Shown: piece by piece, positions 1-61,267 of the stretch | Numbering within the stretch: position 1 is the stretch's first letter | Layout: each line of letters starts with the position of its first letter | Assembly (NCBI GenBank): GCA_026415505.1 | Contig: JAOAGY010000023.1 | Coordinates: 1 to 61,267 of the forward strand | Source of the DNA: Chlorobiota bacterium | GTDB lineage: Bacteria > Bacteroidota > Ignavibacteria > Kapaibacteriales > NICIL-2 | Direction: 5' to 3' | Length of the DNA stretch: 61,267 nt | The notes under the pieces: model-generated | What the model saw: only the letters and a program-made list of their open reading frames with translations | Told to the model about the DNA's origin: nothing | The model's database searches: none | Position numbers and translations under genes: made by a program

Positions 1-482
1 GGAGTGGCGTAGTGTTCCAGCCGACATCGAGCACCCCCGATCGCATGCCACTGCTCGACGTCGGCGGCGAGCACTGCAATCGCACACGTCGGCATCGGAT
101 CGTGCGAGGTGCCGGTCAATTCATCGAGCAGCTCGCTCATCGAAGGATTGTGCCCGACGAGTGCGACTGCTGTCCACTTGTCCGGCAGCGACCATACCAC
201 CGACAGCAGCTCATCGAGCGACGGCAAATAGAGCTTCTGCTCGTACTCGATCGCTGGCGGAACGCCGTCCCACGCTTCGACGATCGCCTCGGCTGTTCGA
301 CGCGTGCGACGCGACGGACTTGCGACGACACGATCGAGCGCAGGTGTCACCCGGCGAAGCCATCGCCCCATCCGCTGGGCATCGCGCAGACCGCGTTCTG
401 TCAGTTCGCGCTCGAAGTCGGGAACGGGCGTTTTCTCGGCAGGAACTGCCTTTGCGTGTCGAACGAGGACGAGTCGTTTCAT
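1..482 (-). CDS. sixA: Phosphohistidine phosphatase SixA (3' end beyond window)
   Basis: The frame begins with an ATG at 480-482 and stays open to the window edge, giving about 160 residues, close to the full length of SixA proteins. The N-terminus reads MKRLVLVRHAKA, the RHG-type motif of the histidine phosphatase superfamily with the catalytic His. VGHNPSMSELL further on carries the second conserved His of the family. SixA removes phosphate from histidine-phosphorylated proteins in the cytoplasm. The start codon overlaps the stop of the upstream patatin gene by 4 nt (ATGA), so translation is probably coupled. The C-terminus is not visible. Confidence 0.85.
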   Translation of the reverse strand, partial: MKRLVLVRHAKAVPAEKTPVPDFERELTERGLRDAQRMGRWLRRVTPALDRVVASPSRRTRRTAEAIVEAWDGVPPAIEYEQKLYLPSLDELLSVVWSLPDKWTAVALVGHNPSMSELLDELTGTSHDPMPTCAIAVLAADVEQWHAIGGARCRLEHYAT

Positions 483-3106
483 TGGATTCGCATACCGATG
501 CTGAAATACCCAAGCACAGGTCCGAACGTCTCGTGCAAGGGCGAGCCACGGAAGTAAAACGCACGACCGAGCGAAAAACGTGCCGGTCCGATCGGCGTAT
601 CGAACGCCAGTGCAAGCCCGATGCCGTGCTTCAAGTTGTCGAGCTTGATCGCCTGTACTTGCTGCCACACCGCACCGAGATCGTACCGCCCCGATAGATA
701 CGTCGGGAAAATAACGTCCCACGGCAGGCGAATCCGGTATTCGAGTTGCGTCAACAGAAGCTGCCTGCCGCGTTCTTCTTCTTCGCGCATGCCGTAGAAC
801 AGGTCTTCGCCGCCGAGATTGAACGACTCCGGCAGCGGCAACGTTGCTGCAGCGATACCAAAGCGTACCGACCAGCGCACGACGTGCCCCGTAGCAACTG
901 GTGTCGTCAGGCGTAACATCGCATCGGTTTTGAAAAACTGCAACCAGCCAGGACGATCGAGAATTGTCCGCTCGATCGCAAGCCGCAGGTACCGACCGCG
1001 CGTGGGAAAATCGGCGCGATCTTCGTCGTCAAGCGTCGTGCTCCATCCCAACGCGAGCAGGGGCATCATCGCACGCGATGTCGTGAAGTCGCCGAGCTGG
1101 AAACTGCGCTGGTATTCGTAGCGCAGCGATACCGCGACCTTGCCGAGTGTTTCGACGTTACTGCCGACCGCTGCCCGTACACCCAAATGCTGTTCGATGC
1201 GTTCGCCATCGCGGAGCCGTTCGTATCGGTTCGACGGAAGGTCGCTCACCGGGCGATAGAGGTAAATGTTGCGCGAGTCCCAGTACAGCTCTGCACTGGC
1301 AGTCCAGTAGCTTTCGAGGATACGTGGGATGTCGGCGCGCAGCGATGCGATGCTGTTGCGCCCACCGCCGCCGATGCGAAGCGTCGCTCGAACACCGCTC
1401 GATGCCACGTTGAGATCGGCGATTTCGAGCGTCGGCTGAACGTTCCGCTCGTTGTCGATACGTCCGCCGAGGCGCAACACCTGGCTGCCGCGTTCGCGCA
1501 CGCTGATGGTGAGCGCAACGGCATCGCTTGTGAGATCGAGATACCGCGCCGATAGCCGGACGCTGCTGAAAAGATCGGTCGCGAGCAGCCGTTCCCAGCT
1601 CTCGATTAATGCATCGGTGCGAAGCGGCGCACGCTGCTCGACGGCAAGTTCGCGGCGCACCATCAAATCCGTCGCGCTGCGATTGCCGACCAGTTCCACT
1701 GCAACAAGTCGCCCGCTGTCGAGCGCCACATCGAGGACCCCACGCACAGAATCGAAATCGCACCGCAGTCGCGCCATGGCAAAGCCCTCTCTTCGCAAGC
1801 GACGCTGCACGACCTGGCGGAGTGAATCTGCCAGCCACTGCGACCAGTACCGCCCCACAAGCGACCGCAGCGATGCACCGAGCGTCGAATCGCCTGTACG
1901 TACAGCGACAATCCGCCGCGACGGCAGTGGCTCGATCGTCATTTCGCCATCGCTCCGTGTGCGGCATTCGACGGCGCCGTAGGTTTCGATGCTGCGTATC
2001 ACCATTGCGGCATCGTCGCGCCAGCGATCGAGCAAGGCTTCGTGCCAATTGGCAGCGAGCCATGCGGGATCGTTTCGGCTCGACCGTCCCAGTCGCTGTG
2101 CAACCGCCGCACGCCGACGACGCTCGAGTTCGGCGCGGAGCTGCCCGACTGCCTGCCGACATGCCCGCTCGCCTTCGGCAATGAGCGTGTCGAAACGTGA
2201 AAAATCGAGCGTGCTGTGCTCGCCGAGCGCCGGCACGATCGTCAGCCATGCTTGGTTCTCTGCCGTCGCATTGACGTGCTGCATCATGAGCGTGACGACT
2301 TGATCGGCAATGTTCCAGGGTTTGTCGAGCGCCGTCTGCGGAAGGAGCGGAGAGGTGGTGTTGGCAGCGACGACGAGATCGGTGCGAAATTCCTCGCGCG
2401 CGATTGCGACAGGAATGTTCGCCAGCAAGCCACCATCGACAAAGACCGAGGAATCGAACCGCACCGGCGAGTAGCGCAGCGGGAACGTACTGCTGGCGCG
2501 AACGGCTGCTGCAACGTCGCCCGATCGTAAGACAACCGTTTCGCCGCGTACCAGGTCCGTTGCGACGGCGCGGAACGGCACTCGAAGGTGGTCGAAATCG
2601 CCGTCGCACTGATACGGTGCACGCCAGAACAATTCCGCCAAGAGCATCTCCAATCGCTGTCCCGTGCTGACCGCTTCGGGAACGAGTGGGCGGAAATCCT
2701 CCATGCGCACGGTGAAGATCGTGCGGTCGTACTCGGCTTTTTGATCGAGAAACAGATCGCCCCGCGAGCGTTCGTCCCCGAGCTTGAACAACTCGCCCCA
2801 CTGGATCGTCCGAACGAGCGAATCGATCTCATCGGCGGAATAGCCCGCACACCAGAGCGCCCCGATCACCGCACCGATGCTCGTGCCGACAACGGCAGAT
2901 GGATAGAGTCGCTCACGTTCGAGAACACGCAGAACGCCGATTTGCGCGATGCCACGCGCTCCCCCGCCGCTCAAGACGAGCACCCAGCGCGGCTGTGCGA
3001 CAGTACGCTCGTCGAGCACGACACTTTCGACAGGCGGGTCGCTCCGTGCTATCAGCGACAGGCACCCCAACGAGACGGCAACGACTGTGTTAGCGACGAG
3101 CCTCAT
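479..3106 (-). CDS. Patatin-like phospholipase with POTRA and outer-membrane barrel (type Vd autotransporter-like)
   Basis: This 875-residue protein starts with a signal peptide (residues 1-22). A patatin lipase domain follows: the glycine-rich oxyanion loop SGGGARG at 46-52, the nucleophile elbow GTSIG with Ser76, and the DGG motif with Asp224 forming the Ser-Asp dyad. Residues about 467-537 look like one POTRA domain (LVAVELVGNRS onwards). Residues about 543-875 alternate as beta strands typical of a BamA/Omp85-type barrel. Patatin-POTRA-barrel is the order of PlpD/FplA type Vd secretion proteins, which place the lipase at the cell surface. The gene lies in a minus-strand run, overlapping the SDR gene by 17 nt and sixA by 4 nt. 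Lipid substrate unknown. Confidence 0.9.
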   Translation of the reverse strand: MRLVANTVVAVSLGCLSLIARSDPPVESVVLDERTVAQPRWVLVLSGGGARGIAQIGVLRVLERERLYPSAVVGTSIGAVIGALWCAGYSADEIDSLVRTIQWGELFKLGDERSRGDLFLDQKAEYDRTIFTVRMEDFRPLVPEAVSTGQRLEMLLAELFWRAPYQCDGDFDHLRVPFRAVATDLVRGETVVLRSGDVAAAVRASSTFPLRYSPVRFDSSVFVDGGLLANIPVAIAREEFRTDLVVAANTTSPLLPQTALDKPWNIADQVVTLMMQHVNATAENQAWLTIVPALGEHSTLDFSRFDTLIAEGERACRQAVGQLRAELERRRRAAVAQRLGRSSRNDPAWLAANWHEALLDRWRDDAAMVIRSIETYGAVECRTRSDGEMTIEPLPSRRIVAVRTGDSTLGASLRSLVGRYWSQWLADSLRQVVQRRLRREGFAMARLRCDFDSVRGVLDVALDSGRLVAVELVGNRSATDLMVRRELAVEQRAPLRTDALIESWERLLATDLFSSVRLSARYLDLTSDAVALTISVRERGSQVLRLGGRIDNERNVQPTLEIADLNVASSGVRATLRIGGGGRNSIASLRADIPRILESYWTASAELYWDSRNIYLYRPVSDLPSNRYERLRDGERIEQHLGVRAAVGSNVETLGKVAVSLRYEYQRSFQLGDFTTSRAMMPLLALGWSTTLDDEDRADFPTRGRYLRLAIERTILDRPGWLQFFKTDAMLRLTTPVATGHVVRWSVRFGIAAATLPLPESFNLGGEDLFYGMREEEERGRQLLLTQLEYRIRLPWDVIFPTYLSGRYDLGAVWQQVQAIKLDNLKHGIGLALAFDTPIGPARFSLGRAFYFRGSPLHETFGPVLGYFSIGMRIQ

Positions 3107-3977
3107 AAGCTTGGCGCATGCCCAAAAGAAGCGGTAGCATTGCTTGTTCGTACTCGCGGCGACTTCGCAGCGCCATTTGGACGAGCTGCTCGGAACCCTC
3201 GTGCGTCAACACATCGCGCCCCGGTGGCGATTCGATGACCTCGACGATCTGCCGTGCAATGTCGGCAGCCTTCATCATCCGCTGCAACGGCGCTCGCGGT
3301 ATGCCGCGATCGTGCGCGATCGTGCGCGATCGTGCGATCCCCTCGGCGAATAGCTCGCCGATCGGCGAACCTTCGGTCACTTGTGCCCACTCGGTTTCGA
3401 CACCCGACGGACAAACGACCGTCGCTTCGACGCCCGTTTCGACAAGCTCGGTTCGCAGCGCTGCGATGAAACCGACGACGGCATGTTTGGCTGCGACGTA
3501 TGCCGCATTGAAGGGATAGGCGATCTTGCCGACGATGCTCGACACCGCAACGATATGACCGCGCCGCTGCGCTTTCATGACGGGCAATGCCGGACGTACC
3601 AGATACCACAACTGGTACACGTTCACAGCGAACATCGAGTGGAGCTGTTCGGTGGTTGTGTCTTCGACGGCAGCGCAGTGTCCCCGACCGGCGTTGGCGA
3701 CGAGGACATCGAGCCGCCCGCCGAAGCGATCGAGCGTCTGCTCGACGAACGCAGTCGCTTCCGACTCGACCGAGACATCCGCAACGACATCGAGCACATC
3801 GGCACCGCGCGATCGGGCACGAGCGGCAATCTCCGCCAGGCGATCGGCTCTCCGTGCGCAGAGTGCAAGCCGTGCGCCGCGTTCGGCAATCAGTTCGGCA
3901 AGTGCTACGCCGATACCGGACGACGCGCCGGTGATTGCAACGACCGTCTCCGGACCGAGAGATATGGCGTTGTTCAT
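3090..3977 (-). CDS. Short-chain dehydrogenase/reductase (SDR) family oxidoreductase
   Basis: This is a 295-residue classical SDR. TGASSGIG near the N-terminus binds the NAD(P) cofactor, ANAG stabilises the central sheet, and the catalytic Ser (AVSSIVG) and Tyr-x3-Lys (YVAAK) are present. The C-terminal 80 residues extend beyond the core and resemble SDRs acting on lipid or acyl substrates, but the substrate cannot be named. It lies 40 nt after the acylphosphatase stop and overlaps the patatin start by 17 nt, so it is probably one transcript with both. The coding region contains three tandem copies of a 10-bp unit (3306-3335), whose expansion or contraction would shift the frame. Confidence 0.88.
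   Translation of the reverse strand: MNNAISLGPETVVAITGASSGIGVALAELIAERGARLALCARRADRLAEIAARARSRGADVLDVVADVSVESEATAFVEQTLDRFGGRLDVLVANAGRGHCAAVEDTTTEQLHSMFAVNVYQLWYLVRPALPVMKAQRRGHIVAVSSIVGKIAYPFNAAYVAAKHAVVGFIAALRTELVETGVEATVVCPSGVETEWAQVTEGSPIGELFAEGIARSRTIAHDRGIPRAPLQRMMKAADIARQIVEVIESPPGRDVLTHEGSEQLVQMALRSRREYEQAMLPLLLGMRQAYEARR
3306..3335. repeat. Three tandem copies of a 10-bp unit inside the SDR gene
   Basis: The unit gcgatcgtgc occurs three times without interruption. It encodes part of the segment ARSRTIAHDRG. The period is not a multiple of three, so loss or gain of one copy would change the reading frame. Confidence 0.85.
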
Positions 3978-4017
3978 GCGTCAGTGCGGGAAATATGTTC
4001 GACACCGGAAAGAAACG

Positions 4018-4302
4018 CTACCGAGCGATGCGAAAATCGTGAAAGCGTCCGCTCGGCTCGGTCCATTCGATGCTGGCACGCTCGACGACCGCATGCGGCG
4101 GACCTTGTCGGCACAGGTCGTAGAAGCGCTCGATCGAAGCGCGTGGACCTTCGACGTCGGCAATAACTGTTCTCCCGTCTTCGGCGTTTCGAACCATTCC
4201 GGTCAATCCCAATTCCACAGCCGCACGGTAGGCGAACATGCGGAAGCCGACGCCCTGCACGCGACCGTGTACGACGATTCGTGCCGCGGCTCGATCGTTC
4301 AT
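4018..4302 (-). CDS. acyP: Acylphosphatase
   Basis: This 94-residue protein has the acylphosphatase signature VHGRVQGVGFR, including the phosphate-binding Arg, and the catalytic Asn in MVRNAEDGRT. The family hydrolyses carboxyl-phosphate bonds of small acylphosphates in the cytoplasm. The frame is open further upstream, but residues before MNDRAAARI do not resemble the family and fall inside the VWA-OmpA gene. The ATG at 4302 is therefore chosen; it sits 2 nt after the upstream stop (TGAgaATG), indicating coupling. Length and motifs are standard. Confidence 0.9.
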   Translation of the reverse strand: MNDRAAARIVVHGRVQGVGFRMFAYRAAVELGLTGMVRNAEDGRTVIADVEGPRASIERFYDLCRQGPPHAVVERASIEWTEPSGRFHDFRIAR

Positions 4303-4304
4303 TC

Positions 4305-5666
4305 TCACTTGGCGACGATGACGACTTCCGTTCGGCGATTGAGCGACCGACCGAATTCGGTCGCATTGTCGGCGATCGGGCGTGTATCGCCGTAGCCGAC
4401 CGTTTGAATGCGCGACGGCGCGATGCCTTTCTTCTTGACCAAGTATTCCTTGACGCTTTCGGCACGCGCCTGCGATAGCCGCTGATTGAACCACTTTGCG
4501 CCGCGGTTGTCGGTGTGCCCTTCGACACGCACGACGACACGCGGATTGTTTTTCATGAACTGCGCCAGCACTTCGAGTTCGGGGACGCGGTCAGGAAGCT
4601 GGGCACTGGCTGTTTCGAAGAGCAGATTTTCGATGATGAGTTTGCGCCCGAGTTCGACGACCGGTATCGTCTTGCGCACCAATTCTTGCCGTCGCTGATT
4701 GAGAATCGCGACGTTGACCGAATCGGGAATCGCCGGCAGATCGGTGCGGTAGGTGATCGAAAAAAGATTGGTCAGTTGCGCCGAATAGGCATTGAGAATC
4801 CGCGCGAACGATTGCCCGATGTCGAACATCACGCCGCGTGTGGCTTTGGCGATCGTGTCGTACTGGGTCAGCACCATCGGCGCGATGCAGAACGTGCGGA
4901 GATTGGCGCGCTGGAGCATCTCGATGGCAGTTTGGGTGGTCAAGTCGGTGCGTCCATTGCCGTGCTCGCCGGCTTGATGATACGGTGCATCGGTGATCAA
5001 AATCGCGACACGGTTCGCCGACGGACGGAATTCGAGCTTGGTCGCTTGGCGCAGAGCTTCGAGCGCATTTTCCTTTTCGTCGAAACCGCCCCACGCACGC
5101 ACACGCGAGACCCAGCCGATGAACTCGTTGACGTCGCTGGTGAACGGATAGACCTTTTCGATCACGTCGGAAAAAAGCACCAGCGCCAGCCGGTAGTCAA
5201 TCCCACGTGCCAAGAGACTACGAACGAATTGTGCGATGTTGTCACGCACGGCGTTGATGTGAACTTGCATCGTCGCCGTCACATCGAGCACGACCACGAT
5301 GTCCACTGGCACCCGTTCTTTGACCGTGAGTTTGGCGACCGACAGTACCTGTTTTTCGACCCCGTTTTCCATGACGACCACATCGTCGGCACGGAGCGTA
5401 TCGAGCGGATCGCCGTTGGCATCGACCGCCTCGACGATCAAGCTGATTTCGGGATAGTACTTGATGTCGACGTTCTGGATCGTCAGGTGGAAGCGTTCGC
5501 TGCGCGGTCGGAGCTGGGTCTGGAGCAGCACTTGCTGCGGCTGAAGCGAATCGCCCTCGCTATCGCTTGCGGCGAGCACACCGAGCGGTAGTGTTGCGAC
5601 GAGCAACAGAGCGACTCGACACAGTCGTAGGGCGATCGCCGCATCGAACAGTGCACCGATGTTCAT
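4305..5666 (-). CDS. VWA domain protein with C-terminal OmpA-like peptidoglycan-binding domain
   Basis: The 453-residue product starts at ATG 5666, giving a signal peptide (RVALLLVATLPLGVLAA). A von Willebrand A domain occupies the middle, with MIDAS-like DVTATM in place of the usual DxSxS and a second acidic loop further on. The last 110 residues are an OmpA/MotB-type domain (GHTDNRGAKWFNQRLSQ, then SLNRRTEVVI), which binds peptidoglycan. The protein is probably periplasmic and anchors an extracytoplasmic von Willebrand domain to the cell wall. It heads the minus-strand set VWA-OmpA, acyP, SDR, patatin, sixA. A TAnnTTTG promoter element lies 46 nt upstream. Partner unknown. Confidence 0.85.
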   Translation of the reverse strand: MNIGALFDAAIALRLCRVALLLVATLPLGVLAASDSEGDSLQPQQVLLQTQLRPRSERFHLTIQNVDIKYYPEISLIVEAVDANGDPLDTLRADDVVVMENGVEKQVLSVAKLTVKERVPVDIVVVLDVTATMQVHINAVRDNIAQFVRSLLARGIDYRLALVLFSDVIEKVYPFTSDVNEFIGWVSRVRAWGGFDEKENALEALRQATKLEFRPSANRVAILITDAPYHQAGEHGNGRTDLTTQTAIEMLQRANLRTFCIAPMVLTQYDTIAKATRGVMFDIGQSFARILNAYSAQLTNLFSITYRTDLPAIPDSVNVAILNQRRQELVRKTIPVVELGRKLIIENLLFETASAQLPDRVPELEVLAQFMKNNPRVVVRVEGHTDNRGAKWFNQRLSQARAESVKEYLVKKKGIAPSRIQTVGYGDTRPIADNATEFGRSLNRRTEVVIVAK

Positions 5667-5711
5667 CGAACGATGGAAACGAAGGCGTGGTAAACCGATT
5701 GTCAAGGGTTG

Positions 5712-5719
5712 CAAAACTA
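5712..5719 (-). promoter_or_regulatory. Bacteroidota-type -7 promoter element for the VWA-OmpA operon
   Basis: Read on the minus strand this is TAGTTTTG, an exact match to TAnnTTTG, 46 nt before the ATG at 5666. No clear -33 TTTG is seen at the usual spacing. Confidence 0.5.
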
Positions 5720-5755
5720 CGGCGCTCGATGCTGCCCGCCAGGATTTCAAAACTG

Positions 5756-5784
5756 CATCGGGGCATGAAGTCCATGCCCCGATG
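5756..5784 (-). terminator. Hairpin terminator closing the barrel/GldM-like operon
   Basis: A perfect 12-bp inverted repeat (5756-5767 with 5773-5784, core GGGGCATG/CATGCCCC) has a 5-nt loop. On the minus strand it follows the stop at 5823 and is itself followed by a short T run (gcagttttg). This fits an intrinsic terminator for the genes from 11174 to 5823. It lies upstream of the VWA-OmpA promoter and separates the two operons. Confidence 0.75.
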
Positions 5785-5822
5785 AAATCAGCCTGCCAGT
5801 TGCGTGCTTTCGCGCACCAGTC

Positions 5823-7208
5823 TTAGCGAATCGTCAGCCGCAGCACCGGCGAAATCATGAAAAAGTTTTTGATTTCCCACGGGCGAGACTCGCTCCGCAG
5901 CGGCGTCGAATACTTGCCCTCCAAGTAAAGCCACTCGCCGATGAGCGGCACGTACGCGCGGGCGAACAGCATTTGGTTGGCATACTGCAACGTCACTCCG
6001 AACGGGAATGTCGATTGGCTGCGGTACTCGATCCGTGCGTAGAGCCAATCGGCAGCCGTCGTCGGATGATAGAGCTGCAACCCCGCAATATTGCGCACCA
6101 GTGCTGTGTCGCCTGTTTGCGGATTACGGCGATACGCCCACTCCTGGATTTCGGTGTAGCAAACTCCGAGATCGAAACGGAAGAAATTCTCTGGATGCTT
6201 CGGATCGAGCCACCAGTTGTAGAACAATGCTGCATTTCCCGTCGTGCGAAGCACCGGGATGACCGCCGTCGGATCGACGCCTGCAGTGCGTCGCAATTCG
6301 ACTTGCCGTTCCAGCGACGGTGTGTACTCCGCCCACGTGTCTTTATCAGCACGAGCACTGGTGTCGGGTCCTGCAATCGGAAATTCGACGTTGAACGTCA
6401 AGCCGAACTGCGGATGGAAGGGCGCATTGACATCGAGTCCGATCGAGGCTTTGCCGGGATTGGCGTTGAGCTGACGGGCTGGCAAAAAGCTAAGCAAGCG
6501 ATTTTCCAAGCCACCGCGCAAACGATACGCCCCACCCAAGCGGAGATTGATCAAGTACGGTATCGGCTTGCTGCTGACAGGGTCGGTGTTTTCGTACAGC
6601 GGACGTTGCAGGATGACGCGCGACTCGCCAGCGGACCAGAAGTGATAGCCGACGTTGTCCGTCCCGAGAATCGACCGTATCCAAAAACCGGTTCCACCGA
6701 TTTTGAGCGATTGCTCGAAGGCTGAAACCGAGATGGAATGCGCCACATCGGTCGGCAGCATAAAATCGGTGATGACGCGATACTGCCGTTCGGTCGGCGG
6801 CGACTCCGGCGGAATCTCTCGGTAGCAGTACGGACGCATCGGATCGCTGAGCGTACCGGCGAGCTTGCGCATGTAGGCGTCCACCTCGGAAGCGACGAAA
6901 TATTCCTCGCCGCACTCGACGAGCAGAATAGTGTAGTAGTCGTTCGGATCGCTTTTGGGCGCCGCGGTGATGACGATGTTCTGCATGTCGAGCTTTTCTT
7001 TGTCGCGCCCGTAGAGAATGAACGTCTGGCGAATTTGCAGTTGGAGATTCGGCTCGCACACACGCCACCGCGGGAAGTAGCGCACGATCTCCGGATCGAT
7101 CGTTTTGAGTGCTTGCATGATCGAGTCCCGTTCGGGGTCCTGCGCGCGCAGATCGAGCGTCAGTGCAAGCGCAACGACTACGGTCAAAAGTTCGAGTGCA
7201 CGCTTCAT
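5823..7208 (-). CDS. Predicted outer-membrane beta-barrel protein, paralogue of the next gene
   Basis: The product has 461 residues when started at MKRALELLTVV (ATG 7208), which gives a signal peptide ending near LRAQ; the open frame continues upstream but overlaps the neighbouring gene. The C-terminal part alternates polar and hydrophobic residues like a barrel. Its end (LFARAY, then STPLRSESRPWE) is similar to that of the 7220-8947 product (LFAQAW, then FAPLLRDPHEWE), so the two look paralogous. No named family was recognised. It lies 11 nt after the sister gene, is the last gene before the hairpin at 5756-5784, and is probably cotranscribed with the GldM-like gene. The function may be as an outer-membrane partner of that protein; this is inference. 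Confidence 0.7.
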   Translation of the reverse strand: MKRALELLTVVVALALTLDLRAQDPERDSIMQALKTIDPEIVRYFPRWRVCEPNLQLQIRQTFILYGRDKEKLDMQNIVITAAPKSDPNDYYTILLVECGEEYFVASEVDAYMRKLAGTLSDPMRPYCYREIPPESPPTERQYRVITDFMLPTDVAHSISVSAFEQSLKIGGTGFWIRSILGTDNVGYHFWSAGESRVILQRPLYENTDPVSSKPIPYLINLRLGGAYRLRGGLENRLLSFLPARQLNANPGKASIGLDVNAPFHPQFGLTFNVEFPIAGPDTSARADKDTWAEYTPSLERQVELRRTAGVDPTAVIPVLRTTGNAALFYNWWLDPKHPENFFRFDLGVCYTEIQEWAYRRNPQTGDTALVRNIAGLQLYHPTTAADWLYARIEYRSQSTFPFGVTLQYANQMLFARAYVPLIGEWLYLEGKYSTPLRSESRPWEIKNFFMISPVLRLTIR

Positions 7209-7219
7209 CGTTGACACGG

Positions 7220-8947
7220 TCAGAAGTTGTAAATGACGCGAACGGTCGGCAAAAACACACTGGCTGTTTCCCACTCGTGGGGATCGCGCAGCAACGGCGC
7301 GAAATACTGCCCATCGAAGCGCAGACCGATTTGCTGGGTGATCGGGATGAGCAACCACGCTTGTGCGAAAAGCGCGTCGTCGAAGTATTGCAATCCGAAG
7401 CCGTAGGGCGTCGTCACGCGGGTCGCCATGAAGTCGATGCGAGCCGAGACGCCGCCGACATAGCGCGTATCGGCAAGGAACCAGCGATCGACGGTGAACG
7501 ATGAATCCATTCTGACCACGCCACGACTGTCGATGAGCCGATAGCGTCCGGAGCCATTGTTGGCTTCCCACGTCTCGCGCGAGTAGATGGCACCGCCGAT
7601 GCGGAAGCGGAAGAAGTTGCCGCTATCGATCGCGATCGCGAACGTGTAGTGTGCTTGGGCGTTGAAACGAATCAGGTAGTCGTGTGCACGCGAGTAGCTT
7701 TCGCTCCGAACGACCGTATCGATGCCTTGCAATCTGCGTTCGGACGATTCGCCGCTTGCGAGCACACGCTGATGATCGGACTTCCGCGCATCGCCGAAAA
7801 CGTACGACGCGGCGATGTTGAACACGCCGGTGTTGGCATTGGTGATCTTGAGCGGGAAATCGAATGCGCCGTCGATTCCCCAGCCGGCATATGTCATCGT
7901 GCGACGAACGCCGAACGTTTGCGCCACCGACGACCATCCGCTGGTCGGAAGCACTACGCCCAAGCGGTTCGATCCCCAAATCGCATTGAGCGAGACTCTG
8001 TCGCTGAAAAACGACGGGTAGTTGACCGCATCGAGTCCGTAGCGCAATTCGACGCCGTACTTGGGCAGCGTTCGGTTGTACACGAAGCCTTCGCCGACGC
8101 TGCTCGGATCGCTCGGCGTGTAGTCGCGGTAGCTGATCAGGTCCGGACTGACCATCAATTCGCGACTGCGGAGGTAATCCATCGCCTGACCTTCGGTCGT
8201 GCGGACGTAGGTCGAGACGTCGTCTTCGCTGACCGCTAAGCTGATGCCGTAGAGCTTCGGAATGAACTGCTCGTCGCCGAGTCCTTGGGCTTCGGCGGTG
8301 ACGTTGATGCCTTCGGCTTCGCTCTGCTGGATGACGAAGTTGTAGAGGTACTCGTAGAGCGTTTTTGCCGGCGAACCTACTGGAGCTGCGCTCTGCCGCA
8401 GTTGCGTGTACGTGTAGATGTCACGCGGCGACGCCAGGACGTTCGCCAGCACGCGGCTTTCGCTGTTCGAGGTCAAGAGCGCGATGACTTTGAAGTCTTT
8501 GCCGGCAACGTAGCGCGTGGTCACCACGTAGGCGCGCTTGAACGTGTTGCATTCCCACTGCTTGCGAGCGACGGCGTACTTGGCGTAGTCGATGCATTCG
8601 CCGCGGAGAATGCGTTTGATTTCTTCGTCGTCCTGCAGAGCGCTCAAATCCGCTGCACAGCCGAGTTCAGCGACCTTGTCGTCGATCTGCGTCTGCCGTG
8701 CAGGGCTGCATGATTTTGCTGTTTCGGTGATGACCGGTTCGGGATTGAGAAGTTGCGTGACGCCTTTCATCGTTTCGGCGTCGAGCTGGAAGATCGAGAT
8801 GTTGCCGTACCGGTAGTTTTTGAACTTGCTCATGATCGAGCGCAGTTGTGCATCGCTGGTCTGCGTGCGCGCGTGGTAGTCCACTACTGCCAGCAGAATC
8901 GCGTATCCGACAACTGCGCACACCGAGTGCGCCAGCGCACGTTTCAT
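7220..8947 (-). CDS. Predicted outer-membrane beta-barrel protein with N-terminal periplasmic region
   Basis: The product has 575 residues from ATG 8947, with a ggagg Shine-Dalgarno-like site 9 nt upstream, unusually clear for this window. An N-terminal hydrophobic segment (VCAVVGYAILLAVVDYHA) acts as signal peptide or anchor. About 250 mostly soluble residues contain several cysteines, and the last 300 residues look like a barrel ending in YNF, a terminal aromatic typical of outer-membrane proteins. It sits between the GldM-like gene (31 nt upstream) and its smaller paralogue (11 nt downstream). Family not recognised. The constant spacing and shared strand suggest one complex, perhaps linked to type IX secretion or another envelope machine. 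Confidence 0.7.
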   Translation of the reverse strand: MKRALAHSVCAVVGYAILLAVVDYHARTQTSDAQLRSIMSKFKNYRYGNISIFQLDAETMKGVTQLLNPEPVITETAKSCSPARQTQIDDKVAELGCAADLSALQDDEEIKRILRGECIDYAKYAVARKQWECNTFKRAYVVTTRYVAGKDFKVIALLTSNSESRVLANVLASPRDIYTYTQLRQSAAPVGSPAKTLYEYLYNFVIQQSEAEGINVTAEAQGLGDEQFIPKLYGISLAVSEDDVSTYVRTTEGQAMDYLRSRELMVSPDLISYRDYTPSDPSSVGEGFVYNRTLPKYGVELRYGLDAVNYPSFFSDRVSLNAIWGSNRLGVVLPTSGWSSVAQTFGVRRTMTYAGWGIDGAFDFPLKITNANTGVFNIAASYVFGDARKSDHQRVLASGESSERRLQGIDTVVRSESYSRAHDYLIRFNAQAHYTFAIAIDSGNFFRFRIGGAIYSRETWEANNGSGRYRLIDSRGVVRMDSSFTVDRWFLADTRYVGGVSARIDFMATRVTTPYGFGLQYFDDALFAQAWLLIPITQQIGLRFDGQYFAPLLRDPHEWETASVFLPTVRVIYNF

Positions 8948-8978
8948 TCGGTCGGTCCTCCAGTGATTTGTGTCCACA

Positions 8979-11174
8979 TCAGTACGTGATCGGAACGTTG
9001 ATGACGGCTTTACCGTCGGTCGAAACTTCGCCATTGCATTTGTTCTTGGCTTTGGCGGAGACGATCAAGGTGACGTTGCCTTCGACTTTACCTCGTCGCA
9101 ACGGCGGACCGTCGAGCCGAAGGTCCACTTCGTATCCGCCGGCAGCAGCGCGAGGATTCTGCGCCGACACCTTGTATCCGGCAATGTCGGCTTTTTGGAC
9201 GATGACCTTGAAATCGAAGATGTCGTTCGGTCCGGCTTTGGCACCGCCGACGTCCACGATCGGCGGCAAAATCTTGATGTTTTTGACCACCACGACAGGC
9301 ACGCGTGGATCGACGATCTGATCGAACTTGACGTCGGTCGTGACGATCTTCGGCGGACGCTGTTTCGGCGTACCTTGCAGCGGACCGCTCGGCAGTAGCG
9401 ACACGCGCTCTTTCGTATCCGGGTCCTCCCAGAGAATGTCCACCGAAACAGAATTGGCACCGCATGGGATCTCTCGGCGGAACTGCAAACCACGCACCGG
9501 CTGCGATTGTTCGTTGCCGATTATCGCATTGATCAAGTACTGCCCTGCCGAAATCTTCTTGCCATCGGCGGGAACAGGGAGAATTTCCAGTTCCGAGCCG
9601 AAGTAGCAGTTTTCGACGTTGGCACGGACGTCGTCGAGATTTTCGAGTTTGCTTTCGAACGATTTGAGCGCGATCGCTTTTTCGGTCGTCTTGCCGATGC
9701 GGTTGACGTGCGTGATGACCAGCTCGTAATCGCCTGCCGGCACGCTCTGTTCGATGACGATCTTGTAATTGCGCGGCTGTGCGGTCGGATCGCTCGTCGC
9801 CGATGCCTGCTGTGCCGGACCGACGTCAACGACTTTCACCGGCAGCGTCGGATTGGAGCGCACCGCCGGTGGTTTCGCCGGATCGTACGGGCTGGCAGTG
9901 AACGGAATTTCCACCCGCGGGAGCCGGTCGAAGATGTACTTCGCCTCCGGCGCGTACACGACCGGATCGGACGGTGGCGGAATGTTCGGTTTGACAACAC
10001 GCACGTTGATCGCATACGATGCACGGTTCTGATCGAAAAATGCCGATGCTCCCGGTGCCAGAAGTTTTGCGATGTAGCTGTAGAGTTCGAGCCGACGAAT
10101 GCGCTCTTGCGCCTTCGGATCGTCGGCAGCCGATTCGTTCTTGACGCGATCGATAGCGGCTTGGATTTGCTCGTCGAATTCGTCCACTGTGATCTTGCCG
10201 AGCGCCAAGTCGTCCGATGACGGAATCGGAATACCGCTAAGTTGCTCGACGATGTTCTTTTTGACTTGCACCAGGTCCTTGACCTTGAGCTGGACGGTGC
10301 CGATGTTGACTTTCTCTTCGAGCGGCACTTCCGTCGGTGGTACGTCGCTTCGGACACCGAGAATGCGGTTGGTCCGCGAGGCAAAGCGCAACTTGTACCA
10401 ACCCGGCTGTGCCGGTGGTTGGAATCGTACCAGGAAGAAGCGCTTCTTGTAGCGCCCGCCGTTGTTTTGCGCTTCGATGTCCGTGCGATCTTGCGAGTAG
10501 ATGAACGCCGAATCGGCGGCAGTCGGTGGAGCAAAGCGCCGAATATCGCCGATCTGGAGTGTGGGCTTGTAGGTCGGACGGCGATAATCGGTAACTTCTT
10601 CGACCTGCAATTCGAGCCGCTGGAGCGCCATCAGCTTCCAGCGTGCGCCATCGACGGGTTCTCCGAATTCTTGCCCTTCGCTGAACTTGCTGAAATCGAC
10701 CCGCATCTTGCGGAGCGTGTCGTCCGAGGGGAAAAGCGGCGCGCGATCGGGAACGTTGCTGGGGTGGTAAAATACCTGGTAGTCGAGCTCTTGGACGTTT
10801 GCCAATTTGATCAGGTTGCGCATTTTTTCGGCGGCTTCTTTGGGATCAAGCCCTTCGAGCTTGTCGGCAGTACTGACGTCGGTCACGCCGACGATCACTT
10901 CGTAGAGCCGGTCCTGTTTGATCTGCGGACCGCCCGCAACACGCATCGAGGCATCCTGCAGCGTGATTTCGTCCTGTGGACGTGTACTGATGCTCTCGGT
11001 ACCAGCACCCGTCTGCAATTGCGAGAGGATGCTCTCGACGATCTTCATGGATTCTTTTTGCTTCTGAATCAGGTGCTCTTCGGCTTCGTCGCGTTCGACG
11101 ATAATGATCAGAAGCTCCAAAATGACTGCCAGGTAAAGCACAAAATAGACCTTACCCGCCCCGCCTTTGGCCAT
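8979..11174 (-). CDS. GldM-like inner-membrane protein with large periplasmic region (tentative)
   Basis: The 731-residue product has one transmembrane helix at about residues 8-26 (KVYFVLYLAVILELLIIIV), a charged helical segment after it, and a long periplasmic part of predicted beta domains. GldM/PorM of the T9SS motor has this layout, although it is usually nearer 510-530 residues. The C-terminal stretch (IVDVGGAKAG, then FDFKVIVQKADIAGYKVSA and LRRGKVEGN) loosely recalls the last GldM domain. No GldL-like partner is seen nearby. An aaagg ribosome-binding site precedes the ATG. It heads an operon with two barrel proteins. The GldM assignment is inference; membrane topology is secure. Confidence 0.55.
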   Translation of the reverse strand: MAKGGAGKVYFVLYLAVILELLIIIVERDEAEEHLIQKQKESMKIVESILSQLQTGAGTESISTRPQDEITLQDASMRVAGGPQIKQDRLYEVIVGVTDVSTADKLEGLDPKEAAEKMRNLIKLANVQELDYQVFYHPSNVPDRAPLFPSDDTLRKMRVDFSKFSEGQEFGEPVDGARWKLMALQRLELQVEEVTDYRRPTYKPTLQIGDIRRFAPPTAADSAFIYSQDRTDIEAQNNGGRYKKRFFLVRFQPPAQPGWYKLRFASRTNRILGVRSDVPPTEVPLEEKVNIGTVQLKVKDLVQVKKNIVEQLSGIPIPSSDDLALGKITVDEFDEQIQAAIDRVKNESAADDPKAQERIRRLELYSYIAKLLAPGASAFFDQNRASYAINVRVVKPNIPPPSDPVVYAPEAKYIFDRLPRVEIPFTASPYDPAKPPAVRSNPTLPVKVVDVGPAQQASATSDPTAQPRNYKIVIEQSVPAGDYELVITHVNRIGKTTEKAIALKSFESKLENLDDVRANVENCYFGSELEILPVPADGKKISAGQYLINAIIGNEQSQPVRGLQFRREIPCGANSVSVDILWEDPDTKERVSLLPSGPLQGTPKQRPPKIVTTDVKFDQIVDPRVPVVVVKNIKILPPIVDVGGAKAGPNDIFDFKVIVQKADIAGYKVSAQNPRAAAGGYEVDLRLDGPPLRRGKVEGNVTLIVSAKAKNKCNGEVSTDGKAVINVPITY

Positions 11175-11237
11175 GGCGCGTACCTTTCAGAATTGTGGAC
11201 GATAGTCGAACTCGCTCCGCACGCTCGGCTGCCGAAC

Positions 11238-11522
11238 TCAGCGCTTCGGATCGGCTTTCGGTTGCACGACCTGAGCGTCTGCTTTGGCTGGTTCGTTGGC
11301 AGTGGCGGTCTGCGCAGCGTTCTCGGTCGCTTGCGCGTTTCGATCGAGCTTGGCTTCCTTGGCATCGTGCTTGACCGAGCAGCTCTTCTTTGCCGAAGCT
11401 TTCGACATGCAGCACGAGGCTTTTTCCTTGCCGACGCACTTGCCGTCCGGACCGCACGCAAACGCGACACTGCAAGCACCTATCGCGAGCGCCGCAGCAA
11501 TTGCAACGAATGCTTTCATCAT
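11238..11522 (-). CDS. Small secreted cysteine-rich, Ala/Lys-rich protein
   Basis: This 94-residue protein (ATG 11522 or the adjacent ATG 11519) has a signal peptide ending near SVAFA. The mature part begins with a cluster of cysteines (CGPDGKC, CCMSK, KKSC) and continues as a low-complexity tail rich in Ala, Lys, Glu and Gln. The cysteines suggest metal binding or disulfides in the periplasm, but no family is recognised. A promoter-like TTTG-N20-TATATTCG lies just upstream (11565-11596). It is 63 nt before the GldM-like start and on the same strand, so it may head that operon or be separate. It follows the B12-dependent reductase gene by 100 nt. Confidence 0.65.
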   Translation of the reverse strand: MMKAFVAIAAALAIGACSVAFACGPDGKCVGKEKASCCMSKASAKKSCSVKHDAKEAKLDRNAQATENAAQTATANEPAKADAQVVQPKADPKR

Positions 11523-11564
11523 TACTCCGATGAATGTGGTGGAACTACCGCGAAAAATGTGCTG

Positions 11565-11596
11565 CGAATATACCAGCTTTTCGCCAAATAACCAAA
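11565..11596 (-). promoter_or_regulatory. Candidate Bacteroidota-type promoter for the small secreted protein
   Basis: On the minus strand TTTG (11596-11593) is followed after 20 nt by TATATTCG (11572-11565), one mismatch from TAnnTTTG at the usual -33/-7 spacing. It lies 43 nt before the ATG at 11522. Confidence 0.5.
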
Positions 11597-11622
11597 TGCA
11601 CGCAGCTTCGCGTATGGCGCCG

Positions 11623-15114
<3,492 letters not shown>

Positions 15115-15346
15115 CGCGACATGTTCTCCAGTCGCTGCCGCCGTGCGACTGCCCGAGGTAGGTTCGGAAGCAGTGGGAGAACGACTCAAAAATCGGCAAC
15201 CGATACGGCTCGTGCAAGAAAAATTTTTCCACGTCCAGTGGCACGATTTTTTGTACCGTGCCGCAAGTGATTGTGCCGTAGTTTTGTTGCGTGTCCGTGC
15301 GGCAAGACCACCCGGATTTGTTGTAAGGCATCGGGTCCGCCGGCAT

Positions 15347-15534
15347 GTCACCCCGAACACGTTTCAGGGTCTTTTTCCCATTGTCTGTCACCCCGAACTT
15401 GTTTCGGGGTCTTTTCGAGATGCTGAAACAAGTTCAGCATGACAGGCGGCGGACGCTATGAGATGCCGAAACAAGTTCGGCATGACGGACAACACGCACA
15501 GTCAAAACGCACAGTGCTGAAACAAGTCCGGCGC
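15347..15534. repeat. Cluster A: five short palindromic repeats between nrdJ and the 15589 gene
   Basis: The 474-nt gap 15115-15588 holds five copies of the dispersed palindrome, in both orientations: ACCCCGAA/TTCGGGGT, ATGCTGAA/TTCAGCAT and ATGCCGAA/TTCGGCAT stems, one copy with a C/A mismatch and a degenerate last copy. The remaining sequence near nrdJ (15115-15346) shows no gene or recognised riboswitch. Confidence 0.9.
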
Positions 15535-15537
15535 TGC

Positions 15538-15551
15538 ACGCAATATTGCGT
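15538..15551. promoter_or_regulatory. 14-bp perfect palindrome, possible operator
   Basis: ACGCAATATTGCGT is self-complementary and lies 38 nt before the ATG at 15589, between the repeats and the gene. It could bind a dimeric regulator; none is identified. Confidence 0.3.
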
Positions 15552-15588
15552 TCGTGAACGCAGACGTACACACCACAGCATAACACCG

Positions 15589-15987
15589 ATGCTGTTTCGC
15601 ATCAAATACCTGCTCGGCATCATGGCGACGCTGTTCGGGCTACTCTACCTGCTCGTCGGCATCGTCGGGTCGAGCGGCGACAGTGCAACGGTCGCCGATC
15701 GCTGGATGCCGTTCATCCTGGCGAGCGTTCACCTGACGCTGGCAATGCTGCTGTTTTGGACCAGCAGCCGCGAGCGGCGCATCGAGCACAAACGGTTGGA
15801 ACGATTGCTTCGCATCGCCCTGCACACGCACCCCTCGCTGAGCATGCGCGATTTTGCCGAATTGGCTGGTATCTCGCCTGCGGAAGCACACGAGTTCTTG
15901 CTCTGGGCAAGCCGACGGCGACGAGTCGTCGTTGCCGCCGGTAGAGGGCAGCAACTGCGCGTGTGGTCGCGTCACAGCCTGAACTGA
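15589..15987 (+). CDS. Small two-helix membrane protein with C-terminal winged-helix-like region
   Basis: This 132-residue protein begins at MLFRIKYLLG; upstream residues in the open frame come from dispersed repeats and are excluded. Two hydrophobic segments (about 7-28 and 43-61) are followed by an arginine-rich stretch. A region of about 55 residues (SMRDFAELAGISPAEAHEFL) reads like a helix-turn-helix or winged-helix fold. Hydrophobic anchor plus DNA-binding-like tail suggests a membrane-tethered regulator, but this is a guess and no family is recognised. It ends 1 nt from the convergent menA stop. Confidence 0.6.
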   Translation: MLFRIKYLLGIMATLFGLLYLLVGIVGSSGDSATVADRWMPFILASVHLTLAMLLFWTSSRERRIEHKRLERLLRIALHTHPSLSMRDFAELAGISPAEAHEFLLWASRRRRVVVAAGRGQQLRVWSRHSLN

Positions 15988-15988
15988 G

Positions 15989-16936
15989 TCACACCATCGC
16001 CGCGACAATCAACCCCAGCACCATCGCGCTGCCATAGGCGAGCTGCAGACGCGCATGGAGCGGAACGACCTGCGCAAATTGGGACGACGACGGTTCGTCG
16101 CTGCCGGCAAGCATTGCCACAGCACGGCGTGCCAACGGCGCACTCGCCCATGCAATCAGCGTCCATGCAGGAATCGGGTACACGCTTTGGTGCGTTCCGA
16201 GAACGACCAAACCGTGCACGATATAGGCGCCCCAGACCAGCAATCTCCCCAGAGCGATGGAACGTTGCTCCGAACCGACCACCAGCGACAGCGTCACTGC
16301 ACCTGCTGCTCGGTCGCCGCGACGGTCGCGATGGTTGTTGGCATGCAGTATCGCCGCGATCAAAAAGCTTTGCGGCAGCGACAAAAGAAAGACCGACAGC
16401 TCGGACATGTGCGTCGCGACCGTCCAGGCTTGGACAAAATATGCACCGAGCGTCATCAGCACACCGAACGACAGCATCACTTGCGATTCGCCCATCGCGC
16501 GATGCTTCAATTGCAGCGGCGGTGCGGTGTACGCCCACGTCGAAACGGCACCGATCGCGACGATCCACACGATCGGCTCGCCGCACTGCACGATGAAATA
16601 CACACCGATTGCGACTGCGATCGCCGCACATACTGCCGCGACAGCGAGCATCTGCTGCGGCGACAACAACCCGCTCACCAGTGGATTGACTCGCCCGGAA
16701 TTGTCACGCCGATCCAGCCCCGAACGCCAGTCGTAGTAATCGTTGAGAACGTTGCTTGTCGCATGAATAGCGACCGCACCGACCAACGCCAGCACTGCAT
16801 GAACAATCGAAAACGAAAAGCCGACCTCGTGCCGATGGAATGCGATCGCAGCGACCGTGCCCGTCAGTGTCGGAAACACCGATGCCGGAAACGAGAACGG
16901 ACGGAGGACGCGCCAGTAGAACAGCAGCCGTGACAT
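15989..16936 (-). CDS. menA: 1,4-dihydroxy-2-naphthoate polyprenyltransferase (UbiA family)
   Basis: This 315-residue integral membrane prenyltransferase has both Asp-rich metal sites of the UbiA family: NVLNDYYDWRSGLDRRD near residue 62 and HANNHRDRRGDRAAG near residue 199. Several hydrophobic helices surround them. NDYYDxxSGxD is the form seen in MenA, which attaches the polyprenyl chain to DHNA in menaquinone synthesis, a fit for an organism with complex I genes nearby. It lies 3 nt after acpS and is convergent with the 15589 gene. Another UbiA-family quinone or lipid prenyltransferase cannot be excluded. Confidence 0.85.
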   Translation of the reverse strand: MSRLLFYWRVLRPFSFPASVFPTLTGTVAAIAFHRHEVGFSFSIVHAVLALVGAVAIHATSNVLNDYYDWRSGLDRRDNSGRVNPLVSGLLSPQQMLAVAAVCAAIAVAIGVYFIVQCGEPIVWIVAIGAVSTWAYTAPPLQLKHRAMGESQVMLSFGVLMTLGAYFVQAWTVATHMSELSVFLLSLPQSFLIAAILHANNHRDRRGDRAAGAVTLSLVVGSEQRSIALGRLLVWGAYIVHGLVVLGTHQSVYPIPAWTLIAWASAPLARRAVAMLAGSDEPSSSQFAQVVPLHARLQLAYGSAMVLGLIVAAMV

Positions 16937-16939
16937 TTT

Positions 16940-17314
16940 CTACTCTCGCTCGACGACGACACACGCAACGGCATGATGGCGAGTGTGCGACAGCGATACG
17001 TGAATCCGGCAATCGCTCCACTGCTCAGCTAAGGCACCGTCCAGCACGATCGTCGGCTGACCGCTGTCGAGATTGACCACGCCGCAATCGCGGAAACGGA
17101 AGCCGCGTGCGATACCGGTACCGATGGCTTTGCTGAAGGCTTCTTTTGCAGCGAAGCGGGCTGCATAGTGCAACAACCTGCTTGCCGGCGAACGCTCGCA
17201 GTACTGGCGCTCGTCGTCGGTGTACACGCGGCGCAGGAAGTGCTCCCCGTAGCGTTCGATCGCAGCAGCGATGCGCTCGATTTCGACGATGTCCACACCG
17301 ATCCCGACGATCAT
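16940..17314 (-). CDS. acpS: Holo-[acyl-carrier-protein] synthase
   Basis: This 124-residue protein transfers 4'-phosphopantetheine from CoA to apo-ACP. It has the two family motifs: GIGVDIVEIERI at the N-terminus, with the Mg-binding Asp, and RFAAKEAFSKAIGTG, with the Glu and Lys. Size matches bacterial AcpS. Its ATG overlaps the pyrE stop by 4 nt, and menA begins 3 nt after it, so pyrE-acpS-menA is likely one transcript. Confidence 0.93.
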   Translation of the reverse strand: MIVGIGVDIVEIERIAAAIERYGEHFLRRVYTDDERQYCERSPASRLLHYAARFAAKEAFSKAIGTGIARGFRFRDCGVVNLDSGQPTIVLDGALAEQWSDCRIHVSLSHTRHHAVACVVVERE

Positions 17315-17838
17315 CGCTGCGCCGCCGCCTGAAGGTCGCTCATCGTAAGCAGCGAGCGAAGCCGAACGCCCTGCTCGGCGAGCAGCTCGGCGCCGCCCTG
17401 CTGGCGATCGATAACGCAGAGCGCCGTTTCGATCGTTGCTCCGTGTTGGCGCAGCGCTGCGATGCTTTCGGCGACCTGCCCACCACTGGTGACGACGTCT
17501 TCGACGACGACCACCCGCCGCCCGTCGATCGGCGAACCTTCGGCGAGCTTGCAGGTGCCGTACTCTTTGGCTTTTTTGCGAACGAACGCCAATGGCAGCC
17601 CTGTCGCCAGCCCCAGTGCCGTCGCCAACGGTATGCCACCGAGCTCCAGCCCAGCCAGAACATCCGTTTCTGCCGGCACCAAACGCGCAAGTTCCCACGC
17701 GATGCGTTGCAGCAGGGACGGATCGCACTCGAAAAGGTATTTGTCGAAGTACTCGGTACTGCGCCGTCCGGAACGCAACAGGAAATCGCCCACCAGGTGC
17801 GAGCGCCGATAAATCTCTCGTGCCAGTTCGAAGTTCAT
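17311..17838 (-). CDS. pyrE: Orotate phosphoribosyltransferase
   Basis: The product (about 175 residues from MNFELAREIYRRSH) makes orotidine 5'-phosphate from orotate and PRPP. LLRSGRRSTEYFDKYLFE is the substrate loop of OPRTases, and VVVVEDVVTSGGQ is the PRPP-binding motif. An in-frame ATG at 17871 would add 11 residues unlike the family. A promoter-like TATCTTCG sits only 2 nt before that codon, so transcription would probably begin inside the extension; 17838 is preferred. It overlaps acpS by 4 nt and diverges from serS. Confidence 0.9.
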   Translation of the reverse strand: MNFELAREIYRRSHLVGDFLLRSGRRSTEYFDKYLFECDPSLLQRIAWELARLVPAETDVLAGLELGGIPLATALGLATGLPLAFVRKKAKEYGTCKLAEGSPIDGRRVVVVEDVVTSGGQVAESIAALRQHGATIETALCVIDRQQGGAELLAEQGVRLRSLLTMSDLQAAAQR

Positions 17839-17873
17839 GCGCAGTTGCAGGTGAAATTCGGATTTCTGCATCG

Positions 17874-17907
17874 CGAAGATAGCTCGTTCGCACAAGCGGT
17901 AATTTCG
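17874..17907. promoter_or_regulatory. Candidate divergent promoter elements between pyrE and serS
   Basis: Minus-strand TATCTTCG (17881-17874) points to pyrE and plus-strand TAATTTCG (17900-17907) points to serS. Each differs from TAnnTTTG at one position. No clear -33 boxes are seen. Confidence 0.3.
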
Positions 17908-17941
17908 CGCTCGTTTATGGTCTGACCGCCTTTGGTGCTCG

Positions 17942-19204
17942 ATGCTCGATCTTCGATTCATTCGCGAACATCCTGACCTGGTCGCACAGAACGCTCGCAA
18001 CAAGCGCCACGAGATTGCCTTAGAACGCATCCTCGAGTTGGACGCCCGGCGTCGGCAGCTCGTTGCTGAAACCGATGCTCTCAAGCATGAACGCAATCGC
18101 TCGAGTGAAGAAATTGCCCGCCTCAAAAAAGCCGGTGCCGATGCCAGCGACCACATCGCCCGCACGCGACAGCTCGGCGACCGCATCAAAGCCAACGACG
18201 ACGAACTCCGTACAATCGAAGCCGAGCTGGAAGAACTGCTGCTATGGGTGCCAAACATCGCTCATCACAGCGTTCCTGTTGGCTCCGATCCCAGCGGCAA
18301 TGTCGTCGTCCGCTCTTGTGCCGAAGAAATTCCTGCCGAGTGGCGGAAAAGCCATATCGAGATCGCTTCGCAATTGAATATCCTCGACTTCGAGCGCGGA
18401 GCCAAAGTCACCGGCAGTGGCTTTGCATTCTACGTCGGATTAGGCGCCCGACTCGAACGTGCCATGATCAATTTGTTTTTGGACGTTCACTCTCAGCGGC
18501 ATGGCTATCGCGAGATGATGCCGCCATTTTTAGCGAATCGCGCCTCGATGGTGGCGACTGGACAGCTTCCCAAGCTCGCCGAAGATATGTATCACTGCCC
18601 GACCGACGATTTGTTTCTGATTCCCACCGCCGAAGTACCGCTGACGAATTACTTCCGGGACGAGATCTTTCGTGAAAGCGATTTACCCGTTGCGCTGTGT
18701 GGGTATTCGCCGTGTTTCCGCCGTGAAGCGGGTAGCTACGGACGCGATACGCGGGGATTTCTCCGTGTGCACCAGTTCAACAAGGTCGAGCTGGTCAAGT
18801 TCACGCTCCCGGAGACGTCCTACGACGAACTCGAGCGTCTCGTTGCCGACGTCGAGACGGTTCTCGGCTTGCTCGAATTACCCTATCGCGTCGTATTGCT
18901 CTGCACCGGTGACATGAGCTTCGCCAGCGCGAAAACATACGACCTGGAGGTCTGGTCGCCGGTCGAGCAACGTTATCTGGAAGTTTCGTCGTGCTCGAAC
19001 TTCGAGGCGTTTCAGGCACGTCGTGCCCGGATACGTGTTCGCCGCGCCGATGGTTCGCTCGACTACGTCCACACGCTCAACGGAAGCGGTCTGGCGACCT
19101 CACGCATTATGGTCGCGCTGTTGGAGCACCACCAAACACCCGACGGGCGCATTCGTATCCCGCTGGCATTGCAACCCTACATGGGGTGCGAGTACATCGG
19201 CTAA
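17942..19204 (+). CDS. serS: Seryl-tRNA synthetase
   Basis: This 420-residue class II synthetase charges tRNA-Ser with serine. Residues about 25-100 form the long helical arm that contacts tRNA (rich in Glu, Arg, Lys and Leu). The catalytic core has motif 2-type residues around SPCFRREAGSYGRDTRGFLR and the motif 3 region near LNGSGLATSRIMVALLEHHQ. Length is normal. It is monocistronic, with divergent pyrE upstream and 123 nt before clpP. Confidence 0.95.
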   Translation: MLDLRFIREHPDLVAQNARNKRHEIALERILELDARRRQLVAETDALKHERNRSSEEIARLKKAGADASDHIARTRQLGDRIKANDDELRTIEAELEELLLWVPNIAHHSVPVGSDPSGNVVVRSCAEEIPAEWRKSHIEIASQLNILDFERGAKVTGSGFAFYVGLGARLERAMINLFLDVHSQRHGYREMMPPFLANRASMVATGQLPKLAEDMYHCPTDDLFLIPTAEVPLTNYFRDEIFRESDLPVALCGYSPCFRREAGSYGRDTRGFLRVHQFNKVELVKFTLPETSYDELERLVADVETVLGLLELPYRVVLLCTGDMSFASAKTYDLEVWSPVEQRYLEVSSCSNFEAFQARRARIRVRRADGSLDYVHTLNGSGLATSRIMVALLEHHQTPDGRIRIPLALQPYMGCEYIG

Positions 19205-19327
19205 CACCGAGCGTGGCAGCACTGGCTGGATCAGAGCACAATAGTCCTTTGCCCGGCAACAAATAACCGTTGCATCAATTCGTTTTGTGCCCGAAGCAAT
19301 TTCGTTGAACAAGCAGAAACGCACCCG

Positions 19328-19924
19328 ATGCAAGAACCACAACCGAAACAACCCGAAATCGCGCCCGAGCTGGAACGCACGCTCGTCGGCAGCACGATCG
19401 CACGAACGCTGCTCGAACAACGCAAAGTGTTCCTCTGGGGACAAGTCGACGACGATTCTGCCCGCGACGTCATCGACCGCTTGTTCTACCTCGACACTGT
19501 CGAGCCGGGCAAAGAAATCACGCTCTACATCAACTCGCCCGGCGGATACGTCACGGCGGGCATGGCGATCTACGACGCCATCCGAGCGCTCCGCTCGCCG
19601 GTTTCGACCGTGTGCATGGGTCTGGCTGCCTCGATGGGTTCGATTCTGCTCTCGGCTGGTGTCAAAGGGCGGCGCTTCATCTTCCCGCACGGGCGCGTCA
19701 TGATCCATCAACCCAGCGGCGGCGCCGCCGGCACGAGCACCGACATCGAAATCCAGATGAAAGAGATTCTCAAGATCAAGGAAATCAGCGCGCGCATTCT
19801 GTCGGAAAACACCGGACAGCCGATCGAGCGCATCATGCAGGATTTCGACCGCGACTACTGGATGGACGCTCGCGAATCGGTCGAATACGGCATCGTCGAT
19901 GCAATCATCGAACGCATCGGCTGA
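19328..19924 (+). CDS. clpP: ATP-dependent Clp protease proteolytic subunit
   Basis: This 198-residue ClpP subunit assembles into the tetradecameric protease chamber used with ClpX/ClpA-type unfoldases. The catalytic triad is visible: Ser102 in GLAASMGS, His127 in MIHQP and Asp176 in DFDRDYW. YINSPGG and the handle helix are conserved. No clpX is present next to it. Its 3' end overlaps the GNAT gene by 26 nt in another frame. Confidence 0.96.
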   Translation: MQEPQPKQPEIAPELERTLVGSTIARTLLEQRKVFLWGQVDDDSARDVIDRLFYLDTVEPGKEITLYINSPGGYVTAGMAIYDAIRALRSPVSTVCMGLAASMGSILLSAGVKGRRFIFPHGRVMIHQPSGGAAGTSTDIEIQMKEILKIKEISARILSENTGQPIERIMQDFDRDYWMDARESVEYGIVDAIIERIG

Positions 19925-20366
19925 AACGATTGTTGTCCGCTCGCCTCGAACGCCTGACGAGTGGGACGCCTACTACGCGCTGCGCTATCGCGTCCTGCGG
20001 CAGCCATGGGGCGCTCCACCTGGCTCCGAACGCGACGAACTGGAAGACTCCGCCGTTCATCGCATCGCTGTCGAAGCGAGCACCGGTCGCATTGTCGGTT
20101 GCGGACGCATTCACCAGCGCCCCGACGGTACCGCACAAATCCGCTTCATGGCGGTCGCCGAAGACTACCGCGGGCGCGGCATCGGCTCGATGCTGCTCGA
20201 ATCGCTCCAGCAGTGGGCGTGGGAACGCGGCATCGCCACGATTGTGCTCTACGCACGCACGACGGCGATCCCGTTTTATCTGCAGCACGGATACCGTGTC
20301 GTCGAGCGCGCACACACGCTCTACGGCGCTATCGAGCACGTTCTGATGGAGAAACGCCGAGCGTGA
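19899..20366 (+). CDS. GNAT family N-acetyltransferase
   Basis: This 155-residue protein has the GNAT acetyl-CoA-binding motif A (VAEDYRGRGIGSMLLESLQQ) and motif B (YLQHGYRVVE). The N-terminal half (ALRYRVLRQPWGAPPGSE) resembles the ElaA/YjcF subgroup of small acetyltransferases. The substrate is unknown. The start lies inside clpP (26-nt overlap), suggesting coupling. The 3' end overlaps the convergent CDF gene by 38 nt. Confidence 0.85.
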   Translation: MQSSNASAETIVVRSPRTPDEWDAYYALRYRVLRQPWGAPPGSERDELEDSAVHRIAVEASTGRIVGCGRIHQRPDGTAQIRFMAVAEDYRGRGIGSMLLESLQQWAWERGIATIVLYARTTAIPFYLQHGYRVVERAHTLYGAIEHVLMEKRRA

Positions 20367-21279
20367 GGTCGTCGTGACCGTCCGGATGATGCGAGCTTTC
20401 CAAATGGCTCGTCACATCGCTGGGACGGTCGAGTACACGCGCGACGTGCTGCTCTGCTTCCGACGCCAGCCGGTGCGCTTCTTCGATCGGAGTGCCGTCG
20501 GGAAATTGCACGTGAAAGTCCACGTACATGCGCTGTCCCGATTCGCGCATCCGCAGGCGATGGAAACTCAGCGACGGATGCTCGGCGCGGAAATGTTCGA
20601 GCGCAGTACGGGCACGCTCGACCAACACCGGATCGGCTGTGTCCATCAGCCCCAGCACTGCACGTCGCACCAACCGATAGCCTTCCAGCAGAATGTTCCC
20701 GCCGAAGAGCAACGCAAAGATGGGATCGAGCACCAACCAGCCGGTGCCCATCGCCGCGAGCAAGCCGACGACAGCACCGGCGCTCGTCCATGCATCGGTC
20801 AAGATGTGTCGTCCGTTGGCTTCGACGACAAGCGAGCGTTCGGCTTTGCCGACGCGGACCAGATACCATCCCAACAGGGCGTTGACAGCACCGGCGGCAG
20901 CGGTGAGCGCTGTTCCCAACCCCAACTGCTCCACTTCGACTCCGACCACCAGTCGTTCGACGGCAGTGTAGATGATCAGCAGTGCCGCCAGTCCGATGAG
21001 TCCACCTTCGAATCCGGCACTGAAGTAGGCGATTTTGTCGTGACCGTAGGTGTGGTTTTGGTCCGGCGGACGGTAGCTCCACCGCAGCGACCACCACGCG
21101 AAGACCACCGCCATTTGATGGACGACCGATTCGAGCGCATCGGACAAAATCACCGTCGAACCGGTGCGCAGATACGCATACCACTTGATGCCGAGCATGG
21201 CGACACCGACACCGAGCGAAAGATTCATTGCGCGCCGCTCGCGCTCGCCGAGCTGCAGGGAAACTGGTTGCTGATGCAT
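20329..21279 (-). CDS. Cation diffusion facilitator (CDF) family transporter
   Basis: The 316-residue protein has about six membrane helices and a C-terminal cytoplasmic domain (residues about 215-316) with the ferredoxin-like pattern of CDF transporters. These export Zn2+, Fe2+ or similar ions in exchange for protons. The helix-5 half-site HxxxD is present (HILTDAW). The helix-2 half-site reads SDALESVVHQ, giving Glu50-x3-His54 where YiiP has Asp-x3-Asp. The tail is His-rich (HLESSHHPDGHDD), common in zinc exporters. It is convergent with the GNAT gene and divergent from cdsA. The metal is not determinable. Confidence 0.9.
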   Translation of the reverse strand: MHQQPVSLQLGERERRAMNLSLGVGVAMLGIKWYAYLRTGSTVILSDALESVVHQMAVVFAWWSLRWSYRPPDQNHTYGHDKIAYFSAGFEGGLIGLAALLIIYTAVERLVVGVEVEQLGLGTALTAAAGAVNALLGWYLVRVGKAERSLVVEANGRHILTDAWTSAGAVVGLLAAMGTGWLVLDPIFALLFGGNILLEGYRLVRRAVLGLMDTADPVLVERARTALEHFRAEHPSLSFHRLRMRESGQRMYVDFHVQFPDGTPIEEAHRLASEAEQHVARVLDRPSDVTSHLESSHHPDGHDDLTLGVSPSERAR

Positions 21280-21303
21280 CGCCGATGCAATTCGAGCATG
21301 GAT

Positions 21304-21311
21304 TATCTTTG
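21304..21311 (+). promoter_or_regulatory. Bacteroidota-type -7 promoter element for cdsA
   Basis: TATCTTTG matches TAnnTTTG exactly and lies 25 nt before the cdsA ATG. A 15-bp near-perfect palindrome (TGCATCG-C-CGATGCA, 21275-21289) just upstream overlaps the CDF start codon and could be an operator. Confidence 0.55.
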
Positions 21312-21335
21312 TGCACGTCTGTTTCGAAATTAGCG

Positions 21336-22163
21336 ATGAGCAATCTCACCGTTCGCGTCCTCGTTGCACTGGTCGGCATTCCGCTGCTGGTCGCAGTCGT
21401 GTTCGCCGGTGGATGGTGGCTGGCGGGACTGGTCGCGGTCGTGTGCGCGCTCGGTGCCGGCGAACTGTATCGCATGGCTGCGGCGAAAGGAATGCGACCG
21501 GTTCGATCGGTCGGCATTGCAGCGGCGGCAGCAATACCGCTTGTGATAGCATCGGGTCGCCTCGACGCAATCGCAGCGATTGTTGCGCTGACGTGCGGCA
21601 TCGCACTGGCGGTGCAGCTCTCGCGCGGCATCGGCGGCGCGCTCGGTGCCGTCGCAACGACGCTGTTGGGGGCGTTGTATCCCGCAGTGCTGCTGGGCTG
21701 GATCGTGGCGCTTCGGCAATGGCAGATGCATGCAGCCAGCGACGGCGCATGGCTCGTGCTGCTGGTGATGAGCGGCATTTGGTTGTGCGATACGGCAGCC
21801 TACTTTGCCGGACGGCGCTTCGGTCGGCATCGGCTGGCGCCGCAGATCAGTCCGAAAAAAACGTGGGAAGGTGCTATTGCCGGATTCGTCGCGGCGGTCG
21901 TCTGGTGCGGCGTTCTCGCGCCGAACGTGCTGGCATGGAGCAGCTCGTGGCTGGGCATCGCCATCGGCGCTATTGTCGGCACGGTCGGGCAGATCGGCGA
22001 TCTGGCTGAATCGCTCCTCAAGCGCGATGCGGGCATCAAAGACAGCTCGACGATCATCCCCGGTCACGGCGGCGTCCTCGACCGCTTCGACAGTTTGACC
22101 GCGACGGTGCCAGCGGTGTACGGACTGCTGGTACTGCTGCGTTGGTCGGCACTCGTTCCATAA
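21336..22163 (+). CDS. cdsA: Phosphatidate cytidylyltransferase
   Basis: This 275-residue membrane enzyme makes CDP-diacylglycerol from CTP and phosphatidic acid for phospholipid synthesis. Most of the protein is hydrophobic helices. The C-terminal signature is intact: SPKKTWEGAIAGF and, near the end, KRDAGIKDSSTIIPGHGGVL followed by DRFDS. The start MSNLTVRVL is chosen because the upstream frame runs into the divergent CDF gene; the TATCTTTG element is well placed for it. It is followed after 15 nt by the nucleotidyltransferase gene. Confidence 0.93.
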   Translation: MSNLTVRVLVALVGIPLLVAVVFAGGWWLAGLVAVVCALGAGELYRMAAAKGMRPVRSVGIAAAAAIPLVIASGRLDAIAAIVALTCGIALAVQLSRGIGGALGAVATTLLGALYPAVLLGWIVALRQWQMHAASDGAWLVLLVMSGIWLCDTAAYFAGRRFGRHRLAPQISPKKTWEGAIAGFVAAVVWCGVLAPNVLAWSSSWLGIAIGAIVGTVGQIGDLAESLLKRDAGIKDSSTIIPGHGGVLDRFDSLTATVPAVYGLLVLLRWSALVP

Positions 22164-22178
22164 TCGGCAATCGGCGCA

Positions 22179-23258
22179 ATGAACGCAGTAGCGCTCATCA
22201 TGGCAGGCGGCACCGGCGCTCGGCTCTATCCGCGCAGCCGGCAAGCTCACCCGAAGCAGTTTCTGCATTTGTTCGGCGACGGAACGCTCATCCAGGCGAC
22301 GTTTGCGCGGTTGCAACCGGTGATCGAGCCATCGCGCATCCATGCCGTGACGACCGAAGATTTGGCGCCACTGGTGATCGAGCAGCTACCGGCTCTGCCC
22401 TCGCAGAACATCATCGTCGAGCCATTCCGGCGCAACACCGCACCGGCACTGGCACTGGCGACAGCGGTCCTGGAACGCCAATACAACTCCGACGCGGTCA
22501 TCGTCGCACTGCCGTCGGACCACCTGATTTGGAATGTGCGCGAATTCCAGAACGCTCTCGAAGCAGCCATCGAGACTGCTCGCTCGTCCGATGCCATCGT
22601 GACGATCGGTTTGGTACCGACCCGTGCAGAAACCGCCTTCGGATACATTCAAGTCTCCGACGAACCATTGGCACAGGTAGCCGGCGCGACGCTCTATCGC
22701 GTGCGCAATTTCGCCGAAAAGCCCGATGCAGCGACTGCCGAGCGTTTCGTCGGTGCCGGCGATTTTCTCTGGAACAGCGGGATTTTCGTTTTCCGTATCC
22801 CGGTATTCTGGAGCGAGCTGGCAGCGCACCTGCCGGACTACGCAGCACTGTTCGCCGAGCTGCGTGCCGCTGGACCGGAAGAGTTCCCGCACAAGGTCGA
22901 ACAGGTGTACGGTCGCGTTCGCGGCATTTCGTTCGACAACGGCGTGCTCGAAAAAACACCGAATGTGCTCTGCGTGCTCGGAACGTTCGAATGGAGCGAT
23001 TTGAGTTCGTGGGACGAACTGTGGCGATTGCAGAAAAAAGACCCGCGACAGAACGTGCTCGAAGGCAGCATCTACGCGCTCGACGCGCGCCGTTGCTACG
23101 TCAGTTCGTTCGGCAAAGTCATTGCGTTGGTCGATGTCGAAGACTTGATCGTGGTGGATACCGAGGACGTGGTGCTCATTTGTCGGCGTGGATCGAGTCA
23201 GCGCGTTGTTGAAATGGTGGACATGTTTCGTCGGAAAGGCAATACCTCGCTGCTCTGA
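22179..23258 (+). CDS. manC: Mannose-1-phosphate guanylyltransferase
   Basis: This 359-residue nucleotidyltransferase begins with the signature MAGGTGARLYPRSR and HPKQFLHLFG, typical of GTP:mannose-1-phosphate guanylyltransferases that make GDP-mannose for surface glycans. NTAPALALA and FAEKPDAATAERF are further family markers. It lacks the C-terminal isomerase domain of bifunctional enzymes (usual length about 470), so it is the single-function short form. It lies 15 nt after cdsA and is probably cotranscribed. Confidence 0.88.
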   Translation: MNAVALIMAGGTGARLYPRSRQAHPKQFLHLFGDGTLIQATFARLQPVIEPSRIHAVTTEDLAPLVIEQLPALPSQNIIVEPFRRNTAPALALATAVLERQYNSDAVIVALPSDHLIWNVREFQNALEAAIETARSSDAIVTIGLVPTRAETAFGYIQVSDEPLAQVAGATLYRVRNFAEKPDAATAERFVGAGDFLWNSGIFVFRIPVFWSELAAHLPDYAALFAELRAAGPEEFPHKVEQVYGRVRGISFDNGVLEKTPNVLCVLGTFEWSDLSSWDELWRLQKKDPRQNVLEGSIYALDARRCYVSSFGKVIALVDVEDLIVVDTEDVVLICRRGSSQRVVEMVDMFRRKGNTSLL

Positions 23259-23295
23259 TCTCCAGGTGGCAAGGTAATTGCAGTCCGTATCGGTT

Positions 23296-23733
23296 ATGAA
23301 CTGCCTACACAGACGGCTGCACGGTGTCATGGCTTGTGCAGCGATCGCACTGGCTGTCAGCGGATGTTCGACAGCGGTACGATTCCGGAGCAGCGAGGCA
23401 TCGAATCCGGTAGCGACCGCTACAGTGCTCGGTTCGCGCTACCACGGGATCGCCTCGTACTATCACGACAGCTTCCACGGACGACGGACTGCCAGCGGCG
23501 AGATCTTTCGGCAGGATGAATTGGTTGCAGCGCACCCATCGCTTCCTTTTGGCACGCTCGTTCGCGTAACCAATGTGCGCAATGGACGCAGCGTTGTCGT
23601 CCGTATCACCGATCGTGGACCGCACGTTGCTGGCAGGATACTCGATGTGTCGCGTGCAGCAGCCGAACAGCTCGGCATGATTGCCGAGGGTCTTGCAGAG
23701 ATCGAGATAACCATCCTGGAATTACCCCAATGA
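23296..23733 (+). CDS. rlpA: RlpA-like septal ring lytic transglycosylase lipoprotein
   Basis: This 145-residue lipoprotein has the lipobox LAVSGC after MNCLHRRLHGVMACAAIA. An earlier in-frame start (23278) would only lengthen the signal. The rest is a double-psi beta-barrel: GIASYYHDSFHGRRTASGE, PFGTLVRVTN, then NGRSVVVRITDRGPHVAGR with the catalytic Asp. RlpA cleaves denuded glycan strands at the division site. It has no SPOR domain, unlike Proteobacterial RlpA. It overlaps the next gene by 4 nt (ATGA). Confidence 0.87.
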   Translation: MNCLHRRLHGVMACAAIALAVSGCSTAVRFRSSEASNPVATATVLGSRYHGIASYYHDSFHGRRTASGEIFRQDELVAAHPSLPFGTLVRVTNVRNGRSVVVRITDRGPHVAGRILDVSRAAAEQLGMIAEGLAEIEITILELPQ

Positions 23734-24143
23734 GCCTCATCGGATCGGCTCCGACCGCAGTCGTCATCGTATTGGCTAACGATAGCCGATTGCTCCACAT
23801 CGAGTGTGCACCGAGCTTGGCAGCCTGTATCGCGTTACTCGGCGATGGGACCTCGTTTGTCCGGCGATTTGGTTTCGAGCAGATCGTGTACTGCGAACGC
23901 TACGACCGCTACTCGCTGGCGCAGGCACGCGCTGAGCAATTGCGCCGACTTCCACACCACGAGCTTTGCCGGCTCATCGCGATTTCGAACCCGGAATTCG
24001 ATGCCATAGGAGCCGAAGCGCTCGATCGGTTCCCGATTCGCGCATCGCTACCCCCGCAACGCCGGCGCCGAGTGCGTCGCAGCGATGGGATACTGCCACA
24101 TTCGTTGCCAATGCAACCGCCTCGATCGAGCGGCAATGAATAA
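23730..24143 (+). CDS. Degenerate GIY-YIG-like domain protein
   Basis: The 137-residue product has the back half of small GIY-YIG proteins: IVYCERYDRYSLAQARAEQL followed by RLIAISNPEFD, where the family has LVYYEEF, AxxREKQ and LIxxxNPEW. At the N-terminus the GIY and YIG tyrosines are replaced (VVIVLAN, LLHIE), and the catalytic Arg is not evident. It is therefore probably not an active nuclease. It overlaps rlpA by 4 nt and the next lipoprotein gene by 8 nt, so it is cotranscribed with envelope genes. Role unknown; the family match was made by eye. Confidence 0.55.
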   Translation: MSLIGSAPTAVVIVLANDSRLLHIECAPSLAACIALLGDGTSFVRRFGFEQIVYCERYDRYSLAQARAEQLRRLPHHELCRLIAISNPEFDAIGAEALDRFPIRASLPPQRRRRVRRSDGILPHSLPMQPPRSSGNE

Positions 24144-24564
24144 GTTGCGTTCGGTGACAGTATTGTTCGTCTCTCTGATCGCCGGCTGTGCGACCGCCTC
24201 CTACTACACGTTGCTCTACGAGCAAAGCGGCGGTCTCGGTGGCGTGCTCGAATACCGCATCAGCATAGATTCGACCCGGCGCTGCACCGTCGAGCTGCTC
24301 GACGACTCGCATCGCACTGTCGCGCTCCGACTCGACGAGCGAACCTACCGCCGGATCGGCGCGATGATCGCCGACACTGCCGTGTGGTCGCTGGGCGCCA
24401 CCACAAGCGACGAGCCACAGCGTCCGGACGCACCGCAACGGCATTTGCAGGTCCGTCTCGGCGAGCGCGAAAAGACCGCCGCGTTCGGCTCTCCGTTACC
24501 GGATGCAGCGCGCTCGATCGTCGCACTGCTCGACTCGCTCGCACATGCTGCTACAAGACCCTGA
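24136..24564 (+). CDS. Small lipoprotein of unknown function
   Basis: This 142-residue protein has a lipoprotein signal (MNKLRSVTVLFVSLIAGC). The rest shows alternating beta strands (VLEYRISIDSTRRCTVELLD) and a short helix, with no recognised family. It overlaps the preceding gene by 8 nt. Its last codons and stop (AGA CCC TGA) lie inside the first palindromic repeat of cluster B, so the C-terminus was set or altered by that repeat. Confidence 0.7.
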   Translation: MNKLRSVTVLFVSLIAGCATASYYTLLYEQSGGLGGVLEYRISIDSTRRCTVELLDDSHRTVALRLDERTYRRIGAMIADTAVWSLGATTSDEPQRPDAPQRHLQVRLGEREKTAAFGSPLPDAARSIVALLDSLAHAATRP

Positions 24565-25077
24565 AACGAGTTCAGGGTGACGAATGGGGGAATGAGACCC
24601 CGAAACAAGTTCGGGGTGACCGCCTAAAAGCAGAGACCCTGAAACACGTTCAGCATGACACGCGGCGGTAAGTGCATCCCCTGCCTGTCATGCTGAACTT
24701 GTTTCAGCATCCCACCGCACTGCCCGTCATGCCGAACTCGTTTCGGCATCTTGTTACACCGCCACCCGTCATGCTGAACTCGTTTCAGCATCTCATGGAG
24801 ACCCTGAAACAAGTTCAGGGTGACAGCCTCAAAAGCAGAGACCCTGAAACACGTTCAGGGTGACACGCGACGGTAAGTGCATCCCCTGCCTGTCATGCTG
24901 AACTTGTTTCAGCATCCCACCGCACTGCCCGTCATGCCGAACTCGTTTCGGCATCTTGTTACACCGCCACCCGTCATGCTGAACTTGGTTCAGCATCCCA
25001 CCGCACCACCGTATGTCATGCTGAACTTGTTTCAGCATCCCACCGCCACCCGTCATGCCGAACTCGTTTCGGCATCT
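24556..25077. repeat. Cluster B: about 13 palindromic repeats, partly in a 205-bp tandem duplication
   Basis: The gap 24565-25149 is almost entirely repeat elements in both orientations. All four stem types occur (ATGCTGAA, ATGCCGAA, ACCCTGAA, ACCCCGAA with their complements). The block starting near 24661 recurs near 24866, a 205-bp period. No gene is seen in the gap. Open frames through the block are artefacts of the repeats. Confidence 0.92.
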
Positions 25078-25149
25078 CCGCTGGGGCGCAACAATAGAGC
25101 CGCACCGCTCGTCGTTGTAGCGCCGAGCAACGATGTTTTGCGATACCCG

Positions 25150-26979
25150 ATGAACTTCCCTCTGTTTGCGATCGCAACGATCGCGTGCATCGCTCACGCC
25201 GCCGATGCTACGTACCGCGTCCGCCTCGATTTGGCTGGCTGCCACAGCGATCGAATCACCGTAAGCGTCGAGCTGCCGACGACGCTGTCGTGTACCGAAT
25301 GTCGCTACATTTTGCCGCGGTCGGTGCCGGGAACGTATTCGCTCGATCGCTACGGACGTTTCGTCACCGACGCCGCCGCATTCGACCGCGAGGGCACGCA
25401 ACTGCCCGTTCGTCGCGACGACGGCGATATCGTCGTCAGCGGCACACCTGCACGCATCGTTTACCAGGTCAACGACACGTGGGACGACCCCGACGGACGC
25501 GACGTGTTCAATCCGACCGGCAGCAATATCCAGTGCGACTCCAACTTCGTGTTGAACTTCCACGCGATGGTCGGCTACGTCGAGGGATACAAAGATTTGC
25601 CCTACGAGGTGACGATCGTCAAACCGCGCGGCTTCTACGGCGCCACCTCGCTCCGACGCGTTGCCGATACCGACACTGCCGATGTGTTTCGTGCGCGGTC
25701 GTACATGGAGCTGGTGGACAATCCCGCGATGTATTGCCTCCCCGACACAGCGAGCTTCGATCAGAGCGGTACACGCGTCATGGTCGCCGTTTATTCGCCG
25801 AACAAAGTCATGCGCGCACGCGCCGTCGCCGACATGCTCCGTCCGATGCTGGCAGCGGTGGCGCGACTGCTCGGCACGATGCCGGTCGATCGGTACACGT
25901 TTCTGTTTTACTTCGCCGGTCGGCAGCAAACCGACATCATCGGCGATATGTCCTTCGGCGCTCTCGAACACTCGCACTCGTCGCTGTACTTTTTGCCCGA
26001 AGGGCGCGGTGCCGAAAACACAGCACGCGAGATGATTCAGTCCACGGCAGCGCACGAATTCTTGCACATTCTCGTGCCGCTCAACTTGCACAGCCGAGAG
26101 ATCGCCGATTTCGACTTCCGCTCTCCGCGCATGTCGCGTCACCTGTGGCTCTACGAAGGCTGCACGGAATACTTCCAGATGCTCGCTCGCGCACGGGACA
26201 CATTGTTGGAACCGAAAGAATTCCTCCGCGAGCTGCTGGGCAATCTTCGCACGATGCAACTGTTCTACCGCGAGCGCTCCGCCTCGCTCGTCGAGCTGAG
26301 CCAGCGCGTGCTGGAACCAGACTACCAGAAGCTCTATCCGGTCGTTTACATGCACGGACCAGTCGTGGCGTTCTGTTTGGACGTGACGATTCGCCGGCTG
26401 ACCGACGGACGCATGACGCTGCTCGACCTCATCCGCCGCGCGATGGACAAATACGGACCCGATCGTCCGTTCCGCGACGACGAACTTTTCGACGAGCTGA
26501 CGGCAATGGTGCATCCGTCGCTGCGAGAGTTTTTCCGGCGCTACGTCGAAGGCACCGAACTGCCACCGATCGGAGAATGCATCGCTGCGCTCGGCTATCG
26601 GTACAGTGACTCTGCACAGGTCGAGGCATACCAGTTCGAATCGGCATCGCTGATGCTGAGCCGATCGAGCGACATACCGATCGTCGTCACGCGGCAACCA
26701 CAGAACGATTTCGGGTTTCGCAACGGCGACACACTCGTGCGCATCAACGGCGTGCTGGTGACACCCGAAAACAAGTACGAGCTGGTCAGCCAAGCGATCT
26801 GGGCGCCGCAAACGCCGGACACGGTACGCGTGCTGGTCCGCCGCAGCGATGGCGAAGTCGAACTTCGTGCGGCGCCGCGTCGGGCGATGCGCACTGTTCG
26901 GCACACATTTAGCGAAGACCCTTCCGCATCGCCCGAAGCGCTTGCATTCCGTCAGCGCTTTTTTGGCAAAGCCGAATAA
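25150..26979 (+). CDS. M61 family metallopeptidase with C-terminal PDZ domain
   Basis: The product has 609 residues from MNFPLFAIATIACIAHA, a signal peptide. The N-terminal half resembles the M61 beta-rich domain. The zinc site is HEFLH (His302, Glu303, His306) with the downstream Glu336 in WLYEGCTEYF, the gluzincin pattern. Residues about 500-595 form a PDZ domain (NDFGFRNGDTLVRINGVLV). M61 enzymes are glycyl aminopeptidases or related proteases, here likely periplasmic. The upstream frame runs through repeat cluster B and is excluded. There is no obvious promoter motif. Substrate unknown. Confidence 0.87.
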   Translation: MNFPLFAIATIACIAHAADATYRVRLDLAGCHSDRITVSVELPTTLSCTECRYILPRSVPGTYSLDRYGRFVTDAAAFDREGTQLPVRRDDGDIVVSGTPARIVYQVNDTWDDPDGRDVFNPTGSNIQCDSNFVLNFHAMVGYVEGYKDLPYEVTIVKPRGFYGATSLRRVADTDTADVFRARSYMELVDNPAMYCLPDTASFDQSGTRVMVAVYSPNKVMRARAVADMLRPMLAAVARLLGTMPVDRYTFLFYFAGRQQTDIIGDMSFGALEHSHSSLYFLPEGRGAENTAREMIQSTAAHEFLHILVPLNLHSREIADFDFRSPRMSRHLWLYEGCTEYFQMLARARDTLLEPKEFLRELLGNLRTMQLFYRERSASLVELSQRVLEPDYQKLYPVVYMHGPVVAFCLDVTIRRLTDGRMTLLDLIRRAMDKYGPDRPFRDDELFDELTAMVHPSLREFFRRYVEGTELPPIGECIAALGYRYSDSAQVEAYQFESASLMLSRSSDIPIVVTRQPQNDFGFRNGDTLVRINGVLVTPENKYELVSQAIWAPQTPDTVRVLVRRSDGEVELRAAPRRAMRTVRHTFSEDPSASPEALAFRQRFFGKAE

Positions 26980-27152
26980 CCGACCAAGGGCGACCCACAA
27001 CGTTCGGAAAAAAGAGGGACGCTCGACTGGCGGCATCGCAGTTTCGAGACCGTGTCGGCTCCACTTTTCCGTAGTTCTACGGTCAGCGCCTGGCTGCACG
27101 CTTCCGTAATTTTCGCTTGCTGGGTAATGTCGAAACACCTGGAGCATTCGTC

Positions 27153-28661
27153 GTGAAGAAACACTCGGTACGCCTGCTGGCACTCTGCTGCATTGCGCTC
27201 GGCGCGTGCGCGGGGCTGATGCGGTTGACACCCGACCATGCACGTGCGCGGCAATTCATGCAACGTTCGCAGTGGGATTCGGCACGCGTTCTGCTCGAAC
27301 GCGAAATCCAACGCAACCCGCAGAACTTCGAAGCCTGGTACGATCTCGGCGCGGTGCGCAAAGAACTCGGCGACGTACCCGGCATGCTCGATGCATACCG
27401 TCGCGCCGAACCAGGCTTGAGCGACGAACGGCGCCGTGCACTCCCGCAGATTTTCTACGTCGCATGGGCTGAGTTCTACAACACCAGCGTCGAGCTGTAC
27501 AACCGCATGGTCGAAAGCCGCGACACTGCCGATCTCGGTCGGGCACTCGGTACGATCGCCAATGCGATCACCATCCGTCCCGAAGCACCGGAGAACTACG
27601 ACCTGCAGGGACGACTCTACGAACTCCGCGGCGATACTGCCAGTGCTCTCGCCGCATACGAGCGCTACGCCGAGGCGCTATCGCCCGCAATAGACCTTGC
27701 ACGCCGGGCGGGGTTGTCGCTCGGTATGTCGCGCGACGCCGTGGTCGAAAAATTCGGTGCTCCACAGCAAAGCCGACCGAGCAGAACGACCACCGGCGAC
27801 TCGATGATCGTCGATCGCTTCGTCTGGCGCGGCGACACGATCTACGTATCGAGCTATGCCAAGCAGCAGCAAGGTTACCGCGTCGAAGGATGGCGGCTCC
27901 GTCTGCCCGCGTCTTGGTCGCTCGACGAGCGGTTCCGTTACGCGCCGATCTCGATCGGTCCCCTCATCCAACTGGCGACGATTCACTACAACCGCCGCCA
28001 GTTCGACAAAGCGCTCGCTGCGCTGGAGCCGCTGTCGGTCCTGACGCCGAGCGACGAAACGGTGCAGAACTTCCGCATCCAGATTTACCGCGATCAAGGC
28101 AAGCTCGACAAAGCGCTCGCCGAACTCAAGCAGCTGGTCGAACGCGACCCGAACAACAAATCCTACATCGCCAGCTACGCCCTCGTGCTGCTCCAAATGG
28201 AGCAATACGACGACGCCATCGCCGAATACGAAAAAGCGCTCCAGCTCGATCCGCAGTACGACGTTGCGCTGTTCAATGCAGCGGCTGCACTGAAAAATCG
28301 CGCCGCGCAAATCCAGAAGGAAGAGCGCGACCGGAAAGAACGCGACCCCAAGTACAAGGAAAACGAACAGCGCTATTTCCCGCTGCTCATCAAAGCCGCC
28401 GACTACTTCGATCGCTATCGCCAACTACCGGAGCATCGAAACGATCTGACGGCGCTCGAACACATGCTCAACATCTACGAGACGATTCGCGAGAAAGACA
28501 AACTCCGCAAACTCGTCGTCGAACTGGAAGCGATGGAGCCGCAATTTGCCAGCGAGCCGCGCTACTACGAACTGCTCGGTGGCTACTACGCCCGCAACAA
28601 TCAAGTGGACAAAGCCGAGCGATACTTCAAGCGCGCCGATCAGCTCCGCAAGCAACGCTGA
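27153..28661 (+). CDS. TPR-repeat lipoprotein
   Basis: The product has about 502 residues. A GTG start at 27153 is chosen because ggag lies 9 nt upstream and it gives a clean signal (VKKHSVRLLALCCIALGAC, lipobox ALGAC). Tetratricopeptide repeats are visible at about residues 40-70, 145-175 and 270-390 (YNRRQFDKALAALEPLSVL, EQYDDAIAEYEKALQLDPQY), with another pair at the end. A beta-like segment (GMSRDAVVEKFGAPQQSR) interrupts the helices. TPR lipoproteins act as scaffolds at the outer or inner membrane; the partner is unknown. Confidence 0.8.
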   Translation: MKKHSVRLLALCCIALGACAGLMRLTPDHARARQFMQRSQWDSARVLLEREIQRNPQNFEAWYDLGAVRKELGDVPGMLDAYRRAEPGLSDERRRALPQIFYVAWAEFYNTSVELYNRMVESRDTADLGRALGTIANAITIRPEAPENYDLQGRLYELRGDTASALAAYERYAEALSPAIDLARRAGLSLGMSRDAVVEKFGAPQQSRPSRTTTGDSMIVDRFVWRGDTIYVSSYAKQQQGYRVEGWRLRLPASWSLDERFRYAPISIGPLIQLATIHYNRRQFDKALAALEPLSVLTPSDETVQNFRIQIYRDQGKLDKALAELKQLVERDPNNKSYIASYALVLLQMEQYDDAIAEYEKALQLDPQYDVALFNAAAALKNRAAQIQKEERDRKERDPKYKENEQRYFPLLIKAADYFDRYRQLPEHRNDLTALEHMLNIYETIREKDKLRKLVVELEAMEPQFASEPRYYELLGGYYARNNQVDKAERYFKRADQLRKQR

Positions 28662-28719
28662 CAATTCCGCGGCACGGCGCACGTTTATTGCGCACGTTTC
28701 ACTCACTCGACAAATAGCG

Positions 28720-29034
28720 ATGCCACAGCATCCCGAACAACCGATGCCGCAACAAATCAACATCGAGCTCGGCGAAAAAGAAGCCGAAGGCATCTACTCG
28801 AATTTGGCGATCATCTCGCACTCGCCGGCAGAATTCGTCATCGACTTTACGCGACTGCTCCCCGGTGTGCCAAAAGCGCGCGTCCACGCTCGCATCATCA
28901 TGACGCCGCAGCACGCAAAGCTGCTCCTTGCAGCACTGAGCGAGAACATCGCGCGCTACGAGCAGCAGTACGGCGAAATCATGGTCGCCGATCCGAACAT
29001 GATGATGCCGCCGGAAGGACACAAGCTTCACTGA
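28720..29034 (+). CDS. DUF3467 family protein
   Basis: This 104-residue protein matches the small DUF3467 family by eye: INIELGEKEAEGIYSNLAII, SPAEFVIDF and RIIMTPQHAKLLLAALSENI. The family is common in Bacteroidota and related phyla and has no known function; it is cytoplasmic, with no signal or membrane segment. The start at MPQHPEQPMPQ is taken because preceding residues in the frame belong to the TPR gene. Its stop overlaps the convergent murG end by 7 nt, leaving no room for a separate terminator. Confidence 0.8.
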   Translation: MPQHPEQPMPQQINIELGEKEAEGIYSNLAIISHSPAEFVIDFTRLLPGVPKARVHARIIMTPQHAKLLLAALSENIARYEQQYGEIMVADPNMMMPPEGHKLH

Positions 29035-30131
29035 CCGACGAGCGCAATGAGAGCGCGCGCAGCAGCGTCGGCGGCATCGGGGCGAGCGCACCGCTGCAGC
29101 GCTGCCGCCATTTGCTGGCGCAGCGAGCGGTCTTCGATGAGGCGAGCGAGCGCATCCCACAGCGTGTGCAAGAGCGCCTCGTCTTCGACGACGATCGCAC
29201 CGCCGCATCGCTCCAGCAATGCGGCATTGCGGTGTTGCTCGCGATTGGCTGCGTGCGGATAGGGCACGAGAATCGCTGGTCGTGCGACCGCTGCCAGCTC
29301 CGCTATCGTACTGCCCCCTGCCCTCGAGACTACCACATCGGCTGCAGCGTAGGCATTCGCCATATCCTCGATGAACGGAAGCGCAACGACGCTCTCGCGA
29401 CGGACCGGTGTGTATGCCGAACCCGTCTGCCAAAGCACTTGCCAACCCGCTGCGAGAATCCGATCGAGACATTGCGCGATCGCTTCGTTGATCGAGTGTG
29501 CGCCGAGCGACCCACCCACGACGAGCACCACCGGACGATCGGGAGCCAAACCGAACCGCACGCGAGCCTGCTCCGCAGCAGGCAATGCGGCAAGTTCTGC
29601 GCGGATGGGTGTGCCAGTAACGACGACACGTTCCCGTACCGACGCAGGAAACGCCTGGCAACATTCGTCGCTTCCGACGAGAATCCGGCGTGCCCACGGA
29701 GCCAGCAGCCGATTGACTTTGCCGGGTGCAGCGTTGATCTCGACCAGCACGATCGGAATACCGAGCGCTTTGGCGACCAACGCGACCGGTACGCCCAGGT
29801 ATGCTCCTGCCAGCAGCGCTACGCGCGGTCGCACGCGCCGCGCAGCACGCCATGTGCGCACGAGCGAAACCGGCAGCCGCCACAGCATCGAATACGTCCG
29901 CAGCGACCGAACGCCGTAATAGCCACGCATCGGAATCGGGACGAAGCGATACCCACGCGCGGGAATCACCCGTCCCTCGATGCGATCGGGATTGCCGACG
30001 AACGTCGCATCGAGCCTCGAACGCTCGCCGACGATTGCAGCCAGACGTTCGACGACCGCCAACACAGGAAAAAGATCGCCGCCAGTGCCGCCAGCAGCGA
30101 CGATGATGGGAAGACGCTCCTCGTTCTGCAT
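29028..30131 (-). CDS. murG: UDP-N-acetylglucosamine--lipid II transferase (MurG)
   Basis: This 367-residue GT28 glycosyltransferase adds GlcNAc to lipid I at the inner face of the membrane in peptidoglycan synthesis. The N-terminal glycine loop is AAGGTGGDLFPVLAV, GGSLGAHSINEAI follows, and the UDP-GlcNAc-binding region reads VSRAGGSTIAEL and PYPHAANREQHRNA. The usual HEQN is here VEINAAPGKVNR, slightly divergent. It stands alone, not in a mur/fts cluster. The upstream open frame is not protein-like; ATG 30131 fits the family, and TACTTTTG lies 68 nt before it. Confidence 0.88.
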   Translation of the reverse strand: MQNEERLPIIVAAGGTGGDLFPVLAVVERLAAIVGERSRLDATFVGNPDRIEGRVIPARGYRFVPIPMRGYYGVRSLRTYSMLWRLPVSLVRTWRAARRVRPRVALLAGAYLGVPVALVAKALGIPIVLVEINAAPGKVNRLLAPWARRILVGSDECCQAFPASVRERVVVTGTPIRAELAALPAAEQARVRFGLAPDRPVVLVVGGSLGAHSINEAIAQCLDRILAAGWQVLWQTGSAYTPVRRESVVALPFIEDMANAYAAADVVVSRAGGSTIAELAAVARPAILVPYPHAANREQHRNAALLERCGGAIVVEDEALLHTLWDALARLIEDRSLRQQMAAALQRCARPDAADAAARALIALVGQ

Positions 30132-30198
30132 TTTTGCCGGTGATCGGTTGCATACGACTGACGGTCGAGCGTGCATGTGTTCGCAGCTCGACTGCCGG

Positions 30199-30206
30199 CA
30201 AAAGTA
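30199..30206 (-). promoter_or_regulatory. Bacteroidota-type -7 promoter element for murG
   Basis: Read on the minus strand this is TACTTTTG, an exact TAnnTTTG match 68 nt before the murG ATG. A TTG occurs upstream at slightly long spacing (24 nt). Confidence 0.45.
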
Positions 30207-30265
30207 TCGCACCACGTGCGAGTGTCTGTGCAACCGACGTTGTACCACTACCCGACGGAGCTGGG

Positions 30266-31003
30266 ATGATTGCTCGATATGTTTTCGCGCTGGTGGCGAT
30301 GCTCGTCCCGCTGACGGCACAGCAGGCTGCCATTCGTGCCAAAATTCTCGCCGTTGCCGAAGGGCGCGCCGACGATGTCCGACGTCAATTGCCCGCTTTG
30401 CTCCAGGAATACCCCAACGATCCGGGCGTGCTCTTTTTGAGCGCGATTTTGGAACGCGACGGCGCTCGAGCGCTCGAAACGTACCAGCGCATCGTGCGCG
30501 AGTTTCCCTCGTCCGAATGGGCGGACGATTCGCAGTGGCGCATCGTGCAGTACTACGCTCTGCTCCGCGATACCGCCGCTGCACGCGCAGCGCTTGCGGA
30601 GTACCAGCAACGTTTCCCGCTCTCGGAATTTTTGGTACACGCGCAGAACCTGGTGCAAACGACCGTCGGATTGGAACAGCCCTCCCCCGAGCGCGCACCG
30701 ACGAGCACTGCGAGCACGACCGGCAACGTCCGCTCCAACAGCGAACGCTACACACTCCAAATCGGCGCCTATTCGACGAAAGAAGTCGCCGAGCAAGAAG
30801 CTGCTCGCTATCGTGCGCAACGATTGCGCGTCGAGGTGATCGAAAAAGCGCCGTCGCTGTTTGCCGTCACGATCGGCGATTACAGTTCGCGTGCCGCTGC
30901 AGAAAAAGCGCGCCCGCTGGTCGAACAGCAATGCAACTGTACGCCGTTCATCATCGTAAAGCCCCAGCAGACGAAACCATCGCCGAAGCCGACTGCCAAG
31001 TGA
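30266..31003 (+). CDS. Secreted SPOR-domain protein with TPR-like region
   Basis: The 245-residue product starts at MIARYVFALVAMLVPLTAQQ, a signal peptide, preceded by a ggag site. Residues about 30-140 are helical with repeat-like spacing (tol/pal YbgF-type TPR). The last 75 residues are a SPOR domain (YTLQIGAYSTKEVAEQEAAR, then FAVTIGDYSSRAAAEKARPL), which binds denuded peptidoglycan at division sites. It overlaps the next gene by 4 nt (GTGA), so the two are cotranscribed. The role is probably in cell-wall or division processes; this is inference. Confidence 0.85.
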   Translation: MIARYVFALVAMLVPLTAQQAAIRAKILAVAEGRADDVRRQLPALLQEYPNDPGVLFLSAILERDGARALETYQRIVREFPSSEWADDSQWRIVQYYALLRDTAAARAALAEYQQRFPLSEFLVHAQNLVQTTVGLEQPSPERAPTSTASTTGNVRSNSERYTLQIGAYSTKEVAEQEAARYRAQRLRVEVIEKAPSLFAVTIGDYSSRAAAEKARPLVEQQCNCTPFIIVKPQQTKPSPKPTAK

Positions 31004-31698
31004 CCGCTCGCTATGCGTTGCCGATAGCTCTCGTCGCGATCGTTGCCGCCGTCGGAGTCGTTGCACAGAGCGATACCGCGCGGGGTACGGTCGGCGGTAC
31101 ACTCTGCTTTCGCCGAGCACTCGCCGTTGCAGACAGTGGCTGCGCCTTCCGTGCCTTGCTACGGCTGAGCAATCCGACGGTTTGGTATCCGATCTCGGCA
31201 CGCATCGGTACCGATAGTGCGCTCCTTGTGCGCCGCAGTGATACGCTTTGGCTCGTCTCATGGGACAGCGCATCGGGCGATCGAAGCATCGAGCTGTGCG
31301 GTATCGTCTTGGCTGGCTCCGATTCGGTATGCATCGTCACGCTCGATTCGCTCGTCGCCTGCCGACCGCTCGCCGATTCGATCGTGCAGGTGCTCGTGGT
31401 GTCGTCGATCGGACCGCCGCTTCCGTATGTGCGGTTCGCGCGCATGGAAGGACCCTTTCCCCATCCCATCGCACGAGCGGAGCCGTTTGTGGTGTACATC
31501 GGACTCGATGCAGCGTCAACGGTCGTGCTGCGCATGTACGACGTGCTCGGACGACATCTGCTGGAATGGCGCGATGCGCTCGACCGCGGCGTGCACCGCA
31601 TCGAGCTGCGCTTGCCGGAAGGAACGTCGCCGGGAGTGTACGTGCTTCGATTGGACACCGCCACTGGCAGCGTTGGCGCAGTGGCAGTGGTGGAGTAA
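31000..31698 (+). CDS. Secreted protein with T9SS type A-like C-terminal sorting domain
   Basis: The product has 232 residues from a GTG start overlapping the SPOR gene stop (GTGA). The signal peptide is YALPIALVAIVAAVGVVAQ. Residues about 20-150 form a beta-sandwich-like region with several cysteines, similar in pattern to cohesin-like extracellular domains. The last 75 residues (VVLRMYDVLGRHLLEWRD, then GTSPGVYVLRLDT) have the VYDxxGR and PGVY features of type IX secretion sorting domains. The protein is probably exported across the outer membrane and anchored or released. Function unknown. Confidence 0.72.
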   Translation: MTARYALPIALVAIVAAVGVVAQSDTARGTVGGTLCFRRALAVADSGCAFRALLRLSNPTVWYPISARIGTDSALLVRRSDTLWLVSWDSASGDRSIELCGIVLAGSDSVCIVTLDSLVACRPLADSIVQVLVVSSIGPPLPYVRFARMEGPFPHPIARAEPFVVYIGLDAASTVVLRMYDVLGRHLLEWRDALDRGVHRIELRLPEGTSPGVYVLRLDTATGSVGAVAVVE

Positions 31699-31702
31699 GT
31701 CG

Positions 31703-32221
31703 TCAAAGCGAGCGCAGACGCTCGGTCGCATCTTCCAACGTTCCCCCGTATCCGCTGAGGCATTCGGGTGGACTATCGGGCTCGACCTCCAGCCACCAGG
31801 TATCCCTCCCTCGACGCCCTCCGTGTTGATTGGTGGCACAGTCGATTGCTACCTCTTTGGGTATCACCCAACAGTGTGCGGCACGAGGCGATATACCCAG
31901 TGCAACGATCGCTTTGTAGTCCTGATCGCGAATTTGCTGAAACCTGTAGGACCCACCTTTCCACAGCGTCGAAAACTTGACCTCGACACGGGTATGTCCG
32001 ATCACAAGATCGGCGTCACTACCAGCAGCAGAAGAGACGGGGATTTGGTACCTTTTGCAAAATTCCGCGACGATCTCTTCGCCGATCTTCCCAATTGTCC
32101 GAGAGGGCAGACCTTCTTTCAACCATGCGAACGGACTACCGATCCACTCGTTGTCGGGAGCGGGAGCGTATTTCTGCTGGAGATTCTGCGCGATGTTGAC
32201 CAATACATCGAACGCTTGCAT
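31703..32221 (-). CDS. Type II restriction endonuclease, PD-(D/E)xK fold
   Basis: The 172-residue product has the PD-(D/E)xK nuclease core: helix Glu48/49 (IGKIGEEIVAEF), then SDADLVIGHTRVEVK with Asp71 and Glu80-x-Lys82. The following segment (TLWKGGSYRFQQIRDQDY) is common in small restriction enzymes. It starts 1 nt after the stop of the adjacent methyltransferase gene, the usual order of a restriction-modification pair. Local GC is about 50%, below the roughly 60% of neighbours, suggesting acquisition by transfer. Recognition sequence unknown. It converges with the T9SS cargo gene. Confidence 0.78.
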   Translation of the reverse strand: MQAFDVLVNIAQNLQQKYAPAPDNEWIGSPFAWLKEGLPSRTIGKIGEEIVAEFCKRYQIPVSSAAGSDADLVIGHTRVEVKFSTLWKGGSYRFQQIRDQDYKAIVALGISPRAAHCWVIPKEVAIDCATNQHGGRRGRDTWWLEVEPDSPPECLSGYGGTLEDATERLRSL

Positions 32222-32222
32222 G

Positions 32223-33134
32223 CTATTCGGTCCCGGCGGTCGAATGAAACAGTGACGCCTGCATATCAGCCGCTCGGTACGGTGTGGGATCGAAATTCAC
32301 CCATTCGACATCGGGGACCTGGGCAAATCGCTGTGCCATGATCGCGAGAGCATCGGGATTGTTGTCCACGAGCAGAAACCGGCGTCCCAGCTCCCACGCA
32401 GCATATCCCGTTGTGCCGCTGCCCGCAAAGAAGTCGAGCACAAGATCGCCGGGTCGCGAAGATGCTTGGATGATGCGCCGCAGAATGCCGAGCGGTTTTT
32501 GTGTCGGATAGCCAGTTTTTTCGCGGCTGTTCGTCGGTACGATGGTGTGCCACCACACGTCGGTGGGAAGTTTTCCGCGTGCAGCTTTTTCGGGACCGAC
32601 AAGATCGGGAGCCATGTAGGGAATACGCTCGACCGCATCGGCGTCGAAAAAGTACCTGTCGGGGTCTTTGGCGTAGAAAAAAATCGTGTCGTGCTTGGCA
32701 GGCCAGCGACGTTTGGAGCGCCCTCCGTAGTCGTATGCCCAAATGATTTCGTTGATGAATGCATCGCGCCCGAAGATTCGGTCGAGCAAAATCTTGATGT
32801 AGTGCGCCTCCCGGTAATCGCAATGCAGATAGAGCGAGCCATGCGGTGCCAAGATTCGTCGGGCTTCTTCCAGACGTGGACGCAAAAACTCCAGGTAGTC
32901 GTCGAACGAATCCTCGTAGGCATGGCGAGCGACGACGGTTGTTCGATAACGTTTGTCGCCGAAGCCGATACGGTCCCCGTCAGGATCGGCTTCCGTGCGT
33001 AGCTGGACGCGTTGCTGTTGTTTGCCCGTGTTGAAAGGCGGATCGATGTAAATCAAATCGACGCTATCGCTCGAGATCGTGCGCAGCACGTCGAGATTGT
33101 CGGCAAGGACGATCGTGCCAACCGACGCGCTCAT
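32223..33134 (-). CDS. DNA methyltransferase (N6-adenine/N4-cytosine, beta-class order)
   Basis: The product has 303 residues from ATG 33134. Catalytic motif IV DPPF is at 31-34, and the SAM-binding FFAGSGTT is at 235-242. Having motif IV before motif I is the beta-class arrangement. GYPTQKP at 208-214 is typical of this group. It should protect the site cut by the nuclease encoded 1 nt downstream. The ATG is 2 nt after the nuoB stop, so it appears translationally coupled to a complex I gene. Much of the gene is lower in GC than nuoAB. Confidence 0.88.
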   Translation of the reverse strand: MSASVGTIVLADNLDVLRTISSDSVDLIYIDPPFNTGKQQQRVQLRTEADPDGDRIGFGDKRYRTTVVARHAYEDSFDDYLEFLRPRLEEARRILAPHGSLYLHCDYREAHYIKILLDRIFGRDAFINEIIWAYDYGGRSKRRWPAKHDTIFFYAKDPDRYFFDADAVERIPYMAPDLVGPEKAARGKLPTDVWWHTIVPTNSREKTGYPTQKPLGILRRIIQASSRPGDLVLDFFAGSGTTGYAAWELGRRFLLVDNNPDALAIMAQRFAQVPDVEWVNFDPTPYRAADMQASLFHSTAGTE

Positions 33135-33136
33135 AC

Positions 33137-33688
33137 TCACTCGGCAGGCACGAGCAGTCCGCTCGGTGTGCGTTCGACTTCGATCGCTTCGACCGGCGTC
33201 GCTTCCGAATCGATGAGGATCGGGCGTGTCCGCTTGATTTTCTCTTGGATGGTCATCAGCGCCTTGATGAGCGCTTCCGGACGCGGCGGGCATCCCGACA
33301 CGTACACGTCCACAGGCAAAAACCGATCGATGCCCTGCACGACCGAATAGCTGCGGAACATGCCGCCGCTGGACGCACACACGCCCATCGAGATGACCCA
33401 CTTCGGATCGGGCATTTGGTCGTAAATCTTGCGGACTACCCACGCCATCTTGTACGTCACCGTTCCGGCGACGATGAGCAAGTCCGCCTGGCGCGGCGTG
33501 AAGCCCATTTTCTCGGAACCGAAACGGGCGACGTCGAACCGCGACGCCGCAAATGCCATCATCTCGATACCGCAGCACGAAATGCCGAGTGGCATCGGCC
33601 ACAGCGAATTGGCTTGCGCCCAGTTGATGGCGGCTTCGACTGTCGTGGTCAGAAAGCCACCGTTGGCGACCGGATTGATCACTCCCAT
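33137..33688 (-). CDS. nuoB: NADH-quinone oxidoreductase subunit B
   Basis: This 183-residue subunit carries the terminal iron-sulfur cluster N2 of respiratory complex I. All four cysteine ligands are present: Cys38 and Cys39 ([10 protein letters not shown]), Cys104 (GVCASSGG) and Cys133 (SGCPPRPE). It overlaps nuoA by 10 nt. The usual downstream nuoC and later subunits are absent here; instead the methyltransferase gene begins 2 nt after the nuoB stop. Confidence 0.96.
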
Positions 33689-34035
33689 GACAGTGCTCCT
33701 TTTTTGACGATGTACACGTAACCGGCGAACAGCAAAACCATGAACAGCACCATCGCGACGAATCCGACAGCGCCGAGCTGCCGCACTTGGACAGCCCACG
33801 GATACATGAAGACGATCTCGATGTCGAACAGAATGAAGAGCATCGCCACCATGTAGAACTTCACCGAGAAGCGCTCGCGTGCCGAGCGGAGCGGCTCCAT
33901 GCCGGATTCGTAGGTGGAATTCTTCTCTTTCGACGCTCGGCGCGGTCCGATGTACTCGGCAACGACAATGTTGACGATACCGAAGAACACACCGAGCGCG
34001 ATCATGACAAGCACGGGAACGTATTGATCGAGCAT
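33679..34035 (-). CDS. nuoA: NADH-quinone oxidoreductase subunit A
   Basis: This 118-residue membrane subunit of complex I has three transmembrane helices. The family sequences [20 protein letters not shown] and [15 protein letters not shown] are intact, including the conserved acidic residues of the loop. It heads the nuoA-nuoB-methyltransferase-endonuclease set. TAGTTTTG on the minus strand lies 32 nt upstream. Confidence 0.95.
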
Positions 34036-34066
34036 CGCTCGTCTCTGGTCGTGAAACAGTGCACAG

Positions 34067-34107
34067 CAAAACTACAGTTCCGCTGCGGGAAATCGGCGCT
34101 ATCTTTG
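34067..34107. promoter_or_regulatory. Divergent Bacteroidota-type promoter elements for nuoA and the aminotransferase
   Basis: TAGTTTTG on the minus strand (34074-34067) points to nuoA, and TATCTTTG on the plus strand (34100-34107) lies 28 nt before the aminotransferase ATG. Both match TAnnTTTG exactly. Confidence 0.55.
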
Positions 34108-34135
34108 CGCATCGTCGCACTGCTAAAGACGAAGG

Positions 34136-35302
34136 ATGCGCGTTTCTGGCGTAGTCGGCAGTTTCGGCAACTCGATTTTTTCGGAAATGTCCGCGCTGGC
34201 ACGTGCTGCCGGCGCGATCAATCTCGGTCAGGGATTCCCCGACTTCGATCCGCCCGCACAATTGCTCGACGCTGCATGTCGCGCTATCGGCGAAGGGCAC
34301 AATCAGTATGCCGTTTCGCACGGCGAACCGATCCTGCGAGAAGCGATCGCCGAGCACGCCGCGCGCTGGTACGGTCAGCGCATCGCTCCCGACACCGACG
34401 TGTGCGTCACCTGCGGCGCCAGCGAAGCGCTCTGGTGCGCTCTCCAAGCGCTGGTCGAACCCGGCGACGAGGTGATCGTGATCGAACCGACGTTCGATGT
34501 GTACGTGCCGGACATTCGCATGGTGCGTGCCGTACCGGTGCCGATCACACTCGTGCCGCCCGATTTTCGGCTCGACGTCGAACGTCTCCGCAGCGCCATC
34601 ACACCGCGAACGCGTGCGATCATCGTCAACTCGCCGCACAATCCCACTGGACGTGTGTTTTCCCGCGCCGAATTGGAAGCGATCGCTGCTGTCTGTATCG
34701 AGCACAACCTGGTTGCCATCGCCGACGAAGTATACGAGCACATCGTGTTTTCGCCGCATCAGCACATTCGGCTGGCGACGCTCGATGGCATGTCGGAGCG
34801 AACCGTCACTGTTTCGAGCGGAGCAAAAACATTCGCTGCGACCGGCTGGAAATGCGGTTGGGCAATCGGACCCGATCGGCTCACCACGGCGATCCGCCGC
34901 GTGCACCAGTTCACCACGTTCGCCAGCGCCACACCGTTCCACTACGCCATCGCCGAAGGATTGCGACTGCCGGAGAGCTACTTCGCTGGCGTTCGCGACG
35001 AATACACCCAGCGCCGCACGGTGCTGCTGGAAGCGCTCCGCCACACACCGCTGGCAGTATTCGAACCGGAAGGAGCATACTACATCGTCGCCGACATCGG
35101 TACGATGGCAAACGGCATGACGGGCTACCAGTGGTGCCGATGGCTCATCGAAACGATCGGTGTTGCCGCAATTCCGCTGGAGGTGTTCTATCTCGACCCT
35201 GCTGCGGGGCGCACGCTTGTGCGTTTTGCGTTTTGCAAACGCATCGAGACATTGCAGGCAGCCGCCGAGCGATTGGTCGAATTGACCGTCGTGCAACGAT
35301 GA
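34136..35302 (+). CDS. Class I/II PLP-dependent aminotransferase (methionine/kynurenine aminotransferase-like)
   Basis: This 388-residue fold-type I aminotransferase has the PLP lysine Lys231 ([13 protein letters not shown]), Asp197 and Tyr200 ([11 protein letters not shown]), and [21 protein letters not shown] near the start is typical of the YbdL/KAT group, which uses methionine, glutamine or aromatic amino acids as donors with 2-oxo acids. Exact substrate undetermined. It starts 28 nt after a TATCTTTG element and overlaps dprA by 4 nt. Confidence 0.9.
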
Positions 35303-36405
35303 CGCCACATCTGCCCCCTGGCTGGACACACCGCGACATCGTCGCACTGAGCCTGCTGCGCGGAGTGCAAGGCATCGAGGTTCGGCTCGCTGTCGAGGAA
35401 CGAGCATCGCTGGAAGCTGTGTTAGCAGATCCGCCGCCGCGCATGGAGCGAATTCTCCGCCAAGACGAGCTATTCGCCGCCCGCGATGCCGACTCGTTGC
35501 GCAGCCGTGCCGACGAGCATCTCGATGCACTGACGCGACTCGGCGCTCGTGCCGTGACGTTTTGGGACGAGAGCTATCCGGCGCTCCTGCGGGAGATTCC
35601 CTATCCACCGATGGTACTCTTCGTCCAGGGAGCGCTACAAGAGGCGTCTGCACTGGCGATCGCAATCGTCGGTACGCGTCGCTGCACGACCTACGGGCGA
35701 CTCTGTACCGAGCGTTTCGCCGGTGAACTGGCGCGCGCCGGCTGCATCGTCGTCAGCGGCTTGGCAAATGGCATCGATTCAATCGCACACGCTGTCACAC
35801 TCGATGCCGGCGGCATCACGTATGCCGTCATCGGCTCCGGTCTCGACCGTATCACGCCGACGCAGACGCGGCGTCTTGCCGAGCGCATCGTCGCATCGGG
35901 CGGTGCGATTCTCACCGAATACCCACTGGGCACGGTCGCTCGACCCGGCTACTTCCCGCAGCGAAACCGCATCATCAGCGGCATTGCACGAGCGGTCATC
36001 GTCGTCGAAAGTCGGCGCGAAGGTGGCTCGCTCATCACGGCACATTTTGCGCTCGACCAATCGCGCGATCTGTTCGCTGTGCCGGGCAACATCACCTCGC
36101 CGACGAGCGAAGGCACCAACCGACTTATCGCTCAGCAAAAAGCGCAGGCTGCGATCAGCCCTGAGCAGGTGTTGGAAGAGTTGGGCGTGGCATCGCCTGC
36201 AGCGGTCGAAACAAGCCGACAGGAGCTGCTCTCTCCGTTGGAGCAGCGCATCTGGGAGCAGCTTTCCGGTGAACCGCAGAGCGCCGACGATCTGGCAGCG
36301 ACGCTCGGTGTTTCGGTCGGCGAAGTGCTCGGTGCGCTGTTGATGATGGAGTTCCGCGGGGTGGTTCGTCAGCTCGCGGGAAAGCAATTCATCCGTTCAC
36401 GCTGA
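35299..36405 (+). CDS. dprA: DNA processing protein DprA
   Basis: The product (368 residues from ATG 35299) loads RecA onto incoming single-stranded DNA during natural transformation. The Rossmann-like core has [32 protein letters not shown] and [12 protein letters not shown]. The N-terminus is a helical domain, and the last 65 residues form the winged-helix domain seen in many DprA proteins. It overlaps the aminotransferase stop by 4 nt. A ComEA-like protein elsewhere in the window (47016-47504) also fits a competence role. Confidence 0.92.
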
Positions 36406-36426
36406 GTTTGATTCTCCTCCCTGCGT

Positions 36427-37032
36427 CATGCTGAACGTGTTTTCGGCATCTCGTCGCACCACCGTCCGTCATGCTGAACTTGGTTCAGCATCTAATGCTG
36501 GGAGACCCTGAAACAAGTTCAGGGTGACGTGCTTTGGTGTGTATGCCTTGCCGCCCGTCATGCTGAACTTGTTTCAGCACCTCACCGCACCACCGCCCGT
36601 CATGCTGAACTCGTTTCAGCATCTTGTTCGAGACCCTGAAACAAGTTCAGGGTGACAGGCAGGAGAAAAGACCCTGAAACAAGTTCGGGGTGACAGACCA
36701 TTTGTGCGTCCCCTGCGTCATGCTGAACTTGGTTCAGCATCTAATGCTGGGAGACCCCGAAACAAGTTCGGGGTGACGTGCTTTGGTGTGTATGCCTTGC
36801 CGCCAGTCATGCTGAACTTGGTTCAGCATCTCACCGCACCACCGCCCGTCATGCTGAACGTGTTTCGGCATCTGGAAAGACCCTGAAACAAGTTCAGGGT
36901 GACGTGCTTTGGTGTGTATGCCTTGCCGCTTGTCATGCTGAACTTGGTTCAGCATCTCACCGCACCACCGCCCGTCATGCTGAACTCGTTTCAGCATCTT
37001 GTTCGAGACCCTGAAACAAGTTCAGGGTGACA
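36427..37032. repeat. Cluster C: about 15 palindromic repeats in higher-order units
   Basis: The 682-nt gap 36406-37087 is mostly repeats. The block beginning gtgctttggtgtgtatgcc recurs at about 36529, 36778 and 36904 with attached palindromes. Stems are mainly ATGCTGAA/TTCAGCAT and ACCCTGAA/TTCAGGGT. After 37032 there is only a weak 7-bp inverted repeat (37052-37082). No gene is seen. Confidence 0.92.
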
Positions 37033-37087
37033 GAGTGTGAAGCATGCGACCACGAAGTGTGACGGTCGAAGAGTTACTTCGTCGTGT

Positions 37088-38587
<1,500 letters not shown>

Positions 38588-38648
38588 CGTGGGATGATGG
38601 GACGATTGCCGAGACCAGGTGTGCTGCAGCACCTGCAGTTCGGCACTG

Positions 38649-38681
38649 CAAAGATACTGGCAGCGATGCCGTGTATTTTTG
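38649..38681. promoter_or_regulatory. Divergent promoter elements between the response regulator and the GH57 gene
   Basis: TATCTTTG on the minus strand (38656-38649) lies 61 nt before the regulator start, and TATTTTTG on the plus strand (38674-38681) lies 23 nt before the GH57 ATG. Both match TAnnTTTG exactly. Confidence 0.55.
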
Positions 38682-38704
38682 AGCGGCACACATCGGGCAG
38701 CAGC

Positions 38705-40453
38705 ATGCATTCCGGTTCGGTCGTGTTGATTCTCCACACGCACTTGCCATACGTTCTCCACCACGGCACCTGGCCGCACGGTTCCGACTGGCTTTGCGAA
38801 GCAGTCGCCGAGTGTTATCTGCCGCTGTTGGGCGCAATCGAACAGTTGGCAGCCGAGGGCTACCGTGCACCGATCACCGTGGACATCTCGCCCATCTTGT
38901 GCGAGCAACTCGAGCACCCCGATTTCCCTACACTCTTCGAGCAGTACTGCACAGCGCATATCGAGCTAGCGCGCCAGGACGAACGCTACTTTGCACGCAC
39001 CGAACCGAATCCCCACTACCGCATGCTCGCTCGCATGTGGCAGCAATGGTACAACACACGACTCGAAGAATTCACCGAACGCTACGGGCGCTCGATCGTC
39101 GGTACGCTGCGGCGCTTGCAAGACGCCGGAGCGATCGAAGTGATGACGTGTGCTGCGACGCACGGCTATCTGCCGCTGCTCGGTAGCGACGAATCGGTGG
39201 CGCTACAGGTGAAACTGGCATGCGACAACTACCGCCGCCATTTCGGTCGCTCGCCGCGCGGCATCTGGTTGCCCGAATGCGGTTACCGTCCGGCATATGC
39301 CTGGCGCACGTATTTGCCCGTCGAGCATTTTTCGACGCCCCATTGGCGGCTCGGCATCGAGCAGATCGTGGCGCGCTGCGGGCTGGAGTATTTCGTCACC
39401 GACGAACCGCTCGTTCGTCGCTCCGAACCACTGGCGATTCTTTCGCCGACTCGCGACGGTGGAACGACGTTGTCGCCGCCGATTCCGAGCGCCGAGTGTC
39501 TCTTCGCACGCACGCCGCTGGAGGTGTATCGCGTGGCATCGTCGCTGGAGACCGCTGCGGAAAACGTCGCCGTCTTTACGCGCGACCAGAGCATCGCCAT
39601 GCAAGTCTGGAGTGCCGAACTGGGCTATCCGGGCGACCCGAACTACCTCGATTTCCACAAAAAACACTTCGCCAGCGCTCTGCGCTACTGGCGCGTGACC
39701 GACAACAAAGCCGACATGCGCTACAAACTGCTCTACGTGCCCCAGTGGGCACAACAGCGAGCGCAGCTCCACGCCTTTCACTTTACCCAACTCATCGAAC
39801 GCTCGCTGGCGGAATATCATCGAACGACCGGCAGACGCGGCGTGGTGTGTCTGCCGTTCGATACCGAGCTGTTCGGGCATTGGTGGTTCGAAGGTCCGCT
39901 GTTTCTCTACCACGTCCTGCGCGGTTTATCGCTCTCGCCGATTGCCCGCCCGACGACCGCAAGCGACGCTCTCGACGGATACCGACCGCGCGAGATCGTC
40001 CGCTTGCCCGAAGGCTCGTGGGGACGCGGCAATCATCACGACGTGTGGATCGAACCATCGGTGCATTGGATGTGGGAGAGCATCTATCGCGCCGAACACC
40101 GCTGGCAGCGTCTTGCTCGTCGGATGGCGAGCCAACGCCGCTCGCCGACGCTCGAGCGCATCGCAGCACAGGCACTGCGCGAGCTGCTGTTGCTCCAAGC
40201 CAGCGACTGGGAGTTTCTGGTCACGACACACTCGGCGACCGACTACGCGCAGATGCGATTTTTCTTCCACCACTCGGATTTCGAGCGTCTGTGCGACATC
40301 GCCGAACGATACTCGCCCAAGCGTGGTTTGAGCAAAGCCGATCGCGCATTTTTGGAAGAAACCGAGCGACGCAATGCAATTTTCCCCGAACTTCGTCTGG
40401 AGCACTGGTTGGATGCAGCATACCTCGCAGGCAGTCATGAAACGGTGGCGTAG
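38705..40453 (+). CDS. GH57 family 1,4-alpha-glucan branching-type enzyme
   Basis: This 582-residue glycoside hydrolase family 57 protein begins with LILHTHLPYVLHHG, the conserved first motif. The likely nucleophile is Glu191 (GIWLPECGY) and the acid is Asp386 (LPFDTELFGHWWFEG). The C-terminal 100 residues match the DUF1957-type extension of branching enzymes. It would form alpha-1,6 branches in glycogen-like polysaccharide in the cytoplasm. No glycogen synthase is adjacent. It overlaps the following lipoprotein gene by 17 nt, which is functionally unexpected. Confidence 0.88.
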   Translation: MHSGSVVLILHTHLPYVLHHGTWPHGSDWLCEAVAECYLPLLGAIEQLAAEGYRAPITVDISPILCEQLEHPDFPTLFEQYCTAHIELARQDERYFARTEPNPHYRMLARMWQQWYNTRLEEFTERYGRSIVGTLRRLQDAGAIEVMTCAATHGYLPLLGSDESVALQVKLACDNYRRHFGRSPRGIWLPECGYRPAYAWRTYLPVEHFSTPHWRLGIEQIVARCGLEYFVTDEPLVRRSEPLAILSPTRDGGTTLSPPIPSAECLFARTPLEVYRVASSLETAAENVAVFTRDQSIAMQVWSAELGYPGDPNYLDFHKKHFASALRYWRVTDNKADMRYKLLYVPQWAQQRAQLHAFHFTQLIERSLAEYHRTTGRRGVVCLPFDTELFGHWWFEGPLFLYHVLRGLSLSPIARPTTASDALDGYRPREIVRLPEGSWGRGNHHDVWIEPSVHWMWESIYRAEHRWQRLARRMASQRRSPTLERIAAQALRELLLLQASDWEFLVTTHSATDYAQMRFFFHHSDFERLCDIAERYSPKRGLSKADRAFLEETERRNAIFPELRLEHWLDAAYLAGSHETVA

Positions 40454-40946
40454 CGCCGCGTGGGCAGCACTGCTGCTCGTCTTTGCGTTCGGTTGCGACG
40501 GCGGACTCGATCCGACCTCCCAGCCGCCGGAAGCGATACTCGGCGGGCGGCTGATCGTGCGCGGAGGAACAGCGAGCTACCCACCGCGCGACAGTCTCTT
40601 CGATCTTCGTGTGGTAGCGTTCCGCACCATCCCGCGCGATTCGAGCATCATCGCAGCAGTACTCGGCGGGCAAGCGTACTTTACGCCGACATCGGTGCTC
40701 GATTCGTCCAGCTACACGATCACGATTTCGTTCACCGAAAGCACACCCGATCCGCTGCGGCTCGAATACATCGCCGTTGCCCAGCAGTACGGACCGAACG
40801 TCTTCAGCGATTGGCGCGTCGTCGGTGTCTATGCCGCCGACACGCTCTGGACACCACGCGCGGTCGTGCTCACGCGCGGCGAGCGCCGCACCGATGTGGA
40901 CATCACGATAGACTTCCGCAACCCACCACCGCAGCCGTTCCGATGA
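40437..40946 (+). CDS. Small lipoprotein upstream of a TonB-dependent receptor
   Basis: The 169-residue product has a lipoprotein signal (WAALLLVFAFGC). The rest is a beta-sandwich-like domain (GRLIVRGGTASYPPRD, YTITISFTES) with no recognised family. It overlaps the GH57 gene by 17 nt and the TonB-dependent receptor by 4 nt (ATGA). Pairing of a surface lipoprotein with a TonB receptor in this lineage often means ligand capture, so a substrate-binding role is possible, but this is inference. Confidence 0.72.
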   Translation: MKRWRSAAWAALLLVFAFGCDGGLDPTSQPPEAILGGRLIVRGGTASYPPRDSLFDLRVVAFRTIPRDSSIIAAVLGGQAYFTPTSVLDSSSYTITISFTESTPDPLRLEYIAVAQQYGPNVFSDWRVVGVYAADTLWTPRAVVLTRGERRTDVDITIDFRNPPPQPFR

Positions 40947-43141
40947 GAGCGACGCTTACGATTCTGCTCGTGGCAGCCATCGCTGCGCATGCACAGTTCG
41001 GCACAATCGTCGGCACCGTCACCGACCGCGAAAGCGGCGAGCCTGTCATCGGCGCGAGCGTTCGACTGAGCGGCTTGCCGCAAGGAGCCACCTCGCGCCG
41101 CGATGGCTCGTTTGTCGTGCGGCGTGTGCCCGTCGGCAGCGTGCGGCTCATCGTCACCGCTGTCGGCTATCATCCCGCCGAATACGTCGCTACGGTCACC
41201 AGCGGCGACACACTCCGTGTGCGCATCGAGCTGTCGTCGGAAAGCATCACATCGGCGGCGGTCGTTGTCTCGGCAGCACGGCGAGTGCAGTCGGTGCAGG
41301 AAGTCGCAACGAGCGTCAGTTTGGTTGACGCCCGCAGCATCGCCGAACGCGCCATGACGCGGCTCGACGAAGCGCTCCGCTACGTGCCCGGCGTCGTCGT
41401 GACCGGCTCGCAAGTGAGTATTCGCGGCTCGTCGGGATTTTCCTACGGACTCGGCTCGCGCGTGCTGCTGCTGATCGACAACTTTCCTGCACTGAGCGCC
41501 GACAACGGGGACATGAGCTTCGATGCACTGCCGATCGCCGACGTCGAGCGCATCGAAATCGTCAAAGGTGCCGGTTCGGCGCTCTACGGTACGAGTGCAC
41601 TCGGCGGCGTGGTCAACGTCATCACGCGCGACGCATCGCCTGCGCCCGAACTTCGCGTGCGTGCACTCGGCGGACTGTGGACGCTGCCGCGCTTCGACAC
41701 GTGGCGCTACCGCGACGACCCGCCACGATTGGGTGCCGTGGATGCGAGCGCTTCGACGACGCTCGGTGCGCTCCAAATGCTCGTCGCCGGCGGGTATCGC
41801 AGCGACGATTCCTATCGCTCGTTCAACGACTCGCGCCGATGGTACACCTTCGGCAAAGCTACCTACGACCTCGGCGCAGCATCGCAACTGAAGCTCATCG
41901 CGCAGTATGCTGCCGACGACCGCGCCAACTGGCTCAACTGGCGAAGTCTGCGCTATGCGACGCTCCCGCCGGCGACGACCGATACGACCGACCGCGTGGA
42001 CTCGCGCAAGCTGCTCGTCGGGCTGGAAGAGCGCACCATCTGGAGCACGGCACTGTTCACCACGCTTCGCGGGAGCCTTTTCCGCACGTGGTACACCAAC
42101 ACGATTCCGCCCGATTCCGCCGGACACGTCAGCGCCGACGCGACACAATACACCGGCGAACTTCAAGCCAGCTACCAAGCCACCGAGCGATTCAATCTCA
42201 CCACCGGCATCAGCGCCACGCTCAACGCCGTCGAATCGCCCTACACACAAGGGCGCCGCACGCAGACGATCGCCAGTCTCTACGCACAAGCCGAATACCG
42301 CTTCGGCGACCGCACCACCGCGACGCTCGGCGCCCGCGCCGACAACGTCAGCACCGAACGCGATGCCAGCGGCGTGCAACTCAGCCCGAAGCTCGGCATA
42401 ACGTACCGACTCGACGAGCGAACGACGCTCCGCGCCTCGATCGGACGAGCGTTTCGCGCTGCGACGCTCACCGAACGCTACGCAGCATTGCGGTTCGCAG
42501 GTTTTACCGTCGGCATCAATCCGTCGCTGCGGTCGGAAATCGGTTGGTCGGCTGAAATCGGTGCGCTCCACACAACGAGCATCGGCGGACGCGAGTGGTC
42601 CTTCGATGCAGCGGCATTCGTCGCCCGCATGGACGATCTGATCGAGCCGCAGTTCGTCGTGGACACTACCGCCGAAATCCGCTTCGTCAACATTTCGCGG
42701 GCATTGCTTCCGGGCATCGAGTTGGTCGTGCGTGGATGGCTGTGGGGCGACATCGTGGGGATCGAATCGGGTGCGACGCTCATGGCGCCGCGCGATCTGG
42801 TCGAAAACGCGACTCTCCGCTTCCGCCACAACGTACAGTGGAACACACGCGTGCTGGTCAATCTTTCGCAGCGGCTTCGTGCCAATGCCGACTACCGCTT
42901 TCTTTCGCGTGTCGAGCGCATCGACGATCGCATCGTGCAACTGGGCTTGGTCCCCGACGGCGACAAACGCGTACCGATCCACATCCTCGATCTGCGTCTG
43001 CTGTGGGACGTCCCCATCGCCGTTCCGCTGCGGCTGACGCTGAACGTCCGCAATGCGCTCGACTACTACTACGCCGAATACATCGGCAACCTGGGTCCGA
43101 CGCGGCAGGTCTCGCTCCAAGCCGAGTGGACAGTGCGCTAA
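40943..43141 (+). CDS. TonB-dependent outer-membrane receptor with carboxypeptidase-like N-terminal domain
   Basis: The product has 732 residues. After the signal peptide ([14 protein letters not shown]) comes a CarboxypepD-reg-like domain ([20 protein letters not shown]), common in Bacteroidota receptors. The plug follows ([49 protein letters not shown]), then a 22-strand-type barrel to the end. Its substrate is not evident from neighbours (branching enzyme and lipoprotein). The stop overlaps the convergent pheS stop. Confidence 0.9.
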
Positions 43142-44166
43142 AACTGTTCGAGCACGCGAATGTCGTTTTCGTAGAGAAGCCGGATGTCGTCGATCCCTGT
43201 CAGCAGCATCGTGACACGTTCGATGCCGAAACCGAAGGCGTAGCCCTGCCATCGCTCCGGATCGAGTTTGCATGCGCGCAGGACGTTCGGATGCACCATT
43301 CCGCACCCGACGATTTCGAGCCAGCCGGAGTACTTGCACACGCGACAACCTTTCCCGCCGCAGAGAAAGCACTCGATGTCCATCTCGGCGCTCGGTTCGG
43401 TGAACGGGAAAAACGAGGGTCGGAAGCGATAGCGAATGCCGCTGCCGTACATCTGCTCGGCAAAAGCGATCATCGTGCCTTTCAGGTCGGCAAAGCTTGT
43501 TTGCTCGTCGATGCAGAGACCTTCGAGCTGGTGAAACTCCGCCAACGAGCGCGCGCTGATCGCTTCGTTGCGATAGACGCGTCCAGGGATGATCGCACGA
43601 ATCGGTGGTTGCATCGCCTCCATCAAGCGAACCTGCACCGGCGAGGTGTGCGTGCGCAGCAGCAGTGGTTTGCCGGTCGCATCGGTCTTTCGCAAAAAGA
43701 ACGTGTCCTGCATGTCGCGCGCCGGATGGTCGGGCGGGAAGTTGAGCGCTTCGAAGTTGTGGTAGTCGTCTTCGACGTCGGGACCAGTGGCGACGGCGAA
43801 TCCCATGCGGACAAAAATTTCGATCATGCGGTCGAGCGTCTGCAACACCGGATGCAGCGAACCGCGCGGAATCGGGCGTCCGGGCAACGTCGGATCGAAG
43901 CTTGGTCGCTCGGCTCGCTGTTGCTCGAAGCGCTCGGCAAGCGCAGCGAATTCTTCCTCGACCGTACGCCGCAGATCGTTGAGCAGCCGACCGATCGTGG
44001 GCTTTTCTTCTTTGGGCACCTGGCGGAGACGATCGAGCATTTGGCGAATGCGCCCTTTCTGCACCAAGTACGTCAGGCGAAATTGCTCCAGCTCTTCGGC
44101 TGAGGAGATCCGACGGAGCGCTGCGAGCGTTTCGGCGCAGAAGGCTTCGACTTCCTGGCGTGTCAT
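43138..44166 (-). CDS. pheS: Phenylalanyl-tRNA synthetase alpha subunit
   Basis: This 342-residue alpha subunit charges tRNA-Phe together with PheT. The N-terminal coiled-coil (residues about 1-95) contacts tRNA. Class II catalytic motifs are present ([60 protein letters not shown]). The CxxC pair ([11 protein letters not shown]) is typical. pheT is not adjacent. The start overlaps the upstream thioredoxin-like gene by 4 nt. Confidence 0.95.
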
Positions 44167-45776
44167 GGCTGCACGTCGAGGTACCGTCCGACATCGGTGC
44201 GGAGGTTGCGGAGTTCTTGCGAGGTCGCTTTGATGATGCCGCGCTCGTCGCAGAGAATCAATGCGGGATAGCCTTCGATTTCCAGCGGCTCCAGCTCCGG
44301 CGCGTCGAAGCGCGGCACCGTCGCCAGCGTGTGTTCGATGCGACCGAGCACGCGAGCCAAATCGCCGCTCGGCGCACCGATGCTGACAACGAGCAGACGA
44401 AGCGGGCGCTTGGTCGAATCGCGCCATGCGACCAACTCTTCCAGCCGCTCCACGCACGGCTGGCACCCATCGAAGACGACCGCCACGAGCGCAGGCTTGC
44501 CGAGCAGATTGGCGCGCGTGACGGTGCTGCCCTTCTGCTTGCCGGGCAGCCGGAAATCCGGCAACTCCGCACCGATACGAATGCGACGGTCGGGATTGTA
44601 CCGCTCCGCCGTTCGTGCCAGCGGATGTGTCGGGCAACGCTCGGTAAGCGCCGCGTAGAGTAAGCGGGCGCGCTGGCGATCGCCGGCAGCACTGGCACCG
44701 ACCAGTTCGGTAAACGCGACAACAGCACGCGCGGTCGTATCGGGATTGGTTTCGATCAGCTCGTCGAGAAACGCGCGACGCTCGCCATCGGGACGCTGCG
44801 CCAGCGCTGCAAAGAGCAACTGCGGATCGAGTGCCCACAGCGGCGACGAGGGCGGGATGCGTTGCAACGCGCGACGGTGAAGCTCGTCGCTCGAACCGTG
44901 CGGCGGCAACGCAAGTGCAAAAAGCAGCCACATCTGTTCCGCCAGCGGCGAGCGCACCGAGCCGAGCCGTGCGGCGATCGTATCGCGCCATCGGTCGGCG
45001 CCGAGCATGGCGTGGAGCTGCGATGGATCGTACGACGCAAACTCGCCGGCACGAGCAGCTCGCACCATCATCGCATTGCTCGAATCGGTGAGGGCGCGCT
45101 GGTAGCGTGCCAACGCAAGGTACGCATCGGCGACCTCCTGCCATGCTGCCGATTCGCAGCGAACCTGCAGCGCATCGCTCGGTCGCGGCAGTTCGGCTGG
45201 ATCGAAAGAAAACGTGCTGTCGCGTCGAACGCCGCTGTAGTAGCCGTCGGGGGCGAGCACGAGACTGTCGCGCACCGATGCCGTCACGACACCACGCCCG
45301 CCACCGCGAATGGCGATGCGGTATTGCTGGGGAGCACGCGCACCTTTCGGCAACGTATAGACGCCCTCGCGCAACGTCAACAGGATTCCCGCTGCCGTTT
45401 CGGGGAGCGCGCGCTCTTGCACCACGAGCACACTGTCGCGGCGTTCGGGGAACGGCAGCGTCGGCAGTTGCACAGTCACGCGCTCGCGCACGTCGCTTTC
45501 GCCGACGACGAGCGGAAGTTCGACCGAGCAGTGATGAACTGCCGCCAGTCGGAGCAAAAACACGCCGCTGCCATTGGCAGAAAGCGCGAAGCTGCCGTCG
45601 GGATTGGCACGCACCTGAACGATCGGCTCCAGACGTCCAGCCCGGCGTAGCTCGGCGTGAGCGACTGCCGGCGGATTGCCTCGCGCGTCGAGAATGCGTC
45701 CGCTGATTTCGATGCGTTGGGCTGCCGCTGTCGCACAGCACAGGAGTGCTGCGAGAGCCAACGAACGTAGCTGCAT
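44163..45776 (-). CDS. Secreted TlpA-like thioredoxin-domain protein with large N-terminal region
   Basis: The 537-residue protein has a signal peptide ([20 protein letters not shown]). Residues about 20-150 are a carboxypeptidase-like beta domain, the middle is helical, and the last 140 residues form a TlpA/ResA-like thioredoxin fold with the redox motif [12 protein letters not shown]. The domain order resembles Bacteroidota TlpA family proteins, which reduce disulfides in the periplasm. The specific partner is unknown. It sits between the cysteine desulfurase and pheS and overlaps pheS by 4 nt. Confidence 0.8.
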
Positions 45777-45799
45777 GGGAAATCCGTGCGTGGTGAACG

Positions 45800-46966
45800 T
45801 TACCGCTCGGCAAAGATACTGGAGGCTGGCTCGACCGAGCGCATATCGGCGACGATCTCGGCAAGCGCCTCGGCGGCTGTTCGGACGTCGTCGTCGGTGG
45901 TGTCCTTCGACAGCGAAAAGCGCACCGCTGCTCGCGACTCGGCATCGGGGCGCCCCATCGCCCGCAATACGTGCGAGGGCTGCATCGAACCGCTCGTGCA
46001 CGCCGAACCGTTCGAGCATGCAATGCCACGCATGTCGAGCAGTTGCAAAATCGCCTCGCCGTCGAGCCGCTCGGCATCGAGGAACGACACGTTGAGAATG
46101 TTCGGCAGTGCGTGCGGCGGCGTGTTGATGCGAACATCGGCAATGCGCTCAAGGACGAGCCGGCGCAACAGATCGCGCAACCGGCTCGTGTGACGAGCGC
46201 GCTCGTCCATCTCCGCACACGCACGGCGAGCCGCTTCGGCAAAGCCGACGACGAGTGCGACCGCTTCGGTGCCGCCGCGTCTGCCGCGTTCTTGTCCGCC
46301 GCCGTGGACGAACGGCTCCAACCGCACACCGCGCCGAACATAGAGCGCACCGATGCCTTTCGGACCATGAATCTTGTGCGCCGAGAGCGTCGCGAAATCC
46401 ACACCGAGCTGGCGAACATCGAACGGCACCTTGCCGAAGCTTTGGACTGCGTCGGTGTGGATCAGCGCATGCGGCAGAAGCTGCCGAAGCTCGGCGATCG
46501 GTTGCAGCGCACCGGTTTCGTTGTTCGAATGCATGACGCTGACGAGCACATCGGGTCGGTCGAGTCGCTGGCGATCGATCGCATCGAGTCGAAGAATGCC
46601 CGCGTCATCGACCGGCAGGATCACCAGCTCGATGCCGCATTCGGCGAGCGCTTCGGCAGGATGGAGCACTGCATGATGCTCGATCGCCGAACATGCGATC
46701 GTTCGGATCGTGCGCGATTGCCACGCCAGACTTTTGAGCACGGTGTTGTTGGCTTCGGTGCCACCGCTGGTGAAAAACAGCTCCGCCGGTTCGGCGCCGA
46801 CGAGACCAGCGATCGTTTCCCGTGCCTGCTCGACGGCGACACGCGCACGGCGTCCGAGTGCGTACAACGCAGACGCATTGCCGTAATCGTCGCGCAACCA
46901 CGGGAGCATCGCGTCGAGAACGGCGGGGTCCAATCGTGTCGTTGCAGCATTGTCGAGGTAAATCAT
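45800..46966 (-). CDS. Cysteine desulfurase (NifS/IscS family)
   Basis: This 388-residue PLP enzyme takes sulfur from cysteine for iron-sulfur clusters or tRNA thiolation. The PLP lysine is Lys198 ([13 protein letters not shown]), and the persulfide Cys323 lies in [18 protein letters not shown], a class I loop. N-terminal [12 protein letters not shown] is typical. No iscU or other iron-sulfur genes are adjacent. It is followed after 23 nt by the thioredoxin-like gene. Confidence 0.92.
45811..45818 (-). promoter_or_regulatory. Possible internal -7 promoter element for the thioredoxin-like gene
   Basis: TATCTTTG (minus strand) lies 35 nt before the ATG at 45776, inside the last codons of the cysteine desulfurase gene. 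An exact TAnnTTTG match, but coding constraint makes it less certain. Confidence 0.35.
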
Positions 46967-47015
46967 CGCATCGGTGCACTATCGTTTCGCGATTAGCAAC
47001 GAGCCAGTGGCTGCT

Positions 47016-47504
47016 TCATTGCCCGTCGGTGCGAATGTAGGGTCGAAGTCGTTCGAGCTTTTTCTTGCCGATGCCCTGCACACGAAGGAGATCGTCCGGC
47101 GAGCCGAAGGGGCGCTCCTTTCGTGCAGCGACGATGCGATCAGCCATCGCCTCGCCGATGCCTGGAAGGCGCATCAGTTCCTGCTTCGGAGCAGTGTTGA
47201 CGTTTATCGGACGCGAGGGCGGGCGTTTCGGCTCGTTGCGGCGGGCGGGGCGATCCTCGGTCGCAGCGTTCGGTGGAGCCGGCGGTTCGTCGTCCCTGAC
47301 AGCGACCGAATCGGTTCGTTCTGCCAGTTGTGCCAAGCTGTCGAGCTGGCGAAGCCACTGGCGGGTTCGGTCGTCGGTTGCGACGGTGCGGTAGTAGCTG
47401 ACGATCGCAGCGCCGGTGGTCAGTCCGAGCAGCGTCGTAACGGCGATGAGTTCTTGCTTGGAAGCGTGCGTCCACTCTTGGAGTTTAGCGATCAGCTTGC
47501 TCAT
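47016..47504 (-). CDS. ComEA-like helix-hairpin-helix protein with membrane anchor
   Basis: The product (162 residues from ATG 47504) has a hydrophobic segment at about residues 19-37, a proline- and charge-rich linker, and two helix-hairpin-helix motifs at the C-terminus (LMRLPGIGEAMADRIVAARK, LLRVQGIGKKKLERL). INVNTAPKQELMRLPGIG is the ComEA signature, a double-stranded-DNA receptor of natural competence. It overlaps coaE by 20 nt. Together with dprA in the window it suggests competence for DNA uptake, though no comEC is seen here. Confidence 0.8.
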   Translation of the reverse strand: MSKLIAKLQEWTHASKQELIAVTTLLGLTTGAAIVSYYRTVATDDRTRQWLRQLDSLAQLAERTDSVAVRDDEPPAPPNAATEDRPARRNEPKRPPSRPINVNTAPKQELMRLPGIGEAMADRIVAARKERPFGSPDDLLRVQGIGKKKLERLRPYIRTDGQ

Positions 47505-48144
47505 CGTCGGTATCCTCGACCGATTCGACCGGACGTGGCGGAAGATGGCGGAGAATAGCAAGGAGCGTTTTCGTTGCCTGCTCCAGATCGTCGAGTGTGC
47601 CGTCGTTGACGATCGTGAAATCGGCGCGCTGTCGAAGCTCGTCGTCGGAAAGTTGCGCTTGTTGGCGAGGCTCGAAATCGGCATCGCTGCCGGTACGCTC
47701 CCGATAGCGCTGACGCCGGAGCGACTCGGGCGCAACGACCGCAACGACGTAATCGAACAAATCTTCGATGCCAGCGTTGTAAATGAGCGCCGATTCGACG
47801 ATCGCCATCGGTTCGCCGCGCGCGGCGAGCTGGTCGAGCCATTGCGCGATGGACTCGATCACGCGTGGATGGACGAGCTGCTCGACGAAATGGCGATGCT
47901 CGGTGTGGTCGGTTGTCGGACCGAAGATCAGCTCGGCTAAGCGTCGGCGGTCGAGCGGACCAGTGTCGGGGACGACATCGCTGCCGAAACGCTGGTGCAG
48001 AGCGGCGCGCACATCGGGATCGGTTTCCATGATGCGGCGGGCGACGTCGTCGCTGGAAACGACGGGAATGCCCTCGCCTCGAGCGATGCGGGCGACTTCG
48101 GTTTTGCCGCTGCCGATCGTACCGGTCAAACCGACGACGAGCAT
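47485..48144 (-). CDS. coaE: Dephospho-CoA kinase
   Basis: This 219-residue kinase catalyses the last step of coenzyme A synthesis. The P-loop GLTGTIGSGKTEVAR is at the N-terminus, and SSDDVARR holds the conserved Asp. The CoaE lid and LIYNAGIEDLFDYVVAVVAP are also typical. The C-terminal residues overlap the ComEA-like gene start by 20 nt. It diverges from tRNA-Glu. Confidence 0.93.
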   Translation of the reverse strand: MLVVGLTGTIGSGKTEVARIARGEGIPVVSSDDVARRIMETDPDVRAALHQRFGSDVVPDTGPLDRRRLAELIFGPTTDHTEHRHFVEQLVHPRVIESIAQWLDQLAARGEPMAIVESALIYNAGIEDLFDYVVAVVAPESLRRQRYRERTGSDADFEPRQQAQLSDDELRQRADFTIVNDGTLDDLEQATKTLLAILRHLPPRPVESVEDTDDEQADR

Positions 48145-48148
48145 GGTA

Positions 48149-48181
48149 TTTGTCGGGAGTGGTTATTATGCCGTATTTTTG
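48149..48181 (+). promoter_or_regulatory. Promoter of tRNA-Glu, Bacteroidota type
   Basis: TTTG (48149-48152), a 21-nt spacer and TATTTTTG (48174-48181) match the -33/-7 promoter of Bacteroidota. The -7 element ends 45 nt before the tRNA. Confidence 0.65.
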
Positions 48182-48226
48182 CACTCCAAATTAGCACGGT
48201 CGCGTGTGTTCGTGCGCTGTTGCGCT

Positions 48227-48298
48227 GGTCCCATCGACTAATGGTTAGGTCACCACCCTTTCAAGGTGGCGGTACGGGTTCGAATCCCGTTGGGACTA
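48227..48298 (+). tRNA. tRNA-Glu (anticodon UUC)
   Basis: The cloverleaf folds fully: acceptor GGTCCCA/TGGGACT with a G-U first pair, D stem GACT/GGTC, anticodon stem CCACC/GGTGG with loop CTTTCAA (anticodon 48260-48262), a 4-nt variable loop, and T stem ACGGG/CCCGT with loop TTCGAAT. The discriminator is A; CCA is not encoded. Confidence 0.95.
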
Positions 48299-48307
48299 CT
48301 GGTGCCT

Positions 48308-48327
48308 CCGCTTGAAAAACAAAGCGG
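48308..48327 (+). terminator. Possible hairpin terminator after tRNA-Glu
   Basis: CCGCTT and AAGCGG (48308-48313, 48322-48327) can pair over an 8-nt loop. Only two T residues follow, so termination is uncertain. Confidence 0.3.
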
Positions 48328-48405
48328 TTAGAGAAGCGTTGCTGATGCTCTGACGCAGCGAGGATTCCGAAGGAAGAATACCGCTGAGCTTTCCACCTAA
48401 CATTT

Positions 48406-48484
48406 CGTGCTCTGAAACCGCAGCAGCTCACAATCGAGCCGATGACTGCGTCGTCGCGCCCCTCGCGGGCGCGTGGATTGAAAC
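48406..48484 (+). CRISPR. Remnant of a type I-C-like CRISPR array: one full repeat, one spacer, one partial repeat
   Basis: A 32-nt unit at 48453-48484 has the type I-C direct-repeat form: start GTCGCGCCCCTCGCGG and end GCGTGGATTGAAAC. Exactly 34 nt upstream, a normal I-C spacer length, lies a partial match (48406-48418, cgtgctctgaaac, 10 of the last 13 positions identical), as if the 5' half of a repeat had been lost. The reverse strand of both gives the peptide FQST at 66-nt spacing, as expected for one array. No second full repeat and no cas genes occur in the window. The 306-nt region 48299-48604 otherwise holds only a possible terminator and the promoter at 48526. Confidence 0.75.
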
Positions 48485-48525
48485 CCGATTACACAACGCT
48501 TAGCCACAACGCAACGGGGCATGCA

Positions 48526-48533
48526 TATCTTTG
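48526..48533 (+). promoter_or_regulatory. Bacteroidota-type -7 promoter element for the sugar dehydrogenase
   Basis: TATCTTTG matches TAnnTTTG exactly and lies 72 nt before the ATG at 48605, 42 nt after the CRISPR repeat. Confidence 0.5.
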
Positions 48534-48604
48534 CTCGCCCAATACGGCACCTGCTGGCATATGACATCTCGCGGTGACACATCACAAAATTCGGCGAGCC
48601 GCTC

Positions 48605-49987
48605 ATGCTAACCTCGTCGCTTCCTCGGATCGCGTGCGTTGCGATATGGAGCATACTCCTTGTTCCGGCTTCCTTGTCGCAGACACTCTCGCTTCGCACT
48701 GTCGCGACAGGACTGGACACCCCGTGGGAAATTCTCTGGGGTCCCGATGGTTGGCTGTGGGTGACCGAACGCGCCGGACGCATCAGCCGCATCCATCCCG
48801 AAACCGGTGAGCAACGTCTCATCGTCACGCTCGGCGACGTGTACGAGCAAGGCGAAAGCGGTTTGCTCGGTATGGCGCTCCATCCGAACTTTGCCGATTC
48901 GCCGCACGTGTTCGTTGCCTACACCTACCGCGATGGCTCGGCGATTCTCGAACGCATCGTGCGCTTGACCTACGACGGCTCCTCGCTCGGCGACATGCGC
49001 ATATTGCTCGACCGGATTCCCGGCGCGACGATCCACGACGGCTGTCGGTTGATCGTGCTGCCTGACCGCACGCTGCTGGTCACGACCGGCGATGCGAACG
49101 TCGCTTCTCGCTCCCAAGACGTGCAAAGTCTAAACGGCAAAGTGTTGCGCATCAATCTCGACGGCACCATTCCCGCCGACAATCCCATTCCCGGCAGTCC
49201 GGTCTGGTCGCTCGGACACCGCAACGCGCAAGGACTGACGTATTACGACGGCATCGTGTACAGCTCCGAACACGGTCCCAACAACGACGACGAAATCAAC
49301 ATCATCGAACGCGGGCGCAACTACGGCTGGCCGACAGTGATGGGCTATTGCGACTCGCCCGACGAGCAAGACTTTTGCCAGGCAAACAACGTCGCCGAAC
49401 CGATTGCCGCCTGGACCCCGACGATCGCGCCGTGCGGCTTGGCGTACTACGCCAGCGACCGCATCCCCGAGTGGCGACATTCGCTGCTGCTGGTGACGTT
49501 GAAAGCGGCACGGCTGGTGGTTCTCACGCTCGATTCGACGCGGCGGCGAGTCGTCTCTCGACGAGAATTTTTGGTCAATCAGCTCGGACGTCTCCGCGCT
49601 GTGTGTGTCTCGCCCAATGGGCGCGTGTTCGTCGGTACGAGCAACCGTGACGGTCGCGGCACACCGCGCACCGGCGACGATCGCATCGTCGAACTGACCG
49701 TTGCCACATCGTCGGTACCGGAAGAACGCTCGCTGGTTTGGTTTTTCGAGCCGGAGCCTGCTGCTGACCATGCGCACATGCATCTGCGATTGCCTGTTTC
49801 GTCGTCGGTCGCACTCACGCTCGTGGACATCCTCGGCAGGCATCGCTCGACGTGGGATTTCGGTTTCCGCGCCGATGGTTTGCACCGCTTCGATCTGGAC
49901 ACTTCGACCGTTGCTGCCGGCATGTACATCGCAACACTCACGCTCGGCAGCCACCGCTATAGCCGACCGCTTATCATCATCCGCTGA
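48605..49987 (+). CDS. Secreted PQQ-type sugar dehydrogenase with T9SS sorting-domain-like C-terminus
   Basis: This 460-residue protein has a signal peptide ending near PASLSQ. Residues about 30-370 match the soluble glucose/sorbosone dehydrogenase (YliI) beta-propeller: LDTPWEILWGPDGWLWVTER, GLLGMALHPNF, WSLGHRNAQGLTYY, SSEHGPNNDDEINII. The family oxidises aldose sugars with PQQ. The last 80 residues (VALTLVDILGRHRSTWDFGF, then AAGMYIATLTLG) resemble a type A T9SS sorting domain. It is monocistronic, and a palindromic repeat cluster begins about 36 nt after its stop. Confidence 0.85.
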   Translation: MLTSSLPRIACVAIWSILLVPASLSQTLSLRTVATGLDTPWEILWGPDGWLWVTERAGRISRIHPETGEQRLIVTLGDVYEQGESGLLGMALHPNFADSPHVFVAYTYRDGSAILERIVRLTYDGSSLGDMRILLDRIPGATIHDGCRLIVLPDRTLLVTTGDANVASRSQDVQSLNGKVLRINLDGTIPADNPIPGSPVWSLGHRNAQGLTYYDGIVYSSEHGPNNDDEINIIERGRNYGWPTVMGYCDSPDEQDFCQANNVAEPIAAWTPTIAPCGLAYYASDRIPEWRHSLLLVTLKAARLVVLTLDSTRRRVVSRREFLVNQLGRLRAVCVSPNGRVFVGTSNRDGRGTPRTGDDRIVELTVATSSVPEERSLVWFFEPEPAADHAHMHLRLPVSSSVALTLVDILGRHRSTWDFGFRADGLHRFDLDTSTVAAGMYIATLTLGSHRYSRPLIIIR

Positions 49988-50022
49988 TCGCACGGCGACG
50001 TTGCACTCTGCATGACCAGGGA

Positions 50023-50464
50023 TGAGATGCTGAACCAAGTTCAGCATGACAGTACCGCAGCGTGTCACCCTGAACTCGTTTCAGGGTCTCTTCGCATTCC
50101 TTGTCACCCTGAACTTGGTTCAGGGTCTCTTCGAGATGCCGAAACAAGTTCGGCATGACGGGTGGTGACAGTGAGATGCTGAAACAAGTTCAGCATGACG
50201 GACAGAGCGCACAGGCAAAAGCATGTCACCCCGAACGTGTTTCGGGGTCTCATTCTCCCCTCCCCCTCACGTCACCCTGAACTTGTTTCAGGGTCTTTTC
50301 GAGATGCCGAAACAAGTTCGGCATGACAGGTGGTGACAGTGAGATGCTGAAACAAGTTCAGCATGACGGACAGAGCACACAGGCAAAAGCATGTCACCCC
50401 GAACTTGTTTCGGGGTCTCATTCTCCCCTCCCCCCCACGTCACCCTGAACTTGCGTCAGGGTCT
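50023..50464. repeat. Cluster D: about 11 palindromic repeats with a 168-bp duplicated unit
   Basis: The gap 49988-50463 consists mostly of palindromes in both orientations. The block gagatgccg...gagatgctg... at 50133 recurs at 50301, a 168-bp period. All four stem types are present. The last element runs into the plsY stop codon (50464-50466). No gene in the gap. Confidence 0.92.
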
Positions 50465-51093
50465 CACTCGCCCTGTTTTTGCAAGAGCTGGCGCATCGGT
50501 TCGATATGACGGATCAAAATCGCCAGGCAGATCGCAACCACGGCGAGTTTGAAAGGAACGACCTCGAACGGTTCGACGATCGCCATGGCACGGAGAAGCG
50601 CCCCCGGTGTGTTGACGATCAGAATCGCTGTTCCGAGTGTGCCGGCAACGTTGCCGACGTGAACGTGCCGTCGGACGGCAAAGTATCCCGTCGCGTACAT
50701 GAGCAGCCAGAGCACCAGCGGCAGCGGATTGATCGCCAGCGCGACACCTGCCGCCGGCGCCAAGCCGCGCCCGCCACGTCCGCCGAGAAACATGCTCCAA
50801 TTGTGACCGATGACTGCACTCGTTCCCGCTGCAACAGCGCCGAGAAAATCGCTGCTCACCAGTTGTGCCACGATGACCGCTGCTGCGCCTTTCGCTGTAT
50901 CGGCGAGCGCGACGGCGATCCCCACCCACGTCTTGCCGGTGACGTCGTAACTATTGCGCGCGCCGATGTTGCCGCTTCCTTCACGGCGCAAATCTTTGCC
51001 CACGAGCCGACGCACCACGAGCCATGCCGTCGGTATCGAACCAATCGCATATCCGAGCGCCGCTGCTACGAACGTTCCCACTTCGATGTGCAT
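50464..51093 (-). CDS. plsY: Glycerol-3-phosphate acyltransferase PlsY
   Basis: This 209-residue membrane protein transfers acyl groups from acyl-phosphate to glycerol-3-phosphate, the first step of phospholipid synthesis. Conserved motifs: GYAIGSIPTAW, REGSGNIGARN and GHNWSMFLGGRGGRGLA (usually FRGGKG, here GRGGRG). Five to six hydrophobic helices are visible. Its stop codon is at the edge of a palindromic repeat. It lies 15 nt after guaA, probably in one transcript. Confidence 0.92.
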   Translation of the reverse strand: MHIEVGTFVAAALGYAIGSIPTAWLVVRRLVGKDLRREGSGNIGARNSYDVTGKTWVGIAVALADTAKGAAAVIVAQLVSSDFLGAVAAGTSAVIGHNWSMFLGGRGGRGLAPAAGVALAINPLPLVLWLLMYATGYFAVRRHVHVGNVAGTLGTAILIVNTPGALLRAMAIVEPFEVVPFKLAVVAICLAILIRHIEPMRQLLQKQGE

Positions 51094-51108
51094 CGTCGGA
51101 GCATGCGA

Positions 51109-52665
51109 TCATTCCCACTCGATCGTTGCCGGTGGCTTCGACGTGACGTCGTAGCACACGCGGTTGATGCCGCGCACTTCGCTGGTGATGCGGCCGGCGA
51201 TGCGTCCGAGCACTTCGTGCGGCAGCGGATACCAATCCGCCGTCATGCCATCGGTGCTGGTCACTGCCCGAAGCACGCACACGTGCTCGTAGGTGCGGCT
51301 GTCGCCCATGACACCGACAGTCTGCACCGGCACGAGCACAGCGAACGCTTGCCAAATGACCGTGTAGAGTCCGGCGCGATGGAGTTCCTCGACGAAAATT
51401 TCGTCGGCATGGCGGAGTATCGCCAGCCGCTCGGGCGTCACCTCGCCGATGATGCGAATTGCCAAACCCGGACCCGGGAACGGATGCCGTTCGATGAACC
51501 ACTCCGGCACTCCGAGCGCGCGCCCGACTGCACGCACTTCGTCCTTGAACAACTCGCGGAACGGCTCGACCAGCGCCAGCTGCATCGCATCGGGCAATCC
51601 GCCGACGTTGTGATGCGATTTGATCGTCGCCGACGGTCCTTTGACGCTCTGCGATTCGATGACGTCGGGATAGAGCGTGCCCTGCACCAAAAACGCGACG
51701 TCGGGGAACCGCTCGGCTTCGCGTTCGAAGACCTCGATGAACGTATGCCCGATGATTTTTCGCTTCCGTTCGGGATCGGTCACGCCGCGCAGCCGCTCCA
51801 GAAACAGCGCGCTGGCATCGACGACCGCGAGAGGGATGTCGAAATGTTCGCGGAACAGTCGCGCGATCGTTTCGCTCTCGCGGGCGCGCATCAAGCCGGT
51901 GTCCACGTGGATGCAGTGGAGTTGGTCGCCGATGGCACGATGAACGAGCACTGCCGCGACGGTCGAATCCACGCCGCCGCTGAGCGCGCAGACGACACCG
52001 CGCGAGCCGACCTGCCGGCGAATGTTCTCGATGGCGCTCGCGATGAACTGCGTCGGCGTCCAGTGTGCCGAACAGCGGCAGATGCGACGAACGAAGTTTT
52101 CGAGGATGCGTGCGCCTTGTTCGGTATGGTGCACTTCGGGATGAAATTGCACGCCGCGTATCGGCAGCGTTCGGTGTCGAATGGCGGCATACGGTGCGCT
52201 GTCGGTGTGTGCAATCGGTTCGTAGTCGCTCGGCAGATCGGCGACCGCATCGCCGTGGCTCATCCATACGACGGTCGGCGAGGACACACCGTCGAAGAGC
52301 GGATCGTCGGGCACATCGAGCCACAGTTCGGCTCTGCCGTATTCGCGGCGCTGCGCCGGTGCGACGCGTCCGCCGCTTTGGTGTGCGATCAGTTGCAAGC
52401 CGTAGCAGATACCGAGCACCGGAATGCCGTGCTCGGCGGCGAGTTCTTCGACGCGGAACGACAACAGCGGTGCTCGGTCGTCATAGACGCTGGCTGGACC
52501 GCCGGAGAGCACCACACCGCGGGGCGAAGCTGCCAGCAGCGCATCGAGCGAGACGGTGTACGGCACGATCTCGGCATAGACGCCGCATTCGCGAATACGA
52601 CGCGCGATGAGCTGTGTAACTTGCGACCCGAAATCGAGGACGAGGACGTGTTCGGTGGCAGACAT
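51109..52665 (-). CDS. guaA: GMP synthase (glutamine-hydrolysing)
   Basis: The product (518 residues from [13 protein letters not shown]) converts XMP to GMP. The glutaminase domain has Cys87 (GICYGLQL) and His175/Glu177 ([10 protein letters not shown]). The ATP-pyrophosphatase domain has the PP-loop SGGVDST at 229-235, and the C-terminal dimerisation part ends with [20 protein letters not shown]. The upstream open frame is not GuaA-like. TAACTTCG, one mismatch from the local promoter form, lies 26 nt upstream. Confidence 0.97.
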
Positions 52666-52691
52666 TACGGTGCAGGAAAAATTGCCGAGCG

Positions 52692-52699
52692 CGAAGTTA
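52692..52699 (-). promoter_or_regulatory. Possible -7 promoter element for guaA
   Basis: TAACTTCG on the minus strand differs from TAnnTTTG at one base and lies 26 nt before the guaA ATG. Confidence 0.3.
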
Positions 52700-52858
52700 C
52701 GGCACCCGTAGCGCGCAAGTGGAATCGCCGCTGCAAGCTGCCTGCGAGCAATTGAACGAACGTCGGGAGAAACGGGAACCACTGACGCAGCCGGTGCAAC
52801 TTTTTCCCCTGCCGTGCGTTTGTGTGCCTGCCGCTGTCGAACAACTCAACGTTTGCTC

Positions 52859-54196
52859 ATGCAGCGATTGTTTCTCCTTGTGCTCCTTGCGCCGCTCGCG
52901 ATGGCGCAAACAGCCGGTGATCTTCCGCCGGTGCTCACACTCGACGAATGCATTGCAATCGCTCTGCGCGAAAACCCCACACTACAGCGCGAGCAGAAAA
53001 ACGTCGAGATCGGGCAAAGCGCACTGACGCGAGCGTTCGGAGCATACTTGCCCAGCATCAACGCCTCGGCAGGATACTCGCGACAGCTCAACGTCGAGGG
53101 CGGACGTGCCGTCAACATCGGCGGACAAGTGTTCGTGCTCGGTCCGCCGGAACCGAATTCGTACTCGCTGAGCGCTATTGCGTCGTACAACCTCTTCAAC
53201 GGATTTGCGCGCGAGGCGACCTACAGCCAAGCACGCAACGAACTCGATGCTGCGAGCCTTTCCTACGAGCGCACGCGGCAACAGATCGTCTTCCAAGTGC
53301 GCACGCAATATCTCGACGTTCTCCGTGCGATGCAGACTGTTCGCGTTCGCCGAGAAAATCTCGAACTCGGTCGCCAGGAATTGGCGCGAGTGCGAGCGCT
53401 CTACGACGCCGGGCGAATTCCGATCACCACCGTCTATGCACAAGAAGCCGATTTGGGCACGCGCGAGTTGGACCTGCTCACGGCGGAAAACGCACTGGCA
53501 CAAGCCAAAGCGGTGCTGCTGGCGACGATGGGACTGCCGCCGGATCGTCAGGCAGAATTCGCCGAAGCATCGGTGCCGACGACGATCACCGATAGCGACA
53601 TCGCCGCGTTCCGCAAAGAGATCGGTTCACCGGCAGCAGTGCTCGCAACTGCACTGGAACGCCGCAGCGACTACCGCGCACTCTCGGCTCGCGTTCGCGC
53701 TGCCGACGATGCCGTATCGGTCGCGCAGGCAGCGTTCATGCCACAGTTGAACCTTGCCAGCGGTTGGTCGTGGTCCAACACGCGCGTTGCGCAGTTCAGC
53801 GAGTTCGGACGCTACTTCGTCAGCATGAACGTGCAAGTGCCGATCTTCGACAATTTCGGTGCCGCCACACAGCGCCAACAAGCTGTGCTGCAGATGGAAC
53901 AGCGCCAGCTCGAACAGCGCCAGCTCGAACAGCAAATCCGCACCGAGGTTCGCCAAGCACTGCTCGAACTCGATGCAGCCGAAAAACAGCTCGACATCAC
54001 TGCGCGTGCGCTCAAAGCAGCCGAACTGAACTTCAACGCCGCCAGCGAACGTTTCCGCGTCGGTGCCGGCACACAACTCGAATACCTGACGGCATCGAAT
54101 CAGCTCGTTTCGGCGCGCATCAACCGCATCGCAGCCATCTACGGCTACCGCGCAGCACAGGCGCGCGTTCGCTTGGCAATGGGTACGCTCCAATAA
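52859..54196 (+). CDS. tolC: TolC-family outer-membrane efflux protein
   Basis: The product (445 residues from MQRLFLLVLLAPLAMAQ, a signal peptide) has the two internally repeated halves of outer-membrane efflux proteins: LTLDECIAIALRENPTL and the long helix near residues 145-200, and again LERRSDYRALSARV onwards. TolC trimers form the exit duct for efflux pumps. It is first in a plus-strand run with a MacA-like adaptor and MacB-like ABC subunits, spaced 9 nt or overlapping, so it is probably a dedicated exporter. Confidence 0.88.
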   Translation: MQRLFLLVLLAPLAMAQTAGDLPPVLTLDECIAIALRENPTLQREQKNVEIGQSALTRAFGAYLPSINASAGYSRQLNVEGGRAVNIGGQVFVLGPPEPNSYSLSAIASYNLFNGFAREATYSQARNELDAASLSYERTRQQIVFQVRTQYLDVLRAMQTVRVRRENLELGRQELARVRALYDAGRIPITTVYAQEADLGTRELDLLTAENALAQAKAVLLATMGLPPDRQAEFAEASVPTTITDSDIAAFRKEIGSPAAVLATALERRSDYRALSARVRAADDAVSVAQAAFMPQLNLASGWSWSNTRVAQFSEFGRYFVSMNVQVPIFDNFGAATQRQQAVLQMEQRQLEQRQLEQQIRTEVRQALLELDAAEKQLDITARALKAAELNFNAASERFRVGAGTQLEYLTASNQLVSARINRIAAIYGYRAAQARVRLAMGTLQ

Positions 54197-54205
54197 CCAC
54201 AGGTA

Positions 54206-55462
54206 ATGCCGATGAAGAAAACATCGAAACGCTGGATCGTCATCGCAGGCGCGATCGTCGCAATCGTTGCAATCGCTGTTGCGCTGTCGGGACGCGGCAA
54301 TGGCAATGCCGTCGAAGTTCGCGTGGACACCGCAGCCTACCGCACGATCGTCCAGGAAGTCTCGGCGACGGGTAAGATTCAGCCCGAAGTCGAAGTGAAA
54401 ATCTCTTCCGAAGTCAGCGGGGAAATCGTCGCACTTACGGTCAAGGAAGGCGACCCTGTCCGGCGCGGGCAGTTGCTTGTGCGGATTCGTCCGGACCTGC
54501 TCGAAACGCAACTGGAGCAGTTTCGTGCTGCCGTGCGTGCTGCCGAGATGGGCGTCGAAATCGCCAAAGTCGAACTCGACCGTACCGAACGCGAGTTGCG
54601 CCGCGCCACCGAACTCTACGACAAAGGTTTTCTTTCCAAGCAAGAATTCGAAACCGCCAAAGCAGCTTACGAGCGCGCTGCGGGGCAGTACCAATCGGCG
54701 CTGGCGGAGAAATCGCGTGCACAAGCTACGCTCCGCCAAGGCGAGCTTTCGTTCAGTCGCACGGCGATTTACGCGCCGATCAGCGGTGTGGTCACCAAAC
54801 TCAACGTCGAGGTCGGCGAAAAGGTCGTCGGTACCGCACAAATGCAAGGCACCGAGCTTCTCCGCATCGCCGATCTCGACACGATGAACGCGATCGTGGA
54901 AGTCAACGAAAGCGACGTCGCGCTCGTTCACATCGGCGATTCGGCGTTTGTGCGTGTGGATGCATTCCGCGACAGTGTGCTCGTCGGGCGCGTGCTCGAA
55001 ATCTCGCATTCGCCGCTGGAGAAAGCTGTCGGCACGCAGGAAGAAGTGGTCAACTTCCAAGTGAAGGTGCGCCTGCAGTCGCGCGACACGCGCTTGCGAC
55101 CGGGCATGACGTGCGTGGCGGACATCCGCACTGCGCGACGCGACAGCGTACTGGCTGTGCCGATCCAGGCGGTCACTGTCCGCTACGACGACGAGCGCGA
55201 CGGCGAATCGAACGCCCAAGCGACAAAGCGCACAGCGAGCAAACAGCAAATCGTGTTCGCCGTCACTGGCGACCGTGTGCGCATGCGCGAGGTGAAAACC
55301 GGTATCAGCGATCGCGGTTACATCGAAATCGTCGCTGGATTGAAGCCGGGCGAGGTGGTCGTATCGGGTCCATACAGCGCCATCGCACGCACGCTGCGCG
55401 ACAGCAGTCGCGTACGCATCAAGTCGCGGACGGAACGTTCCACTACTGCATCGGCACCATGA
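54206..55462 (+). CDS. MacA-like periplasmic adaptor (HlyD/RND family)
   Basis: The 418-residue product has an N-terminal membrane anchor ([18 protein letters not shown]), a barrel-sandwich domain ([34 protein letters not shown]), a long helical hairpin (residues about 105-175) and a beta-barrel plus MP domain. This is the membrane-fusion layout that links inner-membrane transporters to TolC. It lies 9 nt after tolC and overlaps the ATPase gene by 4 nt. Confidence 0.9.
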
Positions 55463-56187
55463 CAGAGCAGCCGCTCATTCTGCTCGACGGCATCACCAAG
55501 CACTACCGCATGGGCAGTGAAATCGTCGAAGCGCTGCGAGGTGTGAGCCTCCGCATCGAGCGCAACGAATACGTGGCGATCATGGGTCCGTCGGGATCGG
55601 GCAAATCCACGCTCATGAACATTATCGGTTGCTTGGATTGGCCGACCAGCGGTCGGTATTTGCTCGATGGCGTGGACGTTTCGTCGCTGGGCGACGCCGA
55701 GCTGGCAGCGATCCGCAATCGCAAGATCGGATTTGTCTTCCAAACGTTCAACCTTTTGCCGCGCGCGACAGCGCTCAAAAACGTCGAACTGCCGCTCGTT
55801 TATGCCGGTGTCGCGCCCGACGAGCGTCGGCGTCGTGCCATCGCAGCGCTCGAAAGCGTCGGTCTCGGCGATCGGCTGCGTCACAAACCGCCGGAGTTAT
55901 CCGGTGGGCAGCGGCAACGGGTGGCGATCGCACGGGCGCTCGTGACCGAACCCTCGCTGATTTTAGCCGACGAGCCGACGGGCAATCTCGATTCGAAAAC
56001 CGGCGAAGAAATCATGGCGCTGTTCGAGCGCATCTGGCGCGAGGGCAACACGGTCGTTCTCGTCACGCACGAAGACGACATCGCCCGCCATGCGCGTCGC
56101 ATCGTTCGCATTCGCGATGGGCACATCGAGTCCGACGTGTCCAATCCGCATCCGGTGTCGGTCGAATCGGTCAGCATAGAGCGATGA
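55459..56187 (+). CDS. MacB/LolD-type ABC transporter ATPase
   Basis: The product (242 residues from ATG 55459) has Walker [10 protein letters not shown], the Q-loop [13 protein letters not shown], signature [15 protein letters not shown], Walker [10 protein letters not shown] and a His switch VTHEDD. The MacB/LolD group powers mechanotransmission-type export rather than substrate transport through the membrane. It is a separate subunit, unlike E. coli MacB where ATPase and permease are fused. It overlaps the adaptor and the first permease gene by 4 nt each. Confidence 0.95.
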
Positions 56188-57437
56188 AGCGCGCGATCGG
56201 ACAGTCGGTCGAAGTTCTGGCGAGCGCCGTCGAGTCGCTGCGCGCCAATCCGCTGCGATCGCTGCTGACCAGTCTCGGTGTGATGATCGGTGTGGCGTTC
56301 GTGTCGCTGATGGGCTGGGCACTGCGCAGCTTGGATGCTGCGTGGGAAGAAACGCTCTCGACGCTCGGTTCGGACATGCTCTACGTGGACAAGTGGAATT
56401 GGGCAGGCGGCGGCAACTGGCGCGCGGCGATGAATCGCAAAAACATCACCATCGAGCAAGCCGAAGAAATCGCTGTGCGTCTCCGCACCGCCGAGTTGGT
56501 CTATTTCAGCGCCGATGCATGGGGACAAACCATCGCGACCGGCGATCGCCGTGTCGGCAGCATCGTGGTCGAAGGCACGATGGCGGTTTTTGCTCAGCTT
56601 CCGAGCACGACGCTCGCCGATGGACGCTTTTTTTCGGAGATCGAAGAGCGCAGCGCTGCGCCGGTCGCTGTCGTCGGCGACGGCATCGTGCAAACGCTCT
56701 TCGGCGGACGATCGCCGATCGGTGAAACGATTCGCATTCGGGGGCGCAGTTTCACGATCATCGGCACCATGCCCAAGCGCGGGACGATCTTCACCGACTT
56801 TCTCGATCGCACGGTGTACATCCCGCTGCCGACGTTCTTTGCGCTCTACGGTCGCCACGGACGCAGCGTGACGATCGCCGCCAAAGCACGCTCGACTGCG
56901 GAACTCGACGATCTCCGCGACGAACTGACCGGCGTTGTCCGTGCAGTGCGGAACGTGCCGCCCGGTGCGCCCGACGATTTCGCGATCAACGAAGCGCAAG
57001 TCTTCCGCGACCAGGTCGCCAACATTCGCGCCGTCATTTGGTCGGTCGGCATCGGACTGACGGCACTGTCGTTCTTGGTCGGCGTCATCGGCATCACGAA
57101 CGTCATGTTCGTCGCCGTCGTCGAACGGACGAAAGAAATCGGCATCCGTCGTGCCGTCGGCGCGCGACGCAGCGCGATACTGGCACAGTTCCTCGTCGAG
57201 GCGATGACGCTCTGTGTCGCTGGTGCTCTCGTCGGTGTCGTCGTGTGCAGTCTGCTCGTGCTCGTCATCGGACTTGCAGCACGCCAGTCGGTGTCGTTTC
57301 TGTTGCCGATGCTGCCAGCCGACATCGTGATTGTTGCGGTTGCGATTTCGGTCGTGGTCGGCATCGTCGCGGGTTTCGTGCCGGCGCTTCGTGCGGCACG
57401 TCTCGATCCGGTCGAAGCACTGCGGTACGAAGCATGA
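56184..57437 (+). CDS. MacB/FtsX-type ABC permease, first of two
   Basis: This 417-residue permease has four transmembrane helices: one near residues 25-48 and three in the last 130 residues. A large periplasmic domain lies between (MacB_PCD). The C-terminal FtsX segment contains [20 protein letters not shown] and ends [11 protein letters not shown]. It shares the ATPase gene by a 4-nt overlap and is followed by a similar but different permease (4-nt overlap), so a heterodimer is likely. Confidence 0.9.
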
Positions 57438-58672
57438 GAGCGGTCGAATACATCGCCTCGGCGTTCGACACGTTTCGCTCGCAGCCGGTGCGCACAGCGC
57501 TGACGCTGGTGAGCATCGCAATCGGGATCGTTGCGATCGTCGGGGCAGGCGGTGCTGCATCGGCATTGGAGCGTTCGCTGATGGACGAAATCACCGCGTC
57601 GGGGGCATACACACTGGTTGTTCAAAGAACTCCGAGCATCATCACCAGCGGCGAGGAGTGGCGTCGCTACATGCGCCGGCGACCGATCACGTTCGCGCAG
57701 GCGAGCCAGTATCAGCGCCTCATCGAGCAAAGCGGCGCAGAAGCAATGCTCTTCAGCTCGGCTCCCGCAATGACGATTCGCTTCGAGAATCAACACACCG
57801 ATCCCGACGTTACGCTCGTCGGGAGCGACGAACAGTTTTTCCCGCTCCGCAACTACCGCATCGGGATCGGTCGTGCGCTCGTCGGCGACGACATTCTGCA
57901 TGGACGCATGGTCGCCGTCATCGGCAACGACGTTCGGCAGGACCTTTTTCCGGCGGGCACCGATCCAGTCGGCAAGGAAATTCAGATTCGCAACCAGCGC
58001 TTTACGGTCGTCGGCGTGATGGAGCCGAAGGGCGGCATTTTCGGACAGAGCCAAGACAACATGGTGATCGTGCCGATATCGGCGTTCGTTCGACATTTCG
58101 CCGACGAGTGGAACTACTCGATCGCGATTTTCGTGCGTGCGCGAAGTCAAGAGCACTTGGAGCACGTGTTCGACGAAAGCATCGGCATACTGCGTAGCAT
58201 TCGCAACGTGCGTCCCGGCGAGGAGAACGATTTCGAGATCGAGCTGCTGGCATCGATCGCCGATCGGCTCGGATCGTTTTTGCGCTTTGTGGGATTGTTC
58301 GGTGCGTTTTGTGGAGCGATTGCGCTCGTCGCAGCCGGTGTCGGCATCATGAACATCATGCTCATCAGCGTCAAAGAGCGCACGCGCGAAATCGGCGTTC
58401 GCAAGGCGATCGGCGCGACGGTCCGCTCGATTCTCGTGCAATTTTTGGTCGAGGCGATCGTGCTCTGCCAGGTCGGTGCGCTCGGGGGTATCGTGCTCGG
58501 AGCACTGCTCGGCGCAGCGCTTTCGATGCTCGCCGGCGTCGAGGTTACCGTTCCTTTTGGCTGGGCAGTCGTCAGCGTGGCGCTCTGCACGCTCGTCGGC
58601 GTTGCCTTCGGCGCGTATCCAGCATGGAAAGCAGCGCGCCTGAGCCCCATCGAAGCGCTTCGTTACGAATGA
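57434..58672 (+). CDS. MacB/FtsX-type ABC permease, second of two
   Basis: This 412-residue permease has the same layout as its neighbour: one N-terminal helix ([20 protein letters not shown]), a periplasmic domain, and three C-terminal helices with [20 protein letters not shown], ending [10 protein letters not shown]. The periplasmic domains differ clearly, so it is not a recent tandem duplicate. It probably pairs with the previous permease on one ATPase dimer. It ends 25 nt before nagZ. Confidence 0.9.
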
Positions 58673-58697
58673 CCACCATCACCGAAGAACATTCGAC

Positions 58698-60188
58698 GTG
58701 AGCACGATCGCACAACGAATCATCGCACGATTGCATCCATCACGGTTCGGCGAGGAAAGCTACCGCACTGCCCTGCAGCGTTTGGTCGAACGCGGTATCG
58801 GCGGTTTTTGCATCATGGACGGCACGCTCGAGCAGGTTGCCGAGACAATCGGACAGCTTCGCCACTGGGCGGATCGTCCGTTGCTGTTTGCCATTGACGC
58901 GGAAACCGGCTTGCGCATGCGCATCGAGGATGCTGCGGAGTTTCCGCATGCCTACGCACTCGGTCTGCAACCGCCGAGCGTAACCGAAGAGGTATCCTCG
59001 GCGATTGCGCGGAGTCTCCGCGGACTCGGCATCGCCTGGAATTTCGCGCCGGTGGCGGATATTCACAGCAACGATCGCAATCCGATCATCGGGATTCGGT
59101 CGTTCGGCAGCGATCCTGTGCGAGTCGTCGAACACGTTCGCGCGTGGATCGCTGGTCATCGTCGCGAGGGCGTCGCCTCGTGCGTCAAGCATTTTCCGGG
59201 TCATGGCGACGCCAGCGTCGATTCGCACGTCGAGGTGCCGATCATCGCTGCGCCGCTCGAGCAGCTCGTCGAGCGTGAACTGGTGCCGTTTTTCGCAGCG
59301 ATCAAAGAGGGCGTGCCATCGGTGATGGTCGGTCATTTGTCGGTGCCGGCGCTCGATGCGACGGGAGAAATTGCATCGCTGTCGCAAGCGGTCGTCGAGG
59401 GATTCTTGCGCGAGCGGTTCGGTTACGATGGCGTCATCGTTACCGATGCACTCGACATGCAGCCGATACGGCAGCGCTTGTCCAGTGGCGAGGCGGTCGT
59501 GCGTGCATTGGCAAGTGGCGCCGACGTCGCGTTGCTGCCAGCCGATGCCACCGAAGCGATCGCTGCCGCAGAGTCCGCCTTCGAGCGCGGTGAACTTTCC
59601 CACGACGAGCATCGCCGCGCAGTGGCACGCATCGAGCGTATTGCAGCAGGATTTGCCGAGCATGTAGCGATCGAGGTATCGCAATCGGAACTGGCGCAGG
59701 TGGCGCTTCGAGCCGCACGTGGCGCGGTACGCATCGCCGGCGATCGGAGAGTGCTGCCGCTGTCGCAGTATGCGCACGTGGCGGCGTTCGCCGTCGTCGG
59801 TCCGGACGATCCGCTCGATGCACCGACGGAGTTTTTCCACTACCTTGCGCAGCTCTACGGCGGGAACATGGACGTCGGCTTCGTCTCTGGTGAAATCGCC
59901 GATAGCGACGTTGCCGATCACGTCGAAGCGGTGCGCGATGCCGAGTGCATCATTGTTGCGGTATTCGATCGTCCGCGAGCGTACCGACAGCCCATCGAGC
60001 ATACCACCGAAAGGCTCACGGCTGCGCTCGAGCGCCTTGCCGAAGGGAAACGGCGAGTGTTGATCGTTGCAGGTTCGCCTTCGCGGTCGCTCGAATTTCC
60101 GGCAGAAGTCGTGCTGTGGACGTTCTCCAATAGCAGTCCCTCGTGTGCCGCTGCTGCGCTGGCGCTGGTCGAACGCGAGGAGTGGTGA
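58698..60188 (+). CDS. nagZ: Beta-N-acetylhexosaminidase (GH3, NagZ-like)
   Basis: This 496-residue GH3 enzyme starts with GTG at 58698. The NagZ motif is KHFPGHGDASVDSH, with the Asp175-x-His177 dyad, and the nucleophile is Asp250 (IVTDALDM). NagZ removes GlcNAc from muropeptides during wall recycling. The protein is longer than Proteobacterial NagZ (about 340 residues), with an extra C-terminal domain like two-domain GH3 enzymes. There is no signal peptide, so it is probably cytoplasmic. Confidence 0.85.
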   Translation: MSTIAQRIIARLHPSRFGEESYRTALQRLVERGIGGFCIMDGTLEQVAETIGQLRHWADRPLLFAIDAETGLRMRIEDAAEFPHAYALGLQPPSVTEEVSSAIARSLRGLGIAWNFAPVADIHSNDRNPIIGIRSFGSDPVRVVEHVRAWIAGHRREGVASCVKHFPGHGDASVDSHVEVPIIAAPLEQLVERELVPFFAAIKEGVPSVMVGHLSVPALDATGEIASLSQAVVEGFLRERFGYDGVIVTDALDMQPIRQRLSSGEAVVRALASGADVALLPADATEAIAAAESAFERGELSHDEHRRAVARIERIAAGFAEHVAIEVSQSELAQVALRAARGAVRIAGDRRVLPLSQYAHVAAFAVVGPDDPLDAPTEFFHYLAQLYGGNMDVGFVSGEIADSDVADHVEAVRDAECIIVAVFDRPRAYRQPIEHTTERLTAALERLAEGKRRVLIVAGSPSRSLEFPAEVVLWTFSNSSPSCAAAALALVEREEW

Positions 60189-60233
60189 AGGTTCCTCGCC
60201 GGTCGTGCTGAATGCATCTTTTGTTATTCGCCC

Positions 60234-60442
60234 GTCATGCCGAACTCGTTTCGGCATCTCGCCTCACCACACCGCCCGTCATGCTGAACGTGGTTCAGCA
60301 TCTCGGCAAAGACCCTGAAACAAGTTCAGGGTGACACGCTGCGGTACTGTCATGCTGAACGTGGTTCAGCATCTCGAAAGACCCTGAAACGAGTTCAGGG
60401 TGACGACGGAAGGAATGAGACCTCGAAACAAGTTCAGGGTGA
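60234..60442. repeat. Cluster E: about 6 palindromic repeats between nagZ and metH
   Basis: The 332-nt gap 60189-60520 holds six palindromes, alternating ATGCYGAA and ACCCTGAA stem types and orientations. The rest of the gap carries the inverted repeats before metH described separately. Confidence 0.9.
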
Positions 60443-60478
60443 CATGGGGAACAAGAGCAAGACACCGAAACAGTACCG

Positions 60479-60509
60479 CGAGTGAATTTTGCACTCGGTA
60501 TCCGGATAC
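60479..60509. promoter_or_regulatory. Two adjacent inverted repeats upstream of metH, possible operator
   Basis: CGAGTG/CACTCG (60479-60497) flanks AATTTTG, which with the preceding G resembles a -7 element (GAATTTTG). It is followed directly by the 12-bp palindrome GTATCCGGATAC (60498-60509), 11 nt before the ATG. Confidence 0.35.
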
Positions 60510-60520
60510 TGTTGTGCCTG

Positions 60521-61267
60521 ATGAACACGAATCCTTTCCTCGATGCACTTGCTCAGCGCGTCATCCTGTTCGATGGCGCGATGGGAACGACAATCCAACG
60601 TTACAACCTCGGCGCCGACGACTTCGGCGGGAAACCATACGAGGGTTGTAACGAGCTGCTCTGTGTGACGCGTCCCGACGTGATCGCCGAGATTCATCGG
60701 GCGTATCTCGACGCAGGAGCCGACGTCATCGAAACGAACTCGTTCGGTTCGTCGGCGATCGTACTTGCCGAATACGGTATTGCCGAGCGTTCCTACGAGC
60801 TGTCGCGTGCCGCTGCCGAACTCGCACGGTCGGTCGCCGATGCTTATTGCACTCCCCAGCGGCGGCGGTTTGTCGCTGGCTCGATGGGACCCGGCACGAA
60901 GCTCCCGTCGCTCGGTCATATCGGGTTCGACCAAGCAGAAGAAGCGTTCTACCTCCAAGCGCGCGGATTGATCGACGGTGGCGCCGATCTGCTCTGCATC
61001 GAAACGTGCCAGGACCCGCTCCAGGTCAAAGCCGCTATTGCCGGTGCAGAACGTGCGATCGCCGAATGGCAACGTTCCTCGCAGCCCGATTGGCGCGCAC
61101 AGACGATTCCCATCATCGTCAGCGTCACGATCGAGACGACCGGCACGATGCTCATGGGAACCGACATCGCGGCAGCGCTGACGACGTTCGAGCCGTACCG
61201 CAGCGTCGTCGCCTTCGGCATGAATTGCGCAACCGGTCCGAAAGAGATGGAAGAGCACATTCGGTAC
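60521..61267 (+). CDS. metH: Methionine synthase, cobalamin-dependent, N-terminal part (truncated by window)
   Basis: The 249 visible residues form the homocysteine-binding domain of MetH: VILFDGAMGTTIQ, NSFGSSAIVLAEYG, AGSMGPGTKLPSLG, and GMNCATGPKEM with the first zinc-ligand Cys. The frame continues past the window. MetH uses methylcobalamin to make methionine from homocysteine, matching the B12-dependent reductase elsewhere in the window. The BetaC-S-methyltransferase family alone (MmuM) is possible, but the sequence style fits MetH. Confidence 0.88.
   Translation, partial: MNTNPFLDALAQRVILFDGAMGTTIQRYNLGADDFGGKPYEGCNELLCVTRPDVIAEIHRAYLDAGADVIETNSFGSSAIVLAEYGIAERSYELSRAAAELARSVADAYCTPQRRRFVAGSMGPGTKLPSLGHIGFDQAEEAFYLQARGLIDGGADLLCIETCQDPLQVKAAIAGAERAIAEWQRSSQPDWRAQTIPIIVSVTIETTGTMLMGTDIAAALTTFEPYRSVVAFGMNCATGPKEMEEHIRY

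What the first reader, a model, noticed from the sequence alone, without database searches (positions are those of the whole stretch)
48406..48484. Near-erased type I-C-like CRISPR array beside tRNA-Glu
One canonical I-C-type repeat remains, preceded by a 34-nt spacer-sized segment and the 3' third of another repeat. This looks like the trailer end of an array removed by a deletion that cut inside a repeat. The position just after a tRNA gene suggests the lost part lay on, or was replaced by, an integrated element. No cas genes are nearby.
Basis: partly seen in the sequence, partly recalled or inferred. Interest (0 to 1): 0.6.

Follow-up and report, generated by a model that had tools for sequence, protein, structure and literature searches.

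The report
Leftover repeat of a lost CRISPR
A single perfect copy of a type I-C CRISPR repeat, next to a glutamate tRNA gene, is most likely the last trace of an immune locus that sister bacteria still carry at the same spot, so it is a nice fossil but of an ordinary kind.

Summary
The 32-nt repeat at 48453-48484 is real: an exact type I-C repeat, never seen in shuffles, and the only copy (up to 3 mismatches) in the 2.29-Mb genome. The genome has no Cas8c and no Cas3c; its only cas1 found belongs to a separate type II (Cas9) locus.

Same-genus relatives support the relic reading. In G005, a complete I-C operon (cas3-5-8c-7-4-1-2 plus a 55-repeat array) follows the same tRNA-Glu, in the same orientation. 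In G004, cas3 is truncated and joined to the array, with the rest of the operon gone. In G001, cas3 lies one gene further on. In G003, the site holds an integrase gene and no Cas8c. The window shows the same locus at an advanced stage of loss.

The finer claims are weaker. The "3' third of another repeat" matches 10 of 13 bases (chance about 1 in 1500 before allowing for choice), is more decayed than its perfect neighbour, and the 34-nt "spacer" matches nothing. Trailer-end origin and a cut inside a repeat are unproven. The sequence after the repeat begins a block (GSDH-plsY-guaA) found elsewhere in relatives, so rearrangement contributed.

Non-functional relic; known kind; modest interest.

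The parts
48227..48299 (+). tRNA-Glu (TTC), conserved left flank of the locus in five of six genomes of the genus
   Evidence: ARAGORN; the 21-nt 3' end is found once in each of five genomes
48300..48405 (.). unassigned segment between tRNA and the repeat remnant; carries a 16-nt stretch (48326-48341) matching G002's I-C leader 15/16, a weak possible leader trace
   Evidence: local alignment against leaders with shuffles, uncorrected p about 0.003; no significant match to the leaders of G005 or G001
48406..48418 (+). possible 3' end of a decayed or cut second repeat (10/13 match), unproven
   Evidence: direct sequence comparison; background rate
48419..48452 (+). 34-nt spacer-sized segment, candidate spacer without known target
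   Evidence: length only; no convincing match elsewhere
48453..48484 (+). intact solitary type I-C CRISPR repeat
   Evidence: exact match, unique in the genome; array repeat in relatives and other bacteria; hairpin
48485..48604 (.). right flank, junction to the GSDH-plsY-guaA block that lies elsewhere in relatives
   Evidence: no significant similarity to relatives' trailers or GSDH upstream regions; synteny
48605..49987 (+). glucose/sorbosone dehydrogenase family gene, first gene after the relic
   Evidence: PF07995, E 1.1e-84

Best explanation
The solitary repeat is the last remnant of a type I-C CRISPR-Cas locus that stood downstream of tRNA-Glu in this genus. The cas operon and nearly all of the array were lost by deletion and/or rearrangement, leaving one perfect repeat. 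With no I-C effector found in the genome it should guide nothing and is presumably neutral. Shown: the repeat, its uniqueness, absence of Cas8c and Cas3c, and the intact or half-deleted loci at the same tRNA in relatives. Inferred: that this genome's ancestor had the full locus at this place, and the order of events. Recombination between identical repeats, which can erase an array and leave one repeat, together with loss of the cas operon, is the likeliest route.
For: Exact single-copy repeat. G005: tRNA-Glu, then Cas3c, Cas5c, Cas8c, Cas7c, Cas4c, Cas1c and Cas2c (best PADLOC E values from 8.8e-200 to 4.4e-39), then 55 repeats, all in the same orientation as in the window. G004: cas3 truncated at about residue 436 of 775 and joined to the array, no Cas8c. 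G001: cas3 start on the tRNA-Glu contig, remainder of the operon on another contig. Own genome: no Cas8c, no Cas3c, completeness 99.27%. Repeat recombination leaving one copy is proposed as array collapse in PMC8047081.
Against: Sequences directly flanking the repeat (48300-48452 and 48485-48604) match no relative's tRNA-downstream region or array trailer, and at most one leader weakly, so the deletion junctions cannot be placed. The sister genome in the guaA-region tree (G003) also lacks Cas8c, so presence in the direct ancestor is inferred. The gene after the repeat has different upstream neighbours across the genus, so more than a simple deletion happened.
Confidence: 0.83

Rival explanations
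1. The repeat is a solitary repeat unit brought by a mobile element, acting as an RNA anti-CRISPR (Racr) that mimics I-C repeats.
For: Solitary repeat units of type I-C with anti-CRISPR activity exist (PMC10651486); an identical solitary repeat occurs in an IMG/VR contig (L131); the flank of this tRNA holds an integrase gene in a sister genome.
Against: Neighbours are core genes (CoaE, GSDH, PlsY, GuaA); no promoter-like site was found between the tRNA and the repeat; the genome has no I-C effector to inhibit; the same tRNA carries full I-C loci in relatives.
Confidence: 0.04
2. Assembly collapse: the real genome has a longer array or cas operon here.
For: Draft assembly of 42 contigs; the arrays of G001 and G002 lie at contig ends.
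Against: The repeat sits inside a 61-kb stretch with unique sequence on both sides; Cas8c and Cas3c are absent at 99.27% completeness.
Confidence: 0.05
3. The repeat reached this place by rearrangement with an array elsewhere and was never part of an array beside this tRNA.
For: The GSDH-plsY-guaA block is displaced relative to G003 and G005; in G001 a lone repeat at C52:77-108 lies about 5 kb upstream of the same block, so the repeat could have come with that side.
Against: Same tRNA and same orientation as the I-C loci of G004 and G005, which would be a coincidence.
Confidence: 0.08

Closest known systems
Type I-C CRISPR-Cas locus of same-genus genome G005 (Candidatus Kapabacteria bacterium KatS3mg039)
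   Same: identical 32-nt repeat, same tRNA-Glu on the left, same orientation
   Different: G005 has the whole cas operon and 55 repeats; the window has one repeat and no cas genes
Type I-C locus of same-genus genome G004
   Same: same tRNA, I-C locus damaged by deletion
   Different: keeps truncated cas3 and 18 repeats; its commonest repeat differs by one base
Solitary repeat units / RNA anti-CRISPRs (PMC10651486)
   Same: one CRISPR repeat without cas genes in an intergenic region
   Different: no mobile-element context, no matching host system, no promoter-like site upstream

Membership tests
Type I-C CRISPR array | repeat sequence and hairpin of the I-C kind | tested here: met
   exact match to array repeats of a genome with Cas5c/Cas8c/Cas7c; hairpin
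Type I-C CRISPR array | at least two repeats separated by spacers of regular length | tested here: inconclusive
   one full repeat; the second is a 10/13 match over 13 nt at a 34-nt distance
Type I-C CRISPR array | I-C cas genes in the genome | tested here: not met
   no Cas8c and no Cas3c; Cas5c and Cas7c were not searched separately
Type I-C CRISPR array | leader before the first repeat | tested here: inconclusive
   one weak 16-nt match to G002's leader only; the leader block CTAACCGAAGTTG shared by three relatives is absent
Solitary repeat unit / Racr | encoded on a virus, prophage or plasmid | tested here: not met
   neighbours are core genes; 48300-48604 has no match in phages, and in plasmids only matches around the repeat itself
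Solitary repeat unit / Racr | transcribed from an upstream promoter and inhibits the cognate system | not testable with these tools
   no promoter-like site between tRNA and repeat; activity needs an experiment

The most novel reading that the evidence does not exclude
The 3' flank of tRNA-Glu is an exchange site in this genus at which whole type I-C CRISPR-Cas cassettes are gained from related species and lost again, perhaps helped by an integrase, and the lone repeat is the footprint of one such loss.
Probability: 0.3. Interest if true: 0.4.

Novelty: new member of a known kind. Interest (0 to 1): 0.25.

Why it matters
Loss of CRISPR loci is known, but intact, half-deleted, single-repeat and absent states at one tRNA within a small genus give a small natural series of how a locus decays. 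It also cautions that a lone repeat need not be an active element.

Tried and rejected
Spacer target search in IMG/VR, phages, plasmids and the own genome: nothing convincing. Spacers of the genome's type II array against the fetched loci: only 14-15 nt chance-level hits. Relatives' I-C spacers against the window: short chance-level matches only. Duplicate of the tRNA 3' end as an att site: none in the genomes tested. PPDK and metE, which stand between repeat and GSDH in G001, were not found in the own genome at DNA level. Rfam: CRISPR-DR9 matches the repeat but below the gathering score (22.2 against 45 bits).

Full report
Observation. The 32-nt sequence at 48453-48484 is an exact type I-C CRISPR repeat. 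It does not occur in shuffles, occurs once in the whole genome at up to 3 mismatches, and is the repeat of arrays in many unrelated bacteria. A tRNA-Glu gene ends 153 nt upstream.

Partial repeat and spacer. Matches this good occur at 16 other positions among 122,510 in the window, so at about five spacer-compatible offsets the chance is roughly 7e-4 before allowing for choice of what to look for. A perfect repeat beside one with 3 of 13 bases changed is also odd if both were left by one recent deletion. The 34-nt segment has a fitting length but no convincing match anywhere tested. I regard both as possible, not shown.

Relatives. Five same-genus genomes are held. In G005 (same array coordinates as the record of Candidatus Kapabacteria bacterium KatS3mg039) tRNA-Glu is followed by Cas3c, Cas5c, Cas8c, Cas7c, Cas4c, Cas1c and Cas2c and 55 repeats. 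In G004 cas3 breaks off at about residue 436 and runs into the array, and Cas8c is gone. In G001 the start of cas3 lies on the tRNA-Glu contig, one large reading frame after the tRNA, with the rest of the operon on contig C66. G002 has the end of cas8c through the first repeat on a short contig. G003 has a tyrosine integrase gene 93 bp after the tRNA and no Cas8c. Orientation of repeat and tRNA is the same in the window, G004 and G005.

Own genome. No Cas8c and no Cas3c. Its only cas1 match lies beside a Cas9 gene and an array of at least 57 repeats of another kind. That Cas9 also has close relatives in G001 and G004, and G001 holds both systems, so the type II system did not simply replace I-C.

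Right side. The repeat is followed by a GSDH-family gene, then plsY and guaA. In G003 and G005 the GSDH gene follows an alanine-racemase-like gene. In the own genome the homologue of that gene lies on another contig, beside a stretch that in G005 stands beyond guaA. So a rearrangement separated the block from its G003/G005 neighbour and it now stands next to the relic. G001 also has a lone repeat about 5 kb upstream of the block, which might mean an old adjacency, but this is not resolved.

Lateral exchange. Between G004 and G005, identity in 125-bp bins is mostly 0.5-0.7 upstream of the tRNA and 0.82-0.97 in all but one bin from the tRNA into cas3. The guaA-region DNA of the two is 72.6% identical. 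G002 and G005 share cas8c to cas2 at 87.9% against 72.2% for the guaA region. This pattern suggests the cassette moved between lineages with a boundary at the tRNA. No duplicated tRNA end was found, so site-specific integration is not shown.

Mechanism. Recombination between identical repeats can erase an array down to one repeat (proposed in the review PMC8047081); loss of the cas operon may have come before, with, or after this. Perfect identity of the remaining repeat to G005's suggests that maintenance was lost recently. Function is unlikely without an effector; a Racr-like role (PMC10651486) is not excluded but has no support in context.

Noticed in passing
L108:555-3380 (G005, KatS3mg039): The leader-side spacers (46 scored) are short (mostly 23-34 nt) and strongly depleted in homopolymer dinucleotides (TT 3 times in 1322 nt), unlike the 34-36 nt spacers further on; this may be an assembly or polishing artefact.
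   Followed up: partly
L131:10540-10571 (IMGVR_UViG_3300008255_002065): The identical repeat occurs alone in a viral contig, beside AT-rich DNA: a candidate solitary repeat unit / RNA anti-CRISPR.
   Followed up: partly
L110:77-108 (G001 contig C52): A second lone I-C repeat, 76 nt from a contig end and just before a PPDK gene, in a genome with an I-C operon.
   Followed up: partly
L121 (G000 contig C37): Type II Cas9 (1166 aa), Cas1 and an array of at least 57 repeats running to the contig end in the window's own genome.
   Followed up: partly
window 15343-15452, 24594-24925, 36588-36741, 50021-50167: A dispersed repeat of about 110-160 nt (74-85% alike to a copy on contig C4) recurs through the window.
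   Followed up: no
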